64,000 nt of DNA from Actinomycetes bacterium (GTDB taxonomy: Bacteria > Planctomycetota > Phycisphaerae > JAACET01). Of this stretch, positions 1-64,000 are shown one piece after another. The translations under genes and the position numbers were made by a program. The notes below the pieces were generated by a model. The model was not told where the DNA came from and did no database searches. It saw only the letters and a list, made by a program, of their open reading frames with translations. The first letter of the stretch is position 1. The number at the start of each line of letters is the position of its first letter. The DNA lies in contig JAUXAG010000007.1 of the NCBI GenBank assembly GCA_030614915.1, forward strand, positions 62,001-126,000, written 5' to 3'.

Positions 1-269
1 AAGAGGATATCTCCTACCCAGGCCGATTCAAGGGGCTGCAAGGTGAATTGGCGCTAGGCCAACAGGTCTCACGCGAGCCACGGAGGGCTGCCCATTATCT
101 ATTACAGGAGCCAAGAGCGAGGAAAAGGACAGGCCGATTCCGGCAGTAACTGAACTATGCAGAAACCTACAATGCCCAAATCTAACTCTGGAACAACCGT
201 TAACTTTATTAACTAAGTAATATTATTTCGAAGGCTAAGCATAGCATTCAAAGCAGGAAAGGGGTACTA
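1..269. other. Left edge, no clear gene
   Basis: No complete gene is visible. One plus-strand frame is open from the left edge to a TAA at 147-149 and would encode an Arg-rich 48-residue tail, possibly the end of a gene that starts outside the window. An open stretch of that length also arises by chance, so I do not call it a gene. An AT-rich stretch at about 195-235 may hold the promoter of the next gene, but no convincing -35/-10 pair was found. Confidence 0.3.
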
Positions 270-1163
270 ATGAGAAATGTCGATGGGGTCCAGGTGTCAT
301 CCGCCGAGCAGGCTAACAGTTTTGGCGAGTTGCTCAACGCAAAAAGGAGGTTTCTGGAAAACCTTTTTGGACTAGAAGAACTCGAGATAATTCGCAAGAG
401 AGGTTTTTTAAATGAGAATTCGTTCGATATAAACCCCAAATTTGAGTCAGCCGGAGATCTCCGGAGTTACTGGAAATCTATTCTTGCGCAGTTCGCCGAA
501 AGGGAAACCGATTTGTCCCCAATGCGTGGCTACTCCATCGATCAGCGTGCGCAGGATCTGATAGCAGGGTTATTCTCTCCTTCTGATACTACAGGTTTGA
601 GCATTTTGATGGTGGGATGCTATCATGTAAGTCTTTTCAACCGAGATGATGTGGTAAAAGCAGCACAGTCATTCTTAGATGCCACCCAAGCTGAAGATTA
701 TATGCTTATCACGGCATGTAACGAAGAAGTTATGTTTGAGGAGACTTGTCCGGGGACATATGAAAATAAGTTTCTTGAGTTGATAACTTCTAACTTGTAC
801 GCTGATCGTGTTTTCCCGATTAAGCTTCCAGAACGTCCGGAGTTTCATTTTTCGGGTCGCTTTTCCAAGTCTAGCCAAGAGGCCGACAGTGTAGACTGTC
901 ACATCGGTTTCGAAACCCACCACTACGAAGGGGACGTGATTAGGACAAGAGTCGAAGCCGAGTCAGAGCAGAGCTTTCGCCTGGCCTTTCGTTCCTTCGC
1001 ACGTTACGTCACAGATCCTGCACGTAGTTCGCAATGCGTGATTGAAAGGAATTTGAAGTCATACAAGAAACATCTTCCACAATTCTTCTACGCTTATAGA
1101 CAATTGCCGCCTTATCTACGGGATCGGGTGCGCATAGATTTTAGTACTGTTGGGGCAACGTAG
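270..1163 (+). CDS. Hypothetical protein, 297 aa
   Basis: The ATG at 270 follows a purine-rich ribosome-binding site (AGGAAAGG, about 10 bases upstream), which supports this start. The protein is soluble, with no signal peptide or membrane segment. I recognise no family. A central hydrophobic stretch (about residues 109-120, GLSILMVGCYHV) looks like the core of an alpha/beta fold, and the C-terminal third is rich in Arg and aromatic residues. It is the first of three same-strand unknown genes at the left end of the integrated region and is separated from the next by about 55 bases. Coding is supported by length and ribosome-binding site; function is unknown. Confidence 0.6.
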   Translation: MRNVDGVQVSSAEQANSFGELLNAKRRFLENLFGLEELEIIRKRGFLNENSFDINPKFESAGDLRSYWKSILAQFAERETDLSPMRGYSIDQRAQDLIAGLFSPSDTTGLSILMVGCYHVSLFNRDDVVKAAQSFLDATQAEDYMLITACNEEVMFEETCPGTYENKFLELITSNLYADRVFPIKLPERPEFHFSGRFSKSSQEADSVDCHIGFETHHYEGDVIRTRVEAESEQSFRLAFRSFARYVTDPARSSQCVIERNLKSYKKHLPQFFYAYRQLPPYLRDRVRIDFSTVGAT

Positions 1164-1219
1164 TCCTGTTTGCGAACTCTTCGAACTCCCTAAAACAGAT
1201 ATTCAGGTGGGTCTATGTC

Positions 1220-1723
1220 ATGCCGCAGTTCGATTCACAATTCTTGATGGAGACGTTTTTTACACGCTGTACGGACTCCGGCCGGCACTGCGAACCAGAC
1301 CACTCGGAAGCCAAGACTTTATGTGCGACGGCAAGGATCGATCAGACTAGGCCATTTCTTGTCCGCTCCGAGTTGATCCTAAACGGGCAGATACTTGGTG
1401 ATTACCTGGATGACCTATGTGTCGAGCAAGATACACTGTTGGAAGTATGCTTTAAGATATTCAAGGACACCTGCAAAAAACCAGATAAGACCTTAAGGCA
1501 ACGCCATGTTTTGGCATCAGTAGGTTATTTGGCATTACGATTTGTTTCTGGTGGCATAAAAGTTGTGAAATATGGGCGGCCAATATACTGGGGTCGTAAT
1601 CCTTCGGAAGAATGGGAGACGGTCTGTTGTATAATGTGGGGGGCACTGTGCGATCTGCAGGACGAGGATACATTAGTGACGTGGCTGAGCAGGCTGAATG
1701 ATTACGAGAAGCCTTTACCATAG
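1220..1723 (+). CDS. Hypothetical protein, 167 aa
   Basis: The start at ATG 1220 has a modest GGTGGG site about 8 bases upstream. The protein is Cys-rich (about 11 Cys, including a CC pair), but the cysteines are not arranged as an obvious zinc finger. The C-terminal half (about residues 95-160) is predicted helical with several Trp residues. No family is recognised and there is no membrane segment. It follows the 297-residue ORF by about 55 bases and could be co-transcribed with it. A frame shared with an overlapping shorter ORF at 1150 is unlikely to be used. Confidence 0.45.
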   Translation: MPQFDSQFLMETFFTRCTDSGRHCEPDHSEAKTLCATARIDQTRPFLVRSELILNGQILGDYLDDLCVEQDTLLEVCFKIFKDTCKKPDKTLRQRHVLASVGYLALRFVSGGIKVVKYGRPIYWGRNPSEEWETVCCIMWGALCDLQDEDTLVTWLSRLNDYEKPLP

Positions 1724-2203
1724 CAGCTATGTGCTTGGATAAGGCTATTTTGGCTTCAGTGGTTTAATAGTACCTTGGAGCGACAGTCATCGGGAATCTT
1801 GGGGAGTGGGTTTAACCAGACGCTAACCGCCAGATGTGAAAGACATTAGATACGTCGCTGATCTGCTTTAGTTGCTGCACGTACGTTTTTCTTTGTCATA
1901 CTTCGGTACGCAGGTTTATGGCTAGCTTTTACAGAATGCGCGGAAGAAGCCGGTAGGATTAATAGGTACCGCCGGTAGTATCCTCTTATCTCTGGGAGAT
2001 GGCATAGGTCAATCTGCCCTGACAAGCAATATTGTTGTATATAGTTAATTGTTGCGGAAACTTCCAGTACTTTGAGCAGAAATTCTTGAAAACCATATAA
2101 TGCAGATCTACTGGTTGGATATATTAGATGTAGGACATCATAACTAGACAATCTGGGTAGAGCACCAATAGGCTATATTTCTAAAGTCTAGGAGAAAGTA
2201 GAG
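1724..2203. other. 480-base stretch with no supported gene
   Basis: Both strands carry only short open frames. The longest, on the minus strand at 1846-2151, lacks a ribosome-binding site and has no recognisable content. Composition is AT-rich and similar to the flanking accessory region. No repeat, terminator or RNA was identified, apart from the ribosome-binding site (AGGAGA near 2190) of the next gene. Confidence 0.4.
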
Positions 2204-2872
2204 ATGCCTTTCCAACGTCGGACAGATGGTGTATGGTTTGGATGTGCAGTTTGCGGGACAGAGTGGTTGGTCGGACAACATCCTCAACCCTACCGGGTTT
2301 ACGACTGTGAAACCGAAGGCTGCAATTATCGTGAGGCTTACTTTCCTGAGCATACTGGAGGTTTAGTACCAGGTTCAGCCGAAAACCCAACTGCGTACAT
2401 GCTGCAGACCACACCGGCACCAGCATCGGCAAGTCGGCCTCGTGATGTGTCGTGGGTGGTGTCTTTGCTTCTTACGTTGGTCGCAGGAGTGCTAGTATCT
2501 TGGTCAATCTTGGGATTCAAGTACACAATTCGCGAGGAGACTCGGGAGGTAGTGAAGGATCTAATCAGTCAACCTTTGGAGGCGACGCGAGATGAAGTAA
2601 GGACAATATCGATTGACCTGCGCGACTTGAGGACTTCTCAACGCGATATCATTATCAGAAACTTAGACAACATCCGTGCTAGGCTTGAACATATTGAAGC
2701 AACGGTCAGGCTCCGGCCTTTGAACGGCGGGAAAATACAGGAGCCGAGCAGGCTGTGGCTAGATGATGTAGTTAGCGAGCTTAGGAGCATTTCCCAACGC
2801 TTAGACAGATTGGAGGAGATTGCTAAATCTGCAGGCACTAAGACGCAACGAACTGAGCCGATCCAGGAATAG
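2204..2872 (+). CDS. Zinc-ribbon/TM/coiled-coil protein, 222 aa
   Basis: The N-terminus has a CxxC (CAVC, residues 14-17) and a second pair near residues 35-40 (C-ETEG-C), suggesting a small zinc ribbon facing the cytoplasm. A Pro/Ala/Ser-rich linker (about 60-80) leads to one strong membrane segment (about residues 85-107). The rest is a long heptad-like helical region (about 115-205) typical of a coiled coil. AGGAGA lies about 9 bases before the ATG. The architecture suggests a membrane-anchored oligomer or tether; no named family was recognised. It is the last of the three same-strand unknown genes at the left end of the region. Confidence 0.6.
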   Translation: MPFQRRTDGVWFGCAVCGTEWLVGQHPQPYRVYDCETEGCNYREAYFPEHTGGLVPGSAENPTAYMLQTTPAPASASRPRDVSWVVSLLLTLVAGVLVSWSILGFKYTIREETREVVKDLISQPLEATRDEVRTISIDLRDLRTSQRDIIIRNLDNIRARLEHIEATVRLRPLNGGKIQEPSRLWLDDVVSELRSISQRLDRLEEIAKSAGTKTQRTEPIQE

Positions 2873-3224
2873 CAAACATGTGTAGTTTTGATGAGTCTGT
2901 GATTCGTAGGTGTCGTTTGAACTCTCGAAGTTGCAAATCAGCTTGATAGCTTTGTTTGTGAATATGCATCCATTAATAACCTTGTTATAGATGCTTTAAA
3001 TCTCCTACCGTTGTGTTGGATGCTTGCCTAACTGAGGAGTTTGAATTAATTCATTTCTAGATGAATGAACATGGGAAGTTTGAGCAGGTAAGAGAACCAG
3101 CCAAAAACGCATATTGGGCACTTCGCTTGCTCAGCTAACCACATAAGCCTTTCGACTGTATGAGAGAAGGCACTCTGAACCCCTCCCCTCACCCCCCCCA
3201 GTAGATAGCCGCCAGTTCCCTGAA
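2873..3224. other. Intergenic stretch, no gene seen
   Basis: No supported ORF lies here. The stretch ends in a C-rich run (about 3180-3200) and leads directly into the candidate structured RNA before the small ORF at 3397. No terminator with a clear T-run was found after the preceding gene. Confidence 0.4.
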
Positions 3225-3380
3225 AACCATAAAAGGCACCTCCGGAGTCGGCTAACCATTTAAGGCTTTCGCCGTCCTGAAGCTTGGTGTTGACGGCACA
3301 GTCCTGGCGGGATTGAGTCCTTTGTTATGGTATCACCCCATAGGTCATGGGTTGCGGTGGTCGGCCTCAATCTATAATTA
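3225..3380 (+). ncRNA. Candidate structured leader RNA
   Basis: Several helices can be paired by eye. GCCGTC (3271-3276) pairs with GACGGC (3292-3297). GATTGAG (3311-3317) pairs with CTCAATC (3366-3372). Nested inside the latter, CCCAT (3337-3341) pairs with ATGGG (3347-3351), flanked by a CAC/GTG extension. This ends about 15 bases before a strong AGGAGG site for the ORF at 3397, so it could be a regulatory 5' leader or an independent small RNA. I do not recognise the motif as a named riboswitch class. Coordinates are approximate and no covariation has been tested. Confidence 0.35.
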
Positions 3381-3396
3381 AACAACAGGAGGATAA

Positions 3397-3546
3397 ATGG
3401 AAATAACAATCACATTACGAGATGTTAGCAAGAAAAGGGCAAGGGAGATATTTGAGCTTCTTTACACATCCCTAAAACAATACAGACGTTCAGAATACGA
3501 GCCATTCTTAGACTTATCGCAAAAAGGGCTGTGCATCGGTGTATGA
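3397..3546 (+). CDS. Small ORF, 49 aa, perfect ribosome-binding site
   Basis: A perfect AGGAGG lies 4 bases before the ATG, the strongest translation signal in this part of the window. The 49-residue product is basic and helical (segment ARRIFELL-like at about 14-22) and ends at a TGA (3544-3546). The same frame is open for a further 30 codons after the TGA and closes at TAA 3637-3639, so the gene may originally have been about 80 codons long and be interrupted. A six-base-pair hairpin (3561-3575) lies just after the TGA. Function is unknown. It is immediately upstream of the 90-residue gene and is probably co-transcribed. Confidence 0.5.
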   Translation: MEITITLRDVSKKRAREIFELLYTSLKQYRRSEYEPFLDLSQKGLCIGV

Positions 3547-3647
3547 TATAAAAAGAACAGAGCACCAGAGGTGCTTCTTCAGAGGTATAAAGCCAGAGAG
3601 GAAGCAAACACACCATTCACATCAACTGAAAGGAGGTAAATAAAAAG

Positions 3648-3920
3648 ATGAATAAAAAAATAGATTACTATGTTTCATTGTTGGAGCAGATAGAGCAGAA
3701 AGTCAGTGATCCGCAGAAAGCAATAGCTGTTCTGCAGCAGATAGGCAAAGACTGCCGAATGGAGAAAATCCAGTCTGAGCGAGCACAAGACAATTCAACA
3801 GACGAGCTGGCAACACCAAAGCAGTTGGAGTTTCTTAAGGACCTTGGCGTGGACGTAAAGCCAGGATTGACTAAGCAGGAAGCTTCGGACTTGATTGCAG
3901 AAGCTAAAGAAGGTCAGTGA
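3648..3920 (+). CDS. Small protein with DUF3072-like C-terminal motif
   Basis: The start is supported by AAAGGAGG about 10 bases upstream. The 90-residue product has a helical N-terminal half and a C-terminal motif of about 35 residues beginning ATPKQLEFLKDLG and ending LTKQEASDLI. This resembles the DUF3072-like motif often found at the ends of small proteins of plasmids, phages and archaeal elements. The function of that motif is not established, and a nucleic-acid-associated role is only a guess. A good Rho-independent terminator follows directly, so this closes the transcription unit that starts near 3397. Confidence 0.6.
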   Translation: MNKKIDYYVSLLEQIEQKVSDPQKAIAVLQQIGKDCRMEKIQSERAQDNSTDELATPKQLEFLKDLGVDVKPGLTKQEASDLIAEAKEGQ

Positions 3921-3953
3921 TAGCTGGCAGGTTGTCAAAGACATGGTTTTATT

Positions 3954-3979
3954 GCAGGGGCTTCGGCCTCTGCTTTTTT
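3954..3979 (+). terminator. Rho-independent terminator
   Basis: A GC-rich hairpin (GCAGGGGC, TTCG loop, GCCTCTGC) is followed by six T residues. It lies about 35 bases after the stop of the 90-residue gene and separates it from the toxin-antitoxin-like pair. Confidence 0.8.
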
Positions 3980-4016
3980 GTGTGCTGTGCTTTGAGCAGA
4001 GTACTTATTCTGAAAC

Positions 4017-4053
4017 CGAAAGATTTATAAGTTATATAAGTTGATATAACAAC
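4017..4053 (+). promoter_or_regulatory. Archaeal-like BRE/TATA promoter, leaderless
   Basis: CGAAA at 4017-4021 is followed by TTTATAA (4024-4030). The downstream ATG at 4054 lies about 27 bases after the TATA-like box and has no ribosome-binding site. That spacing is what a leaderless archaeal transcript would show. It may equally be chance in AT-rich DNA, or contain a bacterial promoter. The call rests on the archaeal character of the two genes it precedes. Confidence 0.3.
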
Positions 4054-4338
4054 ATGGAACAGACCCTTAGAAGAAATAATATCTTACATTATCCCCAATT
4101 AGATACAGTTCTGATGGTTGAAGAATTCATTAGAGAGAACTCTGGAGAATACAAGAAACGAAGTTTATGGGAGGCTCTTCCTAAGAAAATGATGTATCAG
4201 ACATTTTGTGTGATTTTTGAATATCTGTTATGCTTTGGGAAAATAGCTCAGGACAAAGAAGGCTGGGTCATTTGGATTTGGAATCCAGAATTGGTAAGAA
4301 AATATTTATCGAAACTACAGCTGTCTTGGAGAAAATGA
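4054..4338 (+). CDS. Archaeal-type antitoxin-like protein, 94 aa
   Basis: The 94-residue protein looks like a small winged-helix protein (LW-ALPKKMMYQTFCVIFEYLL, then a K-EGWVIWIWNPEL wing). From memory, its closest relatives are hypothetical proteins of archaea that sit upstream of RelE-like toxins. Its stop overlaps the start of the next gene as ATGA, the usual arrangement of translationally coupled antitoxin-toxin pairs. It would be the antitoxin and DNA-binding autorepressor. There is no ribosome-binding site, and an archaeal-like TATA element lies upstream. Family recall has not been checked by search, so the function is inferred mainly from context. Confidence 0.6.
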   Translation: MEQTLRRNNILHYPQLDTVLMVEEFIRENSGEYKKRSLWEALPKKMMYQTFCVIFEYLLCFGKIAQDKEGWVIWIWNPELVRKYLSKLQLSWRK

Positions 4339-4664
4339 ATTCAGAAATAAAATTTGCTGATGACAAAGTACAAAGAAGTTTTGAAAAACTTAAACACTCA
4401 AAAACAGAAGATAACAAACTATACCAGTGGATTTGTCGTGCATTTGAGGATTTAGAGAACAATGCTTTTTGCGGCATAAGAATTCGAAAGCAGCTGATTC
4501 CAAAAGTCTATATTCAAAAATATGGCATAGATAATCTTTGGAAATATGACTTGCCCCGTGGTTGGCGGCTCTTATATTCTGTGGCAAATAATGAAGTGCG
4601 TATTTTGTCTATTATTCTAGAATGGATGAACCACAAGAATTATGAAAGGAAGTTTGGGTATTAG
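4335..4664 (+). CDS. RelE/ParE-like toxin of archaeal type, 109 aa
   Basis: I chose ATG 4335 because it overlaps the upstream stop (ATGA) and because residues upstream in the same frame are a shadow of the antitoxin gene. The protein has the RelE/ParE-superfamily layout: N-terminal helices (FADDKVQRSFEKL), a central I-KQLIPK stretch, then DLPRGWRLLYSV and a C-terminal ILEWMNHKNYERKFGY strand-helix. This is the form usual in archaeal homologues. The basic Arg/Lys residues and terminal Tyr are where RelE-type ribonucleases have catalytic residues, but activity cannot be read from sequence. AT-rich codon use differs from the host genes after 17 kb, consistent with transfer. Confidence 0.7.
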   Translation: MNSEIKFADDKVQRSFEKLKHSKTEDNKLYQWICRAFEDLENNAFCGIRIRKQLIPKVYIQKYGIDNLWKYDLPRGWRLLYSVANNEVRILSIILEWMNHKNYERKFGY

Positions 4665-4746
4665 TTTAGGAAGCTTTAGAGTTGATCGGCAAGGGGGACA
4701 GGAAGAAGTAATGGTCGGCCGGGTCAGTAATATCTTATTTCTTGGT

Positions 4747-4773
4747 AGAGGAGCTGTTCGGCTCCTCTTTTTT
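4747..4773. terminator. Terminator between toxin pair and STAND gene
   Basis: AGAGGAGC (4747-4754) pairs with GCTCCTCT (4761-4768) across a six-base loop and runs into six T residues on the plus strand. It terminates the toxin-antitoxin unit. On the minus strand the stem overlaps the last codon of the NTPase gene, so it may also serve that convergent gene. Confidence 0.75.
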
Positions 4774-7147
4774 AGGTTGGTTCAGGAGGCGGGGCGTCGA
4801 TGCCCATTGCCTTGTAAAAAGCAAGTATTTTGTCGTTTGGCAGACCAACTTTACGAACACTATTAACAAAAGCCGTTACAGGTTTCATGTGTATGTTTTC
4901 CTCTCGAGCCACCTTGCCTAGCTCCGCAAAATCAAGTTCTTCACAAAAAGCGTGGATCTTTTCATATGAGACTCCGACTTCTTGAGCGAAATTGGCAAAA
5001 TACATCGCCGTTGTATCTTTGCTTGCCTGCCGACCTAATTTCTGAAAATCTAATTCATTGTAAAAAGACGCCATCTTCTTTCTAGAAACTCCTGCATCTA
5101 TAGCAAGGGGACCAATACACGCCGTAAAAACCACGGCCTGTCGATATTCCTGCACTCGTTTGCCTAAAGCGGGAAAATCAAGTTCTTCACAAAAAGCACA
5201 TACCTTATCATTTGGAACTCCTTCATAGAAAAGGCTTCCAATAAACCATGCTATTGTATGAATACTTATTTTGTCCTTCTTTGCACATTTGCCTAACGCG
5301 CAAAAATCTATGACGGTACCAATATCTATACCTAACCACCGTTCAATTCCAAATATTTCCCTCAGCGACCAGGTGTAAGCCGGGGCGAAGCCAATCTTAT
5401 TTATGGTTCTCATCAGTGGTTTAAAGAGTTTTTCCGCAATCCATGTTCTGTCAACTGATTCAACATTAGCCACGCCAAGAACGTAGGAGAGCATTGATAC
5501 TTGATTGCACTCAATGTAGCTTATACCTTCCTGTTGAATAATTCTCTCTACTAACTCATACAGGTCAGAGTCATTAATTAGCCTGCTATACCACTCTTTC
5601 CTTTTCCGGGCATGTAATTTATCAAACACACTAAAAAAATTAAAAGGAGTTGTGCCCAAATAATTCTTCAAACATTGTAAGGTAAACTCCTCCGTGCTCT
5701 TTGCATCAAGACAGGGGCTATATACCGCAGCTTTGAGAAAAAACCCTGCCACAGTAGGATGATAAACACGAAACCAGGAAACATATCTTCCCGGTTCTAT
5801 TGTTTGTTTTCTGACTAGAATGAGCCCCTCTTTCTGTAACTCATCTGAGGGTTTCTTGCCAATCCAACATAAGTCAACATCGATTTCAAGTTGTGACAAT
5901 GCAGATATTTTAAGTAACTCTTGCCGATAAGGCTTATTCTCTAAATAATGGAGGTATATATCATCTAATATTTCTGTCTCTTTCACATTTGAAAGACAGA
6001 CAGCACAGTCCCTTGGTTGATCAAGCCACGCCCGAATATAGAAGCGTAAGATGTTGTAATCACCCTTACACTTTTCTATTAACGAATCAATATTACCTAT
6101 CTTGTCCCCAGTCCTTCCACTTGTTTTCGCCGCGTGATTAATAATATGGCGAACGGCTACTTCATCGATTTGCAGCTCTTGTGTTGCTTTTTCAAGTATA
6201 TCAATATAGCTAATGCTGTGAGTCGCGCCTGGAGGTGTACTTGCAGTTACATTGCGATCAACCTTTCGCGATGTTATGAGAAGCTTTGTCTTATGCTCCA
6301 GAACACTAGATAGAAGGTTATTGGTGCCCGCAGGGCTTGCATGTGCATTGTCTAATATCACAAGGCTGTTTTCGTCACATGATTCAATAAAACTTGCCCA
6401 TTCTTGTGGATTTGATTCGCTACTAGCATCTTGGTAGTAAACTGAAGTGCCTTTCTGCGATAGTTCATATCCCATTGCTAATGCAAGAGAGGTTTTGCCA
6501 CATCCGGGGGTGCCAATAAGCAAGCACCTTTTGTTCCTTTTAAGAATGCTCCTAATCTCTTCATGATAGGCTTCATTACGATAATAATCTCCGCTCTCAA
6601 AATCTTTCTGAGAAGGATAACGACCAAGTTGTGGAGCAAGTCTTTCTTCTAGTGGCATAAAGGAGGAAGAATGTGATCCGCTAACAACCTCCTTTTTCGA
6701 TTTTACCAGTTCTTCCTCAATCTGTTTTAATGCATGGTTCAGCACATTTTGTAATATGTCTTGCGAAATCAATTCGTCTGAGCGGTCAGGCTGGCTGGTA
6801 CGTGTGCAAGCAAAATGCCCTCCGATGAATTTGCCTACACTCTTAAAATACAATTGAATAGGCGGCTTGATTCCATATTGGTTACAGAAATTGTTAAGCG
6901 ATTCATTCAGAGGTGTCCGTCTCTTACTGATTTCAGAGGCTGGCTCCTTATAATCGTGAGCTAGGTTCTCAGCAATCGTCTTCTGTTGGATAAGTCGGTC
7001 TTTTGAGCCAATAATTGTCGCCATCAATTCTTGCTGCTTTTCAGCCTTTTTGCCCATGTGTTCAAGCAATTGTTGCTGAACGCCCTTGCGTTCTAAAAAA
7101 GAGACAATCAAATCATGATGTGCTTTTATTTCCCTACGATTTGGCAT
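4772..7147 (-). CDS. STAND-like P-loop NTPase with C-terminal repeats, 791 aa
   Basis: ATG 7147 is preferred over an upstream TTG at 7183 because AGAGGA precedes it. Domains: a helical N-terminus (1-150), a P-loop NTPase core with Walker A GTPGCGKT (about 212-219), Walker B LVILDN (about 262-267) and an LLITSR sensor-like strand (about 289-294), a helical region, then at least three repeats of about 40 residues with the core F-ELDF--LGK near the C-terminus. This is the nucleotide-binding plus repeat-sensor layout of STAND proteins, many of which are antiphage or cell-death switches. No effector domain is obvious at the N-terminus. A TATAAT at 7195-7200 on this strand may be its -10. Defence is inference from architecture and location. 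Confidence 0.75.
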   Translation of the reverse strand: MPNRREIKAHHDLIVSFLERKGVQQQLLEHMGKKAEKQQELMATIIGSKDRLIQQKTIAENLAHDYKEPASEISKRRTPLNESLNNFCNQYGIKPPIQLYFKSVGKFIGGHFACTRTSQPDRSDELISQDILQNVLNHALKQIEEELVKSKKEVVSGSHSSSFMPLEERLAPQLGRYPSQKDFESGDYYRNEAYHEEIRSILKRNKRCLLIGTPGCGKTSLALAMGYELSQKGTSVYYQDASSESNPQEWASFIESCDENSLVILDNAHASPAGTNNLLSSVLEHKTKLLITSRKVDRNVTASTPPGATHSISYIDILEKATQELQIDEVAVRHIINHAAKTSGRTGDKIGNIDSLIEKCKGDYNILRFYIRAWLDQPRDCAVCLSNVKETEILDDIYLHYLENKPYRQELLKISALSQLEIDVDLCWIGKKPSDELQKEGLILVRKQTIEPGRYVSWFRVYHPTVAGFFLKAAVYSPCLDAKSTEEFTLQCLKNYLGTTPFNFFSVFDKLHARKRKEWYSRLINDSDLYELVERIIQQEGISYIECNQVSMLSYVLGVANVESVDRTWIAEKLFKPLMRTINKIGFAPAYTWSLREIFGIERWLGIDIGTVIDFCALGKCAKKDKISIHTIAWFIGSLFYEGVPNDKVCAFCEELDFPALGKRVQEYRQAVVFTACIGPLAIDAGVSRKKMASFYNELDFQKLGRQASKDTTAMYFANFAQEVGVSYEKIHAFCEELDFAELGKVAREENIHMKPVTAFVNSVRKVGLPNDKILAFYKAMGIDAPPPEPT

Positions 7148-7288
7148 TCTTTGTCCTCTGATAATTATGGGGCCGGACCCCAACTCCCACCTGCATTATA
7201 ACGTTTGTGCCTGGTTGCGAAAAGAGCTGTCATTTTTCACTGGAGAGCAACCACAAGTCTTATAAAGGGCCAAAAGCTGTCCGTATTT

Positions 7289-8098
7289 ATGGGAGAAAAC
7301 TATCAACCAGACACCTTTGTCGGGCGTTATGTTGATTTGTGCAAAAGAAAAGAGCATCCCTTGAGCAGAACCCAAATTGGTTTCTTGGAACAAACCATAA
7401 ACGACATATTTGGTTTGAAGAACACGCAGGAAGAAACAAGCAAGACTGAGTTGCCTATAAACGAGGCTGCAATGTCTATAGATAGGGCTCTCATGGAACA
7501 GCTTGCTCACCCAAAGCCTGGCAGAATTTTCAAAATACTTGAACAGGTCAAGCAGGCTTCAGATGATGACACTCCATTAACTGATTCAGATGTCCTAACT
7601 TTGTATGAATTATCTGCAAATGGAGTTGGAGAAGGATTCAAAACATTCAATGAAAATCATGGTTTATGTGGGTATTATGGAAAGCACTCTTTTGAAGTAT
7701 TGCGTCGATATCTAAAGCATAAAGGATTGATTTCTGCAACACAAATACGGTTTCCTGAGCCTAATTATGGTTTAGAAGAAATAGAAAGTCAGCGAGACGC
7801 TATTGTTGCCCTGGACATTGACCTCATAAAACAACTTACTCATGGCGATTGTCGCAAAACTGGTAAATTCATTGGTGTCATCAGGAAATATAAGAATCTG
7901 ACAAGAAGGGCGCATGATGACGTACAGGTAACTGATTCAGATGCACTATCTTTGTATAAGCTCACTATGAAAGAAGGTCGGCACAATTTTCCAGTGCTCA
8001 AAAAACAGTATGGGCTATCTAATGCTTATGGGGAAGACCTATTCAAGGTATTATCTCAGTATGTAAATAGTAAAGGACTAACTGACAAATCAGAATAA
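7289..8098 (+). CDS. Two-repeat hypothetical protein, 269 aa
   Basis: The gene is divergent from the STAND gene. The frame opens earlier (TTG 7205), but that part overlaps the probable promoter of the STAND gene, so ATG 7289 is a reasonable, though unproven, start; no ribosome-binding site is clear. The protein has an internal duplication of roughly 90 residues. Each copy has an L-KQL/EQL helix, then TDSD-L-LY-L, then YG---F-VL--Y---KGL. No known domain was recognised and no membrane segment is present. The paired divergent layout suggests a functional partner of the NTPase, for example regulator or effector, but that is inference. Confidence 0.55.
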   Translation: MGENYQPDTFVGRYVDLCKRKEHPLSRTQIGFLEQTINDIFGLKNTQEETSKTELPINEAAMSIDRALMEQLAHPKPGRIFKILEQVKQASDDDTPLTDSDVLTLYELSANGVGEGFKTFNENHGLCGYYGKHSFEVLRRYLKHKGLISATQIRFPEPNYGLEEIESQRDAIVALDIDLIKQLTHGDCRKTGKFIGVIRKYKNLTRRAHDDVQVTDSDALSLYKLTMKEGRHNFPVLKKQYGLSNAYGEDLFKVLSQYVNSKGLTDKSE

Positions 8099-8260
8099 TG
8101 TTCCCCCAATTCTTAGATCATCACATACAAAAACCTGAACTATTCCCAGTTGCTCAGCCCAAAGAGTTGAGTGTTTAACTGTGCTAGTAGCCCAATTCTG
8201 CACTTTCTTATTCACCTGTCCTGCATACCAGATGTCGTATTAATGCAGCCAAACGCCCCT
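8099..8260. other. Gap upstream of iteron-like cluster
   Basis: No ORF, terminator or promoter was identified. The sequence leads into a cluster of TTTGTTTCC repeats and then into the main operon of the element. Confidence 0.4.
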
Positions 8261-8350
8261 TTTGTTTCCGCGTTTGTTTCCAATTTGTTTCCGCATACTT
8301 TTCAAGCAGCATAGTTCCAATATGTTGAGTAGGAAACAAAATGGAAACAG
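8261..8350. repeat. Iteron-like repeat cluster (TTTGTTTCC)
   Basis: Three direct copies of TTTGTTTCC begin at 8261, 8273 and 8284, a spacing of about one helical turn. One exact inverted copy lies at 8332-8340 and a degenerate one at 8343-8350. The cluster lies in the noncoding gap before the long operon. Such an arrangement suits a replication, transfer or excision protein binding site, or an operator; the sequence does not say which. Confidence 0.6.
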
Positions 8351-8473
8351 AATGCCTCTAACTCCTGCTATGTCAAGATGTTACGTATCCCCGCCCTATA
8401 ACGTAAAGGAGCAAACTCGAATTCTTCTTGGAAGGAATATTTATAAAGTGAAATTCTTGTATCAAGTAGCGAA

Positions 8474-8737
8474 ATGAAAACTGAGGCCAAAAATCTGGTG
8501 CACGGCCCAAATGCACAGGCAGAAGAAATGCCAATGCAGGCAAGCCAGATCTTCGGGTTGAGGGAGGTTATGAGCCTTCCTGCAGCTGCAAGGGAATATT
8601 TTGCTCAATTCCTCAGAAGCCTTGCTGGCACTGGAGATTTTTGTTTTTCCATTTTTTTTCTTCCAATATTCGCCGGGGAAAACAATGGAAATCAATTCGT
8701 AACTTCCTACAGGACAAAAGGCTGTGCGGAAAAATAG
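8474..8737 (+). CDS. Doubtful hypothetical protein, 87 aa
   Basis: This is an open frame with an ATG start but no ribosome-binding site. Residues 1-45 look soluble and the middle contains a Phe-rich hydrophobic stretch (about 55-67). An overlapping minus-strand frame (8462-8953) is of similar quality, so coding is uncertain. If real, it would be the first gene of the main operon of the element. Confidence 0.3.
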   Translation: MKTEAKNLVHGPNAQAEEMPMQASQIFGLREVMSLPAAAREYFAQFLRSLAGTGDFCFSIFFLPIFAGENNGNQFVTSYRTKGCAEK

Positions 8738-8773
8738 TTCTACTTCATTGTGGTGGATTAAGGAGCACATGAA

Positions 8774-8950
8774 ATGAGTTGGAAGCGAAAAGGCATGGAA
8801 ATCTTGGTTGACTCGTTGCGGTATTGCGGCCGGGCAGCAATGGCGATCAATCTTATTTTGATCAGTGTTTTCAGTGTGTGGTTCGTGGCCAAGTTTTTGT
8901 GGCACACGGTTGGCTGGCTTAACCGCACCTTGTTTAGTTCCAGTTGGTAA
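8774..8950 (+). CDS. Small single-pass membrane protein, 58 aa
   Basis: The ATG at 8774 has AAGGAG about 9 bases upstream. The 58-residue product has a basic N-terminus (SWKRKG), one hydrophobic segment (about residues 21-42) and several Trp residues, consistent with a small inner-membrane protein. It sits just before the zinc-binding protein of the element operon. No family is recognised. Support comes from the ribosome-binding site, operon position and the membrane segment. Confidence 0.55.
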   Translation: MSWKRKGMEILVDSLRYCGRAAMAINLILISVFSVWFVAKFLWHTVGWLNRTLFSSSW

Positions 8951-8990
8951 CAAGCGAATAGAAGTTCAAATATGAGTGAAAGGAGCTTTG

Positions 8991-9407
8991 ATGAAGCCGC
9001 TTCGTAACAAACAAAAGCTTGTGATTACTGACGGGCGAATTCCTGGCCAGGAAAGAGTCCTGGAATCTCAACTCGAGTCGGATGTGCTTTCTGATGGGGG
9101 ATCAGTAGATTCCATAACCACTAGTACAATAAGGCCTTGCGAATGCGGATGCTTCCAGCCCCCTGCAGGAAGATGCGAGTTGTGTAAATCGCTCAGTTGT
9201 GTTTCCTGTCATGGCCATTGCCAGGGGTGTAATGCCCCAATCTGTCGAGAATGCTCCGTTTTTGTTGGTTTGCCCGGTGGCAAGGCCGCTCGTTATTGCC
9301 AAGGGTGCTATTCCAAAATCAAGCAACAGACGCGAACGGCTGCAATTGTGCAATTTCTGCTGTCTCCGATAGTCAGCTTCAAGGACCAAAGCAATGAGGG
9401 AAAGTGA
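8991..9407 (+). CDS. Multi-Cys zinc-binding protein, 138 aa
   Basis: ATG 8991 has AAAGGAG about 6 bases upstream; a GTG at 8976 lacks this. After a variable N-terminal 45 residues comes a dense Cys/His region (about residues 50-110) with pairs CEC, CELC, CVSC, H-HC, CQGC, C-EC and CQGC. This fits two or more treble-clef/B-box-like zinc sites. The last stretch is hydrophobic. Its stop overlaps the start of the ATPase gene by 14 bases, so the two are translationally coupled. It may dock to, or regulate, that ATPase. No named family was recognised. Confidence 0.65.
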   Translation: MKPLRNKQKLVITDGRIPGQERVLESQLESDVLSDGGSVDSITTSTIRPCECGCFQPPAGRCELCKSLSCVSCHGHCQGCNAPICRECSVFVGLPGGKAARYCQGCYSKIKQQTRTAAIVQFLLSPIVSFKDQSNEGK

Positions 9408-11094
9408 ATTCTCACAACTAACCAATGATGTTCTGTTTGGCCTCAAATCCCGTCTTTTCGAGGACGAGGTCGGTCAGGCGATGCTGCGGCTATATGAGCA
9501 TGGCGTATGCGACGACCGCATTGCCGGGATGATGCACAACCGTGTTCAACGCGAAAAGAGGCGCCAGGCATTTTGCCTGCTGCCTTTTAAAAACCCAATA
9601 TTGCGACAGGGCAAGCTGATGCTGGGTAGGGACATAGCCGGAAAGCCTGTCGTGATTCCAATTCAATACTTAAACGCCCATGTCCTGACTATTGCCAACA
9701 CCGGTAGCGGCAAGACGACCAAGTCCCGCTTTTTGATCCTGCAGATTGCCCCGCGCGTCAAGGGTCTGTGGGCACTGGACCTAAGAAAACGAGAATTTCG
9801 TGTATTGCGTCCCTATCTAAAGCGTCTGGGAATCGATCTTATCGTCGTACCTGGCCGCTCCTTTAAGATTAACCCGCTTGCGGTGCCTCTGGGGGTTGAC
9901 GCTGCCAGCTGGGCGGCTACTGCCGCGTCGATGCTAATTCAAGTTCTCAGCCTAGCTCCACGGGCCAGTAAGCTTGTACAGACCACAATATTTCATCTAT
10001 ACCAGAAGTTCGGCATCCTTGATGGTAAAGATTTGTATCCAACTCTTTTCGATCTGTTCGAGGCAATAAAGCAAAACAAGGCTGCCAACGCCCAATCTCG
10101 TCTTGCGATTTTGGACAGTCTCGATCCGGTGCTTTCTTCGCTTGGCCCGAGGGTTCTGGCATATAGAAGGGGATGGTCCAGCCATGACCTGGCCTCTATG
10201 CATTTGGTATTTGAGTTTGCCGGATTAGCCGAAACCGACACCAACCTGTTACTGACTACCACCACCTTTTCGGAGTTTTCATCACGGATAGCCAGAGGTG
10301 TATCAAATCCCAAGATGGATCTGTGGATATGCTGCGACGAAGCCAACCGCCTTTGTTCGGCTTCGCACGAGGCAACCACCAGGATTTCGGATATGGTCGG
10401 GCTTGTCAGGGGTAGCGGTATCGGGCTGGACTTTTCGCTTCTTTCTACGAACGGTCTGGCATCCGGGGTCCCCAGCAACTGTGCCACAAAGATTATGGGC
10501 CGCTGCGGCAGTGCCGCCGATTATGCCGCTACCGGTCATAGCATGGGCCTAACAGCAGAGCAAATCGAGTGGTCTAAGCTGAATCTCAAACCTGGAACGT
10601 TCGTCGGTCAGCTCGGTGAAGGCGACTGGAGATACCCGTTTGTATTCAGCATCCCGGAAATGAAGTTCCCCGCCCACAATACCAAAAATACGGCTGATTT
10701 GGATTTGGGACAACTCGAATCCTTACCGACGGTATTCGCTGAAGAATTCCGAAACTGGGGCCAGCCGCTGGAAATACCAACTGCCCCAGAGAGTAGTCAG
10801 CAGACAGCCGATGCAACCATATCATCCAAGCCTACTCTGAATGCTGCCGAGTACCGTTTTCTTCGAGCAATAAATGAATCACCAATGCAGCCGTGCAGCA
10901 GCTACGCCAAGCTTGCTCAGATAAGCCAGAAAACTGCCAAGAGCACACGTTCCCGGCTTGTCGGTCAAGACTACCTCCGCGAGCACCTGGTTCAGGCCAA
11001 AGGACGTGGCCGAAATTCCATCCTCTTAGAGATTACGGCAGTAGGCAAAGAAGTGATCGTAAACCACGAATCACAGGGGAGGAATAATGTCTAA
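9394..11094 (+). CDS. HerA/TraG-like DNA-translocase ATPase, 566 aa
   Basis: A P-loop ATPase of the HerA/FtsK/VirD4 class. Walker A is NTGSGKTT (about 102-109), following the strand NAHVLTIA. Walker B is LWICCDEAN (about 310-318), with the acidic DE followed by N. A Thr-rich stretch near 288-292 and SLLSTNG near 352 fill the sensor positions. The C-terminal 100 residues form a winged helix (AEYRFLRAINE, then KTAKSTRSRL and a GRGRNSILLEIT wing). No membrane segments are seen at the N-terminus, unlike typical VirD4 coupling proteins. It may move DNA for element transfer, replication or defence. Neither a relaxase nor T4SS genes are visible nearby. Confidence 0.8.
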   Translation: MRESEFSQLTNDVLFGLKSRLFEDEVGQAMLRLYEHGVCDDRIAGMMHNRVQREKRRQAFCLLPFKNPILRQGKLMLGRDIAGKPVVIPIQYLNAHVLTIANTGSGKTTKSRFLILQIAPRVKGLWALDLRKREFRVLRPYLKRLGIDLIVVPGRSFKINPLAVPLGVDAASWAATAASMLIQVLSLAPRASKLVQTTIFHLYQKFGILDGKDLYPTLFDLFEAIKQNKAANAQSRLAILDSLDPVLSSLGPRVLAYRRGWSSHDLASMHLVFEFAGLAETDTNLLLTTTTFSEFSSRIARGVSNPKMDLWICCDEANRLCSASHEATTRISDMVGLVRGSGIGLDFSLLSTNGLASGVPSNCATKIMGRCGSAADYAATGHSMGLTAEQIEWSKLNLKPGTFVGQLGEGDWRYPFVFSIPEMKFPAHNTKNTADLDLGQLESLPTVFAEEFRNWGQPLEIPTAPESSQQTADATISSKPTLNAAEYRFLRAINESPMQPCSSYAKLAQISQKTAKSTRSRLVGQDYLREHLVQAKGRGRNSILLEITAVGKEVIVNHESQGRNNV

Positions 11095-11515
11095 AGACAA
11101 AACAATGACCGAGTTCATACTTCCTGCAATGAGAGGCAAAGTCCTCCATAAATACATGGCCCAGAAAGTTGCCGAAAGGTTCGTCTCGCTCGGGTTCGAG
11201 GTGTCCGCTGAGTATCCGACTTGTCTTGCGGATGGTGTTAAAGATTACACTGATCTTCTTGTCAGTTGTGGTGTATTCGACCTGGCAATCGAAATTGAAA
11301 CCACACCCCGCAATGTGCTAACCAACGCCATTAAGGCTGATAACCTTGGCTTTCGCTTATGGATCGTAGCGCCAAATAAAAAGATCAGCTCAGTTGTCGC
11401 GAGGAAACTTAGGCAGGCTGCACTTTCTAATAGTAGACGAATACGAGTTCTTACACTCGGGCAGTTTTTGAATCTTACCCTAATTCAAATCATAGCGTGG
11501 TGGAAAGGAGGATAG
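11087..11515 (+). CDS. Possible PD-(D/E)XK-fold protein, 142 aa
   Basis: The ATG at 11087 overlaps the ATPase stop by 8 bases and has GGAGG upstream, so it is coupled to the ATPase. The order of N-terminal helix, then YTDLLV strand (Asp 56), FDLAIEIET strand (Glu 69, Glu 71), a helix with Lys 83 and a RLWIVAP strand resembles the core of restriction-endonuclease-like folds. The Lys of the usual ExK motif is not in place and may have migrated. It could be a nuclease paired with the HerA-like ATPase, as NurA is with HerA, but that is inference. A non-catalytic role is equally possible. Confidence 0.5.
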   Translation: MSKDKTMTEFILPAMRGKVLHKYMAQKVAERFVSLGFEVSAEYPTCLADGVKDYTDLLVSCGVFDLAIEIETTPRNVLTNAIKADNLGFRLWIVAPNKKISSVVARKLRQAALSNSRRIRVLTLGQFLNLTLIQIIAWWKGG

Positions 11516-11734
11516 ATGCAAATCAAATGGAGCAATGTGATTGCCTTGGCGTTGGCAGTATTTGCCTTGGTGGTAGGGCTACGGCACCTGCCGGAGATTA
11601 GCGAGTTTATTTCAGCAGTCTCGCATATTGGCCCGCGTGGTGATCCTGAACAGCGAATATTTGGCCTCATGGCCTTTGGGCTAATGATGATCACTATCGT
11701 GGCAGTAGTACGAATATTGGTCGACCGCAAATAA
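11516..11734 (+). CDS. Small two-pass membrane protein, 72 aa
   Basis: The start directly abuts the previous stop (TAG-ATG), with AAAGGAGG about 5 bases upstream. Two hydrophobic helices (about residues 7-25 and 47-67) flank a short loop of charged and Gly residues. It is the second small membrane protein of the operon. No family is recognised; a structural or anchoring role is possible. Confidence 0.6.
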   Translation: MQIKWSNVIALALAVFALVVGLRHLPEISEFISAVSHIGPRGDPEQRIFGLMAFGLMMITIVAVVRILVDRK

Positions 11735-11759
11735 CCACTTTTGAAAGGAGCAGAAAAAC

Positions 11760-12428
11760 ATGATTGGAACAAGAATCCCAATAGACGACCAGCCACCTTT
11801 GGAACAAAGGCTGACTCAGGTAATTGCACAGATTCTGGCTATACCACAGACGCTGGAGCAAATCCAGCAATCCCAGAGTGAGCAGTGTGAGCAAGTCCCA
11901 CAATTCCAGGAGACTCAATCTCTGCAGGGGCGAAATCTTCAAAAGCTGGAAGGATCGGTCCTGAAACTGACAGAGGCCATTGAGGCTTTATATAGTAGGC
12001 AGGATTGCCTTGAGCAGACGAGCCGTCAGCAGACACTGCTATCAGAGCAACATTACCAACGGCATATCATTGAGCCTTTGGCCCGTCGTATTTTCCCACT
12101 GATCGACATGCTCTCGGAAGCTATCTCTAACAGCAATGATGAGCAAGTTTCAAACGCTCGATCAGACGTTCTTGAGGCACTAACAGCCGAATTACATGAA
12201 CTACTGGCTGGCTATGGCATCGAGCCGATTCGGGCAACAGCAGGTAGCGTATTTGAGGCCAAAATAATGAAGCCTGCTCGATTAGTCCCGACCCATCATC
12301 CGGAGAATGACAAGATGGTTGAGTCCATGCTTCGGCTTGGTTTTAGACGTGATGAACTGATACTCAGGCCGGCCGTAGTTTCCATATATCGTTTCGAAGG
12401 TTCCAAACATCTTTCTAATGTACTCTAA
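11760..12428 (+). CDS. GrpE-like nucleotide exchange factor, 222 aa
   Basis: A ribosome-binding site (AAAGGAG) lies about 10 bases upstream. The first 100 residues are a Gln/Glu-rich coiled coil. The C-terminal part fits GrpE: helices with LIDML and LLAGYGIEPI, then the beta domain with SVFEAKIM (FDP-equivalent), THHPENDKMVESML-LGF and LRPAVVSIYRF, matching the GrpE ending GY-L-RVLRPA-V-V. It lies directly before an Hsp70 gene and would drive ADP release from it. Its coiled coil is longer and less charged than in housekeeping GrpE, which suggests a dedicated partner. There is no DnaJ in the operon. Confidence 0.75.
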   Translation: MIGTRIPIDDQPPLEQRLTQVIAQILAIPQTLEQIQQSQSEQCEQVPQFQETQSLQGRNLQKLEGSVLKLTEAIEALYSRQDCLEQTSRQQTLLSEQHYQRHIIEPLARRIFPLIDMLSEAISNSNDEQVSNARSDVLEALTAELHELLAGYGIEPIRATAGSVFEAKIMKPARLVPTHHPENDKMVESMLRLGFRRDELILRPAVVSIYRFEGSKHLSNVL

Positions 12429-12448
12429 AACGAAAGGAGAAGTGAATT

Positions 12449-13960
12449 ATGAGCGGATTTGCAGCTATTGATTTAGGTGACGGACGTGTGAAGGTGGCGA
12501 TTCCCGATGGTAACGGTAACCCGGTGACTATGCCGTTCTCGGACGGGGGTCTCTATCTGCCGAGTGCAATCTTCTTCAACTCGGACGGCTCGGTGATTTA
12601 CGGCCTGGAGGCTTTGAATCTTGGGCTTGCTGAGCCGGAAAGACTGGTAATCAATTGGAAGCGGAAAATGGGTACAGACCAGGTGCTCTATCGTTCCGAC
12701 GACGGTACCGAGTACAGAGCCTGTGATATTGCCAGGCTGTTGCTAGAGGAAGTAGCCAGGAATTTCGAGTCCCGAACGGGTGAGCTTCTGACCAAGGCCG
12801 CTATATCTGTACCGGCTATCTATATCGACAGCAAGAAGGAGCAGACCAAGCAAGCAGGCGAGGCCCTTGACATCGAAGTGGTCTGCATGCCCCATGAGCC
12901 AACGGCGGCCCTGTTCGGCAACAAGGTCCACGACAGGTGCGACGGGTTGCGACTGGTTATTGATGTGGGCAGCTCGACGACCGATGTTTCTATAGGTGAA
13001 AAGTCCGGCAATAACATCGCCATCAAGAACACCCACGGCGATCCAAATCTTGGCGGACAGGACTTCAGTACCAAGCTAAGGGAAATGGTTCTCGAACGCT
13101 TTGAGCAGAAACACGGCTTCAGGCCTGATGCTAAAAAGCACCCGCTAGCGTATCAAGAGCTATTTCAACGTATCGAGCAAGTCAAGCACTCTTTGAGCAC
13201 CAGGGATCAGGCTTCGGTGGTGGTTAGCTGCGAAGGCAGTGTATTCAACACAGTCATCACCCGCGAGGAATTCGAGCGTATTACAGTTGATGAGCTCAAA
13301 AGTGTCATGGACTGCGTTGATCAGACTCTCAAAGAAGCTGGTGTTTCGGCAGATGATATTCTGGAGATCATTCCTGTTGGCGGGCCCTCTCAGATGCCGA
13401 TGATGGCTGACGCTATCGAACGGCGGTTCGGCAAAAAGCCTACCTGCCACTGTGAGCCGCATTTTGCGGTGGCACTCGGTAACGTGATTGCCGGTCGGCT
13501 GGAGGTCGAACGCAATGGCAGGTCATTTGAAGTCGGTGGAGCTAAATTGCCGCCCCTGAGCCTTAGTGCTCGCGACGTAACATCGCACCCCATTGGTGTA
13601 GCTGTACTTGCCGACGGGAACGAGAGACGCCTCATCAACGCCGTTGTTCTGGACAAGGGAGTTCCCATTCCTTCGGACCAAACTCACCCGTTTACGTTAG
13701 CACAGCCGGGCCAGACCGACGCAAAGATCGAAGTACTTCAGGGTAAGGACGCAGCCCCTTATGGCGAATGTCTGCTACTGGGGCACTTTGAACTTACGGG
13801 AATGACGCCGGTTTTTGACAGACCTCATCGCGTCGATGTTCGTCTGAAGTTTGATCACAACGGGATGCTAAATGCCAGTGCTTATGATCCTGCAAGTGGA
13901 ATAAGTGCAGACTTGGAAATTGACTACACCAAGACCAAAGAATCTCAAAAAGTTACGTAA
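12449..13960 (+). CDS. Lidless Hsp70/DnaK-like chaperone, 503 aa
   Basis: AAAGGAGA lies about 9 bases before the ATG. The nucleotide-binding domain (about 1-345) has an altered phosphate-1 loop (AIDLGDGRVKVAI), a CMPHEPTAALFG connect region, phosphate-2 IDVGSSTTDVSI and adenosine loop IIPVGGPSQMP. The substrate-binding beta domain follows (about 365-495: VVLDKGVPIPS, EVLQGKDA, FDHNGMLNASAYDP). The protein ends there, so the alpha-helical lid present in DnaK is missing; normal DnaK is about 630 residues. A GrpE-like gene precedes it and a VWA gene follows. It is probably a specialised chaperone of the element, not housekeeping. Confidence 0.9.
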   Translation: MSGFAAIDLGDGRVKVAIPDGNGNPVTMPFSDGGLYLPSAIFFNSDGSVIYGLEALNLGLAEPERLVINWKRKMGTDQVLYRSDDGTEYRACDIARLLLEEVARNFESRTGELLTKAAISVPAIYIDSKKEQTKQAGEALDIEVVCMPHEPTAALFGNKVHDRCDGLRLVIDVGSSTTDVSIGEKSGNNIAIKNTHGDPNLGGQDFSTKLREMVLERFEQKHGFRPDAKKHPLAYQELFQRIEQVKHSLSTRDQASVVVSCEGSVFNTVITREEFERITVDELKSVMDCVDQTLKEAGVSADDILEIIPVGGPSQMPMMADAIERRFGKKPTCHCEPHFAVALGNVIAGRLEVERNGRSFEVGGAKLPPLSLSARDVTSHPIGVAVLADGNERRLINAVVLDKGVPIPSDQTHPFTLAQPGQTDAKIEVLQGKDAAPYGECLLLGHFELTGMTPVFDRPHRVDVRLKFDHNGMLNASAYDPASGISADLEIDYTKTKESQKVT

Positions 13961-13988
13961 CCTCTTAAGAACTAAGGAGAAATATAAG

Positions 13989-14714
13989 GTGATTACAAAA
14001 CATAATAATACGACAGTGGCTGTTTGGACTCGCAAGATTGATCTTGTCGAATGGGGCTACCTTGCTTTCGCATCCATTCTGGGAGCTTTGAAAAGTTTTC
14101 TATTTGAAGATACTCCCTCATTCAAAGCCAGGGCTTTACCGCCGGTAAAAGGTGCTCGCGACTGTGTTCTGATTGTTGATGTCTCCGGGTCTATGTTTGA
14201 CGATGATTGGAAACCCACACGTCTTGATGCTGCTATAGATGCAGCCAACACTTTTGCCAGGCGTCTGAGGCGGAAGGCGCCCGACGCTCGTATTGCTGTG
14301 GTTATTTTTTCGTGCAAAGCGAAAGTTGTCTACCGACTAACCGCAGCAAGAAAATTCGGCAAGATAAGCCACAAAATTGATCAGATAGACGTAGGTACAT
14401 ACACAAATATGTATGCTGGCCTGAAGGTAGCTCTAGGTCTACTGAAGAACCGTGCTCGAACCTGCCAGGTTGTATTATTAACGGATGGCCAAAACACCGG
14501 CCGGAATCCTGAGAATCTAGCCGATAGGCTAAAGGAGTTTGCAATTGTTGAATGCATTGGCATCGGCGGTAGTCCTGCCGATGTCGATGAACCGCTTCTT
14601 AGAAGAATCGCCTCAGCCTATCCTAACGGCAAAAAACGCTATCGCTGGATTGGGCAGAAAGAGCAACTAATCAAACACTTCCATACTTTGGCCGGTGCAA
14701 TCAGGAGGGCCTAG
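13989..14714 (+). CDS. VWA-domain protein with intact MIDAS, 241 aa
   Basis: The frame is open from 13905, but GTG 13989 has AAGGAG 9 bases upstream and lies just after the Hsp70 stop, so I take it as the start. After about 60 residues with a hydrophobic stretch (about 20-38) comes a von Willebrand A domain. Its MIDAS motif is DVSGSM (about 64-69), with Thr in GTYTNMYAGL and Asp in VVLLTDGQN, so metal binding should be intact. VWA domains act as metal-dependent adhesion and scaffold modules beside AAA or chaperone partners. The setting after GrpE-like and Hsp70 genes suggests a client or cofactor of the chaperone. Confidence 0.85.
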   Translation: MITKHNNTTVAVWTRKIDLVEWGYLAFASILGALKSFLFEDTPSFKARALPPVKGARDCVLIVDVSGSMFDDDWKPTRLDAAIDAANTFARRLRRKAPDARIAVVIFSCKAKVVYRLTAARKFGKISHKIDQIDVGTYTNMYAGLKVALGLLKNRARTCQVVLLTDGQNTGRNPENLADRLKEFAIVECIGIGGSPADVDEPLLRRIASAYPNGKKRYRWIGQKEQLIKHFHTLAGAIRRA

Positions 14715-14716
14715 CA

Positions 14717-15013
14717 ATGACCTATACGACCAATATTCTTGCAGTGCCGCTGGTTCTTACCATTTGGGCTTTGGATATGTACTTGTTTCTTCTAATGGTC
14801 TACAGCGTCTTGACAAGATTGTCCGGTGAACGTGCCAGCCAACTACGCATATGTCTAAGGCCATTCACCGAGCCCTTGCCGCAGGCTGTCAGACGATGGC
14901 TGGGACAGCACACAACCAAACCTGTAAGGCGATGGGTGCCGTGGGCAGTTGTAATTTGTGGTGGTCTAATTGTTCGACACGTGTTGGTTTTGCTGATTGT
15001 TTCTCTGGGATAA
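14717..15013 (+). CDS. Membrane protein, possibly YggT-like, 98 aa
   Basis: The gene starts 2 bases after the VWA stop, with GGAGG upstream. Two hydrophobic segments (about residues 8-32 and 74-97) flank a basic loop with a proline-rich LRPFTEPLP motif and RRWVPWAVV. The overall shape recalls the YggT family of small membrane proteins, but the match is weak. Part of the element operon; role unknown. Confidence 0.55.
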   Translation: MTYTTNILAVPLVLTIWALDMYLFLLMVYSVLTRLSGERASQLRICLRPFTEPLPQAVRRWLGQHTTKPVRRWVPWAVVICGGLIVRHVLVLLIVSLG

Positions 15014-15034
15014 GCGAATAGCAAAGGATAAATC

Positions 15035-15373
15035 ATGACAGACATATCTAAAATAATGATCATGACACCAATTTTCATCATGCTCTTGGTGATATCATTC
15101 AACGCCCTACGGTCAGCTTTGGGCTTTGGCAGAATGCATTCCTTCATACTTTCTGTGTGCGTATCTATGTTGTCGGTAATTGGCATAGTACGTTATCTGA
15201 ACGATTCGATGGAGATGATCTTGCTGCCATATGCAGCTCTGGCAGTGGCCATTCTTTTGCTACTACTATTTTCGTTTATAGGTAGATCCTTCAAAGGCTC
15301 AAAGGACCGGTTGTCTAACCGTGCTGGCGGAAAGAATATTACCGAAATGAATGATGAGCGTTTGAGAAGATGA
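15035..15373 (+). CDS. Membrane protein, 112 aa
   Basis: Three hydrophobic segments (about residues 7-27, 36-52 and 61-84) are followed by a charged cytoplasmic tail rich in Lys and Arg. A weak AAAGGA site lies upstream. The stop overlaps the start of the excisionase gene as ATGA, so it belongs to the same operon. No family is recognised. Confidence 0.6.
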   Translation: MTDISKIMIMTPIFIMLLVISFNALRSALGFGRMHSFILSVCVSMLSVIGIVRYLNDSMEMILLPYAALAVAILLLLLFSFIGRSFKGSKDRLSNRAGGKNITEMNDERLRR

Positions 15374-15615
15374 GCATGAATACTACTTATAAAGAAACTT
15401 TTGATAATGACAATATGATCAAGCTGCCGCTTCTCTTGAGGCCAAATGAAGCAGCCCAAGTTCTGGCTATATCGCCACGGAAGCTCTGGGAACTGACCAA
15501 CTGTGGCGAAATCCCGTGTTTGCGAATAGGACGAGCTGTAAGGTATTCTGTCGAGGATTTACAGCAATGGATTGAAGGCAAAAGCTGTAAGCATGGGACA
15601 GAAAAAAGGGCTTAA
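15370..15615 (+). CDS. Excisionase-like helix-turn-helix protein, 81 aa
   Basis: After a variable N-terminus the protein has a MerR/HTH_17-type winged helix: RPNEAAQVLAISPRKLWEL, then GEIPCLRIGRAVRYSVEDLQQWI. This is the standard form of excisionase and plasmid helix-turn-helix proteins. It is encoded directly before the integrase gene and overlaps the preceding membrane gene by four bases. It probably directs excision by bending DNA at the attachment site and may repress the integrase promoter that follows it. Confidence 0.85.
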   Translation: MSMNTTYKETFDNDNMIKLPLLLRPNEAAQVLAISPRKLWELTNCGEIPCLRIGRAVRYSVEDLQQWIEGKSCKHGTEKRA

Positions 15616-15620
15616 ATTCC

Positions 15621-15649
15621 TTGACTTTTTTGACTGGAAAGGATAGAAT
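15621..15649 (+). promoter_or_regulatory. Sigma-70 promoter of the integrase gene
   Basis: TTGACT (15621-15626) and TAGAAT (15644-15649) are separated by exactly 17 bases, in the short gap between the excisionase and integrase genes. The integrase can thus be expressed independently of the long operon. Confidence 0.75.
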
Positions 15650-15715
15650 TAGTGCCGTAAATAAAGTACCCTAAGTGCTTTGTACACATGACTTAATGAC
15701 AGCGAAAGGTGAACT

Positions 15716-17005
15716 ATGGCGAGTATATCACATGACAAGCAAACCAGGCGGCGAATGATCCAATTTGTCCTCGACGGAAAAAGGCTTTCTGTCCGTTTGG
15801 GCAAGGTGAATAAGAAACAGGCTGAATCGGCTAAGCTATACATCGAGGATTTACTTGCATGTAAAGTGACCGGTACAGCACCGCAGGGAAAAACAGCTGA
15901 ATGGATCGCTAGCTTAACAGATATGATTCGAAAACGGCTGGAGCGGACAGGCTTAATCGAACCACAAGAACGCCGGGACTGTCCAAAGCTGGGACAATGG
16001 CTGGAAAAATACATCGACAGCCGTACAGACGTTAAGCCCAATACAAAACGTAACCTGAAGCAGGCTGAAAAGAGTTTAAAAGGTTTCTTTGCTGATTCAA
16101 AAAGACTGGACGAGATAACAGCAGGTGATGCTGAGGAATTCCGGATTTACCTAAAATCGCAAGGATTAGCTGAAGGCACTATTCGCCGACGCTGCAAGAG
16201 AGCCAAGCAGTTCTTTAACGCGGCTGTTAAGAAGAAAATCCTCTCAGAAAACCCGTTTGCAGGCCTTAAATGCGGGAATTACTCAGATGCCAGCCGGTTT
16301 TATTATATTACCAGAGAAGAAGCCCAAACTGTCTTGGATACCTGTCCGGATGCTGAATGGCGTACGATCTTCGCTCTTTGCCGTTACGGTGGCCTACGAT
16401 GCCCATCAGAGGTTTTAGGACTTAAATGGGAAGATATGGACTGGGAACGTTCGCGTTTTACTGTCCGGTCGTCCAAAACAGAGCACCATACCGGTGGCGG
16501 TATCCGACAGGTCCCGATTTTCCCAGAATTATATCCGCACATACGGGATTGCTTTGAACAGGCTAAGGAAGGCCAGATTTTCGTTATTAGCCGATATAGA
16601 GACCCCAGCGTCAATTTACGAACTCAGCTTTGCCGTATTATAAAACGTGCAGGTCTGGAAGCCTGGCCAAAGCTTTTTCAAAATCTTCGCAGTACGCGAG
16701 AGACAGAGCTTGCCGAGCAATATCCACTTCACGTGATTTGTGCATGGATAGGCAACTCTCAACCAATTGCAGCGAAGCATTACCTGCAGGTAACGGAAGA
16801 CCACTTCAAAAAAGCGCTGCAGAATCCGATGCACTTTCCGGTGCAGCAGGCAGCCGCAGGGCTTCGCCCAGAATCGCACAAAAAAATGGAAGATGACATA
16901 AGCCTTGTTGGTTGCGGGACTACGCGAAATGACGCGAGTCCATGCAATTGCAAGGACTTAGGTAAGATGCCCCCAAGGGGACTCGAACCCCTGTCACCTG
17001 GCTGA
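15716..17005 (+). CDS. Tyrosine integrase of planctomycete type, 429 aa
   Basis: A SAM-like core-binding domain (about 90-185) precedes a tyrosine recombinase catalytic domain with RYGGLRCPSE (first Arg), SSKTEHH (Lys), FQNLRSTRETEL (second Arg box), AWIGNS (LGHS equivalent) and the nucleophile Tyr in HYLQV. The usual HxxR is replaced by QNLR, as in many planctomycete integrases from memory. AAAGGTG lies before the ATG. The last 12 or so residues (PPRGLEPLSPG) are read from the antisense strand of the tRNA-Glu gene, so integration at that tRNA supplies the 3' end and stop. It drives integration and, with the excisionase, excision of the element. Confidence 0.95.
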   Translation: MASISHDKQTRRRMIQFVLDGKRLSVRLGKVNKKQAESAKLYIEDLLACKVTGTAPQGKTAEWIASLTDMIRKRLERTGLIEPQERRDCPKLGQWLEKYIDSRTDVKPNTKRNLKQAEKSLKGFFADSKRLDEITAGDAEEFRIYLKSQGLAEGTIRRRCKRAKQFFNAAVKKKILSENPFAGLKCGNYSDASRFYYITREEAQTVLDTCPDAEWRTIFALCRYGGLRCPSEVLGLKWEDMDWERSRFTVRSSKTEHHTGGGIRQVPIFPELYPHIRDCFEQAKEGQIFVISRYRDPSVNLRTQLCRIIKRAGLEAWPKLFQNLRSTRETELAEQYPLHVICAWIGNSQPIAAKHYLQVTEDHFKKALQNPMHFPVQQAAAGLRPESHKKMEDDISLVGCGTTRNDASPCNCKDLGKMPPRGLEPLSPG

Positions 17006-17040
17006 GAACCAGGTATCCTAGGCCGCTAGACGATGGGGGC
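16969..17040 (-). tRNA. tRNA-Glu (CUC anticodon), element insertion site
   Basis: On the minus strand the 72-base cloverleaf starts GCCCCCA and ends TGGGGGC, giving a 7-pair acceptor stem. The anticodon stem CCTGG/CCAGG encloses loop TTCTCAG with anticodon CTC (Glu). The T arm is CAGGGGTTCGAGTCCCCTT-like. No CCA is encoded. The integrase gene ends inside it, so the 3' half of this tRNA is very probably the crossover region and has been kept intact by the element. Confidence 0.95.
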
Positions 17041-17078
17041 AGGCTTTTTTTATCGGGCCAACTGAGCCCGTGGCTAAA

Positions 17079-17107
17079 AGCGTAATGGCAACGGAGGGCA
17101 ATGTCAA
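17079..17107 (-). promoter_or_regulatory. Promoter of tRNA-Glu
   Basis: On the minus strand TTGACA (17102-17107) and TACGCT (17079-17084) are 17 bases apart, placing the start of transcription about 30 bases before the tRNA. This is a strong consensus -35, as is usual for tRNA genes. Confidence 0.7.
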
Positions 17108-17200
17108 GAGATTGAGCGGGGATTGACTGGGGATGGGGCATAATCTATAGTAAGAGCCTTGGCGGTCATGGGAGTATCTCCCCTGGACAGGGAACGAGCA

Positions 17201-17860
17201 GTGGCGGTACGGGTAAAAATAGAAGGCATCACCAGTGTGGCGGACGCGAGGGCGGCGATCCGCTACGGGGCGGACGCTATCGGGCTGGTCTTTGCTAAGA
17301 GTCCGCGGCAAGTGGATATCAAGAAAGCCAGACGAATCGTGGCCAGCCTGGGCCCGTTCGCCCAAAGCGTGGGGCTTTTCGTGGATGCGACTATCGAGGA
17401 GATTATTACCACCGGCAACGCGGTGGGCTTTGATATCTTGCAGTTACACGGCAAGGAAACGGCGAGGTGGATCAACCAATACCTGGATGGGCCTTTCATA
17501 AAGGCGTTTCGTCCTCGGAGCCCGGGATTTGCGGGGCAACTGCAGCGCTTTAGAGCAGGGCTGGAGCGAAGGCATCAATGGCGTGGCGTAGTGCTGGATG
17601 CGTATGACCCGAAATTGGCCGGCGGCACGGGCAAGACCTTGAAGTGGGAATGGATTGCAAAGGCCCGGAACAGTGGTAAGTTGAAAGGTCTGCCGGCCCT
17701 GGTGCTGGCGGGGGGGTTGAATCCTGATAATGTGGCTGCGGCTGTGCGGATAGCTCGGCCGGCAGCGGTGGACGTGGCCAGCGGGGTAGAAAGCAGGCCG
17801 GGTAAAAAGGATTATGCGAAGATGCGTGATTTTATTGCGGCGGCGAAAGCGGCGCTGTAA
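17201..17860 (+). CDS. trpF: Phosphoribosylanthranilate isomerase, Cys-to-Glu variant
   Basis: TrpF converts N-(5'-phosphoribosyl)anthranilate to CdRP in tryptophan synthesis. GTG 17201 is chosen because family members begin one to four residues before VKI-GIT; ATG 17168 is possible. The beta/alpha barrel signatures are present: GADAIGLVFAKSPRQV, LQLHG, VLDAYDP--AGGTGKT (with the general-acid Asp), LAGGL-PDNV and VDVASGVES. In characterised TrpF the first strand reads KICGI and its Cys is the general base; here the codon is GAA, giving KIEGIT. Glu could act as base or the enzyme could be altered. No other trp gene is adjacent. Confidence 0.9.
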   Translation: MAVRVKIEGITSVADARAAIRYGADAIGLVFAKSPRQVDIKKARRIVASLGPFAQSVGLFVDATIEEIITTGNAVGFDILQLHGKETARWINQYLDGPFIKAFRPRSPGFAGQLQRFRAGLERRHQWRGVVLDAYDPKLAGGTGKTLKWEWIAKARNSGKLKGLPALVLAGGLNPDNVAAAVRIARPAAVDVASGVESRPGKKDYAKMRDFIAAAKAAL

Positions 17861-17894
17861 ATCTGGTTGTGCAAATAAGGAAAGGAACTTCTGA

Positions 17895-19154
17895 ATGAAT
17901 TATGACGTGACGAATCTCAAGCTGGCTGCTGGGGGTAAGAAGCGAATCCTGTGGGCGGACAACGACATGCCGGTGCTGCAACTGGTGCGGAAACGTTTTG
18001 CCAAGGAGAAACCTTTGCAGGGCGTGCGGATGAGCGGATGTCTGCACATTACCGCTGAGACCGCTAACCTGGCCCGGACGCTCAAGGCCGGGGGGGCCAG
18101 ATTGGTACTGTGCGCGTCGAACCCGCTGAGCACGCAGGACGACGTGGCGGCGTCGCTGGTCAAGGACTTTAAGATTGCGGTTTTCGCCCGGAAGGGTGAG
18201 AGCCGAGCTGTCTTCTACAAACATCTGGCCAGTGCCCTGGACAACAAGCCGAACGTAACCATGGACGACGGGGCAGATCTGGTACACATGCTGCACAGCA
18301 AGCGCAAAGGCCAGGCGAAGGATATTATCGCTTCGATGGAGGAGACCACTACGGGGGTAATCCGTCTGCGGGCTATGGCGAACAATAAGACGCTGCGTTT
18401 TCTGGTGGTGGCGGTGAATGATGCGGACTGCAAGCACTTTTTTGACAATCGCTACGGGACCGGCCAATCGACCATCGACGGAGTGATCCGGGCGACGGAT
18501 ATTCTATTGGCGGGTAAGAAAGTGGTCATCGCCGGGTACGGCTGGTGCGGACGGGGGGTGGCCATGCGGGCCGAGGGTATGGGTGCGGTGGTGACGGTTA
18601 CGGAAGTGAACCCGCTGAGGGCTCTGGAAGCGACGATGGATGGGTTCAACGTAACCACCATGAGCGAAGCGGCTGCATTTGGGGACCTGTTTATTACGCT
18701 TACCGGCGACAAACACGTGATACGGGCTGAGCACTTTCGAAAGATGAAAGACGGGGCCATAGTGTGCAACTCAGGACACTTCGATGTGGAGATTGACATC
18801 CCAGCTTTGAAGGCTCTGTCTAAGAAGGTTTCCAAGAAGGTGCGGAACTTTGTGGATGAGTACACCCTGGGTAACGGGCGGAGGATTTTCCTACTGGCGG
18901 AGGGTCGGCTGGTGAATTTGGCTGCGGCTGAAGGCCACCCGGCCAGCGTGATGGACATGAGCTTTGCGGTTCAGGCCCTGGCCAGCGAGTGGGCCTATAA
19001 ACAGCGAGGGAAGCTGGATGTTCGAGTTTACGATGTGCCGCGAAAGATCGACGAGTGGGTAGCCAAGTTGAAACTCAAATCGATGAACATCAAGATCGAT
19101 ACTCTGACGGCTGAGCAGAAAAAATACCTGGCCAGCAGCGGCGAAGGTACTTAA
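17895..19154 (+). CDS. ahcY: Adenosylhomocysteinase
   Basis: S-adenosyl-L-homocysteine hydrolase splits SAH into adenosine and homocysteine with bound NAD, recycling the product of methyltransferases. The 419-residue length is normal. Visible signatures are [34 protein letters not shown] (Lys/Asp pair region), the NAD Rossmann loop [36 protein letters not shown] and the C-terminal [19 protein letters not shown]. The end is shortened relative to the common KPxYYRY tail. AAAGGAA precedes the ATG. It lies 34 bases after trpF and is followed closely by the PTPS-like gene, so it may be part of an operon. Confidence 0.95.
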
Positions 19155-19174
19155 CTTTTCGTTGAGTAAGGAAA

Positions 19175-19540
19175 TTGTACGAAGTTCTGGTGGAAATATC
19201 GTTTCGGGCGAGTCATCAACTGGCGTTGGGCGGTGGGGAACCTGAGCCGTTGCACGAGCATAACTGGCGGGTCCGGGTGGAGCTGGAAGGGGGCAAAGTG
19301 GGCCCGGAGGGGCTGCTGGTGGATTTTGTGAAGGTCAAAAAGCTTCTGGCTGAAATAGCCGATAAGCTCAGCGGAAAGGACCTGGGCGAAGTTGCAGAAC
19401 TGGCTGAAAGGAGTCCCTCGGCGGAGAATGTGGCCCGTTATTTCTACGAGCAGCTCCGGGGCCGATTCGATGCGGGCGTTCGTTTGGCCAGGGTAAGGGT
19501 GGAGGAGGCTCCAGGATGCTGGGGGGGGTATCGGGCTTGA
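19175..19540 (+). CDS. QueD/PTPS-family protein lacking catalytic Cys, 121 aa
   Basis: A 6-pyruvoyl-tetrahydropterin synthase/QueD-fold protein. Zinc ligands are His in FRASHQL and the HEH of PLHEHNW (the family's HGH), and the C-terminal Glu of RVEEAPG is conserved. The Cys four residues before the HGH in QueD and PTPS is absent; instead Glu occurs three and five residues before it. This recalls PTPS-III proteins, in which Glu replaces Cys and which make hydroxymethyl-dihydropterin for folate. So queuosine, folate or another pterin role is possible. TTG start with TAAGGA upstream. It sits 20 bases after ahcY. Confidence 0.8.
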   Translation: MYEVLVEISFRASHQLALGGGEPEPLHEHNWRVRVELEGGKVGPEGLLVDFVKVKKLLAEIADKLSGKDLGEVAELAERSPSAENVARYFYEQLRGRFDAGVRLARVRVEEAPGCWGGYRA

Positions 19541-19604
19541 ATTAGAAGCGCCGGGGGGCTATCATTTATTGAAGAGGGCCTGAACAGTCGGAGTAGTCGT
19601 TAAA

Positions 19605-20090
19605 ATGCTTTGCCAACGATGCAATAAGAACGAGGCTACGATCCACATCACCGAGGTGAGCGACGGGGAGCACCGCGAGAGCCACCTGTGCGAGCAGTGC
19701 GCCGAGGCGGATGGAGCAGTGGTCAAGACGCCGACGACTATCAATCAACTGCTGAGCAGCTTTATCATGGCCCACAGCGGGGTGGCGGAGCTGGCGGAAT
19801 TGTCGTGTCCGGAATGCGGGCTGAGTTTCCTGGAATTTCGTCAGCACGGACTGCTGGGCTGTGCCAACGATTACGAGGTCTTCACCCAAGCCCTGGAGGG
19901 ACTTTTGGCGCGAGTGCACGGCGAAGATACGCATCACGTGGGCAAGGTTCCGGCTCGGGGGGGAACCCAGCAAAAAAGAAATATGAAGCTGCTGCGTCTG
20001 CGGAGGGAGCTGGCCGGGGCGGTGGAATCGGAAGAATATGAAAACGCGGCTCAACTTCGGGACCGGATCAAGGAGTTTGAGAAGCAATGA
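19605..20090 (+). CDS. mcsA: McsA, activator of protein arginine kinase
   Basis: The N-terminus has CQRC and CEQC pairs, then a second zinc site CPEC near residue 68 and a further Cys. The C-terminus is a UvrB/UvrC-like motif (LRRELAGAVESEEYENAAQLRDRI). McsA binds and activates McsB and feeds proteins to Clp proteases. The first ATG has no strong ribosome-binding site. The stop overlaps the mcsB start as ATGA. In Firmicutes this pair lies with ctsR and clpC, neither of which is seen here. GroES lies downstream, so the group is likely a stress set. Confidence 0.9.
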   Translation: MLCQRCNKNEATIHITEVSDGEHRESHLCEQCAEADGAVVKTPTTINQLLSSFIMAHSGVAELAELSCPECGLSFLEFRQHGLLGCANDYEVFTQALEGLLARVHGEDTHHVGKVPARGGTQQKRNMKLLRLRRELAGAVESEEYENAAQLRDRIKEFEKQ

Positions 20091-21142
20091 AGCTGACCGA
20101 GCTGGCAAAACGAGCAGGCTCGTGGCTGCAGGGTGAGGGGCCCCTGGCGGGAATCGTGATCTCCTCGCGGGTGAGGTTGGCCCGCAACCTGGCGGGTTAT
20201 CCGTTCCTTTCCCGCTGCGACCACCAGCAAAAACTGGAGATCCAGGAGTTTCTCAGGCAACAGACCAGTGCACTGGCCACGGCCGAGCCACTGGAATACA
20301 TCAACATCGACGAGGCAGAAGAGCTGGATCAGCAACTGCTGGTCGAACGCCATTTGATTTCCCGTCAACACGCAGAGGCTAACGGTGCACGGGGGATGGC
20401 TTATTCGGCCAGCGAGAAGATCTCGATAATGATCAATGAAGAGGACCACCTGCGTCTTCAGGCCCTTCAGCCGGGATTGCGCCTGGAGGAGGCCTGGCAA
20501 GAGGTCGATAGGCTGGACGATCTATTCGAAGCGAAGATGGGTTACGCCTTTTCGAGCCGATTGGGCTATCTGACCGCCTGCCCGACGAATGTGGGAACGG
20601 GAATTCGAGTCTCGGTGATGCTGCACCTTCCGGGGCTAAGAATGAGCGGTCAAATGGAAAAAGTGGTGCGGTCGGCCAGAGATATGCGTCTGGCAGTGAG
20701 GGGGCTGCACGGTGAAGGCACGGAGGCAGCGGGAGATTTCTACCAGGTGAGCAACCAGAGAACGCTGGGAGCTTCCGAGCAGCAGATTATCGAGGAGTTC
20801 AAAAACCAGGTGGTGCCGAAAATCGTGGATTACGAACAGAAGACGCGTGAGAAGCTGTTGGCCGAGCACGCCCACTTCGTGGACGACAAGGCCTTTAGAG
20901 CTATGGGGGCTCTGCAGAACGCCCGGACGATTTCTTCGGAGGAATCCCTCGAACTACTGAGCCAGCTGCGGATGGGGGTTACACTGGCAAGGGTCTCCGG
21001 AGTGAAGCTGGATACGCTGAACGAGCTGTTCCTGCGAACTCAACCGGCCCACTTGCAGCAGATCGAGAATCGGCTAATGAGTACCGAAGAGCGAGGTCTG
21101 GCCCGGGCTAAGTACATTCGTCAAGAACTCAATCCAAACTGA
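20087..21142 (+). CDS. mcsB: McsB protein-arginine kinase
   Basis: A guanido-kinase-family enzyme that phosphorylates protein arginine residues, tagging them for Clp-mediated degradation. Length (351) is normal. Visible signatures are ISSRVRLARNL (nucleotide-binding Arg), INEEDHLRLQ, CPTNVGTGIRVSVMLHLP (the conserved Cys and Asn loop) and RGLHGEG. It is translationally coupled to mcsA, which must supply the activating partner. Confidence 0.95.
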   Translation: MKLTELAKRAGSWLQGEGPLAGIVISSRVRLARNLAGYPFLSRCDHQQKLEIQEFLRQQTSALATAEPLEYINIDEAEELDQQLLVERHLISRQHAEANGARGMAYSASEKISIMINEEDHLRLQALQPGLRLEEAWQEVDRLDDLFEAKMGYAFSSRLGYLTACPTNVGTGIRVSVMLHLPGLRMSGQMEKVVRSARDMRLAVRGLHGEGTEAAGDFYQVSNQRTLGASEQQIIEEFKNQVVPKIVDYEQKTREKLLAEHAHFVDDKAFRAMGALQNARTISSEESLELLSQLRMGVTLARVSGVKLDTLNELFLRTQPAHLQQIENRLMSTEERGLARAKYIRQELNPN

Positions 21143-21188
21143 GAGCCTGGAGGTGGGGATTAGTAATTTTGGGCTTCTATGACCAGGG

Positions 21189-21216
21189 TTGATTTTTGAG
21201 GATTTCAAGCTATAAT
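21189..21216 (+). promoter_or_regulatory. Sigma-70 promoter of groES
   Basis: TTGATT (21189-21194) and a perfect TATAAT (21211-21216) are 16 bases apart, 68 bases upstream of the groES ATG. There is no CIRCE inverted repeat in the leader. Confidence 0.7.
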
Positions 21217-21283
21217 GTTATTTGAGCGGCGGGGAACAAGAATACCGATAAGCTAAATGCGATTTAGCTGTGGTTGAATCAAA

Positions 21284-21607
21284 ATGGGCAAGAATACCAA
21301 AAGACGAGTTGCCAGGCTGGAAACGGTTGAGCCGGTAGGTGCCAGAGTCCTTATCAGTAAGGATAAGGATAAGAAGGAAACCAAGGGGGGCATCCATTTG
21401 CCGGACAAGATCGAGATACCGACAATTACCGGGCGGATCGTAGCGGTTAGTAGCCAAGTGGAAGCGGACGAAGATTTTCCCATCAATCGTTACGATAAGG
21501 TGTTGTTCAATCCCAAACACGCCATACCGGTGGACTTTGAGGGGGACAATCGGCTATTCGTGGTTCCGGTAGAGGATGTGGTGGCTGTATTTCGCAAACA
21601 GCCGTAG
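21284..21607 (+). CDS. groES: GroES-type co-chaperonin
   Basis: The 107-residue protein has the GroES beta barrel: VEPVGARVLI, a mobile loop ETKGGIHLPD, GRIVAV, DKVLFNPKHAIPVDFEGDNRLFVVPVEDVVAVF. The IHLP tripeptide-like segment of the mobile loop binds GroEL. No groEL lies downstream; the gene stands alone with its own promoter, so it must act with a GroEL encoded elsewhere. N-terminal residues are more basic than usual. Confidence 0.9.
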   Translation: MGKNTKRRVARLETVEPVGARVLISKDKDKKETKGGIHLPDKIEIPTITGRIVAVSSQVEADEDFPINRYDKVLFNPKHAIPVDFEGDNRLFVVPVEDVVAVFRKQP

Positions 21608-21730
21608 CACTCCATACTTTCCTTCCAGATGGATATCTCTGCTCCGATGTTTCGGACATTGATTCAGTAGCTAGCATAGTCGGGCGTGTTATTGACGTTT
21701 GAATAGCTAATTGAACAATGACGCATGCGA

Positions 21731-21866
21731 CTGTCATCCCCGCGCAGGCGGGGATCCATCTTCCCTGAACGATATTGGCCTGGATTCCCGCTAAAGCGGT
21801 GATAAGGCCGCGCTTCACTCGCAATGACGTTGAGAGATTGCCGCGTCGCTGTGCTCCTCGCAATGA
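21731..21866. repeat. Intergenic dispersed-repeat remnants
   Basis: The stretch contains GTCATCCCCGCGCAGGCGGGG (a CCCCGC/GCGGGG hairpin), then a degenerate second hairpin (CCCGCTAAAGCGG), then GCGTCGCTGTGCTCCTCGC reading towards CAATGAC. Both motifs are common dispersed intergenic repeats in many bacteria (the TCATTCCCGC and ATTGCGAGGAGC types, from memory). Transcript-level effects are unknown. Confidence 0.55.
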
Positions 21867-21876
21867 CAGAGAGAGG

Positions 21877-22965
21877 CTATTTGATTTCCAGCATTCGTTC
21901 CAGGGCCAATCGAGCGTCGGCGGCGGTGGCGGAGTCTACCTGGATGCGGTTGATGACTTGGCCTTCGAGCAGGTTCTGGAGACTGCGGAGCAAGTGGCGG
22001 GGGTCCACGCGATACATAGTGGCGCAAAGGCACTGAACCAGAGAGAGACTCTCGATGTGCTTGTCGGGATGGCGTTGGGCTAAGCGGGCGACGAGATTGA
22101 CCTCGGTACCGATGGCCCAACTCGAGCCGGGCGGAGCTTGTTCGATGGCCTTGATGATCTGGGCAGTCGAGCCAGTCCGGTCAGACTTCTGGACGACCTC
22201 GAAGCAACATTCGGGGTGGACGATTATTGTGGTCTGAGGAGATTCGCTGCGGACGCGCTGGATGTCGGCCTCGCGGAATATCTGGTGGACGGAACAGTAA
22301 CCGTTCCAAAGCACGAACTTGGATTGGGCTAATTCTTGTGGGCTTAGGCCGCCGTCAGGCTTGTCCGGGTCCCACAGGGCCATGGATTCGAGGGGATAAC
22401 CCATTTGATAAGCGGTATTTCGGCCAAGATGCTGGTCGGGCAGAAAGAGGACCCTCTGGCCCCGCTCGAGTGCCCAACGGATGGCGGCGGCGGCATTGCT
22501 GCTGGTACAGCAGAGGCCACCGACGCGGCCAACGAGGGCCTTGATGACAGCAGAAGAATTGACGTAAGTAATAGGCACGATTTTATCGGACCCGACAGAG
22601 TTGAGCTTCTCCCAGCAGGCCTGGGCGTCGGGCAGGCGGGCCATGTCGGCCATGGAGCAGCCGGCGGAGAGGTCCGGGAGGATGACTATCTGCTCTGGGC
22701 TGGTGAGGATGTCGGCGGACTCGGCCATAAAGTGTACGCCGCAAAAGACGATCCAGCGGGCCCGGCTCTGCTGGGCGGCGAGGCGGGAAAGGCCGAGCGA
22801 GTCGCCGACAAAATCGGCGAAGCTGATGATGTCGTTTTGCTGGTAATGGTGGCCGAGGATTACGAGGTCTTTTCCGAGACGGCCCTTGCACTCGGCAATG
22901 CGTTCGAGGACCTGGGCGTCGGACAGACTGAGAATTTCTTCGGGCAGGGCTTCTTGTGTTTGCAT
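21877..22965 (-). CDS. nadA: Quinolinate synthase
   Basis: NadA condenses iminoaspartate with dihydroxyacetone phosphate to quinolinate in NAD synthesis. The protein shows LGHHYQQNDI, the FCGVHFMAESADIL loop, PDLSAGCSMAD, the VNSSAVIKA motif, HPECCFEV and CLCATMYRVDP; three of these Cys ligate its 4Fe-4S cluster, which is oxygen sensitive. Length 362 is normal. No ribosome-binding site is clear before the ATG. No nadB or nadC is adjacent. Confidence 0.95.
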   Translation of the reverse strand: MQTQEALPEEILSLSDAQVLERIAECKGRLGKDLVILGHHYQQNDIISFADFVGDSLGLSRLAAQQSRARWIVFCGVHFMAESADILTSPEQIVILPDLSAGCSMADMARLPDAQACWEKLNSVGSDKIVPITYVNSSAVIKALVGRVGGLCCTSSNAAAAIRWALERGQRVLFLPDQHLGRNTAYQMGYPLESMALWDPDKPDGGLSPQELAQSKFVLWNGYCSVHQIFREADIQRVRSESPQTTIIVHPECCFEVVQKSDRTGSTAQIIKAIEQAPPGSSWAIGTEVNLVARLAQRHPDKHIESLSLVQCLCATMYRVDPRHLLRSLQNLLEGQVINRIQVDSATAADARLALERMLEIK

Positions 22966-23067
22966 AATGAGTTAATATAACAGGGCTATTTTTTGTTCAC
23001 GTTTACAAAAAAATCCGATGTAGGCATTTGATATCGCTTTAAAGTTTTTGGATTTATGCTTCGACTC

Positions 23068-24123
23068 CTATGAGTAATATGTTGAGTATTTTTCCATTGC
23101 GTCCATAACTGCTTTTATGTTTTCCAGTGGTAGGCCGGGATAAAGCCCGTAGATCATCATTAAGCCCCCTTCTTTGCCGCCCAGTTTGGCCACTTCTTCA
23201 CGAACAAGAGCATCAATCTGCTCGGGGGATCCATTGACGGTGACGCTCTGTCTGTCGATATCAAGGTCGATGCAGACTCTGCCTTTTAAGTTCTCTTTTA
23301 TCCAGTCAATGCCATTGACTAAGTCCTGCAGATTGAGCACCTGTACTCCACAATCAAGAAGGTCATCTGTAAGCTGACGGATGTCACCATCAGCGTGTAC
23401 GTGAACGATACAACCGTCATCAAGCGCCACCTTCATCAGACGCCTATAGCTGGGTTTAATATATTTTCTGAAATACTGCGGCGAGAGCATTGGCCCTTTC
23501 TGCATGCCAAGGTCCTCGGCAAAGCCCATCCACTTTACACCGCATATATCGATATGATTTCGAATAAGCCCCCTATTGAAGTTCTCGAGCATTTCCAGTA
23601 GTTTATGCAGCTTGGGTTCATCGTCGGCCATATCAAAAAGCACATTTTCATACCCGCGGATATCAATCAGTTTCAGCCATGTATGATTGTGTCCTATCTC
23701 ACCGCTTTTAATACATTTTTGAGATATAGCAAAACTGTTGTCTTTTGACTGCCGGATCCAGTCGATAGGTCCCATGTGGTTTACCTTATTGGGGTCCGGG
23801 GGCTTAAAATTTTCAAAATCATCCCAACTCTCAAGTGGATGCTTGGTGACGATACCAATTATTCCATCATCTGTTGTTTCCCAGACACAGCCCCAAGAGT
23901 CGATAAATTTTTCATCTGCGCGGGCAAAAGGCGGGTACTCGATTTTTTCGGGCACCTCGGAGGAATCGAAATCGGGAAAAAGAAACGGATGCGACGCTGT
24001 CAGTTCAAGCAGCGCCTCCCGAGGGTAATGATGCCAGCAGGCTGCATTGATATGAAATGTCATTGGGATATAATCTGGCCCATCGAAGTTGATGAGACGC
24101 AATAGATTTTCGCGAGCGTCCAT
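23068..24123 (-). CDS. Uroporphyrinogen-decarboxylase-family protein
   Basis: The 351-residue protein has the UroD barrel features: an N-terminal RLINFDGPDYIPM segment, GMQKGPMLSPQYFRKYIKP, HVHADGDIRQLTDDLLDCGVQVLNLQD and a C-terminal GLYPGLPLENI. It lacks the N-terminal Arg-rich GRYLPEY substrate loop of true HemE. Members of this group are abundant in planctomycetes and Lentisphaerae and are thought to be corrinoid-linked methyltransferases, or of unknown use, rather than heme enzymes. The substrate is not predictable. AAGAAG precedes the ATG. Confidence 0.8.
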   Translation of the reverse strand: MDARENLLRLINFDGPDYIPMTFHINAACWHHYPREALLELTASHPFLFPDFDSSEVPEKIEYPPFARADEKFIDSWGCVWETTDDGIIGIVTKHPLESWDDFENFKPPDPNKVNHMGPIDWIRQSKDNSFAISQKCIKSGEIGHNHTWLKLIDIRGYENVLFDMADDEPKLHKLLEMLENFNRGLIRNHIDICGVKWMGFAEDLGMQKGPMLSPQYFRKYIKPSYRRLMKVALDDGCIVHVHADGDIRQLTDDLLDCGVQVLNLQDLVNGIDWIKENLKGRVCIDLDIDRQSVTVNGSPEQIDALVREEVAKLGGKEGGLMMIYGLYPGLPLENIKAVMDAMEKYSTYYS

Positions 24124-24135
24124 ATTCTTCTTTTC

Positions 24136-24669
24136 TTAATAATGCAAAGACAAATGCTGGCAGTTGTGTCTACGGGCTCGGCTGGGTAAGGGGTGGGCTT
24201 TGAGCCAGCGGGCGACGTAACGAAGAATGCGCCCGTGGTCGAAGGCCAAGCCAGCCCTGGTTTGCAGGGAGAGAAAAGCGACTTCGCAGGCATCGTCTCC
24301 GGGGCGAGCCAGCTTGAGCTTGGCGGGGTCAACAAAACCCAGATGGATAACCGAAACGGTCCAGCCCCTGGGGTCTCGGCCAGGGGTGTCGAAGAATCCG
24401 ATGGGCTTGAGCTTTACGCGGGTAAGGTTGGTTTCCTCTGCCAACTCACGTTTGGCAGCCTCCAGGGCCTGTTCGTTCTGGTTTACATATCCGCCGGGCA
24501 GGGCCCAGCAGCCCTGGTAGGGGGGATTCTTTCGCTTGACCAGCAGGACCCTGAGCTTGCCCTTGAGCTTGGCCAGGACCACGGCGTCGGCGGTGAGCAT
24601 CGGGCGAGCATAGCGGTAGGTGAATTTGGCCGGGGGCGGTCTGTTTATGCTGCGGCGTTTGGGCATCAT
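24136..24669 (-). CDS. NUDIX hydrolase, 177 aa
   Basis: The NUDIX box is complete: GGYVNQNEQ-ALEAAKRELAEETNL, with Gly, Glu and the RELxEE core. It is followed by FFDTPGRDPRGWTVSV, typical of ADP-ribose pyrophosphatase-like or NrtR-like domains. There is no winged helix at the C-terminus. The true substrate is unknown. The start overlaps the stop of the PDZ lipoprotein gene, so it is probably co-transcribed with the HtrA pair. Confidence 0.9.
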   Translation of the reverse strand: MMPKRRSINRPPPAKFTYRYARPMLTADAVVLAKLKGKLRVLLVKRKNPPYQGCWALPGGYVNQNEQALEAAKRELAEETNLTRVKLKPIGFFDTPGRDPRGWTVSVIHLGFVDPAKLKLARPGDDACEVAFLSLQTRAGLAFDHGRILRYVARWLKAHPLPSRARRHNCQHLSLHY

Positions 24670-27071
24670 TCGCTCAGGGATAAGTCGGCGACCCTGGTCT
24701 TGCCGAGTCGTAGGATCTCGATATTTACGGTATCGAGTTCAGTTTGGCGGGCAGCGGTGATTTTGTCTTCGAAGTCGTCAACGGAGGTGACATCGACACT
24801 GTTTATACGAGTAATTAATTCACCCTCGCTGATTTTTGCCACGGCGGCAGGGGTGCCTTCCTCGATCTTGCTGACCACGACGCCGGGGGCATCGGGGGAC
24901 ATCTTCAGCGCCTGGCGGACCTCGTAGGTGAGATCGCGGACGGTCAGACCGATGGGTCGGTCCCGGTACTTTTCAGCGCTGTCATAATCCAACGGGGCCT
25001 GCTGGACCTTTACGGTTTTGGTGAACAACTTCCAGCCGTCGGCGTCCCGCCGTGAGCAGAAGCTAACTTCTATGGGTCTGTTTTGACCGATGGCGGCGAG
25101 AAACTCGGTTAGGAAGTTTCGGCGGGATCTCCAGACCTTGGCCCCAGCAGCAGAGAAGCCGTATCGGCCACGTGGGCCGGCCGCGAGGGAGCTGCGCAAC
25201 TCGGTGGGATACTTACGCTCAGGGGAAGTGTCTTTAATGCTTAAAAGCACGTCTCCCGGTCGGATACCCATATCGGCAGCGGGCGAGCCCTGGTAAACGG
25301 CGCTGACCACAAGACCGACGGAGCCGTCCTTGGTGAGGGGTTCGAGGTCCACCCGCTTGGCCAACTCTCGATTGAGGCCGACGTACTCTATGCCGAGCCA
25401 CATTCGGCGTTTGGCCTGGGTCTTGGTCATAGGTCGGATATTGGGATCGAAGGCATCGTCAGGCCGATGAAGGGCTGGCGCGATTTCGTCAATGCCAAAG
25501 ATGCGCATCATCCCGCTGCCGGAAGGAACGTATCCGGGCTGGCCTAAACTGTAGTACTCAGGCCCCAAACGGGCCATTATCCTCTGTTCTTCGGCGGGCA
25601 ACCTTTGGCGGAGATAGAATCCAGCCAAACGTCCGTCCAGGTCTAAGAGAAGCGAGCCGGCGAATATGGGCAAGGAAGGCTCCAGATGGACGGCATCGCC
25701 GTAACCCTTGGTCTCCCGCAGGCAGCGAGCATACCAGACCTTCACTTCTTTGCGTCCGAACCTTCGGCGAACGTGAACGGTTTGGACAGGAACAACTCTG
25801 GAGATTTCGCCTTGGCTGTCGAGGTCGAGCCATTTGCCGAAGCGAGCGTCTTTGACGCGGATAACAAAAGCGGCGAAGTCGCGATAGGCCCCGAGCAGTT
25901 CAGCCGAGCAGGTTTCGCTCTTCGGGGCTGGGGGGGCGTCGGCAGCTTTGGCGGTGACTGAACGGCCGGAAAGCTCGTCTTCACCGTTGAGCTGGACCTC
26001 TATGGATTCGATCTGCTTGGCTTCGCGGCGAGACATTTCCAAAGGGACCAGCAGAGTGACCGGGTCGATGGCCAAGCCATGAACGATTCGCTCAGGCAAA
26101 GGTCCCCGGCCATATTCTTCCTCGCTGGGCTGGCGGTAGTAAATCTTTACTTGGTGGTAGAGTTGAGAGTATTTGTTTTTCAGGGCCTGGCGGGAATTGC
26201 GGAAATCATCTGCCCTAAGGTCGCCGGTGATGGCGTCCAGAATATCCCGACCTTTCCAGATTCTATATTTCTGTTTGAGGTCCAGTATGCCGCGGATAGT
26301 CAGGCCGATAAAATTGCCGTCCTGATCGGCGATGAGTGAGGGAACGACGCCCATGCTTTCGCCGGTGCTCAGCTCAGCGGAGATACCGCCGGAAGTTGCC
26401 CCCAGAAAGTATTCGGGGAAGGGATCGGCAGAATCGTAGCGGAAGCTGCTGGTCAAGGGGCTGCTGCTGATATGCCAGTCGCGGCCGGAGCGGTATATGG
26501 AAATCAACTGCAAGGGGGGCAGGTTTTTTTTCATCGGGGCTTTGGAAGCGGCCGAGGCGATCAACTCTTCAAGCTCTTTTGAGTCGGTGAAGGCTATGGG
26601 CTGCAAACCGAGGGGGTCGGAAACCTCCAGGACGGCGGCGTCCATCTTTTTGAGGATGGTTAGCAACCTTGCCCGGCGGGCTCGGCCGTCGGAGCCGATA
26701 ACCTCTATGCGATCAATGAGTCGCAGTTCCGTTTCGGGGTCGGCAATGAGTACGTGTCCGTGGTAGTCGAGGACGACGCCGCCCAGGTCCAGGCTCACTT
26801 TTCGTTCGACCATTCGTCGGGCCAATCGCTCCTGAAAGGACACTTCTTGCTCGCCGGAGCCGAACTCATTGGCGATGTCCCGCTTGAAATAGACACGTGC
26901 GCGGACCATGGAGGCGCGTACGCCGTCGAGCACGCGGCCCCGAGCCAGAGCTTCTTTGGGCTGCCTGAGCCAGAGGCAGCCGGCTGGGGACAACAAGAGC
27001 CCGGCCAGCAGGATGCAAAGGACAAGTTGAGCCAGGCGGTATCTGTTTGAGACCCTGCTAGTCTTCTTCAT
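24666..27071 (-). CDS. PDZ lipoprotein, degenerate HtrA-like protease, 801 aa
   Basis: A signal peptide with a lipobox (LLLSPAGC, about residues 26-33) predicts a lipoprotein. The next 280 residues resemble an HtrA trypsin-like domain, but the catalytic His is missing (GHVLIADPE replaces the TNHHV region) and the Ser box reads GATSGGI. It is therefore probably catalytically dead. A second, repeated protease-like segment follows (about 315-530), then two PDZ domains (about 560-660 and 710-795; WLGIEYVGLN and IGLTVRD...PGVVVSKIEEGTPA). The start overlaps the HtrA stop by 14 bases, suggesting a paired protease and scaffold at the envelope. Confidence 0.75.
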   Translation of the reverse strand: MKKTSRVSNRYRLAQLVLCILLAGLLLSPAGCLWLRQPKEALARGRVLDGVRASMVRARVYFKRDIANEFGSGEQEVSFQERLARRMVERKVSLDLGGVVLDYHGHVLIADPETELRLIDRIEVIGSDGRARRARLLTILKKMDAAVLEVSDPLGLQPIAFTDSKELEELIASAASKAPMKKNLPPLQLISIYRSGRDWHISSSPLTSSFRYDSADPFPEYFLGATSGGISAELSTGESMGVVPSLIADQDGNFIGLTIRGILDLKQKYRIWKGRDILDAITGDLRADDFRNSRQALKNKYSQLYHQVKIYYRQPSEEEYGRGPLPERIVHGLAIDPVTLLVPLEMSRREAKQIESIEVQLNGEDELSGRSVTAKAADAPPAPKSETCSAELLGAYRDFAAFVIRVKDARFGKWLDLDSQGEISRVVPVQTVHVRRRFGRKEVKVWYARCLRETKGYGDAVHLEPSLPIFAGSLLLDLDGRLAGFYLRQRLPAEEQRIMARLGPEYYSLGQPGYVPSGSGMMRIFGIDEIAPALHRPDDAFDPNIRPMTKTQAKRRMWLGIEYVGLNRELAKRVDLEPLTKDGSVGLVVSAVYQGSPAADMGIRPGDVLLSIKDTSPERKYPTELRSSLAAGPRGRYGFSAAGAKVWRSRRNFLTEFLAAIGQNRPIEVSFCSRRDADGWKLFTKTVKVQQAPLDYDSAEKYRDRPIGLTVRDLTYEVRQALKMSPDAPGVVVSKIEEGTPAAVAKISEGELITRINSVDVTSVDDFEDKITAARQTELDTVNIEILRLGKTRVADLSLSE

Positions 27072-28494
27072 CGTAGTCCTTTCTGTAGTCGAGCACTATC
27101 AGTCGAGGCAGGCCTTTGCGCAATACCTCGAGCAGGACTTTCTTTTCGCGGTCTTCGTCGGCGATGATTTGCTGATAGATTTTTTCGATGTCGCTGAGGG
27201 TATCTATCTGCTTCATTTGGCCGAGGGTGTCGCCGATTTTGAGAATGATGTCGTTCCTGCGGATACCAGCTTTGGCGGCGTTTCCGGGATAGCGTACCGC
27301 CCGGACGAAGAGACCCTTTTGCTGATAGAAGTGGAGGTCGGGATTGGCAAACTTTGAAATTTCCTTGACGGTCATATTCCATCGTCGGCAGTCGAAATCT
27401 TCTCCCTCGAACTTACCCTTCAAGGTGAGGGAGAGCTTGGTGTATGCGATTTGGTCCCGACGGCGATAGGTGATGTCAATTTCGCGGTCGGGGGGGATAT
27501 CGGCGAGCTGCCAGTAGAGTTTGGGAAGCTGCTCGACATATTTTCCGACATACTCGATGCCGCCGACGGTGAGCAGGACATCTCCGGCCTGGAGGCCGGC
27601 CAATTGGGCAGGGGAGTTATCTTCGACGCCGGCTATGAGCACACCGCTGTCGCCCTCGATGAAGGTATTGCTATTAAAATCCTTGAGAGCCTGGAGTCGC
27701 AGGCCGGTCCACGCTCGGACCACCTTGCCGTCCTGCTGCAGCCGGCGGACGATGTCCTTGACCACATTGGAAGGGATGGAAAATCCAAGACCGCCGATCA
27801 TTACGCTCAGGGTGTTGATGCCCACGATCTTGCCCTCGGTGTTGACCAGAGGGCCGCCGCTATTGCCGGGATTGATGATCGCGTCGGTCTGAATCCAGGT
27901 ATTATATTTATGGAGAGATTCGAAACCCAGATAGCGGTCGGCGTTCATGATAATGCCCAGGGAGATGCTGCGTTTGAATCCAAAGGGCGAGCCCAGAGCC
28001 ATAACGAACTGGCCCTCGGTGACTTTATCGGAGTCGGCGAATTCACCGAAGGGCAGGGCTGGGGCGTCTTTGGGCAGTTTGAGGCGCAGGAGAGCCAAGT
28101 CGGTTTCCTTATCGAGGCCGACAATCTCAGCCTTGACCTGCTCCTTGTTATAAAGAACACAGTTGATTTCAACGGCCTTCTCGGCCACATGGTGGTTGGT
28201 CACGACTAGGCCGTCAGGTGAGATTATTACTCCTGAGCCGAAAATTTCGGCTCGCCTTTTTTCACCGCTACCGAACTCCTCGCGAATGGGTTTGACAAAT
28301 ACCAGGGCTGGAAAAACCCGCTTCTTGGCGGTGGCAATGATCTGTTCAAAGTCGAGGCGATCTTTGGCCGGAACAGCGGGGGGCTCAGGCCCAGCGGAGG
28401 GCTGCTCGGCGGGCACGTCTGCCGAGAAGGCAGGGCCCCAGAAGAAAAGACTGAGCAGCACTATTGTTACGACTGAGGATTTTTTTGTGGCCAT
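27058..28494 (-). CDS. HtrA/DegP-type periplasmic serine protease with PDZ domains
   Basis: A signal peptide (residues 1-24 from ATG 28494; an in-frame ATG at 28512 is also possible) is followed by a Pro-rich linker and a trypsin-like domain with an intact triad: His in VTNHHV, Asp in ETDLALL and Ser in INPGNSGGP. One PDZ domain (SGVLIAGVEDNSPAQLAGLQAGD) and a second, weaker one (FVRAVRYPGNAAKAGIRRNDIILKIGD) complete it. It degrades or chaperones misfolded envelope proteins. The next gene is a catalytically dead relative, likely a partner. Confidence 0.92.
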   Translation of the reverse strand: MATKKSSVVTIVLLSLFFWGPAFSADVPAEQPSAGPEPPAVPAKDRLDFEQIIATAKKRVFPALVFVKPIREEFGSGEKRRAEIFGSGVIISPDGLVVTNHHVAEKAVEINCVLYNKEQVKAEIVGLDKETDLALLRLKLPKDAPALPFGEFADSDKVTEGQFVMALGSPFGFKRSISLGIIMNADRYLGFESLHKYNTWIQTDAIINPGNSGGPLVNTEGKIVGINTLSVMIGGLGFSIPSNVVKDIVRRLQQDGKVVRAWTGLRLQALKDFNSNTFIEGDSGVLIAGVEDNSPAQLAGLQAGDVLLTVGGIEYVGKYVEQLPKLYWQLADIPPDREIDITYRRRDQIAYTKLSLTLKGKFEGEDFDCRRWNMTVKEISKFANPDLHFYQQKGLFVRAVRYPGNAAKAGIRRNDIILKIGDTLGQMKQIDTLSDIEKIYQQIIADEDREKKVLLEVLRKGLPRLIVLDYRKDYDEED

Positions 28495-28725
28495 GGTAAC
28501 TCCGAGAGACATTTGCCCTAGAGTGTCTGCAGGGCTTGAGCTATGCGGCTATTTTCAAGCTATAAAGATACCGCAGAAGCCACGGCGATGCAAGATGGGC
28601 AATTTGGTAGAGGCCCCCAACGCCCCCAGGCTGTACTACTCTGCGAAGCGCTGCGAAGCACGAGCGCCCTGGGGGGCTTTCGAACCCCCGAATTTGGCAA
28701 GAACACCTTAAGTGGCGTTGTAGTC

Positions 28726-29274
28726 CTAAGATAACGTGCGTCTACGGTTTTTCAGCAGGCTCAGCCTTGAGCGAGTCGAAAGGGCCAAACCGCCAATGAG
28801 CAACAGCCCCAGCGTGGCGGGTTCGGGTATCTCAGCCGTCACGGTGTAACTCCAGAAGCCGATGATGCCCCCTCCGGGACCTATCCAACCCTCGAGATCG
28901 CTTTCCACACCTGACGGCGAGCCATCATATATCTCCGCTGAATATTCCGCGAACCTGACGAACGCTGAAACATGCCACGACCACTCCGGTGCCCCAGGCG
29001 CCAGGTAGTCCCGGTTGATCCCGTCGGCGCCGGCTGCGATCCAAGCCCCAACAATAGTAGCCTCGTACCCCTCGGAGCCTGGCCCGTATTCGATCAAACC
29101 TCGGGCGTATGCGATATCATCCGGCTCGCTCAGAGGCAAAACATAGGAATCGTAGAATAATTCGTAGCCAGGGAGTTCGGTTACCAAAAAAAGCACGTCT
29201 TCACATAACCCCGTTTTGGCGTCAAAAAGGGCCAATGCAGAGCAGGCCAGCAGAACCATCCAAATGCGTGCCAT
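28726..29274 (-). CDS. PEP-CTERM secreted protein, 182 aa
   Basis: ATG 29274 is preferred over a start at 29316 because AGGAGAAGGA precedes it. A signal peptide (MARIWMVLLACSALALF) leads to a Tyr/Glu-rich domain with no known fold. The end is the PEP-CTERM sorting signal: PEPATLGLLLIGGLAL, then a Ser/Arg-rich tail ending RRRTLS. It should be processed and sorted to the cell surface by an exosortase, which is not in this window. It shares a near-identical promoter and leader with the kelch PEP-CTERM gene upstream. Confidence 0.85.
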   Translation of the reverse strand: MARIWMVLLACSALALFDAKTGLCEDVLFLVTELPGYELFYDSYVLPLSEPDDIAYARGLIEYGPGSEGYEATIVGAWIAAGADGINRDYLAPGAPEWSWHVSAFVRFAEYSAEIYDGSPSGVESDLEGWIGPGGGIIGFWSYTVTAEIPEPATLGLLLIGGLALSTRSRLSLLKNRRRTLS

Positions 29275-29370
29275 TCCTTCTCCTGATCTTCTGCAATTGC
29301 CGGCCTTTGTCGGCAAGTCGCCAAAAGCAAAACTGGTCGATTACGGGCAGTATCTTAGTCCGCGACCGCC

Positions 29371-29557
29371 AGCTTTCTCTCACTCAAGTGATAAATATAC
29401 CAAATATCGAAACTTAAGTCAAGAACTTTTTCCCACAATCTCCGAATTAATGCCTAATTTCACCTAAGCCGCCATAATCCGAGCGATTACGACTGTGCCT
29501 GAGTCCTGATGGCAAACAAGCTCAGAATCTTCGGCTTTCTTGCGAGCGTCGCAGGGC
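29371..29557. repeat. 187-base direct repeat, copy 1
   Basis: This is nearly identical (about 8 mismatches, no gaps by eye) to 30918-31104. It contains the promoter of the 182-residue PEP-CTERM gene and ends one base before the kelch gene stop. The matching region of copy 2 includes the last 11 codons of the ACT gene, so copy 1 carries a fossil of that gene's tail. Confidence 0.9.
29394..29422 (-). promoter_or_regulatory. Promoter of the 182-aa PEP-CTERM gene
   Basis: On the minus strand TTGACT (29417-29422) and TATATT (29394-29399) are 17 bases apart. The 5' leader would be about 110 bases. The same promoter occurs in copy 2 before the kelch gene. Confidence 0.75.
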
Positions 29558-30814
29558 CTAAGATAACGTGCGTCTACGGTTTCTCAACAGAGCTAAACCG
29601 CCCAGAAGCAACAGTCCCAGCGTGGCGGGCTCGGGCACTTGGTAGATGTCCACGTTAGAATAGGTCTCGAGAGCTCCAGCTCCGCCCTGCCCGCCGGCAA
29701 AGAAAGCCATGTCACCCGCTGTGGTTGCGGCTAAGTTATAACGCGCCTGGGAAAGTGTTGTTGTAGTCCATGTGTCCGACTCGACATCGTAGATGTCCAC
29801 GACATCACTGTACTTAGGCGAACTCAGGTGGGGACGTCGGCCGCCAGCGAAGATGGCCTTGTTGCCAAGTGTTGTTGCGGGCAAACTGATTCGCTCCTCC
29901 GACAGCGCGCTGACGGACCATGTATCCGTATCCACATCGTAGATTTGAACAAGATCGGTAACAGCGCCGTATACGTAGTAATCGTCCTCCGCTATGCCCC
30001 CCGCGAAAATCGCTTTATTGCCAACGTTCGTTGCGGCCATGGAACCGCAGGCCACAGGAAGCGCAGTTGTGGACCACATGCCGTTTGTGGCATCGTAGAT
30101 GTCGACGATGTCCGAAGGATAAACCTTCTGAAAGGACTCATCGGTATAGGACCCGCCTGCGAAGAGCGCCTTGCTTCCCACGGTGGTTGCAGCAATACCA
30201 GCTCGCGGTTGTGACAATGTTGCTGTACTCCATGTGTTTGTGCTGGCGTCATAGATATCTACAACATCGCTAAATATCATTTTCCAAGGGTCGGGCCAGT
30301 CCCGAGGATCAGATAACCACTCTCCCCCGGCAAAGATCGCTTTGTTATCCACAGTAGTGGCTGCCAACCAGGATCGTGCCTGTGAAAGTGTGGCTGTAGA
30401 CCATGTGTCGCTGGAGGTGTTATAAATATCTACAACGGCGCTTTTAACGTCTAGTGCGAGGGGATCGAAGCCGTAGGCGCGGCCGCCGGCGAAGATCGCC
30501 TTATTACCGAGACTTGTTGCGGCCAGGGCATCGCGCGCCTGCGAGAGCACATCGGTAGACCAGGTACCGCTCGACGTGTCATAAATGTCAACGGTGGCGC
30601 TCCAGGTTATAGGTAAAGGGAGGAATTTGAGGCCACCGGCAAAGAATGCCTTTCCCCCCGCGCTCGTCGCGGCCAGAGAGGTCCGGTCCGTTGACAGAGA
30701 GGCCGTTGTGTGGACCCAGTCAGGGGGCAAAGCCCAAACCGAGCTGGCTATTGCCATCAGGATAACCCCAGCAATAACCGTCACCATAGCTGCAAGATTG
30801 GAATTCTCTCTCAT
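29558..30814 (-). CDS. Kelch-repeat PEP-CTERM secreted protein, 418 aa
   Basis: A signal peptide (about residues 1-29, ending SSVWA) is followed by six or seven kelch-type beta-propeller blades. Each has the pattern LAAT---NKAIFAGG followed by VDIYD-S--TWST-TLSQAR, which forms a surface propeller that usually binds protein or sugar ligands. The PEP-CTERM signal PEPATLGLLLLGGLALL with RRRTLS at the end sorts it through exosortase. The gene is preceded by the promoter in repeat copy 2 and has the same tail sequence as the 182-residue PEP-CTERM gene. Confidence 0.9.
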   Translation of the reverse strand: MRENSNLAAMVTVIAGVILMAIASSVWALPPDWVHTTASLSTDRTSLAATSAGGKAFFAGGLKFLPLPITWSATVDIYDTSSGTWSTDVLSQARDALAATSLGNKAIFAGGRAYGFDPLALDVKSAVVDIYNTSSDTWSTATLSQARSWLAATTVDNKAIFAGGEWLSDPRDWPDPWKMIFSDVVDIYDASTNTWSTATLSQPRAGIAATTVGSKALFAGGSYTDESFQKVYPSDIVDIYDATNGMWSTTALPVACGSMAATNVGNKAIFAGGIAEDDYYVYGAVTDLVQIYDVDTDTWSVSALSEERISLPATTLGNKAIFAGGRRPHLSSPKYSDVVDIYDVESDTWTTTTLSQARYNLAATTAGDMAFFAGGQGGAGALETYSNVDIYQVPEPATLGLLLLGGLALLRNRRRTLS

Positions 30815-30917
30815 CTCTCACTCCGTTTTTGTTTATAGCCAATAACTCTCTTTCCCCAGAACCTTCCCCGAGAGCAAAAGTGGTCAGTTATAAGTGGGAT
30901 TTGTCCGTCAGACCCCT

Positions 30918-31104
30918 AGCTCTCTCTCACTCAAGTGATAAATATACCAAATATCGAAACTTAAGTCAAGAACTTTTTCCCACAATCTGCGAATTAATGC
31001 CTAATTTCAGCTAAGCCGCCATAATCCTAGCGATTACGACTGTGCCTGAGTCCTGATGGCAAACAAGCTCAAAATCTTCGGCTCCCTTGCGAGCGTCGCA
31101 GGGC
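30918..31104. repeat. 187-base direct repeat, copy 2
   Basis: The second copy lies before the kelch gene and overlaps the last 36 bases of the ACT-domain gene (31069-31104). The constant offset of 1547 bases to copy 1 shows no insertions or deletions. It contains the kelch gene promoter at 30941-30969. Confidence 0.9.
30941..30969 (-). promoter_or_regulatory. Promoter of the kelch PEP-CTERM gene
   Basis: On the minus strand TTGACT (30964-30969) and TATATT (30941-30946) are 17 bases apart, identical to the promoter in copy 1. The leader is about 120 bases. Confidence 0.75.
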
Positions 31105-31518
31105 GGTGCCGTCCTTGTGGGTTTTTTCGGTGCTCAAGACTTTCATGGCTTTGGGTATGTTTTCGACATTGATAATTCCTGTGGTTTTACCTCCCTTGCC
31201 ACCGCTGGTGCAGTAGGCGTAGGCAATATTGATGTGAGCCTTGGCCAGTTTCTCCACTACGTCGGCCAGGGCCCCGGATTTATTGGTCAGCTCGATTTGC
31301 AGCACATCGGTGTGGGTCATGGGGACGTTGAGCTGTTTGAGGACCTTCTCGGCGACGTCGATTTGAACAACGACCAGACGCAGGACGCCGAGGTCCGCCG
31401 AATCGGAGAGGGTCATAGCCACGCCGTCCACTTTGGCCTTGCTAAGGGCCTTGAGCACGCCGGCCAAGACCCCCGGCTTGTTGACCAAGGAAATTGAGAA
31501 TTCTTTGACTACTTTCAT
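31069..31518 (-). CDS. Tandem ACT-domain protein, 149 aa
   Basis: Two ACT domains: FSISLVNKPGVLAGVLKAL (about 7-25) and DVLQIELTNKSGALADVVEKLAKAHINIAY (about 71-100). Each has the NKPG/NKSG turn of small-molecule-binding ACT folds. Such stand-alone double-ACT proteins are common in planctomycetes and are thought to sense amino acids. The last 11 residues (ALRRSQGSRRF) are encoded within a 187-base duplicated segment and are probably not conserved. AGGAG precedes the ATG. Confidence 0.85.
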   Translation of the reverse strand: MKVVKEFSISLVNKPGVLAGVLKALSKAKVDGVAMTLSDSADLGVLRLVVVQIDVAEKVLKQLNVPMTHTDVLQIELTNKSGALADVVEKLAKAHINIAYAYCTSGGKGGKTTGIINVENIPKAMKVLSTEKTHKDGTALRRSQGSRRF

Positions 31519-31777
31519 ATCTCAGACTCCTGGATTCTTGAGGGGAGGATCATAAAAACCATGGCCAAAACAGCCGGGGAACTGAGGTAGTCCGCCCAAG
31601 TAGAGCTGCAGGTGGTAAATTCTTGCTTTTTTATGGCAGCACGGTATGTTGGCCGCTGTTGATTCAAGGTTCGACCGCCAATAGCAAGTAAAAGGGCTAT
31701 TGCGCCGAGAACGGCTATTCAGGCCCCAGCTATCATAACGATTATATTCGGCAGGACGGCAACAGGAAAGGGCAAAA
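31519..31777. other. Intergenic gap between divergent genes
   Basis: The gap separates the ACT gene (minus) and the oxidoreductase gene (plus). No repeat or terminator was identified; promoters for both genes probably lie here, but none could be placed with confidence. Confidence 0.4.
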
Positions 31778-32752
31778 ATGCGGTCAGCATCCGGCAGTAG
31801 TCTGCGGTTAGGTCTGTACGGTGCCGGTCCGCACAGCCGTGGAGTGCTGTTGCCGGCCCTGGTGGGCCTCGAGCACCCCCTGGAGGCGGTGTGCGACCCG
31901 CGTGTCGGCTTGGCTGACGATTTGGCCCAGCGTTTTGCCTTCCGGTCGAGCTTTGCGGATCTGGCCGACCTGGTGCGGGACGCGGGGGTGCAGGCCCTGG
32001 TTATCAGCCGAGACGCCCCGAATCTGGTGGGTATCGCCGAGCCACTGTTGGGCTCGGGGCTCCCATTCTGGGTGGATGCCGCCACAGTTGGTCTGGAAAA
32101 ATTGATCGGGCGTCTGAAACGGCGGTCAAGAAATGGTCCGATATACATGATCAGCCATCCGCATCGGTTTGCCCCGGCTTTTGTACGAGCCGCCGAGCTG
32201 ATTCGTTCGGGGCGGCTTGGGGAACTGCTGTTGGGCTCGCTGGAAATATGCTCGGTAAAAGCAGCTGGGGGGCAGATGGAGCTTCCCCTGGAACACCTGC
32301 TGGAAGGGGCATTGGACCTGCTGTGCTTTTTGCTGGGCAGGGCGAGCAGGGTTTATGCCAGTTGGGATGGGGCTTCGATGCTGGCGGGGGTCATCAAGTT
32401 TGAGGCTACGGCGGTGGTTTTGCAACTGCGGCAGGGGGTTTGGGCGGGTCAGGCGTGCCATCAACTCAGGCTGCACGGACAGCAGGGGCAGGAACTTTAC
32501 GTAGGCAATCTTACGGATATGACGGCCAGGGAAGGTGAGTCGGTGTTGGCCAGATCGATTCAGCCCATGGCTGAGGGGGTGGACGTGTGCGTTCAACATG
32601 GCTGGACGGGGTCGCTGGTGTCGTTTTTTTCGGCGGTGAGTCGGGCAGAGCAGGCCTCGAGCGACCTGACTAACCTTCTAGAGACCCGCAAGTTATGCGA
32701 GGCGGTAATCCGCTCGGCCGGCAGCGGGCGAGAGGTCCGCCTGCGGACTTGA
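31778..32752 (+). CDS. Gfo/Idh/MocA-like oxidoreductase, 324 aa
   Basis: The N-terminal Rossmann fold begins LRLGLYGAGPHSRGVLLPAL (about 9-28), followed by AVCDPR (NAD-ribose region), VQALVIS and PFWVDAA. A C-terminal alpha/beta dimerisation domain has the HPHRFAPAFVRAAELI segment, where the family has the EKP and H-RF motifs. The catalytic Lys of EKP is not clearly present, so the activity is uncertain. AGGAAAGG precedes the ATG. The gene is followed by a terminator. No sugar pathway genes adjoin, so the substrate is unknown. Confidence 0.7.
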   Translation: MRSASGSSLRLGLYGAGPHSRGVLLPALVGLEHPLEAVCDPRVGLADDLAQRFAFRSSFADLADLVRDAGVQALVISRDAPNLVGIAEPLLGSGLPFWVDAATVGLEKLIGRLKRRSRNGPIYMISHPHRFAPAFVRAAELIRSGRLGELLLGSLEICSVKAAGGQMELPLEHLLEGALDLLCFLLGRASRVYASWDGASMLAGVIKFEATAVVLQLRQGVWAGQACHQLRLHGQQGQELYVGNLTDMTAREGESVLARSIQPMAEGVDVCVQHGWTGSLVSFFSAVSRAEQASSDLTNLLETRKLCEAVIRSAGSGREVRLRT

Positions 32753-32807
32753 GAACGTGGCGAACAAGCGGTTCGGCCGGGAGGAAGGCAAAACCAGTAC
32801 AGAAGTG

Positions 32808-32856
32808 AAAAACGCCCCAGGCAGGGAAAAAGCCTTTGCCAAATACGGCGTTTTTT
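32808..32856 (+). terminator. Terminator before rplT
   Basis: AAAAACGCC (32808-32816) pairs with GGCGTTTTT (32847-32855), with a nested GGCA/TGCC-type inner stem, followed by a T-run. It ends transcription from the oxidoreductase gene. Its position 55 bases before rplT means a regulatory role for rplT cannot be excluded. Confidence 0.75.
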
Positions 32857-32911
32857 GTTACTCTACTTGTTTGTGGCAATGTGGGGGTAGTAATTAGAGA
32901 AAGGTTTTTCA

Positions 32912-33271
32912 ATGCCTCGTGCCAGATCCGGTGCTGCCAGGCATCGAGCTAAAAAGAGACTCCTTCGAGCGGCTAAGGGCTATCGGGGTTCTCATTCGAA
33001 GCTTCTCCGCTCAGCGAGGCTGACGCTTCAGCGAGCCCAGGCGATGAGCTATGTTGGTCGCAAGCTGAAGAAGCGTGATTTTCGCTCGCTGTGGATCAGC
33101 CGACTTTCGGCGGCGTGTCGAGCAAGGGGGCTGCGTTACAGCCAGGTGGTCAAGGCCCTGCTGGAGGCGAACATCAGTTTGAACCGCAAGATGCTCTCGG
33201 AATTGGCGATTTCGGACCCGGCGGCCTTCGACGAGGTACTGGCCAAGGCCGGGCTGAGTGTCAACGGCTGA
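32912..33271 (+). CDS. rplT: 50S ribosomal protein L20
   Basis: The 119-residue basic protein matches L20 throughout: MPRARSGAARHRAKKRLLRAAKGYRGSH-type start, YVGRKLKKRDFRSLWI-RLSAACR, the SQVVKALLEANISLNRKMLSELA helix. L20 binds 23S rRNA early in assembly. The usual neighbours infC and rpmI are not upstream; a terminator separates it from an unrelated gene, and it is followed by the convergent purM. Confidence 0.97.
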   Translation: MPRARSGAARHRAKKRLLRAAKGYRGSHSKLLRSARLTLQRAQAMSYVGRKLKKRDFRSLWISRLSAACRARGLRYSQVVKALLEANISLNRKMLSELAISDPAAFDEVLAKAGLSVNG

Positions 33272-33287
33272 TGGGCCTCGGGGGCGG

Positions 33288-34349
33288 CTATTCTATTATC
33301 ACTTTGTTGGGGCCGGGGCGGATTCGGCCGATCAAGTAAGCCCCCTGCTTGAGTCGCTTGAACTGGCGGAGAATCGACTGGGCAAAGGTCGGTCTAACCA
33401 CGAGCACAAAACCGATTCCCATATTGAAAACACGGTACATCTCTTGCTCGGCTACCGGTCCCCATTTGGCCAAGAGGTCGAAGATGGGCGGGGTTGGCCA
33501 GGAGTCTTTCTTGATTATGGCCTGGCAGGATTTGGGCAGGACGCGAGGGAGATTGCCGGCCAATCCGCCGCCGGTGATGTGGGCCATGGCCCGGACGACT
33601 CGCTTTACGCGATAGTGGCCCAGGACGCTGCGGACTGTCTTGACGTAGATTCGCGTCGGTTCGAGCAGCTCCTCGCCGAGCGTTCGTCCCAGAGTGGGAA
33701 TGTGGCGGGAGAGGTCCCTTTTGCCTTTGGCGATGATTTTGCGGACCAGGGAATAGCCGTTGGAGTGCAGGCCGGACGAGGCCAGGCCGATTAGGCAATC
33801 GCCGGGCTCGACGTCTTTTCCGCTGATGAGTCTCTTGCGATCGACTATGCCGACGGCAAAGCCGGCTACGTCGAGATCGCCGGAGGCGTAGAGGTCGGGC
33901 ATCTCGGCGGTTTCGCCACCGAGCAGGGCGGCCCCGGCCTGTTGACAGCCCAGACAAATACCTTCCATGAGGCTGAGGATTGTCTTGGAATCGACCTTGC
34001 TGACGGACAGGCAATCCAGGAAGAAGAGTGGCTCAGCCCCCTGGACGAGCAGGTCGTTGACACTCATGGCCACCAGGTCGATGCCGATGGTGTCGAGTTT
34101 TTTTATTTGGAGGGCCAGCTTGAGCTTTGAGCCGGCGGTATCCGTGCAGGCCAGGAGGATGGGGTGGCGGTAATTGCGTTTGAATAGCCGCTCATCGTAG
34201 TCCAGGCGAAATAGGCCGGCAAAGCCCATTTCGTTTTTGACGACTCGTGGCCCGAACGTGCTACGAGCCAATCGGCCGATACCGGCAGCCACAGCATCCC
34301 CCGCTTCGATATCCACACCGGAGTCTTTATAGGTTAGTGTCTTAGCCAC
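33288..34349 (-). CDS. purM: Phosphoribosylformylglycinamidine cyclo-ligase (AIR synthetase)
   Basis: PurM cyclises FGAM to AIR with ATP in purine synthesis. The N-terminus YKDSGVDIEAGD, the GFAGLF region, TDTAGSKLKLALQI, VNDLLVQGAEPLFFLD, GGETAEMPDLY, GLASSGLHSNGYSLVR and HITGGGLAGNLPRVLP are all canonical. Length 353 is normal. It is convergent with rplT, separated by 16 bases. Confidence 0.95.
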   Translation of the reverse strand: MAKTLTYKDSGVDIEAGDAVAAGIGRLARSTFGPRVVKNEMGFAGLFRLDYDERLFKRNYRHPILLACTDTAGSKLKLALQIKKLDTIGIDLVAMSVNDLLVQGAEPLFFLDCLSVSKVDSKTILSLMEGICLGCQQAGAALLGGETAEMPDLYASGDLDVAGFAVGIVDRKRLISGKDVEPGDCLIGLASSGLHSNGYSLVRKIIAKGKRDLSRHIPTLGRTLGEELLEPTRIYVKTVRSVLGHYRVKRVVRAMAHITGGGLAGNLPRVLPKSCQAIIKKDSWPTPPIFDLLAKWGPVAEQEMYRVFNMGIGFVLVVRPTFAQSILRQFKRLKQGAYLIGRIRPGPNKVIIE

Positions 34350-34399
34350 TTTGAATTTTCCAAATTAGTTACACTCTCACAAAGTACGCTTATAAGCGC

Positions 34400-34897
34400 C
34401 TAAAATAGGATCTGGTTAAATATGCCCAAGAACAGACCAAATAGCAAAGAATAGGTACCGACCGCCATGAGAAATCGAAAGAACACTTCGTTCAGCTGTT
34501 CTGGCAAGCTATCGCCCGCCATAGTCTGAATGCTCCAACCCACTTTCGCTAGCACAGCCCAGAGTAATACCACGGCGGATAAGACATAAGTCCAAGGGGT
34601 AATGTAGATGGAAAGAGGTTTGGAGTAACAGAGTAGAAGAAGTGAGCTAAGTCCAGCTGCCACGGCTATTATTATAACTAGGCGAAGCGAGGCGCCTATC
34701 GAATGGCGTATTTCCTTGGTAAGCGCACGTTGTACGCTTTGAAACTCCTTAATTTTGTCCGGAGGGAGGACACCATTGGGGTATCGCTCAGCGAACTGTT
34801 TGTTTCTCTCAAACTCAGATTTTATAGAATGTTCAGTAGCTTCTTTTACGAAACGATCGCGAACAAATAACAGCTTCATCAACTGGAATAGCTTCAT
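34400..34897 (-). CDS. Membrane protein, 165 aa
   Basis: ATG 34897 follows AAAAGGAGCG; a longer frame from 34981 overlaps the methyltransferase end and lacks a ribosome-binding site. The first 70 residues are basic and helical, then three hydrophobic segments follow (about 70-90, 103-121 and 138-160). No family was recognised. It lies directly after the methyltransferase-nuclease gene and may be co-transcribed with it. Confidence 0.5.
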   Translation of the reverse strand: MKLFQLMKLLFVRDRFVKEATEHSIKSEFERNKQFAERYPNGVLPPDKIKEFQSVQRALTKEIRHSIGASLRLVIIIAVAAGLSSLLLLCYSKPLSIYITPWTYVLSAVVLLWAVLAKVGWSIQTMAGDSLPEQLNEVFFRFLMAVGTYSLLFGLFLGIFNQILF

Positions 34898-34967
34898 CAG
34901 AAACGCTCCTTTTGCGCGCTTAACCAATCCAGCCAGGCATTGCTTTTCTCCATGATTAACCGATCTG

Positions 34968-36596
34968 TCAATCTTGCTCATGTCCCGGAAGGAGTGATGC
35001 TTGGTTTTGTTTTTTGCCTTTAGCCTTTGGAGCCTTCTTAAAAGTCCTGTTCACTTGGCTAAGAGGCGGACAATCTATTTTTTTGCCCTTGAGCAGTTGT
35101 TCTATAGTCAAGATTTGCAGTGCCGGATGCGAGCCCCATGGCGATTTGTAAAATTCCGCACTTGCAGCCTCGGTTCGCATAGGTTTTGTAGGCCTTTCCA
35201 TGGAAATAAGCACACCGATCTGGGCCTTTTCTCGATCGAGAACCCCTCGCAAATCTCGCAAGTCTGCCACTGACACATGCCCGGATTTTACTGAAAAGAG
35301 AATCTGTTTGGTCTTAGTCTTTTTGCCCTCGGGTTCGTCATGGAAGTACAGTCGCCCATCTATCCCTTTGTCTGCCCCCTTCTTTTGTTCTGTGGGCCTT
35401 GCCCCAACTAACCCTAGCGCCCACCACTGGAACTGATAATGATCGTCGGCAGCTAACTCCTTGGCTCCTGCCAAGTCCACAGGCTCACCAATTACCTCAT
35501 ACTCGGCATCCTCGCCAAACATATCCTTGAGCCTGTGCTTCATCAGGGCAACAGCCAGATGGGTAATATCAATGCCAATCCAACGGCGCTTGAGACGTTG
35601 AGCTACAGCTATCGTCGTCCCGCACCCGCAGAAAGGGTCTAGAACCGTGTCGCCATCATTGCTGCTGGCTTTGATAATGCGTTCAAGAAGGGCCTCGGGC
35701 TTCTGGGTGGGGTAGCCGAGCTTCTCTTGATGCCATGATCGCAGTGATTCGACATCAGTCCATACATCCTGTACGGGGAGGCCTTTCGATTCGTCAAGGT
35801 AGCGCTTGAGTCGAGGAATACCGTTCTTCGTATAATAGATGCGCCCCTCGCGTTCCAGCCGTTCCATAGTGCTCTGGGGGCAGCGCCACACACGCCGGAC
35901 CCCTTTCCACTCGTAGTCGTAGCCACCCCCTGTAAGGCCAGCTGCCCCCAAGTCCGCGGACATGAAGCGGCGTCCATCGCCATCTTCGTATCTGTAGTAT
36001 TGTTCAACGTAACCCGGGTCATAGGGTTGGTAGGTGTCGTTCCAGCTGGGGTCTTCGGTGCGCGTGCAATAGAGAAGAACATCGTGAACCCGCCCGTACC
36101 GCTTGGCGTCACTGTGCCCGCTTGTACGCTTCCAGATTATCTCGTTGCGAAAGTTCACGGGCCCGAAGATAGCGTCCATTAGCATCTTCAGATAGTGGCT
36201 TGCCGTCGGATCGCAATGGAGATAGATACTCCCTGTTCCCTTGAGAACCCTCCATAACTCGATCAGTCGTGGGGCCATCATAGCCAAATAGGCCATCATG
36301 TCGCTTTGACCAAGGAAGGTCCGAAACGCTTGCATGGCTTGGGAGACAGTATGATTGGGGCCTTCGACAACCTTCTCATAGGCTTTGGCTGCTTCCTGGT
36401 CCCAATGCCAAGTGTCTCCAAAAGCCTTGATCTGAGCGGCTGACTGAGTTCCGTTATGTTCGGCAAAAAGAACGTTGTAACTAGCGTTCGAGTTAAATGG
36501 AGGGTCTAGATAGATCAAATCAACAGATTCGTCGGGAATGTACCTTCGGAGGATGTCCAGATTATCGCCATAGTAGAGTTGGTTTGGTGCAGGCAT
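34968..36596 (-). CDS. DNA methyltransferase fused to Mrr-like nuclease domain
   Basis: ATG 36596 sits just after the hypB stop with GGGGA upstream (a TTG at 36638 is less likely). The methyltransferase domain has motif IV first (LIYLDPPFNS, about 31-38 from this start), then the motif I element VLDPFCGCGTT and an RWIGIDI strand, i.e. beta-class adenine or cytosine-N4 methylation. The last 150 residues contain a restriction-endonuclease-like fold with GADKGIDG (Asp) and ILFSVKSG (Lys), followed by GVLDREKAQIGVLISME, as in Mrr-type cleavage domains. The protein is a plausible single-chain restriction-modification enzyme. Its place behind hypAB is unusual. Confidence 0.85.
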   Translation of the reverse strand: MPAPNQLYYGDNLDILRRYIPDESVDLIYLDPPFNSNASYNVLFAEHNGTQSAAQIKAFGDTWHWDQEAAKAYEKVVEGPNHTVSQAMQAFRTFLGQSDMMAYLAMMAPRLIELWRVLKGTGSIYLHCDPTASHYLKMLMDAIFGPVNFRNEIIWKRTSGHSDAKRYGRVHDVLLYCTRTEDPSWNDTYQPYDPGYVEQYYRYEDGDGRRFMSADLGAAGLTGGGYDYEWKGVRRVWRCPQSTMERLEREGRIYYTKNGIPRLKRYLDESKGLPVQDVWTDVESLRSWHQEKLGYPTQKPEALLERIIKASSNDGDTVLDPFCGCGTTIAVAQRLKRRWIGIDITHLAVALMKHRLKDMFGEDAEYEVIGEPVDLAGAKELAADDHYQFQWWALGLVGARPTEQKKGADKGIDGRLYFHDEPEGKKTKTKQILFSVKSGHVSVADLRDLRGVLDREKAQIGVLISMERPTKPMRTEAASAEFYKSPWGSHPALQILTIEQLLKGKKIDCPPLSQVNRTFKKAPKAKGKKQNQASLLPGHEQD

Positions 36597-36598
36597 TT

Positions 36599-37267
36599 CT
36601 ATTTCCCCAAAAGATTCGTTCTTTGCTGATTCAGCCAATCTAACCAGGCGTCGGTACCCTGGCCGGTCTTGCAGGAGATTTCGAAGCGGGCGGCCTTGGG
36701 GGCGACCTGCTTGACGAATTGCCAGAAGGCGTCTTTATCAAAATCCAGGACGTCGAGCAAGTCAATCTTATTGAGCAAAACGCAGTCGGCCTTGTAAAAC
36801 ATCCTGGGATACTTGGCCGGTTTGTCGAAACCCTCGGGGACACTGCAAAGGACGATGCGGCAGTGCTCGCCCAGCGGAAAGCCGGCTGGACAGACGAGAT
36901 TGCCGACGTTCTCAATGACCAGCAGATCAAAATCGTCGAGGTTGACCTTACTGTCGGCCAGGGCCCGCTCGACCATCAAGGCGTCAAGATGACAGGCCTG
37001 GTTGGTGTTTATCTGCAGGGCCTTTAGGCCGACGGCTCGGACCCTTTTGGCGTCATTGTCGGTCTGCAAATCACCTTCTAAGACCAGCGTGCGATATCGG
37101 TTCGCTAGTTCCTTAGCTGTAACCTCCAGCAGAGCCGTTTTGCCACAGCCCGGTGAGCCCATGATGTTGATAGCCAGCAGAGAAGCCTTGTCGAAGCGGC
37201 CGCGGAGGTGCTGGGCGATGTCCTGGTGGCGTTTGAGGACCTTTTGCTGAACCTCGATCTGCTTCAT
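36599..37267 (-). CDS. hypB: HypB nickel-insertion GTPase
   Basis: HypB inserts nickel into [NiFe]-hydrogenase large subunits with HypA. Walker A is GSPGCGKT (about 37-44), then LEGDLQTDNDAKR, the NVGNLVCPAGF switch region, and the NKIDLLD guanine-recognition motif. There is no N-terminal His-rich stretch, so nickel storage is unlikely. It is translationally coupled to hypA (four-base overlap). No hydrogenase structural gene is in the window; HypAB can also serve urease. Confidence 0.95.
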   Translation of the reverse strand: MKQIEVQQKVLKRHQDIAQHLRGRFDKASLLAINIMGSPGCGKTALLEVTAKELANRYRTLVLEGDLQTDNDAKRVRAVGLKALQINTNQACHLDALMVERALADSKVNLDDFDLLVIENVGNLVCPAGFPLGEHCRIVLCSVPEGFDKPAKYPRMFYKADCVLLNKIDLLDVLDFDKDAFWQFVKQVAPKAARFEISCKTGQGTDAWLDWLNQQRTNLLGK

Positions 37268-37605
37268 TCGACTTCAATCCTTTCTAAGATTACGTCTTGG
37301 CCGTTGATGATATCCAGCTCGGTGGCCTGGCAGTCGGGGCAGAGGAGGGTGAAGGTTTCGAGCTGGCCCTGCCAGTTGCAAGCGGTGCACTTGAAGACGG
37401 CGGGGCTGTCACGGAAGCGCAAGTGCACGTCGGTGTGGCCTTGGCCGACTAAGAGGCTCTCGAGGGCGAATCGCAGAGAGTGCTCCTCGATGCCGCTGAG
37501 CTTGCCGACAGTCAATTCCAGGGCTATGAGCTTGCAGGGGGCCAACTGGCTCAGCTTGTCGCCAAGAACGTTGATGATGCCGGTGGCCACGGACATTTCG
37601 TGCAT
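37264..37605 (-). CDS. hypA: HypA nickel metallochaperone
   Basis: The MHEMSVATGI N-terminus carries the nickel-ligating His2, followed by the ELTVGKLSGIEEHSLRFAL core. The zinc site has Cys pairs CTAC and CPDC (about 73-76 and 89-92). Length 113 is normal. It precedes hypB with a four-base overlap. Pyruvate kinase lies 60 bases upstream. Confidence 0.95.
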   Translation of the reverse strand: MHEMSVATGIINVLGDKLSQLAPCKLIALELTVGKLSGIEEHSLRFALESLLVGQGHTDVHLRFRDSPAVFKCTACNWQGQLETFTLLCPDCQATELDIINGQDVILERIEVE

Positions 37606-37663
37606 GGGTTGGCCCTTGGGGTCATTCCTGTTGAGCTAGTATAGCCGCTGGGAGCGCTGTTGG

Positions 37664-39097
37664 CTATGGTGATTTGGTGTAGCCGAGGCAGTGGAGGTGG
37701 ATAGTGTCGGTGGTGGTGGGAGTGCCGAGAGGGTGGCCGGTAACCACGACGATAGTCTCGCCGGTCTTGGCCCAGCCGTTCTGGGGGGCAAGTTTATCAA
37801 TGACCGACAGTAGCTCCTTGGAGCTGGGGGGTAAATCCATGAGGTAAGGGATTACGCCGTATTGCAGGGCCATGCGGCGGCAGACGGCAGGGTTGGAACT
37901 GAGGGCGATGATGGGCACGCCGATGCGGGTCTTGCTGATCAGGCCGGCGGTGCCTCCGCTTTCGCTCCAGACCACTACGAGACTGCAGCGGGCCTGTTGG
38001 GCGATTCGATGGACGCCGTGGGCCAAGGCTGCCTGGGAACGAGGCAGCAGGTCGAGGTCGAGCCCGGGCGCGGCCGATGGATGCTTGTCCTGGAATTCCT
38101 CGCTGACGCGGGCGATGTTCTCGATGGTTCGCACAGCAGCAGCGGGGTTGGCCCCGATGGCAGTTTCGCCGGAAAGCATGACGGCGTCGGCCTGGTCGAA
38201 GATGGCGTTGGCTACGTCGGAGACCTCGGCCCGAGTGGGGGTCTGGGCGGAAATCATGCTGGCTAACATCTGGGTGGCGACGATGACGGGTTTGCCGGCT
38301 GACTGGCAGCGGCGGATGATGTCCTTCTGGACGAGGGGCACGCGGGCCAATTCAATTTCTGCGCCCAGATCGCCGCGAGCAACCAGGACGGCGTCGGCAA
38401 CGGCGATGATGGCGTCGAGGTCATCCAGGGCCTGGGGCTTTTCGATCTTGGCGATGAGTTTGATGTCCGAGCCGGCGGCGCGGAGCCTGTCACGGGCCCC
38501 GACAATGTCGTCGGCGCTGCGAACGAAGCTAAGGGCCAGGTAGTCCAATTCATTTTTCACGGCCCAGTCGAGGTCCTCAAGGTCCTTGGGGGTGAGCGAA
38601 GGTGCGGCGATGTCGGTATCGGGCAGGTTGACGCCCTGGCCGCTCTTGAGAAGCCCGGTGGATTTGCTCAGGCAGCGAAAAGCCCCGGCCGACTTGGAGG
38701 TAACCACCGTGGCGATCTTGCCGTCATTTATGAGCAAACGATCTCCGGGGCGGATGCTGTCAATCAGATCCGGATAAGTTGTAGCGAAGACGTTTGGATC
38801 GTTGGCCTCGGCCTGGGCAGCGAAGATAAGCTCCTGGTCCGGCTGGAGCGGTCGGGGTTGGCCGGGGAAGGGAGCGAGGCGGATCTTGGGCCCGCACAAA
38901 TCACCCATCAGGGCATGGGAGGCTGGGTGAGATTCGGCGGCCGTTCTGACGGCCTGGAGAAAACCCAGGTGCTGGCTGTGATCTCCGTGGGAGAAATTGA
39001 TCCGCAGGACGTCGGCGCCGCTGGAGATAAGTTCGGCGACAGCCTGGACGGAATCACAGGCCGGTCCGACAGTAACCACTATCTTGGTCTTTATCAC
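37664..39097 (-). CDS. pyk: Pyruvate kinase
   Basis: Catalyses phosphoenolpyruvate plus ADP to pyruvate plus ATP. Canonical parts are the N-terminal [12 protein letters not shown] and LRINFSHG, the LGDLCGPK-like [68 protein letters not shown]. The C-terminal allosteric domain is present (477 residues in total). It follows the coiled-coil lipoprotein gene and precedes hypA by 60 bases. Confidence 0.97.
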   Translation of the reverse strand: [477 protein letters not shown]

Positions 39098-39129
39098 CGG
39101 GACCGGAATCCTTGCAGAGCAAAAGACTA

Positions 39130-39633
39130 CTACTGGGGGACTTTGGACGGCTGGTCCCCTGGGCTGCCCTGGAGGCCTGGTTGGGCCTCGGCTGCGGCGG
39201 CCTCGTCCAATCGGTCCTGGAGGTCCTTAACCGTATCCCGCAGAGTAGAGATAGTGCCTTTCAACTCGATGATGGTGGCGTTGAGCCGTTTCTTTTCTTC
39301 AATAAGGGCCAGGCTATTTCCAGCGGTCTTTGAGAGATCATCTGAAGCGATCTTATAGTTTCGGCGGAGATCTTCGAGGTCCTTTTGCTTGAGCGTCAGT
39401 TGTGTTCGGGTCTCGGATAATTGCTGCTGGAGCTGGCGCTTGTGAGCCTCAAGGCGGCTAACGACCGTACGATGGTCTTTCCTGGCATCGTAGAGCAAGC
39501 GTTCCTGGGTTTGGAGGGTTTGCCTTAGTTCGCGGTGCTGGGCCTTGAGGTCTTCATGCTGCTTCGCGGGGACGCAGGCGCTTAGAGCTCCAGCCAAGAG
39601 GATGGCCCAAATAAAAGCAGGGATATGTTTCAT
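39130..39633 (-). CDS. Coiled-coil lipoprotein, 167 aa
   Basis: ATG 39633 has GGAGG upstream, whereas the first frame codon at 39678 does not. The signal peptide ends in the lipobox LSAC (about residues 17-20 from this start), so the protein is a lipoprotein. The rest is a long heptad-repeat coiled coil (about 25-145), with a Pro/Gln tail. It lies downstream of the secretin, and may be a pilotin- or stalk-like accessory of the envelope machine. No family is certain. Confidence 0.65.
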   Translation of the reverse strand: MKHIPAFIWAILLAGALSACVPAKQHEDLKAQHRELRQTLQTQERLLYDARKDHRTVVSRLEAHKRQLQQQLSETRTQLTLKQKDLEDLRRNYKIASDDLSKTAGNSLALIEEKKRLNATIIELKGTISTLRDTVKDLQDRLDEAAAAEAQPGLQGSPGDQPSKVPQ

Positions 39634-39778
39634 GCCAATCCTCCAGGGCAATAGTATATGGACCTGAGCACTCAACAATAGCAGCCTGGAAAGCTCAGTT
39701 GAGCTTGTCCGCTGCAGGTTGGAGGACGCCGACCAAATAAAGCCCTAGGCTGCCCAGCGGCGAGCAGAGAATCTCCTG

Positions 39779-42700
39779 CTAGCGTTCACCGAGCGCGGGA
39801 TGGGTCAGGCCCTGTTCCTCCTTCAGGTCGATAATCCTGGGGCGCAAGAGAATTACCAGCACAGATTTGTCGTCTACACGCGATGTATTGGTGAAGAAGC
39901 GTTTGATCCAGGGAATCTTGTTGAGGATGGGGACGCCTGCCTCTTTCTTTTCTTCGGACTTTCGTCTGAGCCCGCCGATGAGCAAGGCCCCGCCATCAGG
40001 CACGGAGACCTGGGTGGAAATAGTGGTGGTGTCGATCAGGGGTAGTTGCGTCAAGAACACTGGCCAGTTAGGATCGTTCTGGGGGATGGGCCAAGTGAAC
40101 AGCTCCCAGAGGAAAGGCAGATCGAAGAGATCGTAAAGAATTATCTCTATATCGAGGCGGACAAACCTGCGGTCGGGGCTGACCACGCCTCCTACATTCA
40201 AGGTCGGTCCGCTTGGAATCTGACCAATCACAATCGTTATGGTTCTCATAACAGTTGGAGGGTCAGTGGCAATTACTTCAACTTCGATCTGCACCTCCTC
40301 GACATAGTTAATTTCTCGTCCGACATAGATACTGGCCGAGCCGGCGTTTTCGAAAGTAACCCTCGGGGCCATCAAGGTAGTAGCCTGCCTGGAAGCCTGG
40401 GTAGCCCGGATGAAGAAATCGACTTGGAGATTATCGAGATAGGACCCGGAAAGAGCAATGGCACTAACGTCCCCGGCGAAAGTACCGAGCATCCCCGTCT
40501 CGGTGGGCGCGGTAAGGGTGTCGCTGCGCTGCTCGGCGGAGATATCACCAAAATTTCCCCGAGCGGCGAGGGTCATATCGAGATCTACGCCGATGTCTTC
40601 GAGGAAATTGTCGGTCACGTAAATGAATCGTGGCTCAACCGATATCTGTAGCGGCCTAGTATCGCGGATCAGTTCTAGCATGTCGCGAATCTTGGCGTGT
40701 ATCTCGGCGGTCTGGTAGATGAGCAGCTTAGTACCCCAGATTGAGGCGGTCCCCGGACCACCGTTCTCCTGCCAGGAGTCCGGCTCTATAGTCCTGACGT
40801 AGGTCAGGATGTTCTCGATGAGATCCGTACGCAGCTCCTCGATGTCGGCCGCGGCCAGACCAGCGCCACCACCGCCACCACCACCACCGCCCGGCCTAGT
40901 TCCTCCGCCGCCACCGGTCCCTCTGTCCTCTCCGCCGGTGGTGCTCTCACCGCCGCCGGCCTCAAAGCGTGGGCCTCCACGCCTCTCGCCGGTCTCCATC
41001 AGCAAGTCAGCGATTTCGTGGACCTTTATGCTGAGCTCGGCGGCGAGGTCCTCGGAAGTAGCAATGACGATGATGCCGTCTTCAATAACGTGGGAAACAG
41101 TAGTGCCATAATAGCCGGCCGAAGAGAGAGTGCTCAGGATGGCTTTGAGGGCTCGTTCGAGGGAGACGTTATGCAGTTGGAGGGAGATGGGTTTATCTTG
41201 CTCAATTCCAGCAGTAGTCAGCGACTGCCAGTTGGGGACTATATTGAGGCCGGATTTTGCCCGCAGATCATCAAAGACCTCGGAAAGGGGAGTCTCCTGG
41301 TAATCAAAACGAGGATGGCGGACGTCCAACATCCTGTGAGCCTCTATATTCTCGGGAGTATCCTGGGCGATCCCGGTATAGCCTCTCAAACGGCGTTTGG
41401 AAATGGCCTCCCAGTTGGGGTCCCAAGTCAGGGGCGGATCGCGATCGAAAGGGATGCTGGCATCGCGGATGTTGTCAATGGCCTTCTGGTATTCGGTCTC
41501 TGCGCTATGCTCAAGGTCCTGGGTTTTGAGCAGCCAGATCTGGTCCTGAAGCCAGCCGGCCAGCTTCCTGGCATCGGGGTTGTTGGGGTCGATGTTGAGA
41601 ACCTGAATGTAGCGGTCCAAGGCCTGCTGGTAGTTGCGCTCTTCAAGATAGGTAGTGCCCTGGGAGAAGAGTTGCTTTACTCGTTCCTCTCGTTGCTGGT
41701 CTGCTCTGGCCAAGGCCTGCTGGGCGACGACCTGGGCACGGATACGCTGGTCCTCAGTCTGTGCGACCTGGTAGGTGCGTTCTTCCTTGCCAATGTAAGC
41801 GAGCTTAGTCTGACCGGCGGTGTGCATCAAGGCCATCTGGGCAGGCGGCAAGATGGATTGGTTGGTTGCAAGTGCATCTTGGGCTTCGCGAACGACCCTG
41901 CGGGCTTCGGCGAACTTGTGCTGCCGGATGAGGTCCTCAGCGCGGTCCATAGCTATCTTGTGCTGGAAGGTAATCTGGCCGGTAATAATCCGGCGGCGTC
42001 TGACTTCCGTGCCGATAAGAGTTTGTCCAGCAGTTGGGGTGGTTACACGGCTCCGGGCCTGAGCCGGCTCGGGAGCAGTGACCACAGGCCGAAGCTGGGT
42101 GGGGGGGGGAACTTCCATAACCGGCTCAAGCTCTTCGTCCCGGGGGGCAGGTTTAATAACGATAGTAGCCTTTTTGGGGGACGGCTGGAGGAGGGGTTGC
42201 TTGGGAAGCTGGGCCCTTTTCTCGGCGATCTTCTTGAGATATTTCTGTGGTTTGCCACGATTCCAGAAACCCAGGTCAACACCAGATTCGACAACGGCTT
42301 TGAAACCTTTGTCGGCCTGGTCGAGCCGACCGGCCTTGTAATCCTCGACACTCCTGTAGAAGAGGTCCTTCATTTGGCCGGCGGACTGCTTTCGGCGGGC
42401 TTCAATCTCGGCGAGTTTAGCCTTGATTCTGCTCTTTTCAGCTGGGCTGCGAGGGGCAGAGGCCAGAGCATCTTCGAGGATTTGCCGGGCTTTGACAAAA
42501 TCGTTCTGTTTGGCGAGCCGGTCGGCTCGGACAATGCTCTGGCGGAGCGCGGCAGAGTTTTCCAGAGCACGGTCAGCCTTTGCTCTGAGATAGCTGATCC
42601 GATCTTGATCGGCTGGGCTAAGCTGGGCAGGCTTGACCTGCTCGAGAGTTTCCTTGGCAGCGATGTAGTCCCCGGCATCAATCTGCTTTGCAGCTTTATC

Positions 42701-42808
42701 GAGTAAGCCGCGAGCATCCTGAGCCAGCAGCGTAGTGCCGGACAAGCCCAAGAACCAGATTACCCCCAACAGAAGACCTAAGCGGTTTCTAAGTGGATGG
42801 CTAAACAC
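39779..42808 (-). CDS. Secretin with N-terminal TPR/linker region, 1009 aa
   Basis: A signal peptide (about 1-29) is followed by TPR-like helices (about 30-430), a segment like the N0/N1 domains (about 480-610: LSEVFDDLRAKSGLNIVPN) and a Gly-rich low-complexity linker (about 625-665). The secretin C-domain follows: RFIYVTDNFLEDIGVDL, ATTLMAPRVTFENAGSASIYVG, VPDGGALLIGGLRRKSEEKKEAGVPILNKIPWIKRFF and VLVILLRPRII. It forms the outer-membrane ring of a type IV pilus or type II secretion-like machine. Preceding genes (PilM-N fusion, two inner-membrane proteins) supply the alignment complex. Confidence 0.9.
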   Translation of the reverse strand: MFSHPLRNRLGLLLGVIWFLGLSGTTLLAQDARGLLDKAAKQIDAGDYIAAKETLEQVKPAQLSPADQDRISYLRAKADRALENSAALRQSIVRADRLAKQNDFVKARQILEDALASAPRSPAEKSRIKAKLAEIEARRKQSAGQMKDLFYRSVEDYKAGRLDQADKGFKAVVESGVDLGFWNRGKPQKYLKKIAEKRAQLPKQPLLQPSPKKATIVIKPAPRDEELEPVMEVPPPTQLRPVVTAPEPAQARSRVTTPTAGQTLIGTEVRRRRIITGQITFQHKIAMDRAEDLIRQHKFAEARRVVREAQDALATNQSILPPAQMALMHTAGQTKLAYIGKEERTYQVAQTEDQRIRAQVVAQQALARADQQREERVKQLFSQGTTYLEERNYQQALDRYIQVLNIDPNNPDARKLAGWLQDQIWLLKTQDLEHSAETEYQKAIDNIRDASIPFDRDPPLTWDPNWEAISKRRLRGYTGIAQDTPENIEAHRMLDVRHPRFDYQETPLSEVFDDLRAKSGLNIVPNWQSLTTAGIEQDKPISLQLHNVSLERALKAILSTLSSAGYYGTTVSHVIEDGIIVIATSEDLAAELSIKVHEIADLLMETGERRGGPRFEAGGGESTTGGEDRGTGGGGGTRPGGGGGGGGGAGLAAADIEELRTDLIENILTYVRTIEPDSWQENGGPGTASIWGTKLLIYQTAEIHAKIRDMLELIRDTRPLQISVEPRFIYVTDNFLEDIGVDLDMTLAARGNFGDISAEQRSDTLTAPTETGMLGTFAGDVSAIALSGSYLDNLQVDFFIRATQASRQATTLMAPRVTFENAGSASIYVGREINYVEEVQIEVEVIATDPPTVMRTITIVIGQIPSGPTLNVGGVVSPDRRFVRLDIEIILYDLFDLPFLWELFTWPIPQNDPNWPVFLTQLPLIDTTTISTQVSVPDGGALLIGGLRRKSEEKKEAGVPILNKIPWIKRFFTNTSRVDDKSVLVILLRPRIIDLKEEQGLTHPALGER

Positions 42809-43041
42809 AACACGCCCTCCTGGTAAGACACAAAAGACACGGGCAAATCAATAAACTCCATAACGAGCCGGGAACATCCGGCAGCCGCGGGCAAGCCTCT
42901 TTTTCCAACCTGGTCTGGGCTGCCAAAATCCGTAGCAGTATAACCATAGCCAAGACAGTTCACAAGCAATAAGTGGGAATTTCCGGATGGTGTACAAGCA
43001 TTTTTTGGCTCTATCGGGGCAAGAGGCACTTTTGGCGGCCG

Positions 43042-45000
43042 TTATCTCCATGGCAAGGGTAAACCGAAGGCTCCCGGGGGGGGCCGCACGCCCCTACGTC
43101 TGTCGCGGGGTACAGGACGCCTCCGCTCTGGACGCGGTGGAGGGGGAGTGGCTGGTCGAAGGGCCTCTTTTTGGCGTTTTATTCTCTCACCCAGGGCTTG
43201 TTTCTGCGGATCATCCTTGTCAAGATCGCTGTATCTCTTGTCAGTCTGCCCGGTTTCGGTATTCTCGACCACTAGTTCATGAGTGTCAACGGTCTGGAAT
43301 TCATCGGGTTTGTCGGCTACAGGGCGTTCGACCTGGATATTGGGGTTGAATTCGAGAACAGTCCAACCGGTAGTGAAATCGACCTTTATCCTGGCTGGTC
43401 TAGAGGGGGGCTCTGCGAGTGTTCTGCCCGGGCGGGCGGGTCGCAGGGCAGTCGAATCAGCCCTTCGGCGAGTATCGGTATCGGCCAAGGCAGCGGGGTC
43501 GGGGTCCGGCACTTCCTTGGGGGCTCCGATGGCCTGTCCCTCCCGTAAAAGAACGGACATCTTGAACCAGTAACCGTTGTCCCAAGCGTAAAGCTGGAGC
43601 TTGGCCCGGGAGGGCTTGGAGGCAATGGGGGAAGAAACTCCGGTGAAGAAAAAATAGCGGTCCTGAAGGGTTTTGACCGGTTCGGACCACGCCGACCACT
43701 GTCCGCTGAGCCAGCCTTGTCGGCGGACGCTCCTCTCGGCCCGCTCAGAACCACATAGGGGATTGAACAGCGAGACGCGGAGGCGATAACGGTAGGTGAC
43801 GGCCGGTTCGACGGAGGCGTCATGGACCCATATGGGTATGGAGTCGGGCGCGTCTTCCAGCCGGTAGTTTTGTGGGAGAGTAACCCTATTTCTCGAAGCT
43901 CGACTAGTCCTGGTAGGCCTGATGCGAGCAACGGGGGCCGACGGCAGGCCGAACGGTAGTTCCCGGAAGGCGCCGGGAAAGGCCCCAGGGGCCGGGCCAT
44001 AGGCTCCGGGCATATCAGGGCGACGGGGCAGGAGCAGGTCACGAGTGGCAGGTTTGTCGACTTTTATGTATATTGGAGCTGTATCACTGGGGATGGCCCC
44101 GGCGAGTATCCGGCGAGTGGTCTGTTCGTCGGAAGTCTCCGGCGGCTCCTGGGGCCAATCCCACTGCTCGAAACCATCCAGAGGCAAGAACTCCGGGCGG
44201 ACAATGAACTCCTGAAAACCCGACTGGTTCAGCCACTGCCGGAGAGCGTCGCGATTATTCAAGTCTTTCTGGTCGTAGCCCAGCGGCAGAGAGTAAAGCT
44301 GGGAGAGTGCCTGGACAATTTTGGGTCTGGTTTCCTGATAGGTTTGGTAGGGGTCAACGCTCTGGGGCTCGGACCAGGAACCGTCAGGCTGCAATTGCTG
44401 CCTTTCGAGTTCCAAACGGGCAAAAAGGAAGTACTGGTCCTCTTCGTCCAGGCGGTGTTGCTCATCCACTCTGGGCTCTATGCCGGCAAAGGCAAGATAC
44501 TGTTTCCGGAAAGGAAAGTCGGCGGCGACGGTGACCCAGTACATTTTGGCAGGAGCTCGCGTGCTTGTGGGGGGAGTCCTTGAAGTCGTGGCCGAGGCCA
44601 TAATGCCGATACCGCCCTGTGCTCGGACGTTGCCAGGGGTCAAGACGGTGGGGGTGGCGGTCTTGGCCTGGATGAGCTCATCGGGTATCGCGGGAGTTAG
44701 GGGATTGGAGCTCCGCTGACCTGTAGCGACTTCGAGGTACTGGCGGACCTTTTCCACAGTTCTGGGCTGGTCAGAGGGCGGTGGGACAGAACGCCCGAGA
44801 CTTGTTCTAAGAGCGTCAGCCTTGCTGGAAATCTGCTCGACTATCTCCTGGGGCCCAAGCCTCTGCCCGCCAGAGTCCTTGCTGTGGAGGGGGGAAGAAA
44901 CCACCTGAGTCAGGACAACGTAGAGAGCCACTGTCGCCAAGATTAACAGCAAGGCCTTGTCCCAGTAGAGATAGAAAGGGCTTTCACTGGTCTTAGGCAT
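43042..45000 (-). CDS. Secretion/pilus-cluster inner-membrane protein, 652 aa
   Basis: A short cytoplasmic start is followed by one membrane segment (about residues 13-33) and a very large, Pro/Arg-rich periplasmic region without a recognised family. The C-terminal 200 residues contain conserved-looking beta stretches (KVDFTTGWTVLEFNP, VVENTETGQTDKRYSDLD) and an Arg/Pro-rich tail. Its place between the PilO-like gene and the secretin is that of PilP or GspC, the periplasmic bridge to the secretin, but no sequence match can be claimed. Confidence 0.5.
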   Translation of the reverse strand: MPKTSESPFYLYWDKALLLILATVALYVVLTQVVSSPLHSKDSGGQRLGPQEIVEQISSKADALRTSLGRSVPPPSDQPRTVEKVRQYLEVATGQRSSNPLTPAIPDELIQAKTATPTVLTPGNVRAQGGIGIMASATTSRTPPTSTRAPAKMYWVTVAADFPFRKQYLAFAGIEPRVDEQHRLDEEDQYFLFARLELERQQLQPDGSWSEPQSVDPYQTYQETRPKIVQALSQLYSLPLGYDQKDLNNRDALRQWLNQSGFQEFIVRPEFLPLDGFEQWDWPQEPPETSDEQTTRRILAGAIPSDTAPIYIKVDKPATRDLLLPRRPDMPGAYGPAPGAFPGAFRELPFGLPSAPVARIRPTRTSRASRNRVTLPQNYRLEDAPDSIPIWVHDASVEPAVTYRYRLRVSLFNPLCGSERAERSVRRQGWLSGQWSAWSEPVKTLQDRYFFFTGVSSPIASKPSRAKLQLYAWDNGYWFKMSVLLREGQAIGAPKEVPDPDPAALADTDTRRRADSTALRPARPGRTLAEPPSRPARIKVDFTTGWTVLEFNPNIQVERPVADKPDEFQTVDTHELVVENTETGQTDKRYSDLDKDDPQKQALGERIKRQKEALRPATPPPPRPERRRPVPRDRRRGVRPPPGAFGLPLPWR

Positions 45001-45070
45001 AAATTCTTTCCCTCGACAAGCCGGGCGGCAAAGCTAAAGGGTGGGTCTCATCAGTTCTTCTTTGTCTTCC

Positions 45071-46417
45071 TTAGCGGGCAGGGCTTTTCCCTTTGAGCGG
45101 CTGGCTGGCGGCCTGCAACCGGCGTGCGGTCTGAGCGGTCTGCTGCTCCACAGTTTTCTTGACCTGCTCAGGCGTATCCTCGGTGTAAACCTCCCTGAGC
45201 AGAAGCAGCTCGGCGTCGATATCAAGTCTAACAATAGGGTCAGTCCCGTAAACCAAATCCTCGTCAGCGTCCTTACCGGGATTGAAGTTCTCGGATATGT
45301 CAAAGCTCTCGAAGTCACGCTTGTCGATTTCCACATCTTCGCGAGAAAGAGAAACGTTAAGGATGGTGTAAAGGTTCTTCCGGCTGAAGAGGTCGAGGAA
45401 CTCATTGATACGGCGGGAATCAATGATTACAGAGAAGGAAAAGTGCAATACGTCGGCGTTGTCATTACTGCTGCGCTCGGTGAAAGGTTTGAGCTGGCGT
45501 CCAGAAGTCCTGCGCCGTCTAGATCTAGAGGGTCGGGGCGACACTCGTGGATACCCCCACATACCTGGCTGTCGCCATCCCGGGCCGAACATCCCAGGCG
45601 GCGGGGCGTATCCGCCCGTAGGGCCTGGACCAGGCCCAAGCCCGGGTATCCCAGAGGGCCGTTGTTGTTTGAGGTCTGTGACGTAGTAAGACTCATCGAT
45701 TTCAATATAAACGATGCGCTTGACCGTAGCGTTAGCGACGCTGGGCTGCTGCTCCATACGCTCGGCTGAAGCAAGATTTAGATCGCTGAAGAGCTGGACT
45801 AAATCCTGCTGAATCCAAAAGGCGACTTGGCCGAACCAACATTCCTCCGAGCTTGGTGCACCGGGGTCGCTGACCCACTCGGGGACGCCCAAGTCCTTGA
45901 GGTCTTCGACATATATACCGATATCGGCGGGGCTCTTAGTTTCGGAGCCAGGGGATTGCTCTTGGGGCCAACCGGCCTTTAGGATTTGGTCATAAAGGTC
46001 TTTAATCTCTTTGTTATATCCCTCTCGGAAGCCAAAGGGGTCTTTGACCTCAGGAAACAGGTCTGCTGTGAGAAATTGGCGTTGATTTCTTTGCTTGAAC
46101 AATACGGACACCTCTTGAGCTTCGAGCTTGGTCTGTTCAACGAGCTGTTGGCGGGCCTTGACCAGTGGCTCGTTGGCCACGCCATCCTTGCCAGAACGCA
46201 GGAGCTTTCCGATGAAAGACTTCTTGGCCGCACTATCCGAGCCACGAGCTCCCAACAAGTTGGCAATTTTATTGTCGAGCTCGCGGGCTTGGCGAGCTTT
46301 GGCCTCAGCTTCTGAGCCCAGCTTGAGCGCCGGCCAAAGTGCCAGCAGCAAGAGCAAGGCCAGTACGACACAAACAAACTCATAGCGATGCTCTTTGATC
46401 AAACTCATAATATTCAT
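45071..46417 (-). CDS. PilO-position inner-membrane protein, 448 aa
   Basis: One membrane segment (about 14-31) is followed by a coiled coil (about 35-115) and a periplasmic domain. The C-terminal part includes VLHFSFSVIIDSRRINEFLDLFSRKNLYTILNVSLSREDVEI (shown in the residues around 330-370), a ferredoxin-like beta-alpha-beta pattern seen in PilO and GspM. The gene order (PilM-N fusion, this, large periplasmic protein, secretin) supports a PilO-like role. A Gly/Pro-rich insert (about 265-295) is specific to this protein. Confidence 0.6.
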   Translation of the reverse strand: MNIMSLIKEHRYEFVCVVLALLLLLALWPALKLGSEAEAKARQARELDNKIANLLGARGSDSAAKKSFIGKLLRSGKDGVANEPLVKARQQLVEQTKLEAQEVSVLFKQRNQRQFLTADLFPEVKDPFGFREGYNKEIKDLYDQILKAGWPQEQSPGSETKSPADIGIYVEDLKDLGVPEWVSDPGAPSSEECWFGQVAFWIQQDLVQLFSDLNLASAERMEQQPSVANATVKRIVYIEIDESYYVTDLKQQRPSGIPGLGPGPGPTGGYAPPPGMFGPGWRQPGMWGYPRVSPRPSRSRRRRTSGRQLKPFTERSSNDNADVLHFSFSVIIDSRRINEFLDLFSRKNLYTILNVSLSREDVEIDKRDFESFDISENFNPGKDADEDLVYGTDPIVRLDIDAELLLLREVYTEDTPEQVKKTVEQQTAQTARRLQAASQPLKGKSPAR

Positions 46418-46466
46418 AGCCCCGCCTCCAAAAACAGACTCCCGGCTTTAGCCAGGGCCCGGTTTG

Positions 46467-48494
46467 TCAGTTCGCCCGTGGGAAAGCCCCCCGGCCTGAA
46501 GGCCTTGCGTACCCTGCAGTCCCCGGGCCGGCAGTCTCCTGCTCATCCTGCTCGATGTAGACCTTCCAATGAATCCAGAAAAAGTGATCCTTGGCCATGC
46601 TTTCGCCCGGCCGGAGAGGATCAGGGAATTTATCTTTCTGCTCGCCGTTGTCAGCGGACTCGGCTGATGCTCGGGGCATAGCGGCGGCCTTTTCAATGAA
46701 ATCCAATCGATGAAGCGTCAGCGGAGAGAATTTGAAGCGCACAGGCTTGGCTGAAAGTTCGGTCAACCGGGCTTGCAGTTGGTCCATCTCAACCTGGGCT
46801 TTGACGGGCAACTGATCGCACAATTCTGCGATGAGAAAACGGCTGGTGGAGGAGTACTCCGCATCCCTGTCGAAAGGAGTGATGCACCTGATCTCCATAA
46901 TAAAGCCCTTCTTGGGTTTTTCCGGGGCGGTAGCTGCCGAGGCGGACCAACCGAGAGCAGCTCTCGGTCCGGGTTTGTCCAAATCGTACTGCTTGTCGTA
47001 GTCGCTGTCGAGGTCCTCGCTGTATTTGCTGGAGAAGTTCTGGAGGAAGATCAGGCGGCGTTGGGATCGCGGCTTGTCGTACTCGCTGGCGGGATTGGTC
47101 GGGTCGTCAGCAGTGTCCAGGGCCCCAATAATGGCCCTAAGCATGGCGGGCCAGACGTCGCGTTCAGCAAGCAGAACGACATAATCATCGATGCTCCGTC
47201 GTTCTTTTTTGACTTGGTCTTCTGCCTGTCTGAGTTGTTGCTGATATCTTTGGGCCTGTTTAACGACAGCGGAGGGGGCATCTGGGCCCTGATTGTCGAG
47301 CGGGCCATTTAAGACGCGTAAATCCATCAGGTTGCGGGCATAGATACCGGCAATAATCAAAGCCAGGAGGGCTACGGCGGCGGCGAAAATGGGTTTTTTG
47401 GCTCTCCAAAGTTGGCGACGTGCAATGACGGGAGGCAAGAGATTGACGTTGATATTGGCCCGGCCCAGGCCCTGGAGGGCCAATCCGTAGGCAACTCCCA
47501 TACTCAGAACGCCGGCTGAGAAGGCTGCGGCGCTGAGCTGAGGCGCCAAGCTGAGCCTGGAAAACTGGTCGATGCGGATGAGCTCGATTTTGAGGCTCTG
47601 CTGTAGATACTTCTGAAGTCCGGGAAGATGGAAAGTATTACCCACGGCCAACATCCGAGTAAGCCTGGCCTGACGATTGAGAGTAGTGTAAAAACCAATA
47701 GATCTTTGGATCTCGCTGGACAAGTCGGAGAAGACCGAGCGCATGGCCTGGAAGACCTGCTTGGCGTACTTGCTGGTGGCACACTTTCGTTTGAGATTTT
47801 CGGCCTTTGAGAAGCTGAGCTTAAAGGTTTTGGCCAGGGCCTGAGTGAAGTTATTTCCACCGATAGGAATGGTTCGGTGGAAGACCTTCTGCCCGTCAGC
47901 AACGACGAACTCGGTATTGACCGAGCCCACGTCCAGGATAACAGTAGCAGCCTGGGGGTCGGTCAGGCCATCGTAGAGAAGGGCGTTGTAGAGAGCCATG
48001 GGCGACATTTGCACCTGGTTGGTAAGAATGCCGGCGTGCTGGAAATTCCCGAGGAAACTTTCCACGACGTCGCGTTTGATAAAGAAGATGCCGGCGATAA
48101 CGTCCGGGGAATCCTCTAGCTTAATGGCCTGATAGTCCCAGACCACGTCGTTGATGTCGAAGGGGATCTGCTGTCTGGCTTCGAACTCGACGATTTGTGG
48201 AATTTTTTTTGGTTCGACCGGCGGCAGAGCAACGAATCGGGCCTGGCTGTTCCGGCCGGGCACCCCCACAACAACGACAGCACCTTTGAGATTGTGGCCG
48301 GAGGTGAATTTGCTCAGAGCCTCACGAATGGTCTGATCGTGGCTGGCGGCTGGCAAATCAGCCAAGGAGTGGGGATAGTCGATAATCTCGAAATCGCTGA
48401 CCAGAAGGTCGCTACCGACGGCCTCGAGCTTGATTGCCCTTAGACCGCACTGCCCAACGTCGATGCCCCAGGCGAGTTTACTTTTGCCGGCCAT
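46467..48494 (-). CDS. pilM: PilM-PilN-like fusion protein, 675 aa
   Basis: Residues 1-350 are a PilM-type actin-like ATPase: WGIDVGQCGLRAIKLE, PRNSQARFVALPPVEPKKIPQIVEFEARQQIP-like membrane-recruitment region, VILDVGSVNTEFVVADG and GGNNFTQALAKTF. Then comes ANINVNLLPP (about 365-375), which is the signature start of PilN, a membrane segment (about 387-405) and a coiled-coil/periplasmic part. PilM and PilN, normally separate partners, are thus joined. The gene starts the cluster and shares a short divergent gap with mtaB. It should recruit the inner-membrane alignment complex. Confidence 0.85.
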   Translation of the reverse strand: MAGKSKLAWGIDVGQCGLRAIKLEAVGSDLLVSDFEIIDYPHSLADLPAASHDQTIREALSKFTSGHNLKGAVVVVGVPGRNSQARFVALPPVEPKKIPQIVEFEARQQIPFDINDVVWDYQAIKLEDSPDVIAGIFFIKRDVVESFLGNFQHAGILTNQVQMSPMALYNALLYDGLTDPQAATVILDVGSVNTEFVVADGQKVFHRTIPIGGNNFTQALAKTFKLSFSKAENLKRKCATSKYAKQVFQAMRSVFSDLSSEIQRSIGFYTTLNRQARLTRMLAVGNTFHLPGLQKYLQQSLKIELIRIDQFSRLSLAPQLSAAAFSAGVLSMGVAYGLALQGLGRANINVNLLPPVIARRQLWRAKKPIFAAAVALLALIIAGIYARNLMDLRVLNGPLDNQGPDAPSAVVKQAQRYQQQLRQAEDQVKKERRSIDDYVVLLAERDVWPAMLRAIIGALDTADDPTNPASEYDKPRSQRRLIFLQNFSSKYSEDLDSDYDKQYDLDKPGPRAALGWSASAATAPEKPKKGFIMEIRCITPFDRDAEYSSTSRFLIAELCDQLPVKAQVEMDQLQARLTELSAKPVRFKFSPLTLHRLDFIEKAAAMPRASAESADNGEQKDKFPDPLRPGESMAKDHFFWIHWKVYIEQDEQETAGPGTAGYARPSGRGAFPRAN

Positions 48495-48577
48495 GGGTAA
48501 AGTCCCTAAGAGAAGAAGGCTACCGTCGGTCAGAGACGGATTGACGGCTACTCAATAGTAGCCTACACTGGCTGCTT

Positions 48578-50125
48578 GTGGCAACCTTAAGAACATACCA
48601 AGTAAAAGTCATCGGCTGCAAGGTCAACCAGTACGAAGCCCAGCAAATATCGGAGTTTCTTTGTGGTCTGGGCTTACGGTCGGTGGCTACGGGTGAGTCG
48701 CCGGACCTGGCAGTGGTCCACGGTTGTGCGGTGACCTCGCGGGCCACGGCCAAGAGCCGCCGAGCGGTTCGCCGCTGCCTTAGGCAGGGCAAAGGTCCTG
48801 TGGTGGTCAGCGGATGTGCGGCCCAACTGGCCGCTAAAGAACTGGCTGAGCTCTCTAAAGCCGTCACAGTGATAACCGAGGCCCGAGACATAGCCAGCGT
48901 CCTGTACAGTATCGTAGCCAAACAAGGCGCTCCAAACAGCTCGTGGGCTACCATCAATCAGGGGAGCACGACACGCGGCAGGCATAAAGAATGCATGATA
49001 ACGCAGCCGGGCACTATCGTAGCAAACGTCAGCAACCCGTACAAAGCCCTATTTAATGATATTCAAGCATATCGGGACAGGCAAGTCAAGAGCAAAATCG
49101 AGGCTCAATCGCCTCCGAGAAAGGCCAATAACCGGACTGAAAAGGCAGGTTTGGGTCCTATAAATAGGTTCTGGGCACATGAACGGGCCTTTGTGAAGGT
49201 GCAGGATGGCTGCGATGGGCTCTGCAGCTACTGCCTGATACCGCAGTTACGCCGGAGCCCAAGCTGGCGGAGACCAGAGGAGGTGGTCAAGGAGGTGAGG
49301 CAACTGGTAGAAAATGGCTATCGCGAAGTGGTGTTGGCTGGGGTGCACCTGGGGGCGTATGGACGTCGAACGGCAGTGCGTAGGCACTGGGACGACAAGC
49401 AAGCCGTGTCGTTGGCTGAGCTGCTCGGGGAGGTGGCTGCAATAGGCGGGCTCGAGCGGGTCAGGCTCAGCAGCCTCGAACCGGGGGAAATCAGCGAGGA
49501 GCTGCTGGAAGTTATGCGGGCTAACGAGAATATAGCCAAGCATTTGCATCTACCCTTGCAATCGGGCTCGGGGCGGATACTCTCGCGGATGAATCGGCAG
49601 TACACGGTAAGGGAATTTCTGGAGACGGTCGTCCGAGCAAGGTCGGGCTGTGGCTCGATGGCTGTAAGCTCGGATGTGATTGTGGGTTTTCCGGGGGAGA
49701 CGGATGAAGACTTTCGGGCGAGTATGAATGTGGCTCGGCAGGTGGGGTTTGTGCGAACGCACGTGTTCGATTTTTCGGCCAGGGCAGGTACAGCGGCCGC
49801 AGCAATGTCTGGACAAGTGCCCAGACGAATCAGACAAGAAAGGTCACGGCAAATGCGCCGGCTGGGCGAAGACCTGGCCAGACAGCAGCAAGAGGGCCTG
49901 ATAGGTCAGCAGTTACGGGTGTTAGTGGAGGGCAAGGCCGGGGCTGATGGATTCCACGGCGGTCTGTGTGAACAGTATTTCAGGGTGGCCTTTGAGGCCC
50001 AGGAAGACTTGACCGGCCAAATGGTCTCGGTGTTGTTGGAAGAAGTTGACCAAAGCGGGGCCCGGGGGAGCTTCTCTGCAGTTGGACAACGGGTTTGGCC
50101 GGTCAGTGAGCAGATGAAGGTTTAG
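48578..50125 (+). CDS. mtaB: MtaB-type tRNA methylthiotransferase, 515 aa
   Basis: MtaB adds a methylthio group to t6A37 of tRNA. The N-terminal domain has the three 4Fe-4S Cys at 14, 50 and 80, the radical SAM motif is CDGLCSYC (about 213-220), and the C-terminal TRAM-like domain (about 435-510) is present. Also visible are HLHLPLQSGSGRILSRMNR and DVIVGFPGETDEDF. About 70 residues between 120 and 195 form an unusual insertion between the two domains. The start is GTG 48578, close to the divergent pilM start, and it matches the family N-terminus. Confidence 0.85.
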   Translation: MATLRTYQVKVIGCKVNQYEAQQISEFLCGLGLRSVATGESPDLAVVHGCAVTSRATAKSRRAVRRCLRQGKGPVVVSGCAAQLAAKELAELSKAVTVITEARDIASVLYSIVAKQGAPNSSWATINQGSTTRGRHKECMITQPGTIVANVSNPYKALFNDIQAYRDRQVKSKIEAQSPPRKANNRTEKAGLGPINRFWAHERAFVKVQDGCDGLCSYCLIPQLRRSPSWRRPEEVVKEVRQLVENGYREVVLAGVHLGAYGRRTAVRRHWDDKQAVSLAELLGEVAAIGGLERVRLSSLEPGEISEELLEVMRANENIAKHLHLPLQSGSGRILSRMNRQYTVREFLETVVRARSGCGSMAVSSDVIVGFPGETDEDFRASMNVARQVGFVRTHVFDFSARAGTAAAAMSGQVPRRIRQERSRQMRRLGEDLARQQQEGLIGQQLRVLVEGKAGADGFHGGLCEQYFRVAFEAQEDLTGQMVSVLLEEVDQSGARGSFSAVGQRVWPVSEQMKV

Positions 50126-50157
50126 ACAAAGTCGGCAGAGGGGTTTAGGAGCTTGGC

Positions 50158-52224
50158 GTGTTCGGCGAGAGTGAATTCGGGCCGGAATTCGTGGTCCTGG
50201 ATAAAGGCAAGCTGCTGGTGCGCAGGCGGTGGACAGAGCTGTTCGGAAGGGCCGGTCTGGAGAGCTTCGAAGATTTTATGAGCACAATGCAGGGTGAGAT
50301 TCTCGGGGAACGAGCGGACCGAGTCCGAATGCGAATAACACTGGAGAGCCCAGACGGCACTCAGGTTTTTTATCTCAAACGTCACCATCGTCTGGGATTT
50401 TTTGGCCGTTTAGCCAGGGGCTTGGGAATTAGTCCGAAAGTCTCTGCGGGACGGCAGGAACTAATAAATATTCTTCATCTAAAAAGAGCCGAATTGGCTA
50501 CGATGACCGTTGCGGCGGTGGGGGAAGGCGAAGGGGCAGCCGGTTCGTTTATCATGGTTGAAAATCTGGCTGGCTATGAGCCTTTGGATGATTTCTTGAA
50601 AGGTTTTTTGGCCAAGAGCGATCAGCCGGGGCAGGTGCAGAAAAAGCGAGAGCTAATCCGGGCTGTGGGTAGTTACATTCGAAGGCTGCACCGAGCGGGT
50701 ATGGTTCATCAGGATTTGTATTTGTGCCACTTGTTTGTTCGTCCAGAGGATCCAGCAGGTTCGCTGAGCATAATTGATCTACAGCGGATTCGGCATCTCA
50801 GGCGGGTTCGCGGTCGGGCCAGGCTCAAAGACCTGGCAGCATTGAACTACTCCGCAGAGCAGGTTGGGGTTTCACGAACAGATCGTCTGCGTTTTATCCT
50901 GGAGTATTTCCAGAGGAGCCGTCTGAGTAAGGGGCAACGCCTGTTACTGCGGTTGATCAGATTAAAAGTTGTCCTAATCAGGCGACACGATCAGAAGTTG
51001 CAAGCTAAGGAGGCATTGCAAAACGGATCGTCACAATCGGAAGCTGCAAGAGAAGTACGCAGGGCAAAGCGGATTATGAAGATCGCCCTGGTTATCGAAC
51101 GAATGGATCCCTCCCGGGGAGGCTGCGAAACGGCTACGGGGCAAATTGCTGAAGGTTTGACCAGAGCAGGGCATGAGGTATCGATCATTTGTCAAGAAGC
51201 GAAGTGGAAACATGAAGGGGTGAAAATATATCGATTAGGTCGACGAGGATGGCCGCGCGTGCGACGACTGCAAAACTTTGTAAGCCGAGTTCAGGAAATA
51301 ATCCAGAAAAGTGATTATGACATTGTGCATACGGCTCTGCCTGTGCCGGGGGCAAACGTGTATCAGGCACATGGAGGGACGGTGCAGGCTAAGGTCAAGG
51401 GAAGATTGGGCAGGTTCGGGCGGTTAGAAAGGGTTGTAATCGGCTTGGGCGAACCTTTCAAGGCGAACCGTCGAAGAATGCGAAAATTAGAGAGGCAAGT
51501 GGTCGAAGATCCCAAGACAATTTGCCTGTGCGTGAGCGAGATGATAGCCGCCGAATATGAAACTTACTATCATCGCCGGGATTGTGTGCGGGTAATCTAC
51601 AACAGTGTGGATGTTCCTGCAAATAATGGAGCGGACCGAGCTGTTTGGCGGAAACAAAAAAGAGATGAACTTTCAGTGGAGTTCGATGATCTGGTCCTGC
51701 TTTGTGTGGCCCAGAATTTTCGGCTTAAGGGAGTGGCCAAGACCATCAAAGCCTTTGGCAAGTGGTATAATAGCAGTGCTACTCATAGCGGGGCTTGTTT
51801 AGTGGTGGTAGGGCGGAAGGCGTCTGGGCATTACCTGCGGCTGGCACGTAAGGCAGGCGTGGTTGGACGGGTGGTTTTCCCCGGGGCCAGCAAGGAGATA
51901 TTCAGTTGGTATGCGGCTTCAGATGCTTGTATCTTGCTCAGCTGGTACGATCCGTGCAGTCTGGTAGTTTTGGAGGCTGCTCGCTGGGGGATTCCCTGTA
52001 TTACTACAGCCTTTAACGGAGCTACGGTTTTGCTGGGGGCAGGCGGAGTGCTGGTGCCTTCGCCTGCGGATACAGAAGCAGTGGTGGCTGGATTGAACAA
52101 GTTGGCTGATCCGCAACAGCGCCAAGAAATGAGTAGGATTTGCCTGGGGATGGCGGATGAATTGGGAATGGAGCGTTATATCGGGCAACTGCTGGAGCTA
52201 TACGGGGAAGTTCTGGAACGATGA
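50158..52224 (+). CDS. LPS-type kinase fused to family-4 glycosyltransferase, 688 aa
   Basis: Residues 1-300 look like a WaaP/InaA-type sugar kinase: FYLKRH (Lys 74), IMVENLAGY, GMVHQDLYLCHLF (catalytic HQD, about 184-186) and IIDLQR (DFG equivalent, about 207-210). From residue 307 (internal ATG 51076) a GT-B glycosyltransferase begins: KIALVIERMDPSRGGCETATGQI, DIVHTALPV, ICLCVSEM, VIYNSVD, VVVGRK, and DACILLSWYDPCSLVVLEAARWGIP (the E-x7-E region). In enterobacteria waaP and waaG are separate adjacent genes of LPS core. There is no stop between the domains. Start is GTG 50158 without a clear ribosome-binding site. Confidence 0.85.
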   Translation: MFGESEFGPEFVVLDKGKLLVRRRWTELFGRAGLESFEDFMSTMQGEILGERADRVRMRITLESPDGTQVFYLKRHHRLGFFGRLARGLGISPKVSAGRQELINILHLKRAELATMTVAAVGEGEGAAGSFIMVENLAGYEPLDDFLKGFLAKSDQPGQVQKKRELIRAVGSYIRRLHRAGMVHQDLYLCHLFVRPEDPAGSLSIIDLQRIRHLRRVRGRARLKDLAALNYSAEQVGVSRTDRLRFILEYFQRSRLSKGQRLLLRLIRLKVVLIRRHDQKLQAKEALQNGSSQSEAAREVRRAKRIMKIALVIERMDPSRGGCETATGQIAEGLTRAGHEVSIICQEAKWKHEGVKIYRLGRRGWPRVRRLQNFVSRVQEIIQKSDYDIVHTALPVPGANVYQAHGGTVQAKVKGRLGRFGRLERVVIGLGEPFKANRRRMRKLERQVVEDPKTICLCVSEMIAAEYETYYHRRDCVRVIYNSVDVPANNGADRAVWRKQKRDELSVEFDDLVLLCVAQNFRLKGVAKTIKAFGKWYNSSATHSGACLVVVGRKASGHYLRLARKAGVVGRVVFPGASKEIFSWYAASDACILLSWYDPCSLVVLEAARWGIPCITTAFNGATVLLGAGGVLVPSPADTEAVVAGLNKLADPQQRQEMSRICLGMADELGMERYIGQLLELYGEVLER

Positions 52225-52323
52225 TTTTTGGGGCTCTACGGGCCAAAACTAAAAGCCCTGTGAAATATTCGGTTCAGTCCGAGATACTCAATCGCCGCCA
52301 TGACCAGGCTTCCCCCTTAGATA

Positions 52324-53316
52324 TTACTTTTCCATCAGTCTCCCGAATATCTCCAGGTACTTTGGCGTCAGCAGATCGGTGCTGTAGCGCTGTTCAACTC
52401 GCCTTCGGCCGGACAGCCCCATAGAGCGCCTCAGATCCCGATTCTGTATGAGCTGGCCGATGCACTCTAGCCACTGTTGGTCGCTGCTCGGCAGGAAACC
52501 GGAAACACTGTCCTCCACAATCTGCGAGTTTATCCCCACGGGGCTGGCCACCGCAGGAGTCCCCACCGCAAAGTACTGTAATATCTTGAATCCGCATTTG
52601 CCCCGTGTCCACTTGTCATCCGGCAGGGGCATCAAACCAATGTCAAAACTCTGCAAGTCGGCCAACTCGTCCCGCTCAGACCAACTCTTGTTAGTGATAT
52701 CCATCCCTGGATAAGAAACCGCCTTGTTGGAAACCACCTTTAAGCTGACGTTTTCATATCGTCGCAGTATCTGGTCCAACAATGGCAGCTTGGCTTCCAG
52801 GTATCTCGAGCTCGAGGCTGAACCTATCCAGCCCATAACCACCTTGTCCGAAGGCAAATCCGGTCGCAGCCGGTAGCGCTTCAAATCCACCGGCGTTTCT
52901 ATAACCGTAGTCGCTTCCCGTGCTTTCGCTGTCTGCTGCCTGAGGTATTCGTTGCCGCAGACTACATGGTCGACCTGGCGTACAGTCCGGTGAAATAGCC
53001 TTGCCCGCCAACTGGGCAGAAGCCGACTACAAGGCCGGTCGGCATACATTAGGGCATCGTCAAGGTCGAAGACTAATCGCTTAGTCACACGCCGGATGTA
53101 CGACAGCTCTAGCCAACAGAAAAGTTTTCGCGCTATTATCACCAAGTCATATTCAACCAACCTGCGAAAGAGAGACCATCGGCACGCAACCTCTTTGGGC
53201 AGCGCAAAGGCCTCAAAGCTAGCCCCTTGAGATTTCAGCAGCGGACCGAGCTGGCCAAACCGGTGAACAAAGCTGGGGTTATCAAGCCGATTACAAATGG
53301 CTGCTATTTTCGTCAT
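52324..53316 (-). CDS. Family-4-like glycosyltransferase, 330 aa
   Basis: A GT-B enzyme lacking a clear nucleotide-sugar assignment. The C-terminal half has VVMGWIGSASSSRYLEAKLPLL, DIGLMPLPDDKWTRGKCGFKILQYFAVGTPAVASPVGIN (donor-binding region with acidic and Gly residues), and the RRSMGLSGRRRVEQRYS ending. The N-terminal half has a DLVIIARK strand and FDLDDALMYAD. It is convergent with the fusion gene and probably builds the same surface glycan. Specificity is unknown. Confidence 0.8.
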   Translation of the reverse strand: MTKIAAICNRLDNPSFVHRFGQLGPLLKSQGASFEAFALPKEVACRWSLFRRLVEYDLVIIARKLFCWLELSYIRRVTKRLVFDLDDALMYADRPCSRLLPSWRARLFHRTVRQVDHVVCGNEYLRQQTAKAREATTVIETPVDLKRYRLRPDLPSDKVVMGWIGSASSSRYLEAKLPLLDQILRRYENVSLKVVSNKAVSYPGMDITNKSWSERDELADLQSFDIGLMPLPDDKWTRGKCGFKILQYFAVGTPAVASPVGINSQIVEDSVSGFLPSSDQQWLECIGQLIQNRDLRRSMGLSGRRRVEQRYSTDLLTPKYLEIFGRLMEK

Positions 53317-53346
53317 TATGCACTTCTCATTCCAGCCGGGCTGACG

Positions 53347-54885
53347 CTACTCTTGCTGGAGGACTTCTATTTCGAGATTGCCAATGACCGGCAGGACACC
53401 AGCGGCGGTCTCGGCGATGGGATCGGAGGCGTTCAGAGCTGAGATTCCCAAAGCGATATGGCTGACATCAGCGGGGGCCTGATTCAGGGCGGCATCGAGG
53501 GAGATCCATTGGCCGTTTATCCAGACCTCGGTCCAGGCATGATAGCCGAATATTGTCCCTCGGCCAGCGAGTCCGCTGACCTGGACCAGTCCGGTGACTA
53601 CACGTGAGGGCAGACCTCGGGCTCGGGCCAGAGCTGCCAGGAGCACGGCATGTTCGGTGCAATCTCCGCGCCGAGTGGCTAGGACCCTGCTGGCGGGGTC
53701 GAAATAGACGCCCAGATCCTTGGTCGATATCTTTTCGTTCGCATACTTCCATAAAGCCCGGGCCAAATCCCAGCGGTTGTCCGAATCCACCCGGATTCCC
53801 TGGGCACTTGCCTTGAGAGCTGGATTCTGCCAGTCAAGATAGAGGCTGGATCGCAGATACTCCTGCAATTCCTGGGGGACCGGCTGAGAGGGCTGATCTG
53901 CAAATTGTTGGGGAGATTGGCGGGTAATCTGGACATCGAGGTAATTGGGGCCCTTGGCCAAGACTCGCTGCATGTGGGTCTGAGGGAGGTCAGGCAGCTG
54001 AGCTCGGGCGTTTTTGAGTGTGAGTCGATATACGGCCCGGGAAGCGTTGGCTGGGTCTTTCAGGGGGACTTTAGGGACAATCAAAGCGATGTTTGTCAGA
54101 TCGGCTTTGCCGGGGTTTTTCTTGGCTTGATCTTTTTGGGCAGCCTGAAGGAAAATATCGAGGCCGCCAAAGCTCACACGGCTTGCCAGAGGGCCTTGTT
54201 GGTCGAGCCAAGAGTGGGCGGTGAATTCCATGCCCTGCATGGTGATATTGGTTTTGACCTTTACGGCTGAGACCGCCTGTCCGTAGGCCTGAATGGTTTC
54301 GGGGCCGATCACTTCTATGACCGCTGGGAGAAACGGGCTGGGACCACCTTGCAGTGAGAGAACGGTGAACTCGAGGCGCCGGCCGGGCTGGCTCAAGAGA
54401 GGTTTTATCAAATGCTCAGCCGCTAATTCGCTGGTGAAGCCGCCTGGCGGGACGGCAAAGCGTTCGACGCTCGTCTGCCCCCACAGCTCAGTGCTAACCA
54501 CCAACTGCTCGCTTTCGAGCACAGCTTTTCTTGTGGACTTGAAACCTCCAAGCAGAGTGATCGTTTCCATGGAGATCAGCTCGCCGGTGGGTGTTTCGCG
54601 GGAGATGCTCTTTACGATCACCCGCATATCCTGTCCCATTCGGTCCAGGGTCATATTGATGTAGTTCAAGAAAGTAAACTGGCCCGGCGATTGGCGGATT
54701 GCAGTTCTGGCATAGCCGCAATGCTGGTCCTGGAGCTGGACGGTGTAATAGCGGTTGAAAATTACCGTCCCCTCGGCAGCGGGCTGCTCGGCTCGGGCTG
54801 GAAACAAAAAACAGACAATCACCGATATCAGCCATACCGGTAAGATTATTCGCTTGTTGCTGCGGTACGCTTGGTGCCTTTCCAC
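53347..54885 (-). CDS. Secreted transglutaminase-like protein, 512 aa
   Basis: A signal peptide (about 12-32) leads to a large exported domain and a C-terminal transglutaminase/cysteine-protease-like fold (about 345-470). Catalytic Cys is in RRGDCTEHAVLLAALARARGLPSRVV, His in GYHAWTEVWI and Asp in WISLDAALNQ. Such domains hydrolyse or cross-link peptides at the envelope; the substrate is unknown. It lies just before the glucose-dehydrogenase-like gene with a two-base gap. Confidence 0.85.
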   Translation of the reverse strand: MERHQAYRSNKRIILPVWLISVIVCFLFPARAEQPAAEGTVIFNRYYTVQLQDQHCGYARTAIRQSPGQFTFLNYINMTLDRMGQDMRVIVKSISRETPTGELISMETITLLGGFKSTRKAVLESEQLVVSTELWGQTSVERFAVPPGGFTSELAAEHLIKPLLSQPGRRLEFTVLSLQGGPSPFLPAVIEVIGPETIQAYGQAVSAVKVKTNITMQGMEFTAHSWLDQQGPLASRVSFGGLDIFLQAAQKDQAKKNPGKADLTNIALIVPKVPLKDPANASRAVYRLTLKNARAQLPDLPQTHMQRVLAKGPNYLDVQITRQSPQQFADQPSQPVPQELQEYLRSSLYLDWQNPALKASAQGIRVDSDNRWDLARALWKYANEKISTKDLGVYFDPASRVLATRRGDCTEHAVLLAALARARGLPSRVVTGLVQVSGLAGRGTIFGYHAWTEVWINGQWISLDAALNQAPADVSHIALGISALNASDPIAETAAGVLPVIGNLEIEVLQQE

Positions 54886-54887
54886 GG

Positions 54888-56000
54888 CTACTCCTTTGGG
54901 GCTGTGCGAAAGTCGATGACGACCTTGATGTCGTCCCGTGCTTTTTGGGCAAAGGGCTTTTCGAACTGCTCGGGCTCATAGCGGGCGGTTATAATCTTGC
55001 TCATCATCTGGGGATACTTTTGCCTGAAAACGGCCAAGTATTCCAGGGCTTTGCTAAAACATCCGGCACAGGCGTTGACCGAACCGACGATGGCCTGGTT
55101 GGTGCGGACGATATTGGCCATGAGGGTGTTGCCGTCGATTTGAAAGGTTTTTGGTCCGCGGGGCACACCGGTGAGGACCATAGTGCCATTGCGGCCCAAG
55201 TAGTTGGCCAACTGGAAGGTTATTTCGGATAAGCCGGTGGCTTCGAGTATGAGCAGGAAACCACCCTCTCGAGCCACAAGGTCCGTCGGCTGGTCCGTGG
55301 TAGCGTCGAGATAGGTTACGCCCAGCTGCTCGATGAGAGAGCGTTGAAAATCGCCGCTTTTGCGTCTGCCGAGAACAAAGACCTCGAAGTCTTTCTCGAG
55401 AAGCAGGAGCGTGCCCAGGATTCCGATGGCCCCGTGTCCGGCGACCAGGGCCCGCTCGCGTTTGCCGGGCTGGGAATACGAGCCGCCGAACTTGACCCGG
55501 CGCAAGAGAGACAGGGCAGTCTGAGAAGCTTTGACGGTAACACTGAGGGGCTCGGCGAGGACGGCCAAGTCTTCCAGCTCGGGAGGGACCTTGACGAGAT
55601 AGCGAGGCCAATCGGCGTAGTAGGTACTGAAAAAACCGTCCTGTTTATGAATGCCGCGTTCGGTGTATCTGCCGGTGTAGCAGTAATCGACGTGGCCGGT
55701 CTTGCAGGCGTTGCATCGCCCGCAGCCCCGGCGGACGATGGGCACGACCAGGTCGCCCACTTTGAGGGCGTCCTGCCCAGCAGATGTTTCAACAACCCTG
55801 CCGAGGCCCTCGTGACCCAGGACCAGATAATCTTGGCCCGGGGGGACGTCAACTATCCGGCGCTGGATCATTTCGCGGTCGGTACCGCAGATACCGGTTT
55901 CCAGGGCCTGGATGAGGACCTGTCCGTTGCGACAAGCCGGATCGGGCACATCGGCGAGCTCGACCTGTTTGGCGCCGGAGCGTAATAATATGGCTTGCAT
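54888..56000 (-). CDS. Zinc-dependent glucose dehydrogenase-like enzyme, 370 aa
   Basis: A medium-chain dehydrogenase with catalytic zinc ligands (CGTD, GHEGLG) and structural-zinc Cys run CGRCNACKTGHVDYC. The layout and TERGIHKQDGFFSTYYADWPRYLVKVP are those of archaeal-type glucose 1-dehydrogenases. The Rossmann motif is AGHGAIGILG. Substrate may be glucose or another aldose; NAD versus NADP cannot be told. AGGCC upstream is weak. Confidence 0.85.
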   Translation of the reverse strand: MQAILLRSGAKQVELADVPDPACRNGQVLIQALETGICGTDREMIQRRIVDVPPGQDYLVLGHEGLGRVVETSAGQDALKVGDLVVPIVRRGCGRCNACKTGHVDYCYTGRYTERGIHKQDGFFSTYYADWPRYLVKVPPELEDLAVLAEPLSVTVKASQTALSLLRRVKFGGSYSQPGKRERALVAGHGAIGILGTLLLLEKDFEVFVLGRRKSGDFQRSLIEQLGVTYLDATTDQPTDLVAREGGFLLILEATGLSEITFQLANYLGRNGTMVLTGVPRGPKTFQIDGNTLMANIVRTNQAIVGSVNACAGCFSKALEYLAVFRQKYPQMMSKIITARYEPEQFEKPFAQKARDDIKVVIDFRTAPKE

Positions 56001-56073
56001 AGCTGGAGGCCCTCCGCTTCGCTAAGGGACGGGCGTGAACTCAATATCACTATAGCCCTGTGGCGCGCAAAAG

Positions 56074-56102
56074 AAAAGGGACCCCTGGACAAGGTCCCTT
56101 TT
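56074..56102 (-). terminator. Terminator of the Xer recombinase gene
   Basis: AAAAGGGACC (56074-56083) and GGTCCCTTTT (56093-56102) form a ten-pair hairpin, followed on the minus strand by a CTTTT run. It lies 27 bases after the recombinase stop. Confidence 0.8.
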
Positions 56103-56128
56103 AGGCACTGGTCGTCATATTCGGGGCC

Positions 56129-57094
56129 CTAGGAGCGAGGATGGGCCTTATCGTAGACTTCCTTTAGACGACCGGTGGTCAGATGGGTATAGATTTGAGT
56201 AGTACTGAGACTGCGATGGCCCAAGAGCTCCTGGACGCTGCGAAGGTCAGCTCCGCGATTGAGCATGTGGGTGGCGAAGGTGTGGCGGAGAGTATGGGGG
56301 CTGATGGATGGATCCAGATTGGCCTGGGCCAGGTATTTATCGAGCTTTCTCCTGACGCTGCGGGTGCTGAGGCGCTGGCCGGACTTGTTCACGAACAAGG
56401 CTTGCTGTGCGGCTTCATCGGGTCTGTGCTGCTGCTGCTGCAGCTTGGCGAGGTATTCTGTTACAGCTTCAAGAGCTCTCTGGCCGGCCGGGGCCAGCCG
56501 CTCTCGGCGTCCTTTGCCCCGGATGTGAAGGATTCCCTGGTCAAAATCGATGTCGGCTATGTCCAGGCCCACCAGCTCGCTGACGCGGACCCCGGTGGAG
56601 TAGATGACCTCGAGCATAGCCAAGTCGCGCAGGCCCAAGAGGGTGCTTCGATCAGGTGCGCGGAAAAGGGCCTCGACTTGGTCCTCCTCGAGGAACTTGG
56701 GCAGACGTTTTTCCTGCTTGGGAGTGCGGATGACAGTAACCGGGCTGGACTGCAAATATCCCCTGCGGACCAGGAATTTATAGAACGATCGCAAGGTAGC
56801 CAATTTTCGGGCGGTAGTCGCCCGGGTATAGTTTTTGTTGTGGAGGACTACGAGGAACTCGCGAATGGTCGCGGAGGTCACTGCTAATATCTCGGCTCTG
56901 ACCTCCAGGGCTAAAGCGGTTCCAGTTCTGCCGGAGGCTTGATAGGATTCAGCAGCAGGCGTTGGGGCCGATGTGCCGTCCAAGAACTCGATGAACTGCT
57001 GCAGGTCGGTGCTGTAGCACTTGAGAGTGTGCTCGGAGAAATGCTTCTCGTAGTTTAGATAACTGAAAAACTCCTGGATCAATGGCGTATTCAT
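56129..57094 (-). CDS. XerC/XerD-type tyrosine recombinase, 321 aa
   Basis: ATG 57094 is chosen since AGGAG precedes it. The core-binding domain (about 5-125) carries a roughly 25-residue insert after DLQQFIEFLDG. The catalytic domain shows Arg in STGVRVSELVGL, Lys in RGKGRRER, HTLRHTF (HxxR), LGHRSLSTTQIYTH (His and Tyr). All six active-site residues are present. It most probably resolves chromosome dimers at dif. Whether it is XerC or XerD cannot be decided from the sequence. Confidence 0.9.
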   Translation of the reverse strand: MNTPLIQEFFSYLNYEKHFSEHTLKCYSTDLQQFIEFLDGTSAPTPAAESYQASGRTGTALALEVRAEILAVTSATIREFLVVLHNKNYTRATTARKLATLRSFYKFLVRRGYLQSSPVTVIRTPKQEKRLPKFLEEDQVEALFRAPDRSTLLGLRDLAMLEVIYSTGVRVSELVGLDIADIDFDQGILHIRGKGRRERLAPAGQRALEAVTEYLAKLQQQQHRPDEAAQQALFVNKSGQRLSTRSVRRKLDKYLAQANLDPSISPHTLRHTFATHMLNRGADLRSVQELLGHRSLSTTQIYTHLTTGRLKEVYDKAHPRS

Positions 57095-57183
57095 CTGTTC
57101 TCCTGCCAATCAGGGCGGTAACAATTCCGGCTTCCAGGGCCGCAGGACTAATCGGCCACAATTTATTGGGCAGTCCCCTGGCC

Positions 57184-57435
57184 CTAGGGCCAAACGTCTT
57201 CCTGGGACTGAGGATAGTCATCGTCTTGTCCAGCCAGTTCGTCGGATTGGCTGAAGTTTTTGGAAATCTGATAGCTAAGGACCGCGGCGTCGAACCAATC
57301 AAAATCACTCTGGTTGTTGCCGGCCAAGGCTACGAAGGCATCGAGCGCAGCCAGCTCGGAACCTTGCTGATAGCGGAATTCGTAGCGGTGTCTGCCCTTT
57401 ACCAAGACGACTTTCCCGTCGAGCGTGGAATCCAT
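57184..57435 (-). CDS. Small hypothetical protein, 83 aa
   Basis: The start is uncertain: ATG 57435 is the first with reasonable context, though the frame is open from 57594. The protein has a KVVLVKGRHRYEFRYQQGSE beta segment, an ALDAFVALA helix and an acidic tail (DDDYPQSQED). It is encoded just before the Xer gene with a stop-to-start gap of about 90 bases. No family is recognised. Confidence 0.45.
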   Translation of the reverse strand: MDSTLDGKVVLVKGRHRYEFRYQQGSELAALDAFVALAGNNQSDFDWFDAAVLSYQISKNFSQSDELAGQDDDYPQSQEDVWP

Positions 57436-57733
57436 AACTTCGTATTCCTGAATACCTCTGCTTTTCACGTGTTGCTCGCTGGTCTGTCGGCTTTTCTGCG
57501 GATGCGCCGGCAGAGGTGTAAAAAAGTACACTGCCATTGGCGGTTTCTTTGCGACTGTTGATTTATCGGCACTGTAGAGGGTCCAGATAAGCAAAAGCAG
57601 GGCTGAGCCTGATTTTTACGAAGCATTTTTCAGATTGTCCAAGGCCCAAAGCAGGTCCGATAAACGCAGACGGAGGTAGTATCGGCCCCCGGGAGAGGAA
57701 AACTTTAGGGTTTTAGGGGCCGGGAGGGGCATT

Positions 57734-58036
57734 TTGCTCTGGACAGAGAGCAAAAGGCTAGCGGAGGGCTTATTTGGTGGCTTTACCCGCGGCTGCTACA
57801 CAAAATCCGGGGTCTGCCGGCAGGAGAAGGCTCAGCGGGGGCGGGCAGCGACAAATGAGTCCTTTTTTCCAGTGGGTGCGATAGTCGGGGCGGCGTTTGG
57901 TGGACTGGCGGGGTGGTTCTGGGTGCGACTGCCGTACTTCCTGGCGGCGGGGGCAGTGGTGGTAGTGCTTATCATCCAGCTCAATACGCTCAGGAAGGCT
58001 CGGGCCGGCGAACGCACGGCCAAGAGTTCTGGTTAG
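57734..58036 (+). CDS. Doubtful membrane protein, 100 aa
   Basis: The frame carries two predicted hydrophobic helices (about residues 46-66 and 70-84) joined by WFWVRLPY. Start is TTG or unclear, and there is no ribosome-binding site. A minus-strand frame overlaps it (57832-58023). The remaining noncoding sequence in the 57595-58094 gap holds no feature I can name. Confidence 0.25.
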   Translation: MLWTESKRLAEGLFGGFTRGCYTKSGVCRQEKAQRGRAATNESFFPVGAIVGAAFGGLAGWFWVRLPYFLAAGAVVVVLIIQLNTLRKARAGERTAKSSG

Positions 58037-58094
58037 TTTGCCCTGGCAAATGTAATGGCCAGCAGAAAGTCCAGAGTGCTGAGTTGCCTCTTGG

Positions 58095-59252
58095 CTAGTT
58101 GCCCGAGAATATGTAGTATCGGCCTTTGGTGCTTTCTTTATTGGTCAGTACCATCTTGAGATTGTATCTGCCCTGTTGTTTGTAATACCCCTCAGGCGCG
58201 TACGGCACATGCATGTATTCGGGTGCTCTGGGATTCTCGTAGGCCTTGCCAAATACATATTTCCCGGGCTTTTCGTCCCTTAGTTTGTGGTTCCACAGAG
58301 CTGATCCTGGCCAGAGGACGGCCATCTCATCGTAGTTTTTGGCCGCTCTGGCTTCCCAGTAGACTCTTGAAACTTCTTCCGGCGTGCTTGGCCAATCAGC
58401 ACGCTTGTCAATAATCTCAATAGCCCTGTTAAAGTGCCGATCCCATTCACTTTCCTTGCGAGGTAAAGTGTTATCTACAATCTTAGCATCTCGCGGCACG
58501 CCAAGTGCATAGACGTCGGCTGGGCCACTTTCAGGATAGTCCACGTTGGCTATCACGGATTGGGAGTCCCCCGAGGACGCGTTAATGGGCGAGACCTCAA
58601 ACCTAACTAGCCGCTGTATCGACGGATCGACAATATAGCGGATGCGGGACCCCTTGTACTCGACTGTATACACCATATAGGATTTGCCGTTGACCAATTC
58701 AGTATCCTTGCTAACCTTCGAACCTTCGGGCTTGTGTTCCTCTAAGCCACCAGTCATGGCTGTAAAGAAGTCTTGCGACTGTTCGAGCATAGCGTGCTTC
58801 CAGTGGTAAACCGTCAGAGTACGTGTGCTTGGATCATACTCATACTGCCGTCCAGCAACTGAATCGAGGCTTGCAACACGGCCAGCAAACCTGGAGAAAG
58901 CCCGAAAAGGCTGAAACGACATCCAAGCCTCAGCTTCTTGCCCCGAAATGCTCACCTTGTAGTGCAGCCACTCTGCGGCTTTGGTGTTATCGACGGCTTG
59001 GAGCAGTTCCGCATAGGCGGAATTCGCCATATCGGGGCCGGTGGACAGCCACCACAAACCAAGAACGGCAAGACATATAACCGCTGCCGCTGCTATTTTT
59101 GTCAGGCGAAACCAAACTCGCCTTGGCGAGGCAAGCTTGGCCATCAGGGCTGCCTTGACAGCCTGTTTGGCGCCGGCGGGCGGTGAGTATGTTTGGGCAG
59201 CTTCTTCGAGCATAGCTGCGATGGCAGCATCGTTTGGATTATTAGTTTTCAT
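58095..59252 (-). CDS. Probable anti-sigma-like membrane protein, 385 aa
   Basis: A cytoplasmic N-terminus (about 60 residues) is followed by one membrane segment (about 52-70) and a large periplasmic region with YEYDPSTRTLTVYHW and VSKDTELVNGKSYMVYTVEYKGSRIRY, which resembles lipoprotein-carrier-like beta sheets in planctomycete sigma-associated proteins. It starts 5 bases after the ECF sigma stop, a typical arrangement for a sigma factor and its regulator. No zinc anti-sigma motif (HxxxCxxC) is seen, so the anti-sigma role is inferred from position. Confidence 0.6.
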   Translation of the reverse strand: MKTNNPNDAAIAAMLEEAAQTYSPPAGAKQAVKAALMAKLASPRRVWFRLTKIAAAAVICLAVLGLWWLSTGPDMANSAYAELLQAVDNTKAAEWLHYKVSISGQEAEAWMSFQPFRAFSRFAGRVASLDSVAGRQYEYDPSTRTLTVYHWKHAMLEQSQDFFTAMTGGLEEHKPEGSKVSKDTELVNGKSYMVYTVEYKGSRIRYIVDPSIQRLVRFEVSPINASSGDSQSVIANVDYPESGPADVYALGVPRDAKIVDNTLPRKESEWDRHFNRAIEIIDKRADWPSTPEEVSRVYWEARAAKNYDEMAVLWPGSALWNHKLRDEKPGKYVFGKAYENPRAPEYMHVPYAPEGYYKQQGRYNLKMVLTNKESTKGRYYIFSGN

Positions 59253-59257
59253 GTCTT

Positions 59258-59776
59258 CTATTCCTCCCCATTTTGTATTTGTGCGAATATCTTTCGGAAC
59301 GAGTCTCGTGCGCGGGTCAGGGCTGACGCGACTGCTTTTTCCGTCGTTTTTCTGAGCCGGGCTATCTGTTTGACTGAAAGGCCTTCCTGATACTTCTGTT
59401 CCAAGAGCTCGGCATAATCGTGGGGCAGCCGGCGGATGATCAAAGACACCAGGGCGGCCCGGTCTTGGCGGCCGGAAGCGGAAGAGGTAAAACCGTCGGC
59501 GAATTGATCCAAGTCGATCTTGGCCAGTGAGCTGCCGGCTGCAAGCTTGCGAAAATGGTCGGCCACCTTGTTTCTGGCTATGGACCTTAGCCAGCTCAGT
59601 GCCGGCCCGTCGCCTCGGTAACTGTTCCAGCTCTTCAGAGCGGCTAGGAAGACCTCCTGGGCAAGGTCTTTGGCAGCTTCGCGGTCGGGACTTACGCGGT
59701 AGGCAACGTAAGAGTAGACCTGTTCGAAGTGCTGATCGAAAACCTGTTCAAAGTTGCGATTGGCTGTGTTGGGCAC
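59258..59776 (-). CDS. ECF RNA polymerase sigma factor, 172 aa
   Basis: Region 2 is FDQHFEQVYSYVAYRVS--REAAKDLAQEVFLAALKSWNSY (about 14-52) with SWLRSIARNKVADHF, and region 4 is LPHDYAELLEQKYQEGLSVKQIARLRKTTEKAVASALTRARDSF. No C-terminal extra domain. GTG start with GGAAAA upstream. It is immediately followed by the probable membrane regulator, so it should act on envelope or extracellular signals. Confidence 0.9.
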   Translation of the reverse strand: MPNTANRNFEQVFDQHFEQVYSYVAYRVSPDREAAKDLAQEVFLAALKSWNSYRGDGPALSWLRSIARNKVADHFRKLAAGSSLAKIDLDQFADGFTSSASGRQDRAALVSLIIRRLPHDYAELLEQKYQEGLSVKQIARLRKTTEKAVASALTRARDSFRKIFAQIQNGEE

Positions 59777-59890
59777 CCGTTTTTTCCAATTTCCCGCTCA
59801 AGCGTATATCCTGCTGCCCACTACTATAGTCGGGAAAGTGCGAAGAATCCTTCGCCATTACTGAATAAAAAAGTGCATATAACGGCTTTG

Positions 59891-60568
59891 CTAGGAGATG
59901 AGTTCTATGGGAGCGCCGATGTCGGCGACGATAACTTTTCCGGTGTAGGCGTCGGCGCCGGGGGCGTCGAAACCCATTTTTCTGGCTACGAAGGTTACGG
60001 TAGTCTCCGCTCGCACGGCCAAGCCCAGAGGTTGGCCGGTATCGCAGTCCAGGCCCGAAGGAATGTCCACGGCCAAGACCCTTCTGCCGCTGGAATTGAT
60101 TTGTTCGATGACGTCTTTGTAAAAGCTGCGGACCTGGCCGGATAAGCCCGTGCCAAAGATGGCGTCGATCACCAACTCGGCCCTTTGTAATTCGTCGCCC
60201 AGTTGAGCCAAACCCCCCTGATCCTGAGTGAGTAGCTTCAGGCAAAGGCCCATACGCTTGATAATCTCAAGGTTGGTTCGGGCATCACCGGCTATGCGCG
60301 ACTCTTGGCCGACGATCACAACGATCGGCAGGTAGCCGGCGTTGTGCAGATGCCTGGCTACGGCAAAGCCATCGCCGGCATTGTTGCCGGTGCCGGCAAT
60401 AATAACTACACGCGAACCGCCGGCCTTGGCCAACATCCGCTCGGCGGACCTGAAGAGCCCCCGGGAGGCGTTCTCCATGAGGGCAATCCCAGGGATGCCG
60501 TAATGGTCGATGGCCCGGCGGTCAACTTCTCGAATCTGATCTCGGCTAAGGACTAGTTCTTGGGGCAC
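59891..60568 (-). CDS. nnrE: NAD(P)H-hydrate epimerase
   Basis: The YjeF_N-type epimerase repairs damaged (R)-NAD(P)HX. Signatures are LMENASRGL, the [19 protein letters not shown] loop, [15 protein letters not shown] and [17 protein letters not shown]. The 225-residue length means the C-terminal dehydratase (NnrD) of two-domain enzymes is absent, and no separate nnrD is visible nearby. It starts 42 bases after lpxB and may share its transcript. Confidence 0.93.
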
Positions 60569-60610
60569 AATAAGGAGCTCTGTCTGTTTGATACGGGCTT
60601 ATAGTCGCGG

Positions 60611-61744
60611 TCAATGTTTATCAGCAAGTTCGAGGAGCATTTGTGCGGCAGCGTCAGCGGAGTTGCCTTGTTTTAGCGGCTGGGTGATTTCCAGCAGACG
60701 ACGGGAGGTTTGGGCCAATCCTTGGGAATCGGCCAGTAACTCCAGGACTTTTTCGACAACGGGTTCGACTGAGCCGTACCAGGGCATAAATTCGGGGACG
60801 ATGATTCTGCCGGCCAGGATATTCACCAGGCACATGGGCCTTTGGGGTACCAGCCACCAACCGACGAGTTTCCAGAGCACAGGATTGACGTGGTACATGA
60901 CCACCATGGGTTTTCCGTGGGCAGCGACCTCCAAAGTGGCTGTACCTGAAGCTACCACACAGAAATCGCTGGCCTCGATGGCCTGATGGATGATCCCACA
61001 GGACAGGTGGAAATCGGCTCTGTCAGTGCCCAGCAGATCATCGATGGTCTGCAAGATTGCCTCATTGGCCGTGGGGATTACAAAACGAGCCTGGGGCCAT
61101 TGTTCGCGAACGCGCTTGGCGATGGTGATCATGGCGGGCATCAAGGCCTGGACCTCGTGGGCCCGGGAACCAGGCAGCAGGGCCAAAGTGGGCCGACCTG
61201 TTTCGAACTTGGCCGGTTGAGACTTATCCCAACTTCTAAAGTCGTCAAGAAGAGGACAGCCGACGTAGGTGGCGTCAATTCCGTAGCCTCGAAACAGCTC
61301 CTGCTCGAAAGGGAGGATACAGGCTACCTTGTCGATGAGTCGTCGCAGCTTTTTCCTTCGGTGCCTGGCCCAGGCCCAGACCTGTGGTGCAATATAATAC
61401 AAACTGGGAATGCGGGCGTTCTTGGCTTTGCGGGCCATGGGAAAATGCAGGGCGGGCGAATCCACAAACACGGCAGCGTCAAAGTTGAAGTGCTTCATGG
61501 CCTGGCCGGCCCGGTGAATGACCTTGAGAAAATATCCAACCTTGCCAAAGGCCAGATAGGTCATGGCCGACTTGTCCAATACCTCAGCGACCAGTTCGAC
61601 GCCCTGGTCGGCAAGCTTTTCCCCGCCTACTCCGATAAAGGTGGTTTGGGGGCACAAACGGCGGACGGCCCGGACGAGCTTGGCGGCGTGTAGCTCCGCG
61701 GACATATCCGCAGCAGAAATGAATATCAGAGGATGGTCTTTCAA
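60611..61744 (-). CDS. lpxB: Lipid-A-disaccharide synthase
   Basis: LpxB condenses UDP-diacylglucosamine with lipid X to lipid A disaccharide. A GT-B protein of normal length (377) with FISAADMSAELHAA, VFVDSPALHFPMA, YYIAPQVWAWARHR, LLPGSRAHEVQAL, VASGTATLEVAAHGKPMVVMYHVNP and a C-terminal VPEFMPWYGSVE. The SAADMSAELH start differs from the common AGExSGD motif, but the rest is strong. It follows a DUF374 acyltransferase by 21 bases, indicating a lipid A pathway in this planctomycete. Confidence 0.93.
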   Translation of the reverse strand: MKDHPLIFISAADMSAELHAAKLVRAVRRLCPQTTFIGVGGEKLADQGVELVAEVLDKSAMTYLAFGKVGYFLKVIHRAGQAMKHFNFDAAVFVDSPALHFPMARKAKNARIPSLYYIAPQVWAWARHRRKKLRRLIDKVACILPFEQELFRGYGIDATYVGCPLLDDFRSWDKSQPAKFETGRPTLALLPGSRAHEVQALMPAMITIAKRVREQWPQARFVIPTANEAILQTIDDLLGTDRADFHLSCGIIHQAIEASDFCVVASGTATLEVAAHGKPMVVMYHVNPVLWKLVGWWLVPQRPMCLVNILAGRIIVPEFMPWYGSVEPVVEKVLELLADSQGLAQTSRRLLEITQPLKQGNSADAAAQMLLELADKH

Positions 61745-61765
61745 AAAATGGGCCCTATGAGGGTT

Positions 61766-62491
61766 CTAGTGTTTTCGGGGGCCCGTACATTGGGCCAAGG
61801 TCTCACCGGGTTTGCCGTGCTGCCTAAGGCGAAGTGAAGTGGTCAGGTCCAACTCTATCAGTCGGTTCTCCAGGAGTTTTCTGGCCTGTTCGAGCCCCTT
61901 TTGTCTGGAGCGTCGGGGGACGGTTATAGCCGGGGCCATCTCAAAGGCTACCTTGGCAAAGGGTATCGGGATAATGAACCTGTCCCAACTGTGCAACTCC
62001 CTGCGAATGCTGACCTGATAAGAAACAGGCATGATGGGCAAGGAGGTCATCTGGGCGAGTTTGATTATACCGGGCTGAACCTGGCACCTTGGCCCGCGCG
62101 GGCCGTCCGGGGCGATGGCAATATCGTAGCCCTGTCGAGCTATTCTGGTAGCCTGGACAAAGGTTCCGGTTCCGCCGGTGCTGGTCGAACCTCGGATAGA
62201 ACGAAAGCCAAACCTGTGCAGGAAGTCGGCGAGAAACTGCCCGTCGCGCGATCTGGAAACCATGGCCACCAGGTGTGTGAGGTTCATTTCATAGCGATAG
62301 ATGAATGGCAGCAGGAGGGTGCGATTGTGCCAGAAGGCACAGATTATTTGGCCGTGCTTTTGGTAGGCCTGGGCCAGGTTCTCGCTGCCGAAGACCTCCA
62401 GTCGCATGGTGGGCCAGGCAGCCCGGCCCAGCAGGAATAGCAGTTGGGGGCCGATGGTACGCAGTATCTTGACTGTCTTCAATACATTCAT
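61766..62491 (-). CDS. DUF374/LpxL-like acyltransferase, 241 aa
   Basis: A lysophospholipid-acyltransferase-like protein of the DUF374 group. It has the NRTLLLPF block following a CAFWHN (HxN instead of HxxxxD), the SRSRDGQFLADFLHRFGFRSIRGS strand-helix, IAPDGPRGPRCQVQPGIIKLAQ and LPIMPVSYQV. It is encoded just before lpxB and is a good candidate for a late acyltransferase of lipid A, but specificity is inferred from position only. Confidence 0.85.
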   Translation of the reverse strand: MNVLKTVKILRTIGPQLLFLLGRAAWPTMRLEVFGSENLAQAYQKHGQIICAFWHNRTLLLPFIYRYEMNLTHLVAMVSRSRDGQFLADFLHRFGFRSIRGSTSTGGTGTFVQATRIARQGYDIAIAPDGPRGPRCQVQPGIIKLAQMTSLPIMPVSYQVSIRRELHSWDRFIIPIPFAKVAFEMAPAITVPRRSRQKGLEQARKLLENRLIELDLTTSLRLRQHGKPGETLAQCTGPRKH

Positions 62492-62747
62492 ATGCGTCCT
62501 AGCCGTCCTGTGGCAAGGCGGACATCAATACCGAGAAAATTATCGCACAAGAGTAGTGCTGAGTCAACAAACTTGCCCGGGCCAGACTGAGCTTTTTGTC
62601 GGAAGGGTTTGGCTGCGGGGGGTTTGTCCTTGTGCCCGGAGAATTATCGACTATGATAGTTGGCCAAACAAGCCGTCGGGGGATTTGCGGCGATTTCAGG
62701 GATAGTCCCAAAAGCAAGCGCCTAATATCAGAAAGGACGATAGTACC

Positions 62748-63545
62748 ATGTTGATCGTTGGGGAGAAAATCAACGCCACCCGCAAGCGAATCGCACTCGC
62801 CTGCCAGGAGGGTAATGCAGAGCTGATTGCCCAAACCGTCAAGGAACAGGCCCAAGCAGGAGCGGATTACATCGACGTCAATGCCGGGCTGCCGGGCAAA
62901 GAGGTCCAGACCATGCAGTGGCTGCTGGAGCTGGTACAGCAGAGCACGGAGCTGCCGATTATGCTGGACAGCTCTGATCCGCAGGCCATAAAAAAAGGGC
63001 TCGAACTGGTGAAGAGAAAACCGATCGTCAACAGCATTTCGATGGAAAAGGATCGGCTGGAGAGTTTTACCCCGCTGGTAGCCGAACACGACTGCAGTGT
63101 GGTGGGGTTGTGCGTCTCGGATGCGGGCATGCCCAGCGGGGTGGATGATCGTTTGGCTACGGCCGATGCCCTTATCGAACACCTGACGGGAACCTGCGGC
63201 AAAAAGATCGAGGAAATCTACCTGGACCTGGGGGTCTTTCCAGTCAGCGCCCAGCCGCAAGCCCCCATGGACATGGCAATGGCTGTGGAAAAAGTGATGG
63301 CCAAATATCCCGGCCTGCACACCATAGCCGGCTTGAGCAACGTCTCCTTCGGGCTGCCGGAACGCAGGCTGCTGAATTTGACCTTTTTGGCTTTGCTCAT
63401 TTCGCGGGGTCTGGATGCGGCCATTTGCGATCCCAATGCTGCGGGGCTCAAGGCTACGATCGCCGCGGCTAAGCTGCTGAGCAATCGCGATGAGTTCGCC
63501 ATGAACTACATAACCGCCCACCGGGAAGGAAAACTGAGCAGCTAA
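62748..63545 (+). CDS. Methyltetrahydrofolate:corrinoid methyltransferase-like
   Basis: A pterin-binding TIM barrel of 265 residues. Signatures are IVGEKINATRKRI, GADYIDVNAGLPGKE, IMLDSSDPQAIKKGL, KPIVNSISMEKDRL, YLDLGVFPVSAQP, TIAGLSNVSFGLPERRLLN and DAAICDPNAAG. These are shared by the methyltetrahydrofolate methyltransferase of the Wood-Ljungdahl pathway (AcsE) and the pterin domain of MetH. It passes a methyl group to a corrinoid protein. No corrinoid protein gene is next to it. Confidence 0.9.
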   Translation: MLIVGEKINATRKRIALACQEGNAELIAQTVKEQAQAGADYIDVNAGLPGKEVQTMQWLLELVQQSTELPIMLDSSDPQAIKKGLELVKRKPIVNSISMEKDRLESFTPLVAEHDCSVVGLCVSDAGMPSGVDDRLATADALIEHLTGTCGKKIEEIYLDLGVFPVSAQPQAPMDMAMAVEKVMAKYPGLHTIAGLSNVSFGLPERRLLNLTFLALLISRGLDAAICDPNAAGLKATIAAAKLLSNRDEFAMNYITAHREGKLSS

Positions 63546-63698
63546 AGCTGAGCTGTTCGCTAATCTGGGATTTCGCATGTAACCTTGTATATTTAATCAG
63601 CTACGCCGCTGATCATCCCTATCAATTCTACCCCCCCGCCACCTTCGCCGGACTCGGGCCATCTGTCGCCTGGAACAGGAGGTACTGTTCACCTTTAT
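63546..63698. other. Intergenic gap
   Basis: The gap lies between the convergent methyltransferase and membrane-protein genes. A short pyrimidine/C-rich patch is present; no clear hairpin plus T-run was found. Confidence 0.3.
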
Positions 63699-64000
63699 CT
63701 AACAGGATGAAAGATACATAGCCAGACAGGAAATACCTATGCCCACCAAGGCAAGTACACGTCCTCTTAGTAGTCCCTTTCTTTGTTCAATGACAATCAC
63801 AGCAGATATTCCAAGTATCATTCCTGGAATCCCCCAAAATGCAAAATACCCCAAGACATCCCTGAGTATCAATCCTGGGATGCCCCAGGACTCGCACAGA
63901 GCTGAGACAAGACCAGATAGCCCCAATACTATTGAAGCAATTGCTAGGCGTGAGATTCTTGGTTTCTTGAGTCGTATCTGCCCTTCCTTTTGGTTCAGAT
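63699..64000 (-). CDS. DUF4190-like membrane protein, partial at right edge
   Basis: The frame is open to the last base of the window, so the N-terminus is missing. The residues visible before TTG 63926 (KKPRISRLAIASIVLGLSG) match the start of the DUF4190 type, which is a small cytoplasmic region followed by hydrophobic helices. Three hydrophobic segments follow: LAIASIVLGLSGLVS, GYFAFWGIPGMILGISAVIV and VLALVGIGISCLAMYL, with GIPG turns. Function is unknown. Confidence 0.7.
   Translation of the reverse strand, partial: LNQKEGQIRLKKPRISRLAIASIVLGLSGLVSALCESWGIPGLILRDVLGYFAFWGIPGMILGISAVIVIEQRKGLLRGRVLALVGIGISCLAMYLSSC

Follow-up and report, generated by a model that had tools for sequence, protein, structure and literature searches.

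The window, by which we mean the whole 64,000-nucleotide stretch of planctomycete DNA that was analysed, carries between positions 8774 and 15615 eleven co-directional genes on the plus strand, followed by an integrase. The gene coordinates of the original prediction were reproduced, as were its three overlaps (9394/9407, 11087/11094 and 15370/15373) and one abutment (11515/11516), all of which are exact. In order, the genes encode a small membrane protein (mem58), a Cys-rich protein, an ATPase, a PD-(D/E)XK-fold protein, a second membrane protein (mem72), a GrpE-like factor, an Hsp70, a VWA protein, two further membrane proteins (mem98 and mem112) and an excisionase.

The core ATPase and its neighbors

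The ATPase (9394..11094, plus strand) belongs to the FtsK/HerA superfamily and features a C-terminal winged-helix-like region. Its match to Pfam FtsK_SpoIIIE (6.4e-5) falls slightly under the curated cut-off and that to DUF87 is weaker still (0.058), and none of the Pfam, NCBIfam, PHROGs or PADLOC models covers the protein well. The P-loop GxGKT and the DE motif are invariant in our alignment, orthologues are 39-50% identical, and no transmembrane segment is found in the ATPase itself by hydropathy; the AlphaFold2 model, with a mean pLDDT of 61.5, is too poor for use. The gene overlaps that of the PD-(D/E)XK-fold protein (11087..11515, plus strand), whose AlphaFold2 model (pLDDT 86.5) retrieves from the PDB mostly PD-(D/E)XK nucleases as best Foldseek matches (Can2, Bax1, AF1548, Hjc), in agreement with the identity first proposed. 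An H..D..ExE signature is invariant in the alignment of 22 sequences, with D56, E69 and E71 conserved and ExE replacing ExK. On the strength of the predicted structure the protein has the PD-(D/E)XK nuclease fold, with catalysis putative.

The remaining core proteins are small. The 58-residue mem58 (8774..8950, plus strand) is the first gene of the module, shows a single-pass hydropathy peak and recurs in 25 ORFs of related loci, immediately 5' of the Cys-rich gene. The Cys-rich protein (8976..9407, plus strand; 13 Cys) is probably zinc-binding, recurs in 28 ORFs of related loci and matches no Pfam family. The 72-residue mem72 (11516..11734, plus strand), likewise kept in 25 ORFs of related loci, marks the left border of the slot that holds the GrpE-Hsp70-VWA triad, downstream of which lie mem98 (14717..15013, plus strand; 98 residues, with relatives in G082, G106, G147 and G348) and mem112 (15035..15373, plus strand; 112 residues, with relatives including G018, G249, G264, G392 and G217). 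Hydropathy gives one, two, two and three transmembrane segments for mem58, mem72, mem98 and mem112, respectively, so that all four are membrane proteins, as had been supposed.

Within the slot, the GrpE-like nucleotide exchange factor (11760..12428, plus strand; Pfam GrpE 3.9e-14) precedes the Hsp70 (12449..13960, plus strand; Pfam HSP70 9.8e-65), an order found in every triad on a sufficiently long contig. The Hsp70 comprises a nucleotide-binding domain and a substrate-binding beta domain, keeps the catalytic Lys, Glu and Thr/Asp positions and is about 30% identical to the genome's own DnaK-like protein; because the family alignment to DnaK covers residues ~3-511 only, we concur with the original prediction that it is lidless. 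This trait is not a hallmark of the system, since Hsp70 genes of ~525 codons lacking GrpE or VWA neighbors are present elsewhere in the class. In 398 genomes from another planctomycete class, a bare-Hsp70 query returned mostly ordinary DnaK together with ~530-residue Hsp70 genes and gave no information on the triad. The VWA protein (13989..14714, plus strand; VWA_2 2.7e-19) probably starts at the GTG at 13989 rather than at 13905, judging from an AAGGAG Shine-Dalgarno motif upstream, and its MIDAS is intact as first described, with D92, S94, S96, T167 and D194 (numbered from 13905) invariant. The pairing of GrpE and Hsp70, here with VWA, in the absence of an adjacent DnaJ is real: none of the operon proteins matches a J-domain family in Pfam, and a J-domain regular expression has no match over the related loci.

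The integrative element

The operon closes with an excisionase-type HTH protein (15370..15615, plus strand; Pfam HTH_17 1.4e-12, TIGR01764 excise 1.3e-8) and is followed by a tyrosine integrase (15716..17005, plus strand; Phage_int_SAM_5 5.7e-15, Phage_integrase 4.9e-11), which is part of the same unit as the eleven genes. The C-terminus of the integrase reads into the attachment target, a tRNA-Glu(ctc) gene on the minus strand (16966..17041; ARAGORN). The end of this tRNA gene contains the 22-bp repeat TGCCCCCAAGGGGACTCGAACC (16968..16989, without strand assignment), an exact second copy of which lies outside the window at C21:22178; even with two mismatches allowed, the genome contains no match other than this copy and the one at C21:78968 (window position 16968). 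The two copies flank ~56.8 kb in tRNA-Glu, and their positions place the left end of the element ~40 kb beyond the window edge. The locus thus combines integrase, excisionase and att repeats around a tRNA-gene insertion, as in integrative elements, and the proposed tRNA-integrated element is borne out. The window also encodes a STAND NTPase, a defence-like cargo gene. Elsewhere on the element, at C21:59567, another ATPase matches CedD (7e-20) and CedB (2.5e-13), which import DNA, as well as VirB4-type models, in each case well under the curated cut-off. Neither the relaxase families PF03432, PF08751 and PF03389 nor a Replic_Relax protein is found in the window's genome, leaving classical single-strand conjugation unsupported.

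Conserved order and exchange of the slot unit

The original prediction had called for a search for the same gene order in other planctomycete genomes. The order recurs across class and phylum in numerous unrelated genomes, which supports a single linked system: the core ATPase is present in 24 of 397 sampled Phycisphaerae genomes, the GrpE-Hsp70-VWA triad adjoins it at 18 loci and occupies the same slot in 17 of these. ATPase and Hsp70 co-occur (P = 6e-16), and the divergence of the triad tracks that of the core (Mantel r 0.60-0.93, all <1/2000). A recombinase of either the tyrosine or the serine class is no more than 7.3 kb from the ATPase at nearly all loci with a long enough contig (G374 being the exception), and the adjacent tRNAs differ (Glu, Asp, Pro-tgg, Pro-cgg and Ser), which argues that the module is an element backbone rather than a single insertion. 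No att repeats were found at the related loci within the retrieved stretches, which may be shorter than the elements or end at contig breaks. Carriage by plasmids was rejected, as the plasmid search gave weak HerA-like matches only.

The most informative fact is that the chaperone triad is exchangeable. At four loci, including G147, G165 and G483, the slot holds a TerY-P-like VWA-PP2C-kinase unit (PADLOC TerY 6e-17, for the G147 VWA protein; STK_OB 1e-9), and at three others a VWA-like/FHA protein with a tubulin-like one. At least seven changes among the three unit types map onto the ATPase tree, and single origins are rejected for both the kinase (p-AU 7e-65) and the tubulin (p-AU 4e-6) types. 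Such repeated swaps suggest that chaperone, kinase/phosphatase and tubulin-like units are interchangeable control switches of one DNA machine. One related element (G207) additionally carries an ATPase that we had labelled a second HerA and that proved to be a true SIR2-HerA defence ATPase (1e-150), again a defence-like cargo.

Searching whole genomes with the Hsp70 also located distant triads. Their neighbors are other DNA-pump ATPases: of DUF87 type in G044, G183 and G262, SXT_TraD-like in G037 and G211, and in G174 a P-loop ATPase that fits the same local profile. In G204 the neighbor is a coupling protein of the VirD4/TraG kind, accompanied a few kb away by ArdC and a TrwC relaxase.

We consider that the module is, with a probability of about one half, the integrase-proximal backbone of a planctomycete integrative-element family, a DNA-translocation (mobility) machine with an exchangeable switch predicted from its sequence and gene context. 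The ATPase would pump element DNA while being held at the membrane via the small transmembrane proteins, the PD-(D/E)XK protein would cut or hold DNA, and their complex would work alongside excision during element mobilisation. The slot unit would act as the switch of this translocase complex: in the window's version the VWA protein may bind a component or a signal peptide, and assembly or release of the complex may fall to the Hsp70, which would cycle with its own GrpE but with neither lid nor a J protein of its own. In other elements a phosphorylation switch or a tubulin-like assembly would fill this role. More tentatively, and as a possibility to which we give less weight, Hsp70/GrpE, kinase/phosphatase and tubulin-like units could be functionally interchangeable regulators of one element-encoded translocase-nuclease, mostly through a VWA adaptor. 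Counting against mobility, besides the relaxases not found in the window's genome, the weak similarity of the core ATPase to coupling proteins and its mad8 match (below), are one triad that lacks the core ATPase (G070) and another whose only neighbors are a transposase-like fragment and unrelated genes (G054).

The main rival is a defence system beside an integrase, in which ATPase and PD-(D/E)XK protein would degrade invading DNA and the slot unit would serve as infection sensor or threshold switch. The best PADLOC match of the ATPase is the defence ATPase mad8 (1.9e-7), the elements hold defence-like cargo (the SIR2-HerA and STAND proteins above), TerY-P-like units, a kind of module known as an anti-phage system of its own or as a companion of CoCoNuTs (PMC11090510), occupy the same slot, and the three alternative units match those of GAP1-N2 conflict systems (PMC7159879). 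The near-constant site between cargo and xis/int under either recombinase class nevertheless fits a backbone better, coupling-protein-type ATPases are the neighbors of distant triads, joined in G204 by relaxase and ArdC, and no PADLOC defence model matches the operon as a whole, so that we regard defence as less likely than mobility. Of transfer, replication or defence, the options originally offered, the evidence hence favors DNA translocation over defence without settling the matter.

Hsp70 and GrpE are established remodellers of replication complexes in phage lambda and in plasmids P1 and F, and the FtsK-type and winged-helix features of the ATPase could likewise suit a machine for maintaining, or for replicating and partitioning, the excised circle, with an FtsK-like pump and a nuclease resolving or segregating it and with the triad remodelling its initiation or partition complex. 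This is improbable, as Pfam and profile searches recognise no replication initiator among the operon proteins and a swap for a kinase/PP2C unit is hard to square with remodelling of a specific initiator. HerA/FtsK-type ATPases also package DNA in some viruses, and phrog_2666, a family of terminases, gives a weak match to the ATPase (3.8e-5). That the element is a degenerate prophage or a phage satellite, with the ATPase as packaging motor, is nonetheless very improbable, with no relative in 2.9 million viral contigs and no virion-protein family among the scanned element proteins. The possibility that unrelated genes came together by chance within a cargo region, which the short solitary Hsp70 genes elsewhere in the class might evoke and which the original prediction named as its refutation, is dismissed by the conserved order, co-divergence and co-occurrence.

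Relation to known systems

Should the three units prove to be interchangeable regulators, the DNA-transfer motor seen in the window would be one gated by a chaperone. The findings also point to a backbone of planctomycete integrative elements that has so far gone undescribed. The parts of the module have several known counterparts. As in the canonical DnaK-DnaJ-GrpE machine, the Hsp70 has nucleotide-binding and substrate-binding beta domains, catalytic residues and a GrpE partner, whereas the lid and DnaJ are particular to the canonical system. The ATPase shares the P-loop superfamily with conjugative coupling ATPases (VirD4/TraD, CedB/CedD) and actinomycete FtsK-like transfer ATPases, which also reside on integrating elements near int/xis, with weak sequence similarity (SXT_TraD 0.0047). 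Actinomycete-type elements are defined by a membrane-anchored FtsK-type pump that suffices for transfer; the window ATPase matches FtsK_SpoIIIE at 6.4e-5 and has no membrane segment of its own. To our knowledge, an Hsp70 partner is not known for either group, and, with none of the three relaxase families found in the window's genome, strict filing of the element as a conjugative ICE or IME was rejected.

SIR2-HerA, DUF4297-HerA and MADS (mad8) defence systems likewise pair an ATPase of this superfamily with a nuclease-type partner. HerA-defence scores in PADLOC are marginal for the core ATPase, against 1e-150 for the G207 SIR2-HerA; with HerA at 9e-5 only and a PD-(D/E)XK partner that matches no PADLOC family, assignment to the HerA systems was rejected. 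MADS, with eight mad genes, was rejected as well, since the mad8-like ATPase stands alone and no other PADLOC mad family occurs in the operon, a MAD1 match being weak, HTH-only and far under cut-off.

The original prediction knew of no such combination of genes, but precedents exist. TerY-P triads (VWA, PP2C and Ser/Thr kinase) accompany many defence systems, and TerY-P-like modules act as stand-alone anti-phage systems or companions of CoCoNuTs (PMC11090510). The kinase-type loci match this triad, whereas the window has VWA, GrpE and Hsp70 tied to an integrative-element core, and with kinase and PP2C absent by Pfam its operon is not TerY-P. A further precedent is offered by the unrelated GAP1-N2 GTPase systems, in which tubulin(+vWA), HSP70+GrpE and kinase+PP2C+vWA are companion sets that exclude one another (Kaur et al. 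2020, PMC7159879). At the GAP1-N2 core stands a TRAFAC-type GTPase together with GAP1 and FNIII proteins, as opposed to the FtsK/HerA ATPase, PD-(D/E)XK protein and xis/int of the window, and strict assignment was rejected as Pfam and NCBIfam find no GTPase or GAP1 match among the operon proteins. Nevertheless, the same three companion sets alternate beside window-type ATPases, and membrane association and zinc-ribbon components are common to both. The result is a natural swap experiment, one ATPase, nuclease-fold protein and set of membrane genes combined with three unrelated control units, in which repeated swaps on a resolved tree allow a direct test of whether Hsp70, phospho-switch and tubulin units are equivalent, as proposed. 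If the proposed reading holds, this equivalence would apply not only to the predicted conflict systems built on GTPases but also to a mobile-element motor that pumps DNA, and the GTPase-conflict themes would make up a general class of plug-in control modules in bacteria instead of being the parts of one system.

Anatomy of the operon and its element

Twelve plus-strand genes, joined by overlaps or short gaps, run from 8774 to 17005 of the window (contig C21:62001-126000 of genome G000, 2.56 Mb in 36 contigs) and encode mem58, a Cys-rich protein, an ATPase, a PD-(D/E)XK-fold protein, mem72, a GrpE-like protein, Hsp70, a VWA protein, mem98, mem112, an excisionase and an integrase (mem, membrane protein, numbered by residues). 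The operon described in the original prediction is confirmed, with Pfam support for the GrpE-like protein (GrpE, 3.9e-14), Hsp70 (HSP70, 9.8e-65), the VWA protein (VWA_2, 2.7e-19; likely start GTG 13989, downstream of AAGGAG) and the excisionase (HTH_17, 1.4e-12). The core ATPase matches FtsK_SpoIIIE (6.4e-5) and DUF87 (0.058), and its family holds an invariant GxGKT P-loop and also keeps a DE motif. For the small protein encoded after it, the AlphaFold2 model (pLDDT 86.5) retrieves mostly PD-(D/E)XK nucleases as top PDB matches (Can2, Bax1, AF1548, Hjc); across 22 homologues H21, D56 and E71 are kept and E69 and K83 are nearly invariant, so that ExE replaces ExK. The Hsp70 family lacks the lid, as its alignment covers DnaK residues ~3-511 of 605; its ATPase site retains the Lys, Glu and Asp/Thr positions, and the VWA protein its MIDAS residues.

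The integrase reads into a tRNA-Glu gene (16966-17041, minus strand), whose end sequence, TGCCCCCAAGGGGACTCGAACC, has a second exact copy at C21:22178 and no further copies in the genome (23-base probe, up to 2 mismatches). The element between the two copies therefore measures about 56.8 kb, of which 40 kb precede the window. With about 41-52% G+C, the module lies below the chromosomal DNA on its right (mostly 55-60%).

Several other genes accompany the module. An 803-aa STAND-type NTPase (window 4772-7183, minus strand; nSTAND3, 2.9e-8) is probably defence cargo of the element, and window 270-2872 encodes proteins of 297, 167 and 222 aa without a Pfam match, the last of which looks by eye Cys-rich at the N-terminus and coiled-coil-like at the C-terminus, with a TM segment as well. 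Cys-rich, JAB-domain and ThiF/E1-like proteins cluster at C21:51037-53432 (L020:9037-11432, in coordinates of the stretch read; ThiF, 5.6e-25; PADLOC JAB and E1-E2 models), a set that looks like PRTRC genes or ubiquitin-like conjugation defence. The minus strand of C21:54215-58870 (L020:12215-16870) carries two members of the OMP-decarboxylase family (8.5e-25, 1.3e-28), one protein with an AdoHcyase-NAD domain and another, of 230 aa, that is phosphoribosyltransferase-like by eye, possibly cargo for nucleoside-type metabolism; an ABC transporter (2.2e-33) and a radical SAM protein (2.2e-17) at C21:26329-29825 (L019), also in the element, may form a peptide-modification locus. Among relatives, a JAB-like/ThiF-like pair lies, by eye, immediately upstream of mem58 in JAEUIV010000055 (L040). 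A second semi-conserved pair upstream of mem58, a multi-TM protein with a ~310-360-aa partner, occurs in three elements (G082 C98:20836-23933; G111 C57:349028-352015; G207 L070:3569-6720); the multi-TM protein is an M48 peptidase in G207 (4.6e-11), and those of G082 and G111 are similar. Just upstream of the G207 module, L070:662-3385 encodes a SIR2-HerA defence pair (PADLOC HerA 7.5e-151, SIR2 4.9e-41).

A conserved order with an exchangeable slot

The core ATPase is found in 13 of 150 relatives, about half of these matches being distant, and its profile has matches in 24 of the 397 genomes sampled from the class and in 9 of the 392 sampled across the phylum, two samples that overlap. With neighbouring genes labelled by local profile HMMs, the recurring order is mem58, Cys-rich, ATPase, PD-(D/E)XK, mem72, a slot, one or more membrane proteins, excisionase and integrase. 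The check proposed with the original prediction, a search for the same gene order in other planctomycete genomes, turns up 18 loci with the GrpE-Hsp70-VWA triad, 17 of them with it in the slot and one (G106) with it before mem58; two (G347, G303) run out mid-triad at a contig end and three are copies within one genome (G191). All named relatives of the operon are labelled Phycisphaerae or Phycisphaerales. Nearly all loci with sufficient contig have a recombinase, of tyrosine or serine class, no more than 7.3 kb from the ATPase (exception, G374), and the tRNA adjoining it varies: Glu in the window, Asp (G018), Pro-tgg (G165), Pro-cgg (G180) and Ser (G264). Chance assembly of the operon genes is ruled out by this recurring order, by co-occurrence of the ATPase and the family Hsp70 (in 27 of 397 genomes overall) in 16 of the 24 ATPase genomes (hypergeometric P = 6e-16), and by the pairwise distances of core proteins, which correlate with those of triad proteins (r 0.60-0.93; 0 of 2000 permutations as high).

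Judged from sequence, the slot between the core and the excisionase/integrase pair is exchangeable. Besides the triad (type A), it holds VWA, PP2C and Ser/Thr kinase genes (type B) in G147, G165 and G483, and partially, at a contig end, in G298; the G147 VWA protein matches PADLOC TerY (6e-17) and its kinase STK_OB (1e-9). In G317, G374 and G743 it holds a VWA-like/FHA membrane protein and a ~950-aa Tubulin_2 protein (type C; Pfam 6e-18 in G317, 5e-6 in G374), the VWA-like region of the former being N-terminal (hhalign E 7e-5, probability just 63%), with a degenerate MIDAS. Tubulin-like and VWA genes stand immediately upstream of the Cys-rich gene in G180. When 29 ATPases are placed on a maximum-likelihood tree, with long branches for G303 and G180, the type changes at least seven times and clusters no more than shuffled labels do; sisters differ in slot, for example G018 (Hsp70) and G317 (tubulin), with support 100/99. 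Single origins of the B slot (p-AU 7e-65) and of the C slot (p-AU 4e-6) are rejected on this tree. The genomes are mostly fragmented metagenome assemblies, and every swap junction nevertheless lies within a single contig.

Triads beside other ATPases

Using the Hsp70 family to search whole genomes of the class, we found further triads that usually adjoin a different P-loop ATPase: a DUF87-type one in G044, G183 and G262, one with a local-profile match, weak in Pfam, in G174, and a ~800-aa protein in G037 and G211, with a weak SXT_TraD match when these two were scanned in NCBIfam (G183 has a similar protein). The G204 triad neighbours a VirD4/TraG coupling protein (T4SS-DNA_transf, 2.2e-6) and ArdC, with a TrwC relaxase a few kb off. 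No ATPase neighbour was detected for the G070 triad, nor any ATPase in the 12.9 kb read around that of G054; at G163, G234 and two extra G362 loci the contig stops before any ATPase position. Weaker Hsp70 matches in G003, G012, G021, G036 and G057 (stretches L133-L137) are ~525-aa genes of lidless length with neither GrpE nor VWA next to them, and the shortness of an Hsp70 is therefore not diagnostic in itself. Several of them adjoin FHA-domain-like genes, by eye.

Mobility, defence and known systems

Beyond the directly seen anatomy, conservation, exchange, recombinase linkage and recurrent DNA-pump ATPase neighbours, we propose that the ATPase would move element DNA, the PD-(D/E)XK protein would cut it and the slot unit would control the ATPase, with mobility as the module's purpose. 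The main rival, that the module is a defence system, draws on the mad8-like PADLOC match of the core ATPase, which counts against mobility, as do searches of the window's genome that found neither a relaxase of the families PF03432, PF08751 and PF03389 nor a Replic_Relax protein. Mobility is favoured over defence because the module sits near-constantly beside excisionase and integrase genes, whichever the recombinase class, because of the coupling-protein, relaxase and ArdC surroundings in G204, and because a second element ATPase resembles CedD and CedB. This HerA-type protein (C21:59567-61531, L020:17567-19531; DUF87 5e-9, CedD 7e-20, CedB 2.5e-13) stops ~470 bases short of the window's left edge and carries a C-terminal PD-(D/E)XK domain homologous to the operon's separate 142-aa protein; it has relatives in G082 and G111 (49-54% identity), and ArdC lies directly upstream of it in the elements of G082 and G312. 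The slot units may be interchangeable switches.

The original interpretation is supported in part: one linked system on a tRNA-integrated element stands, and the combination is not without precedent. For GAP1-N2 GTPase systems, Kaur et al. 2020 (PMC7159879) distinguish three themes that do not overlap, namely tubulin (plus vWA proteins), HSP70 plus GrpE, and kinase plus PP2C and vWA, and CoCoNuT systems are accompanied by TerY-P triads and also by Hsp70 homologues (PMC11090510). No paper tying the Hsp70-GrpE-VWA triad to an FtsK/HerA translocase beside an integrase was found in the open-access literature, subscription journals lying mostly outside that search. The three GAP1-N2 themes are the three slot alternatives described here, whereas the core is unrelated to theirs: the control units are already known, as is the way the three kinds alternate, but not this core or its link with integrative elements.
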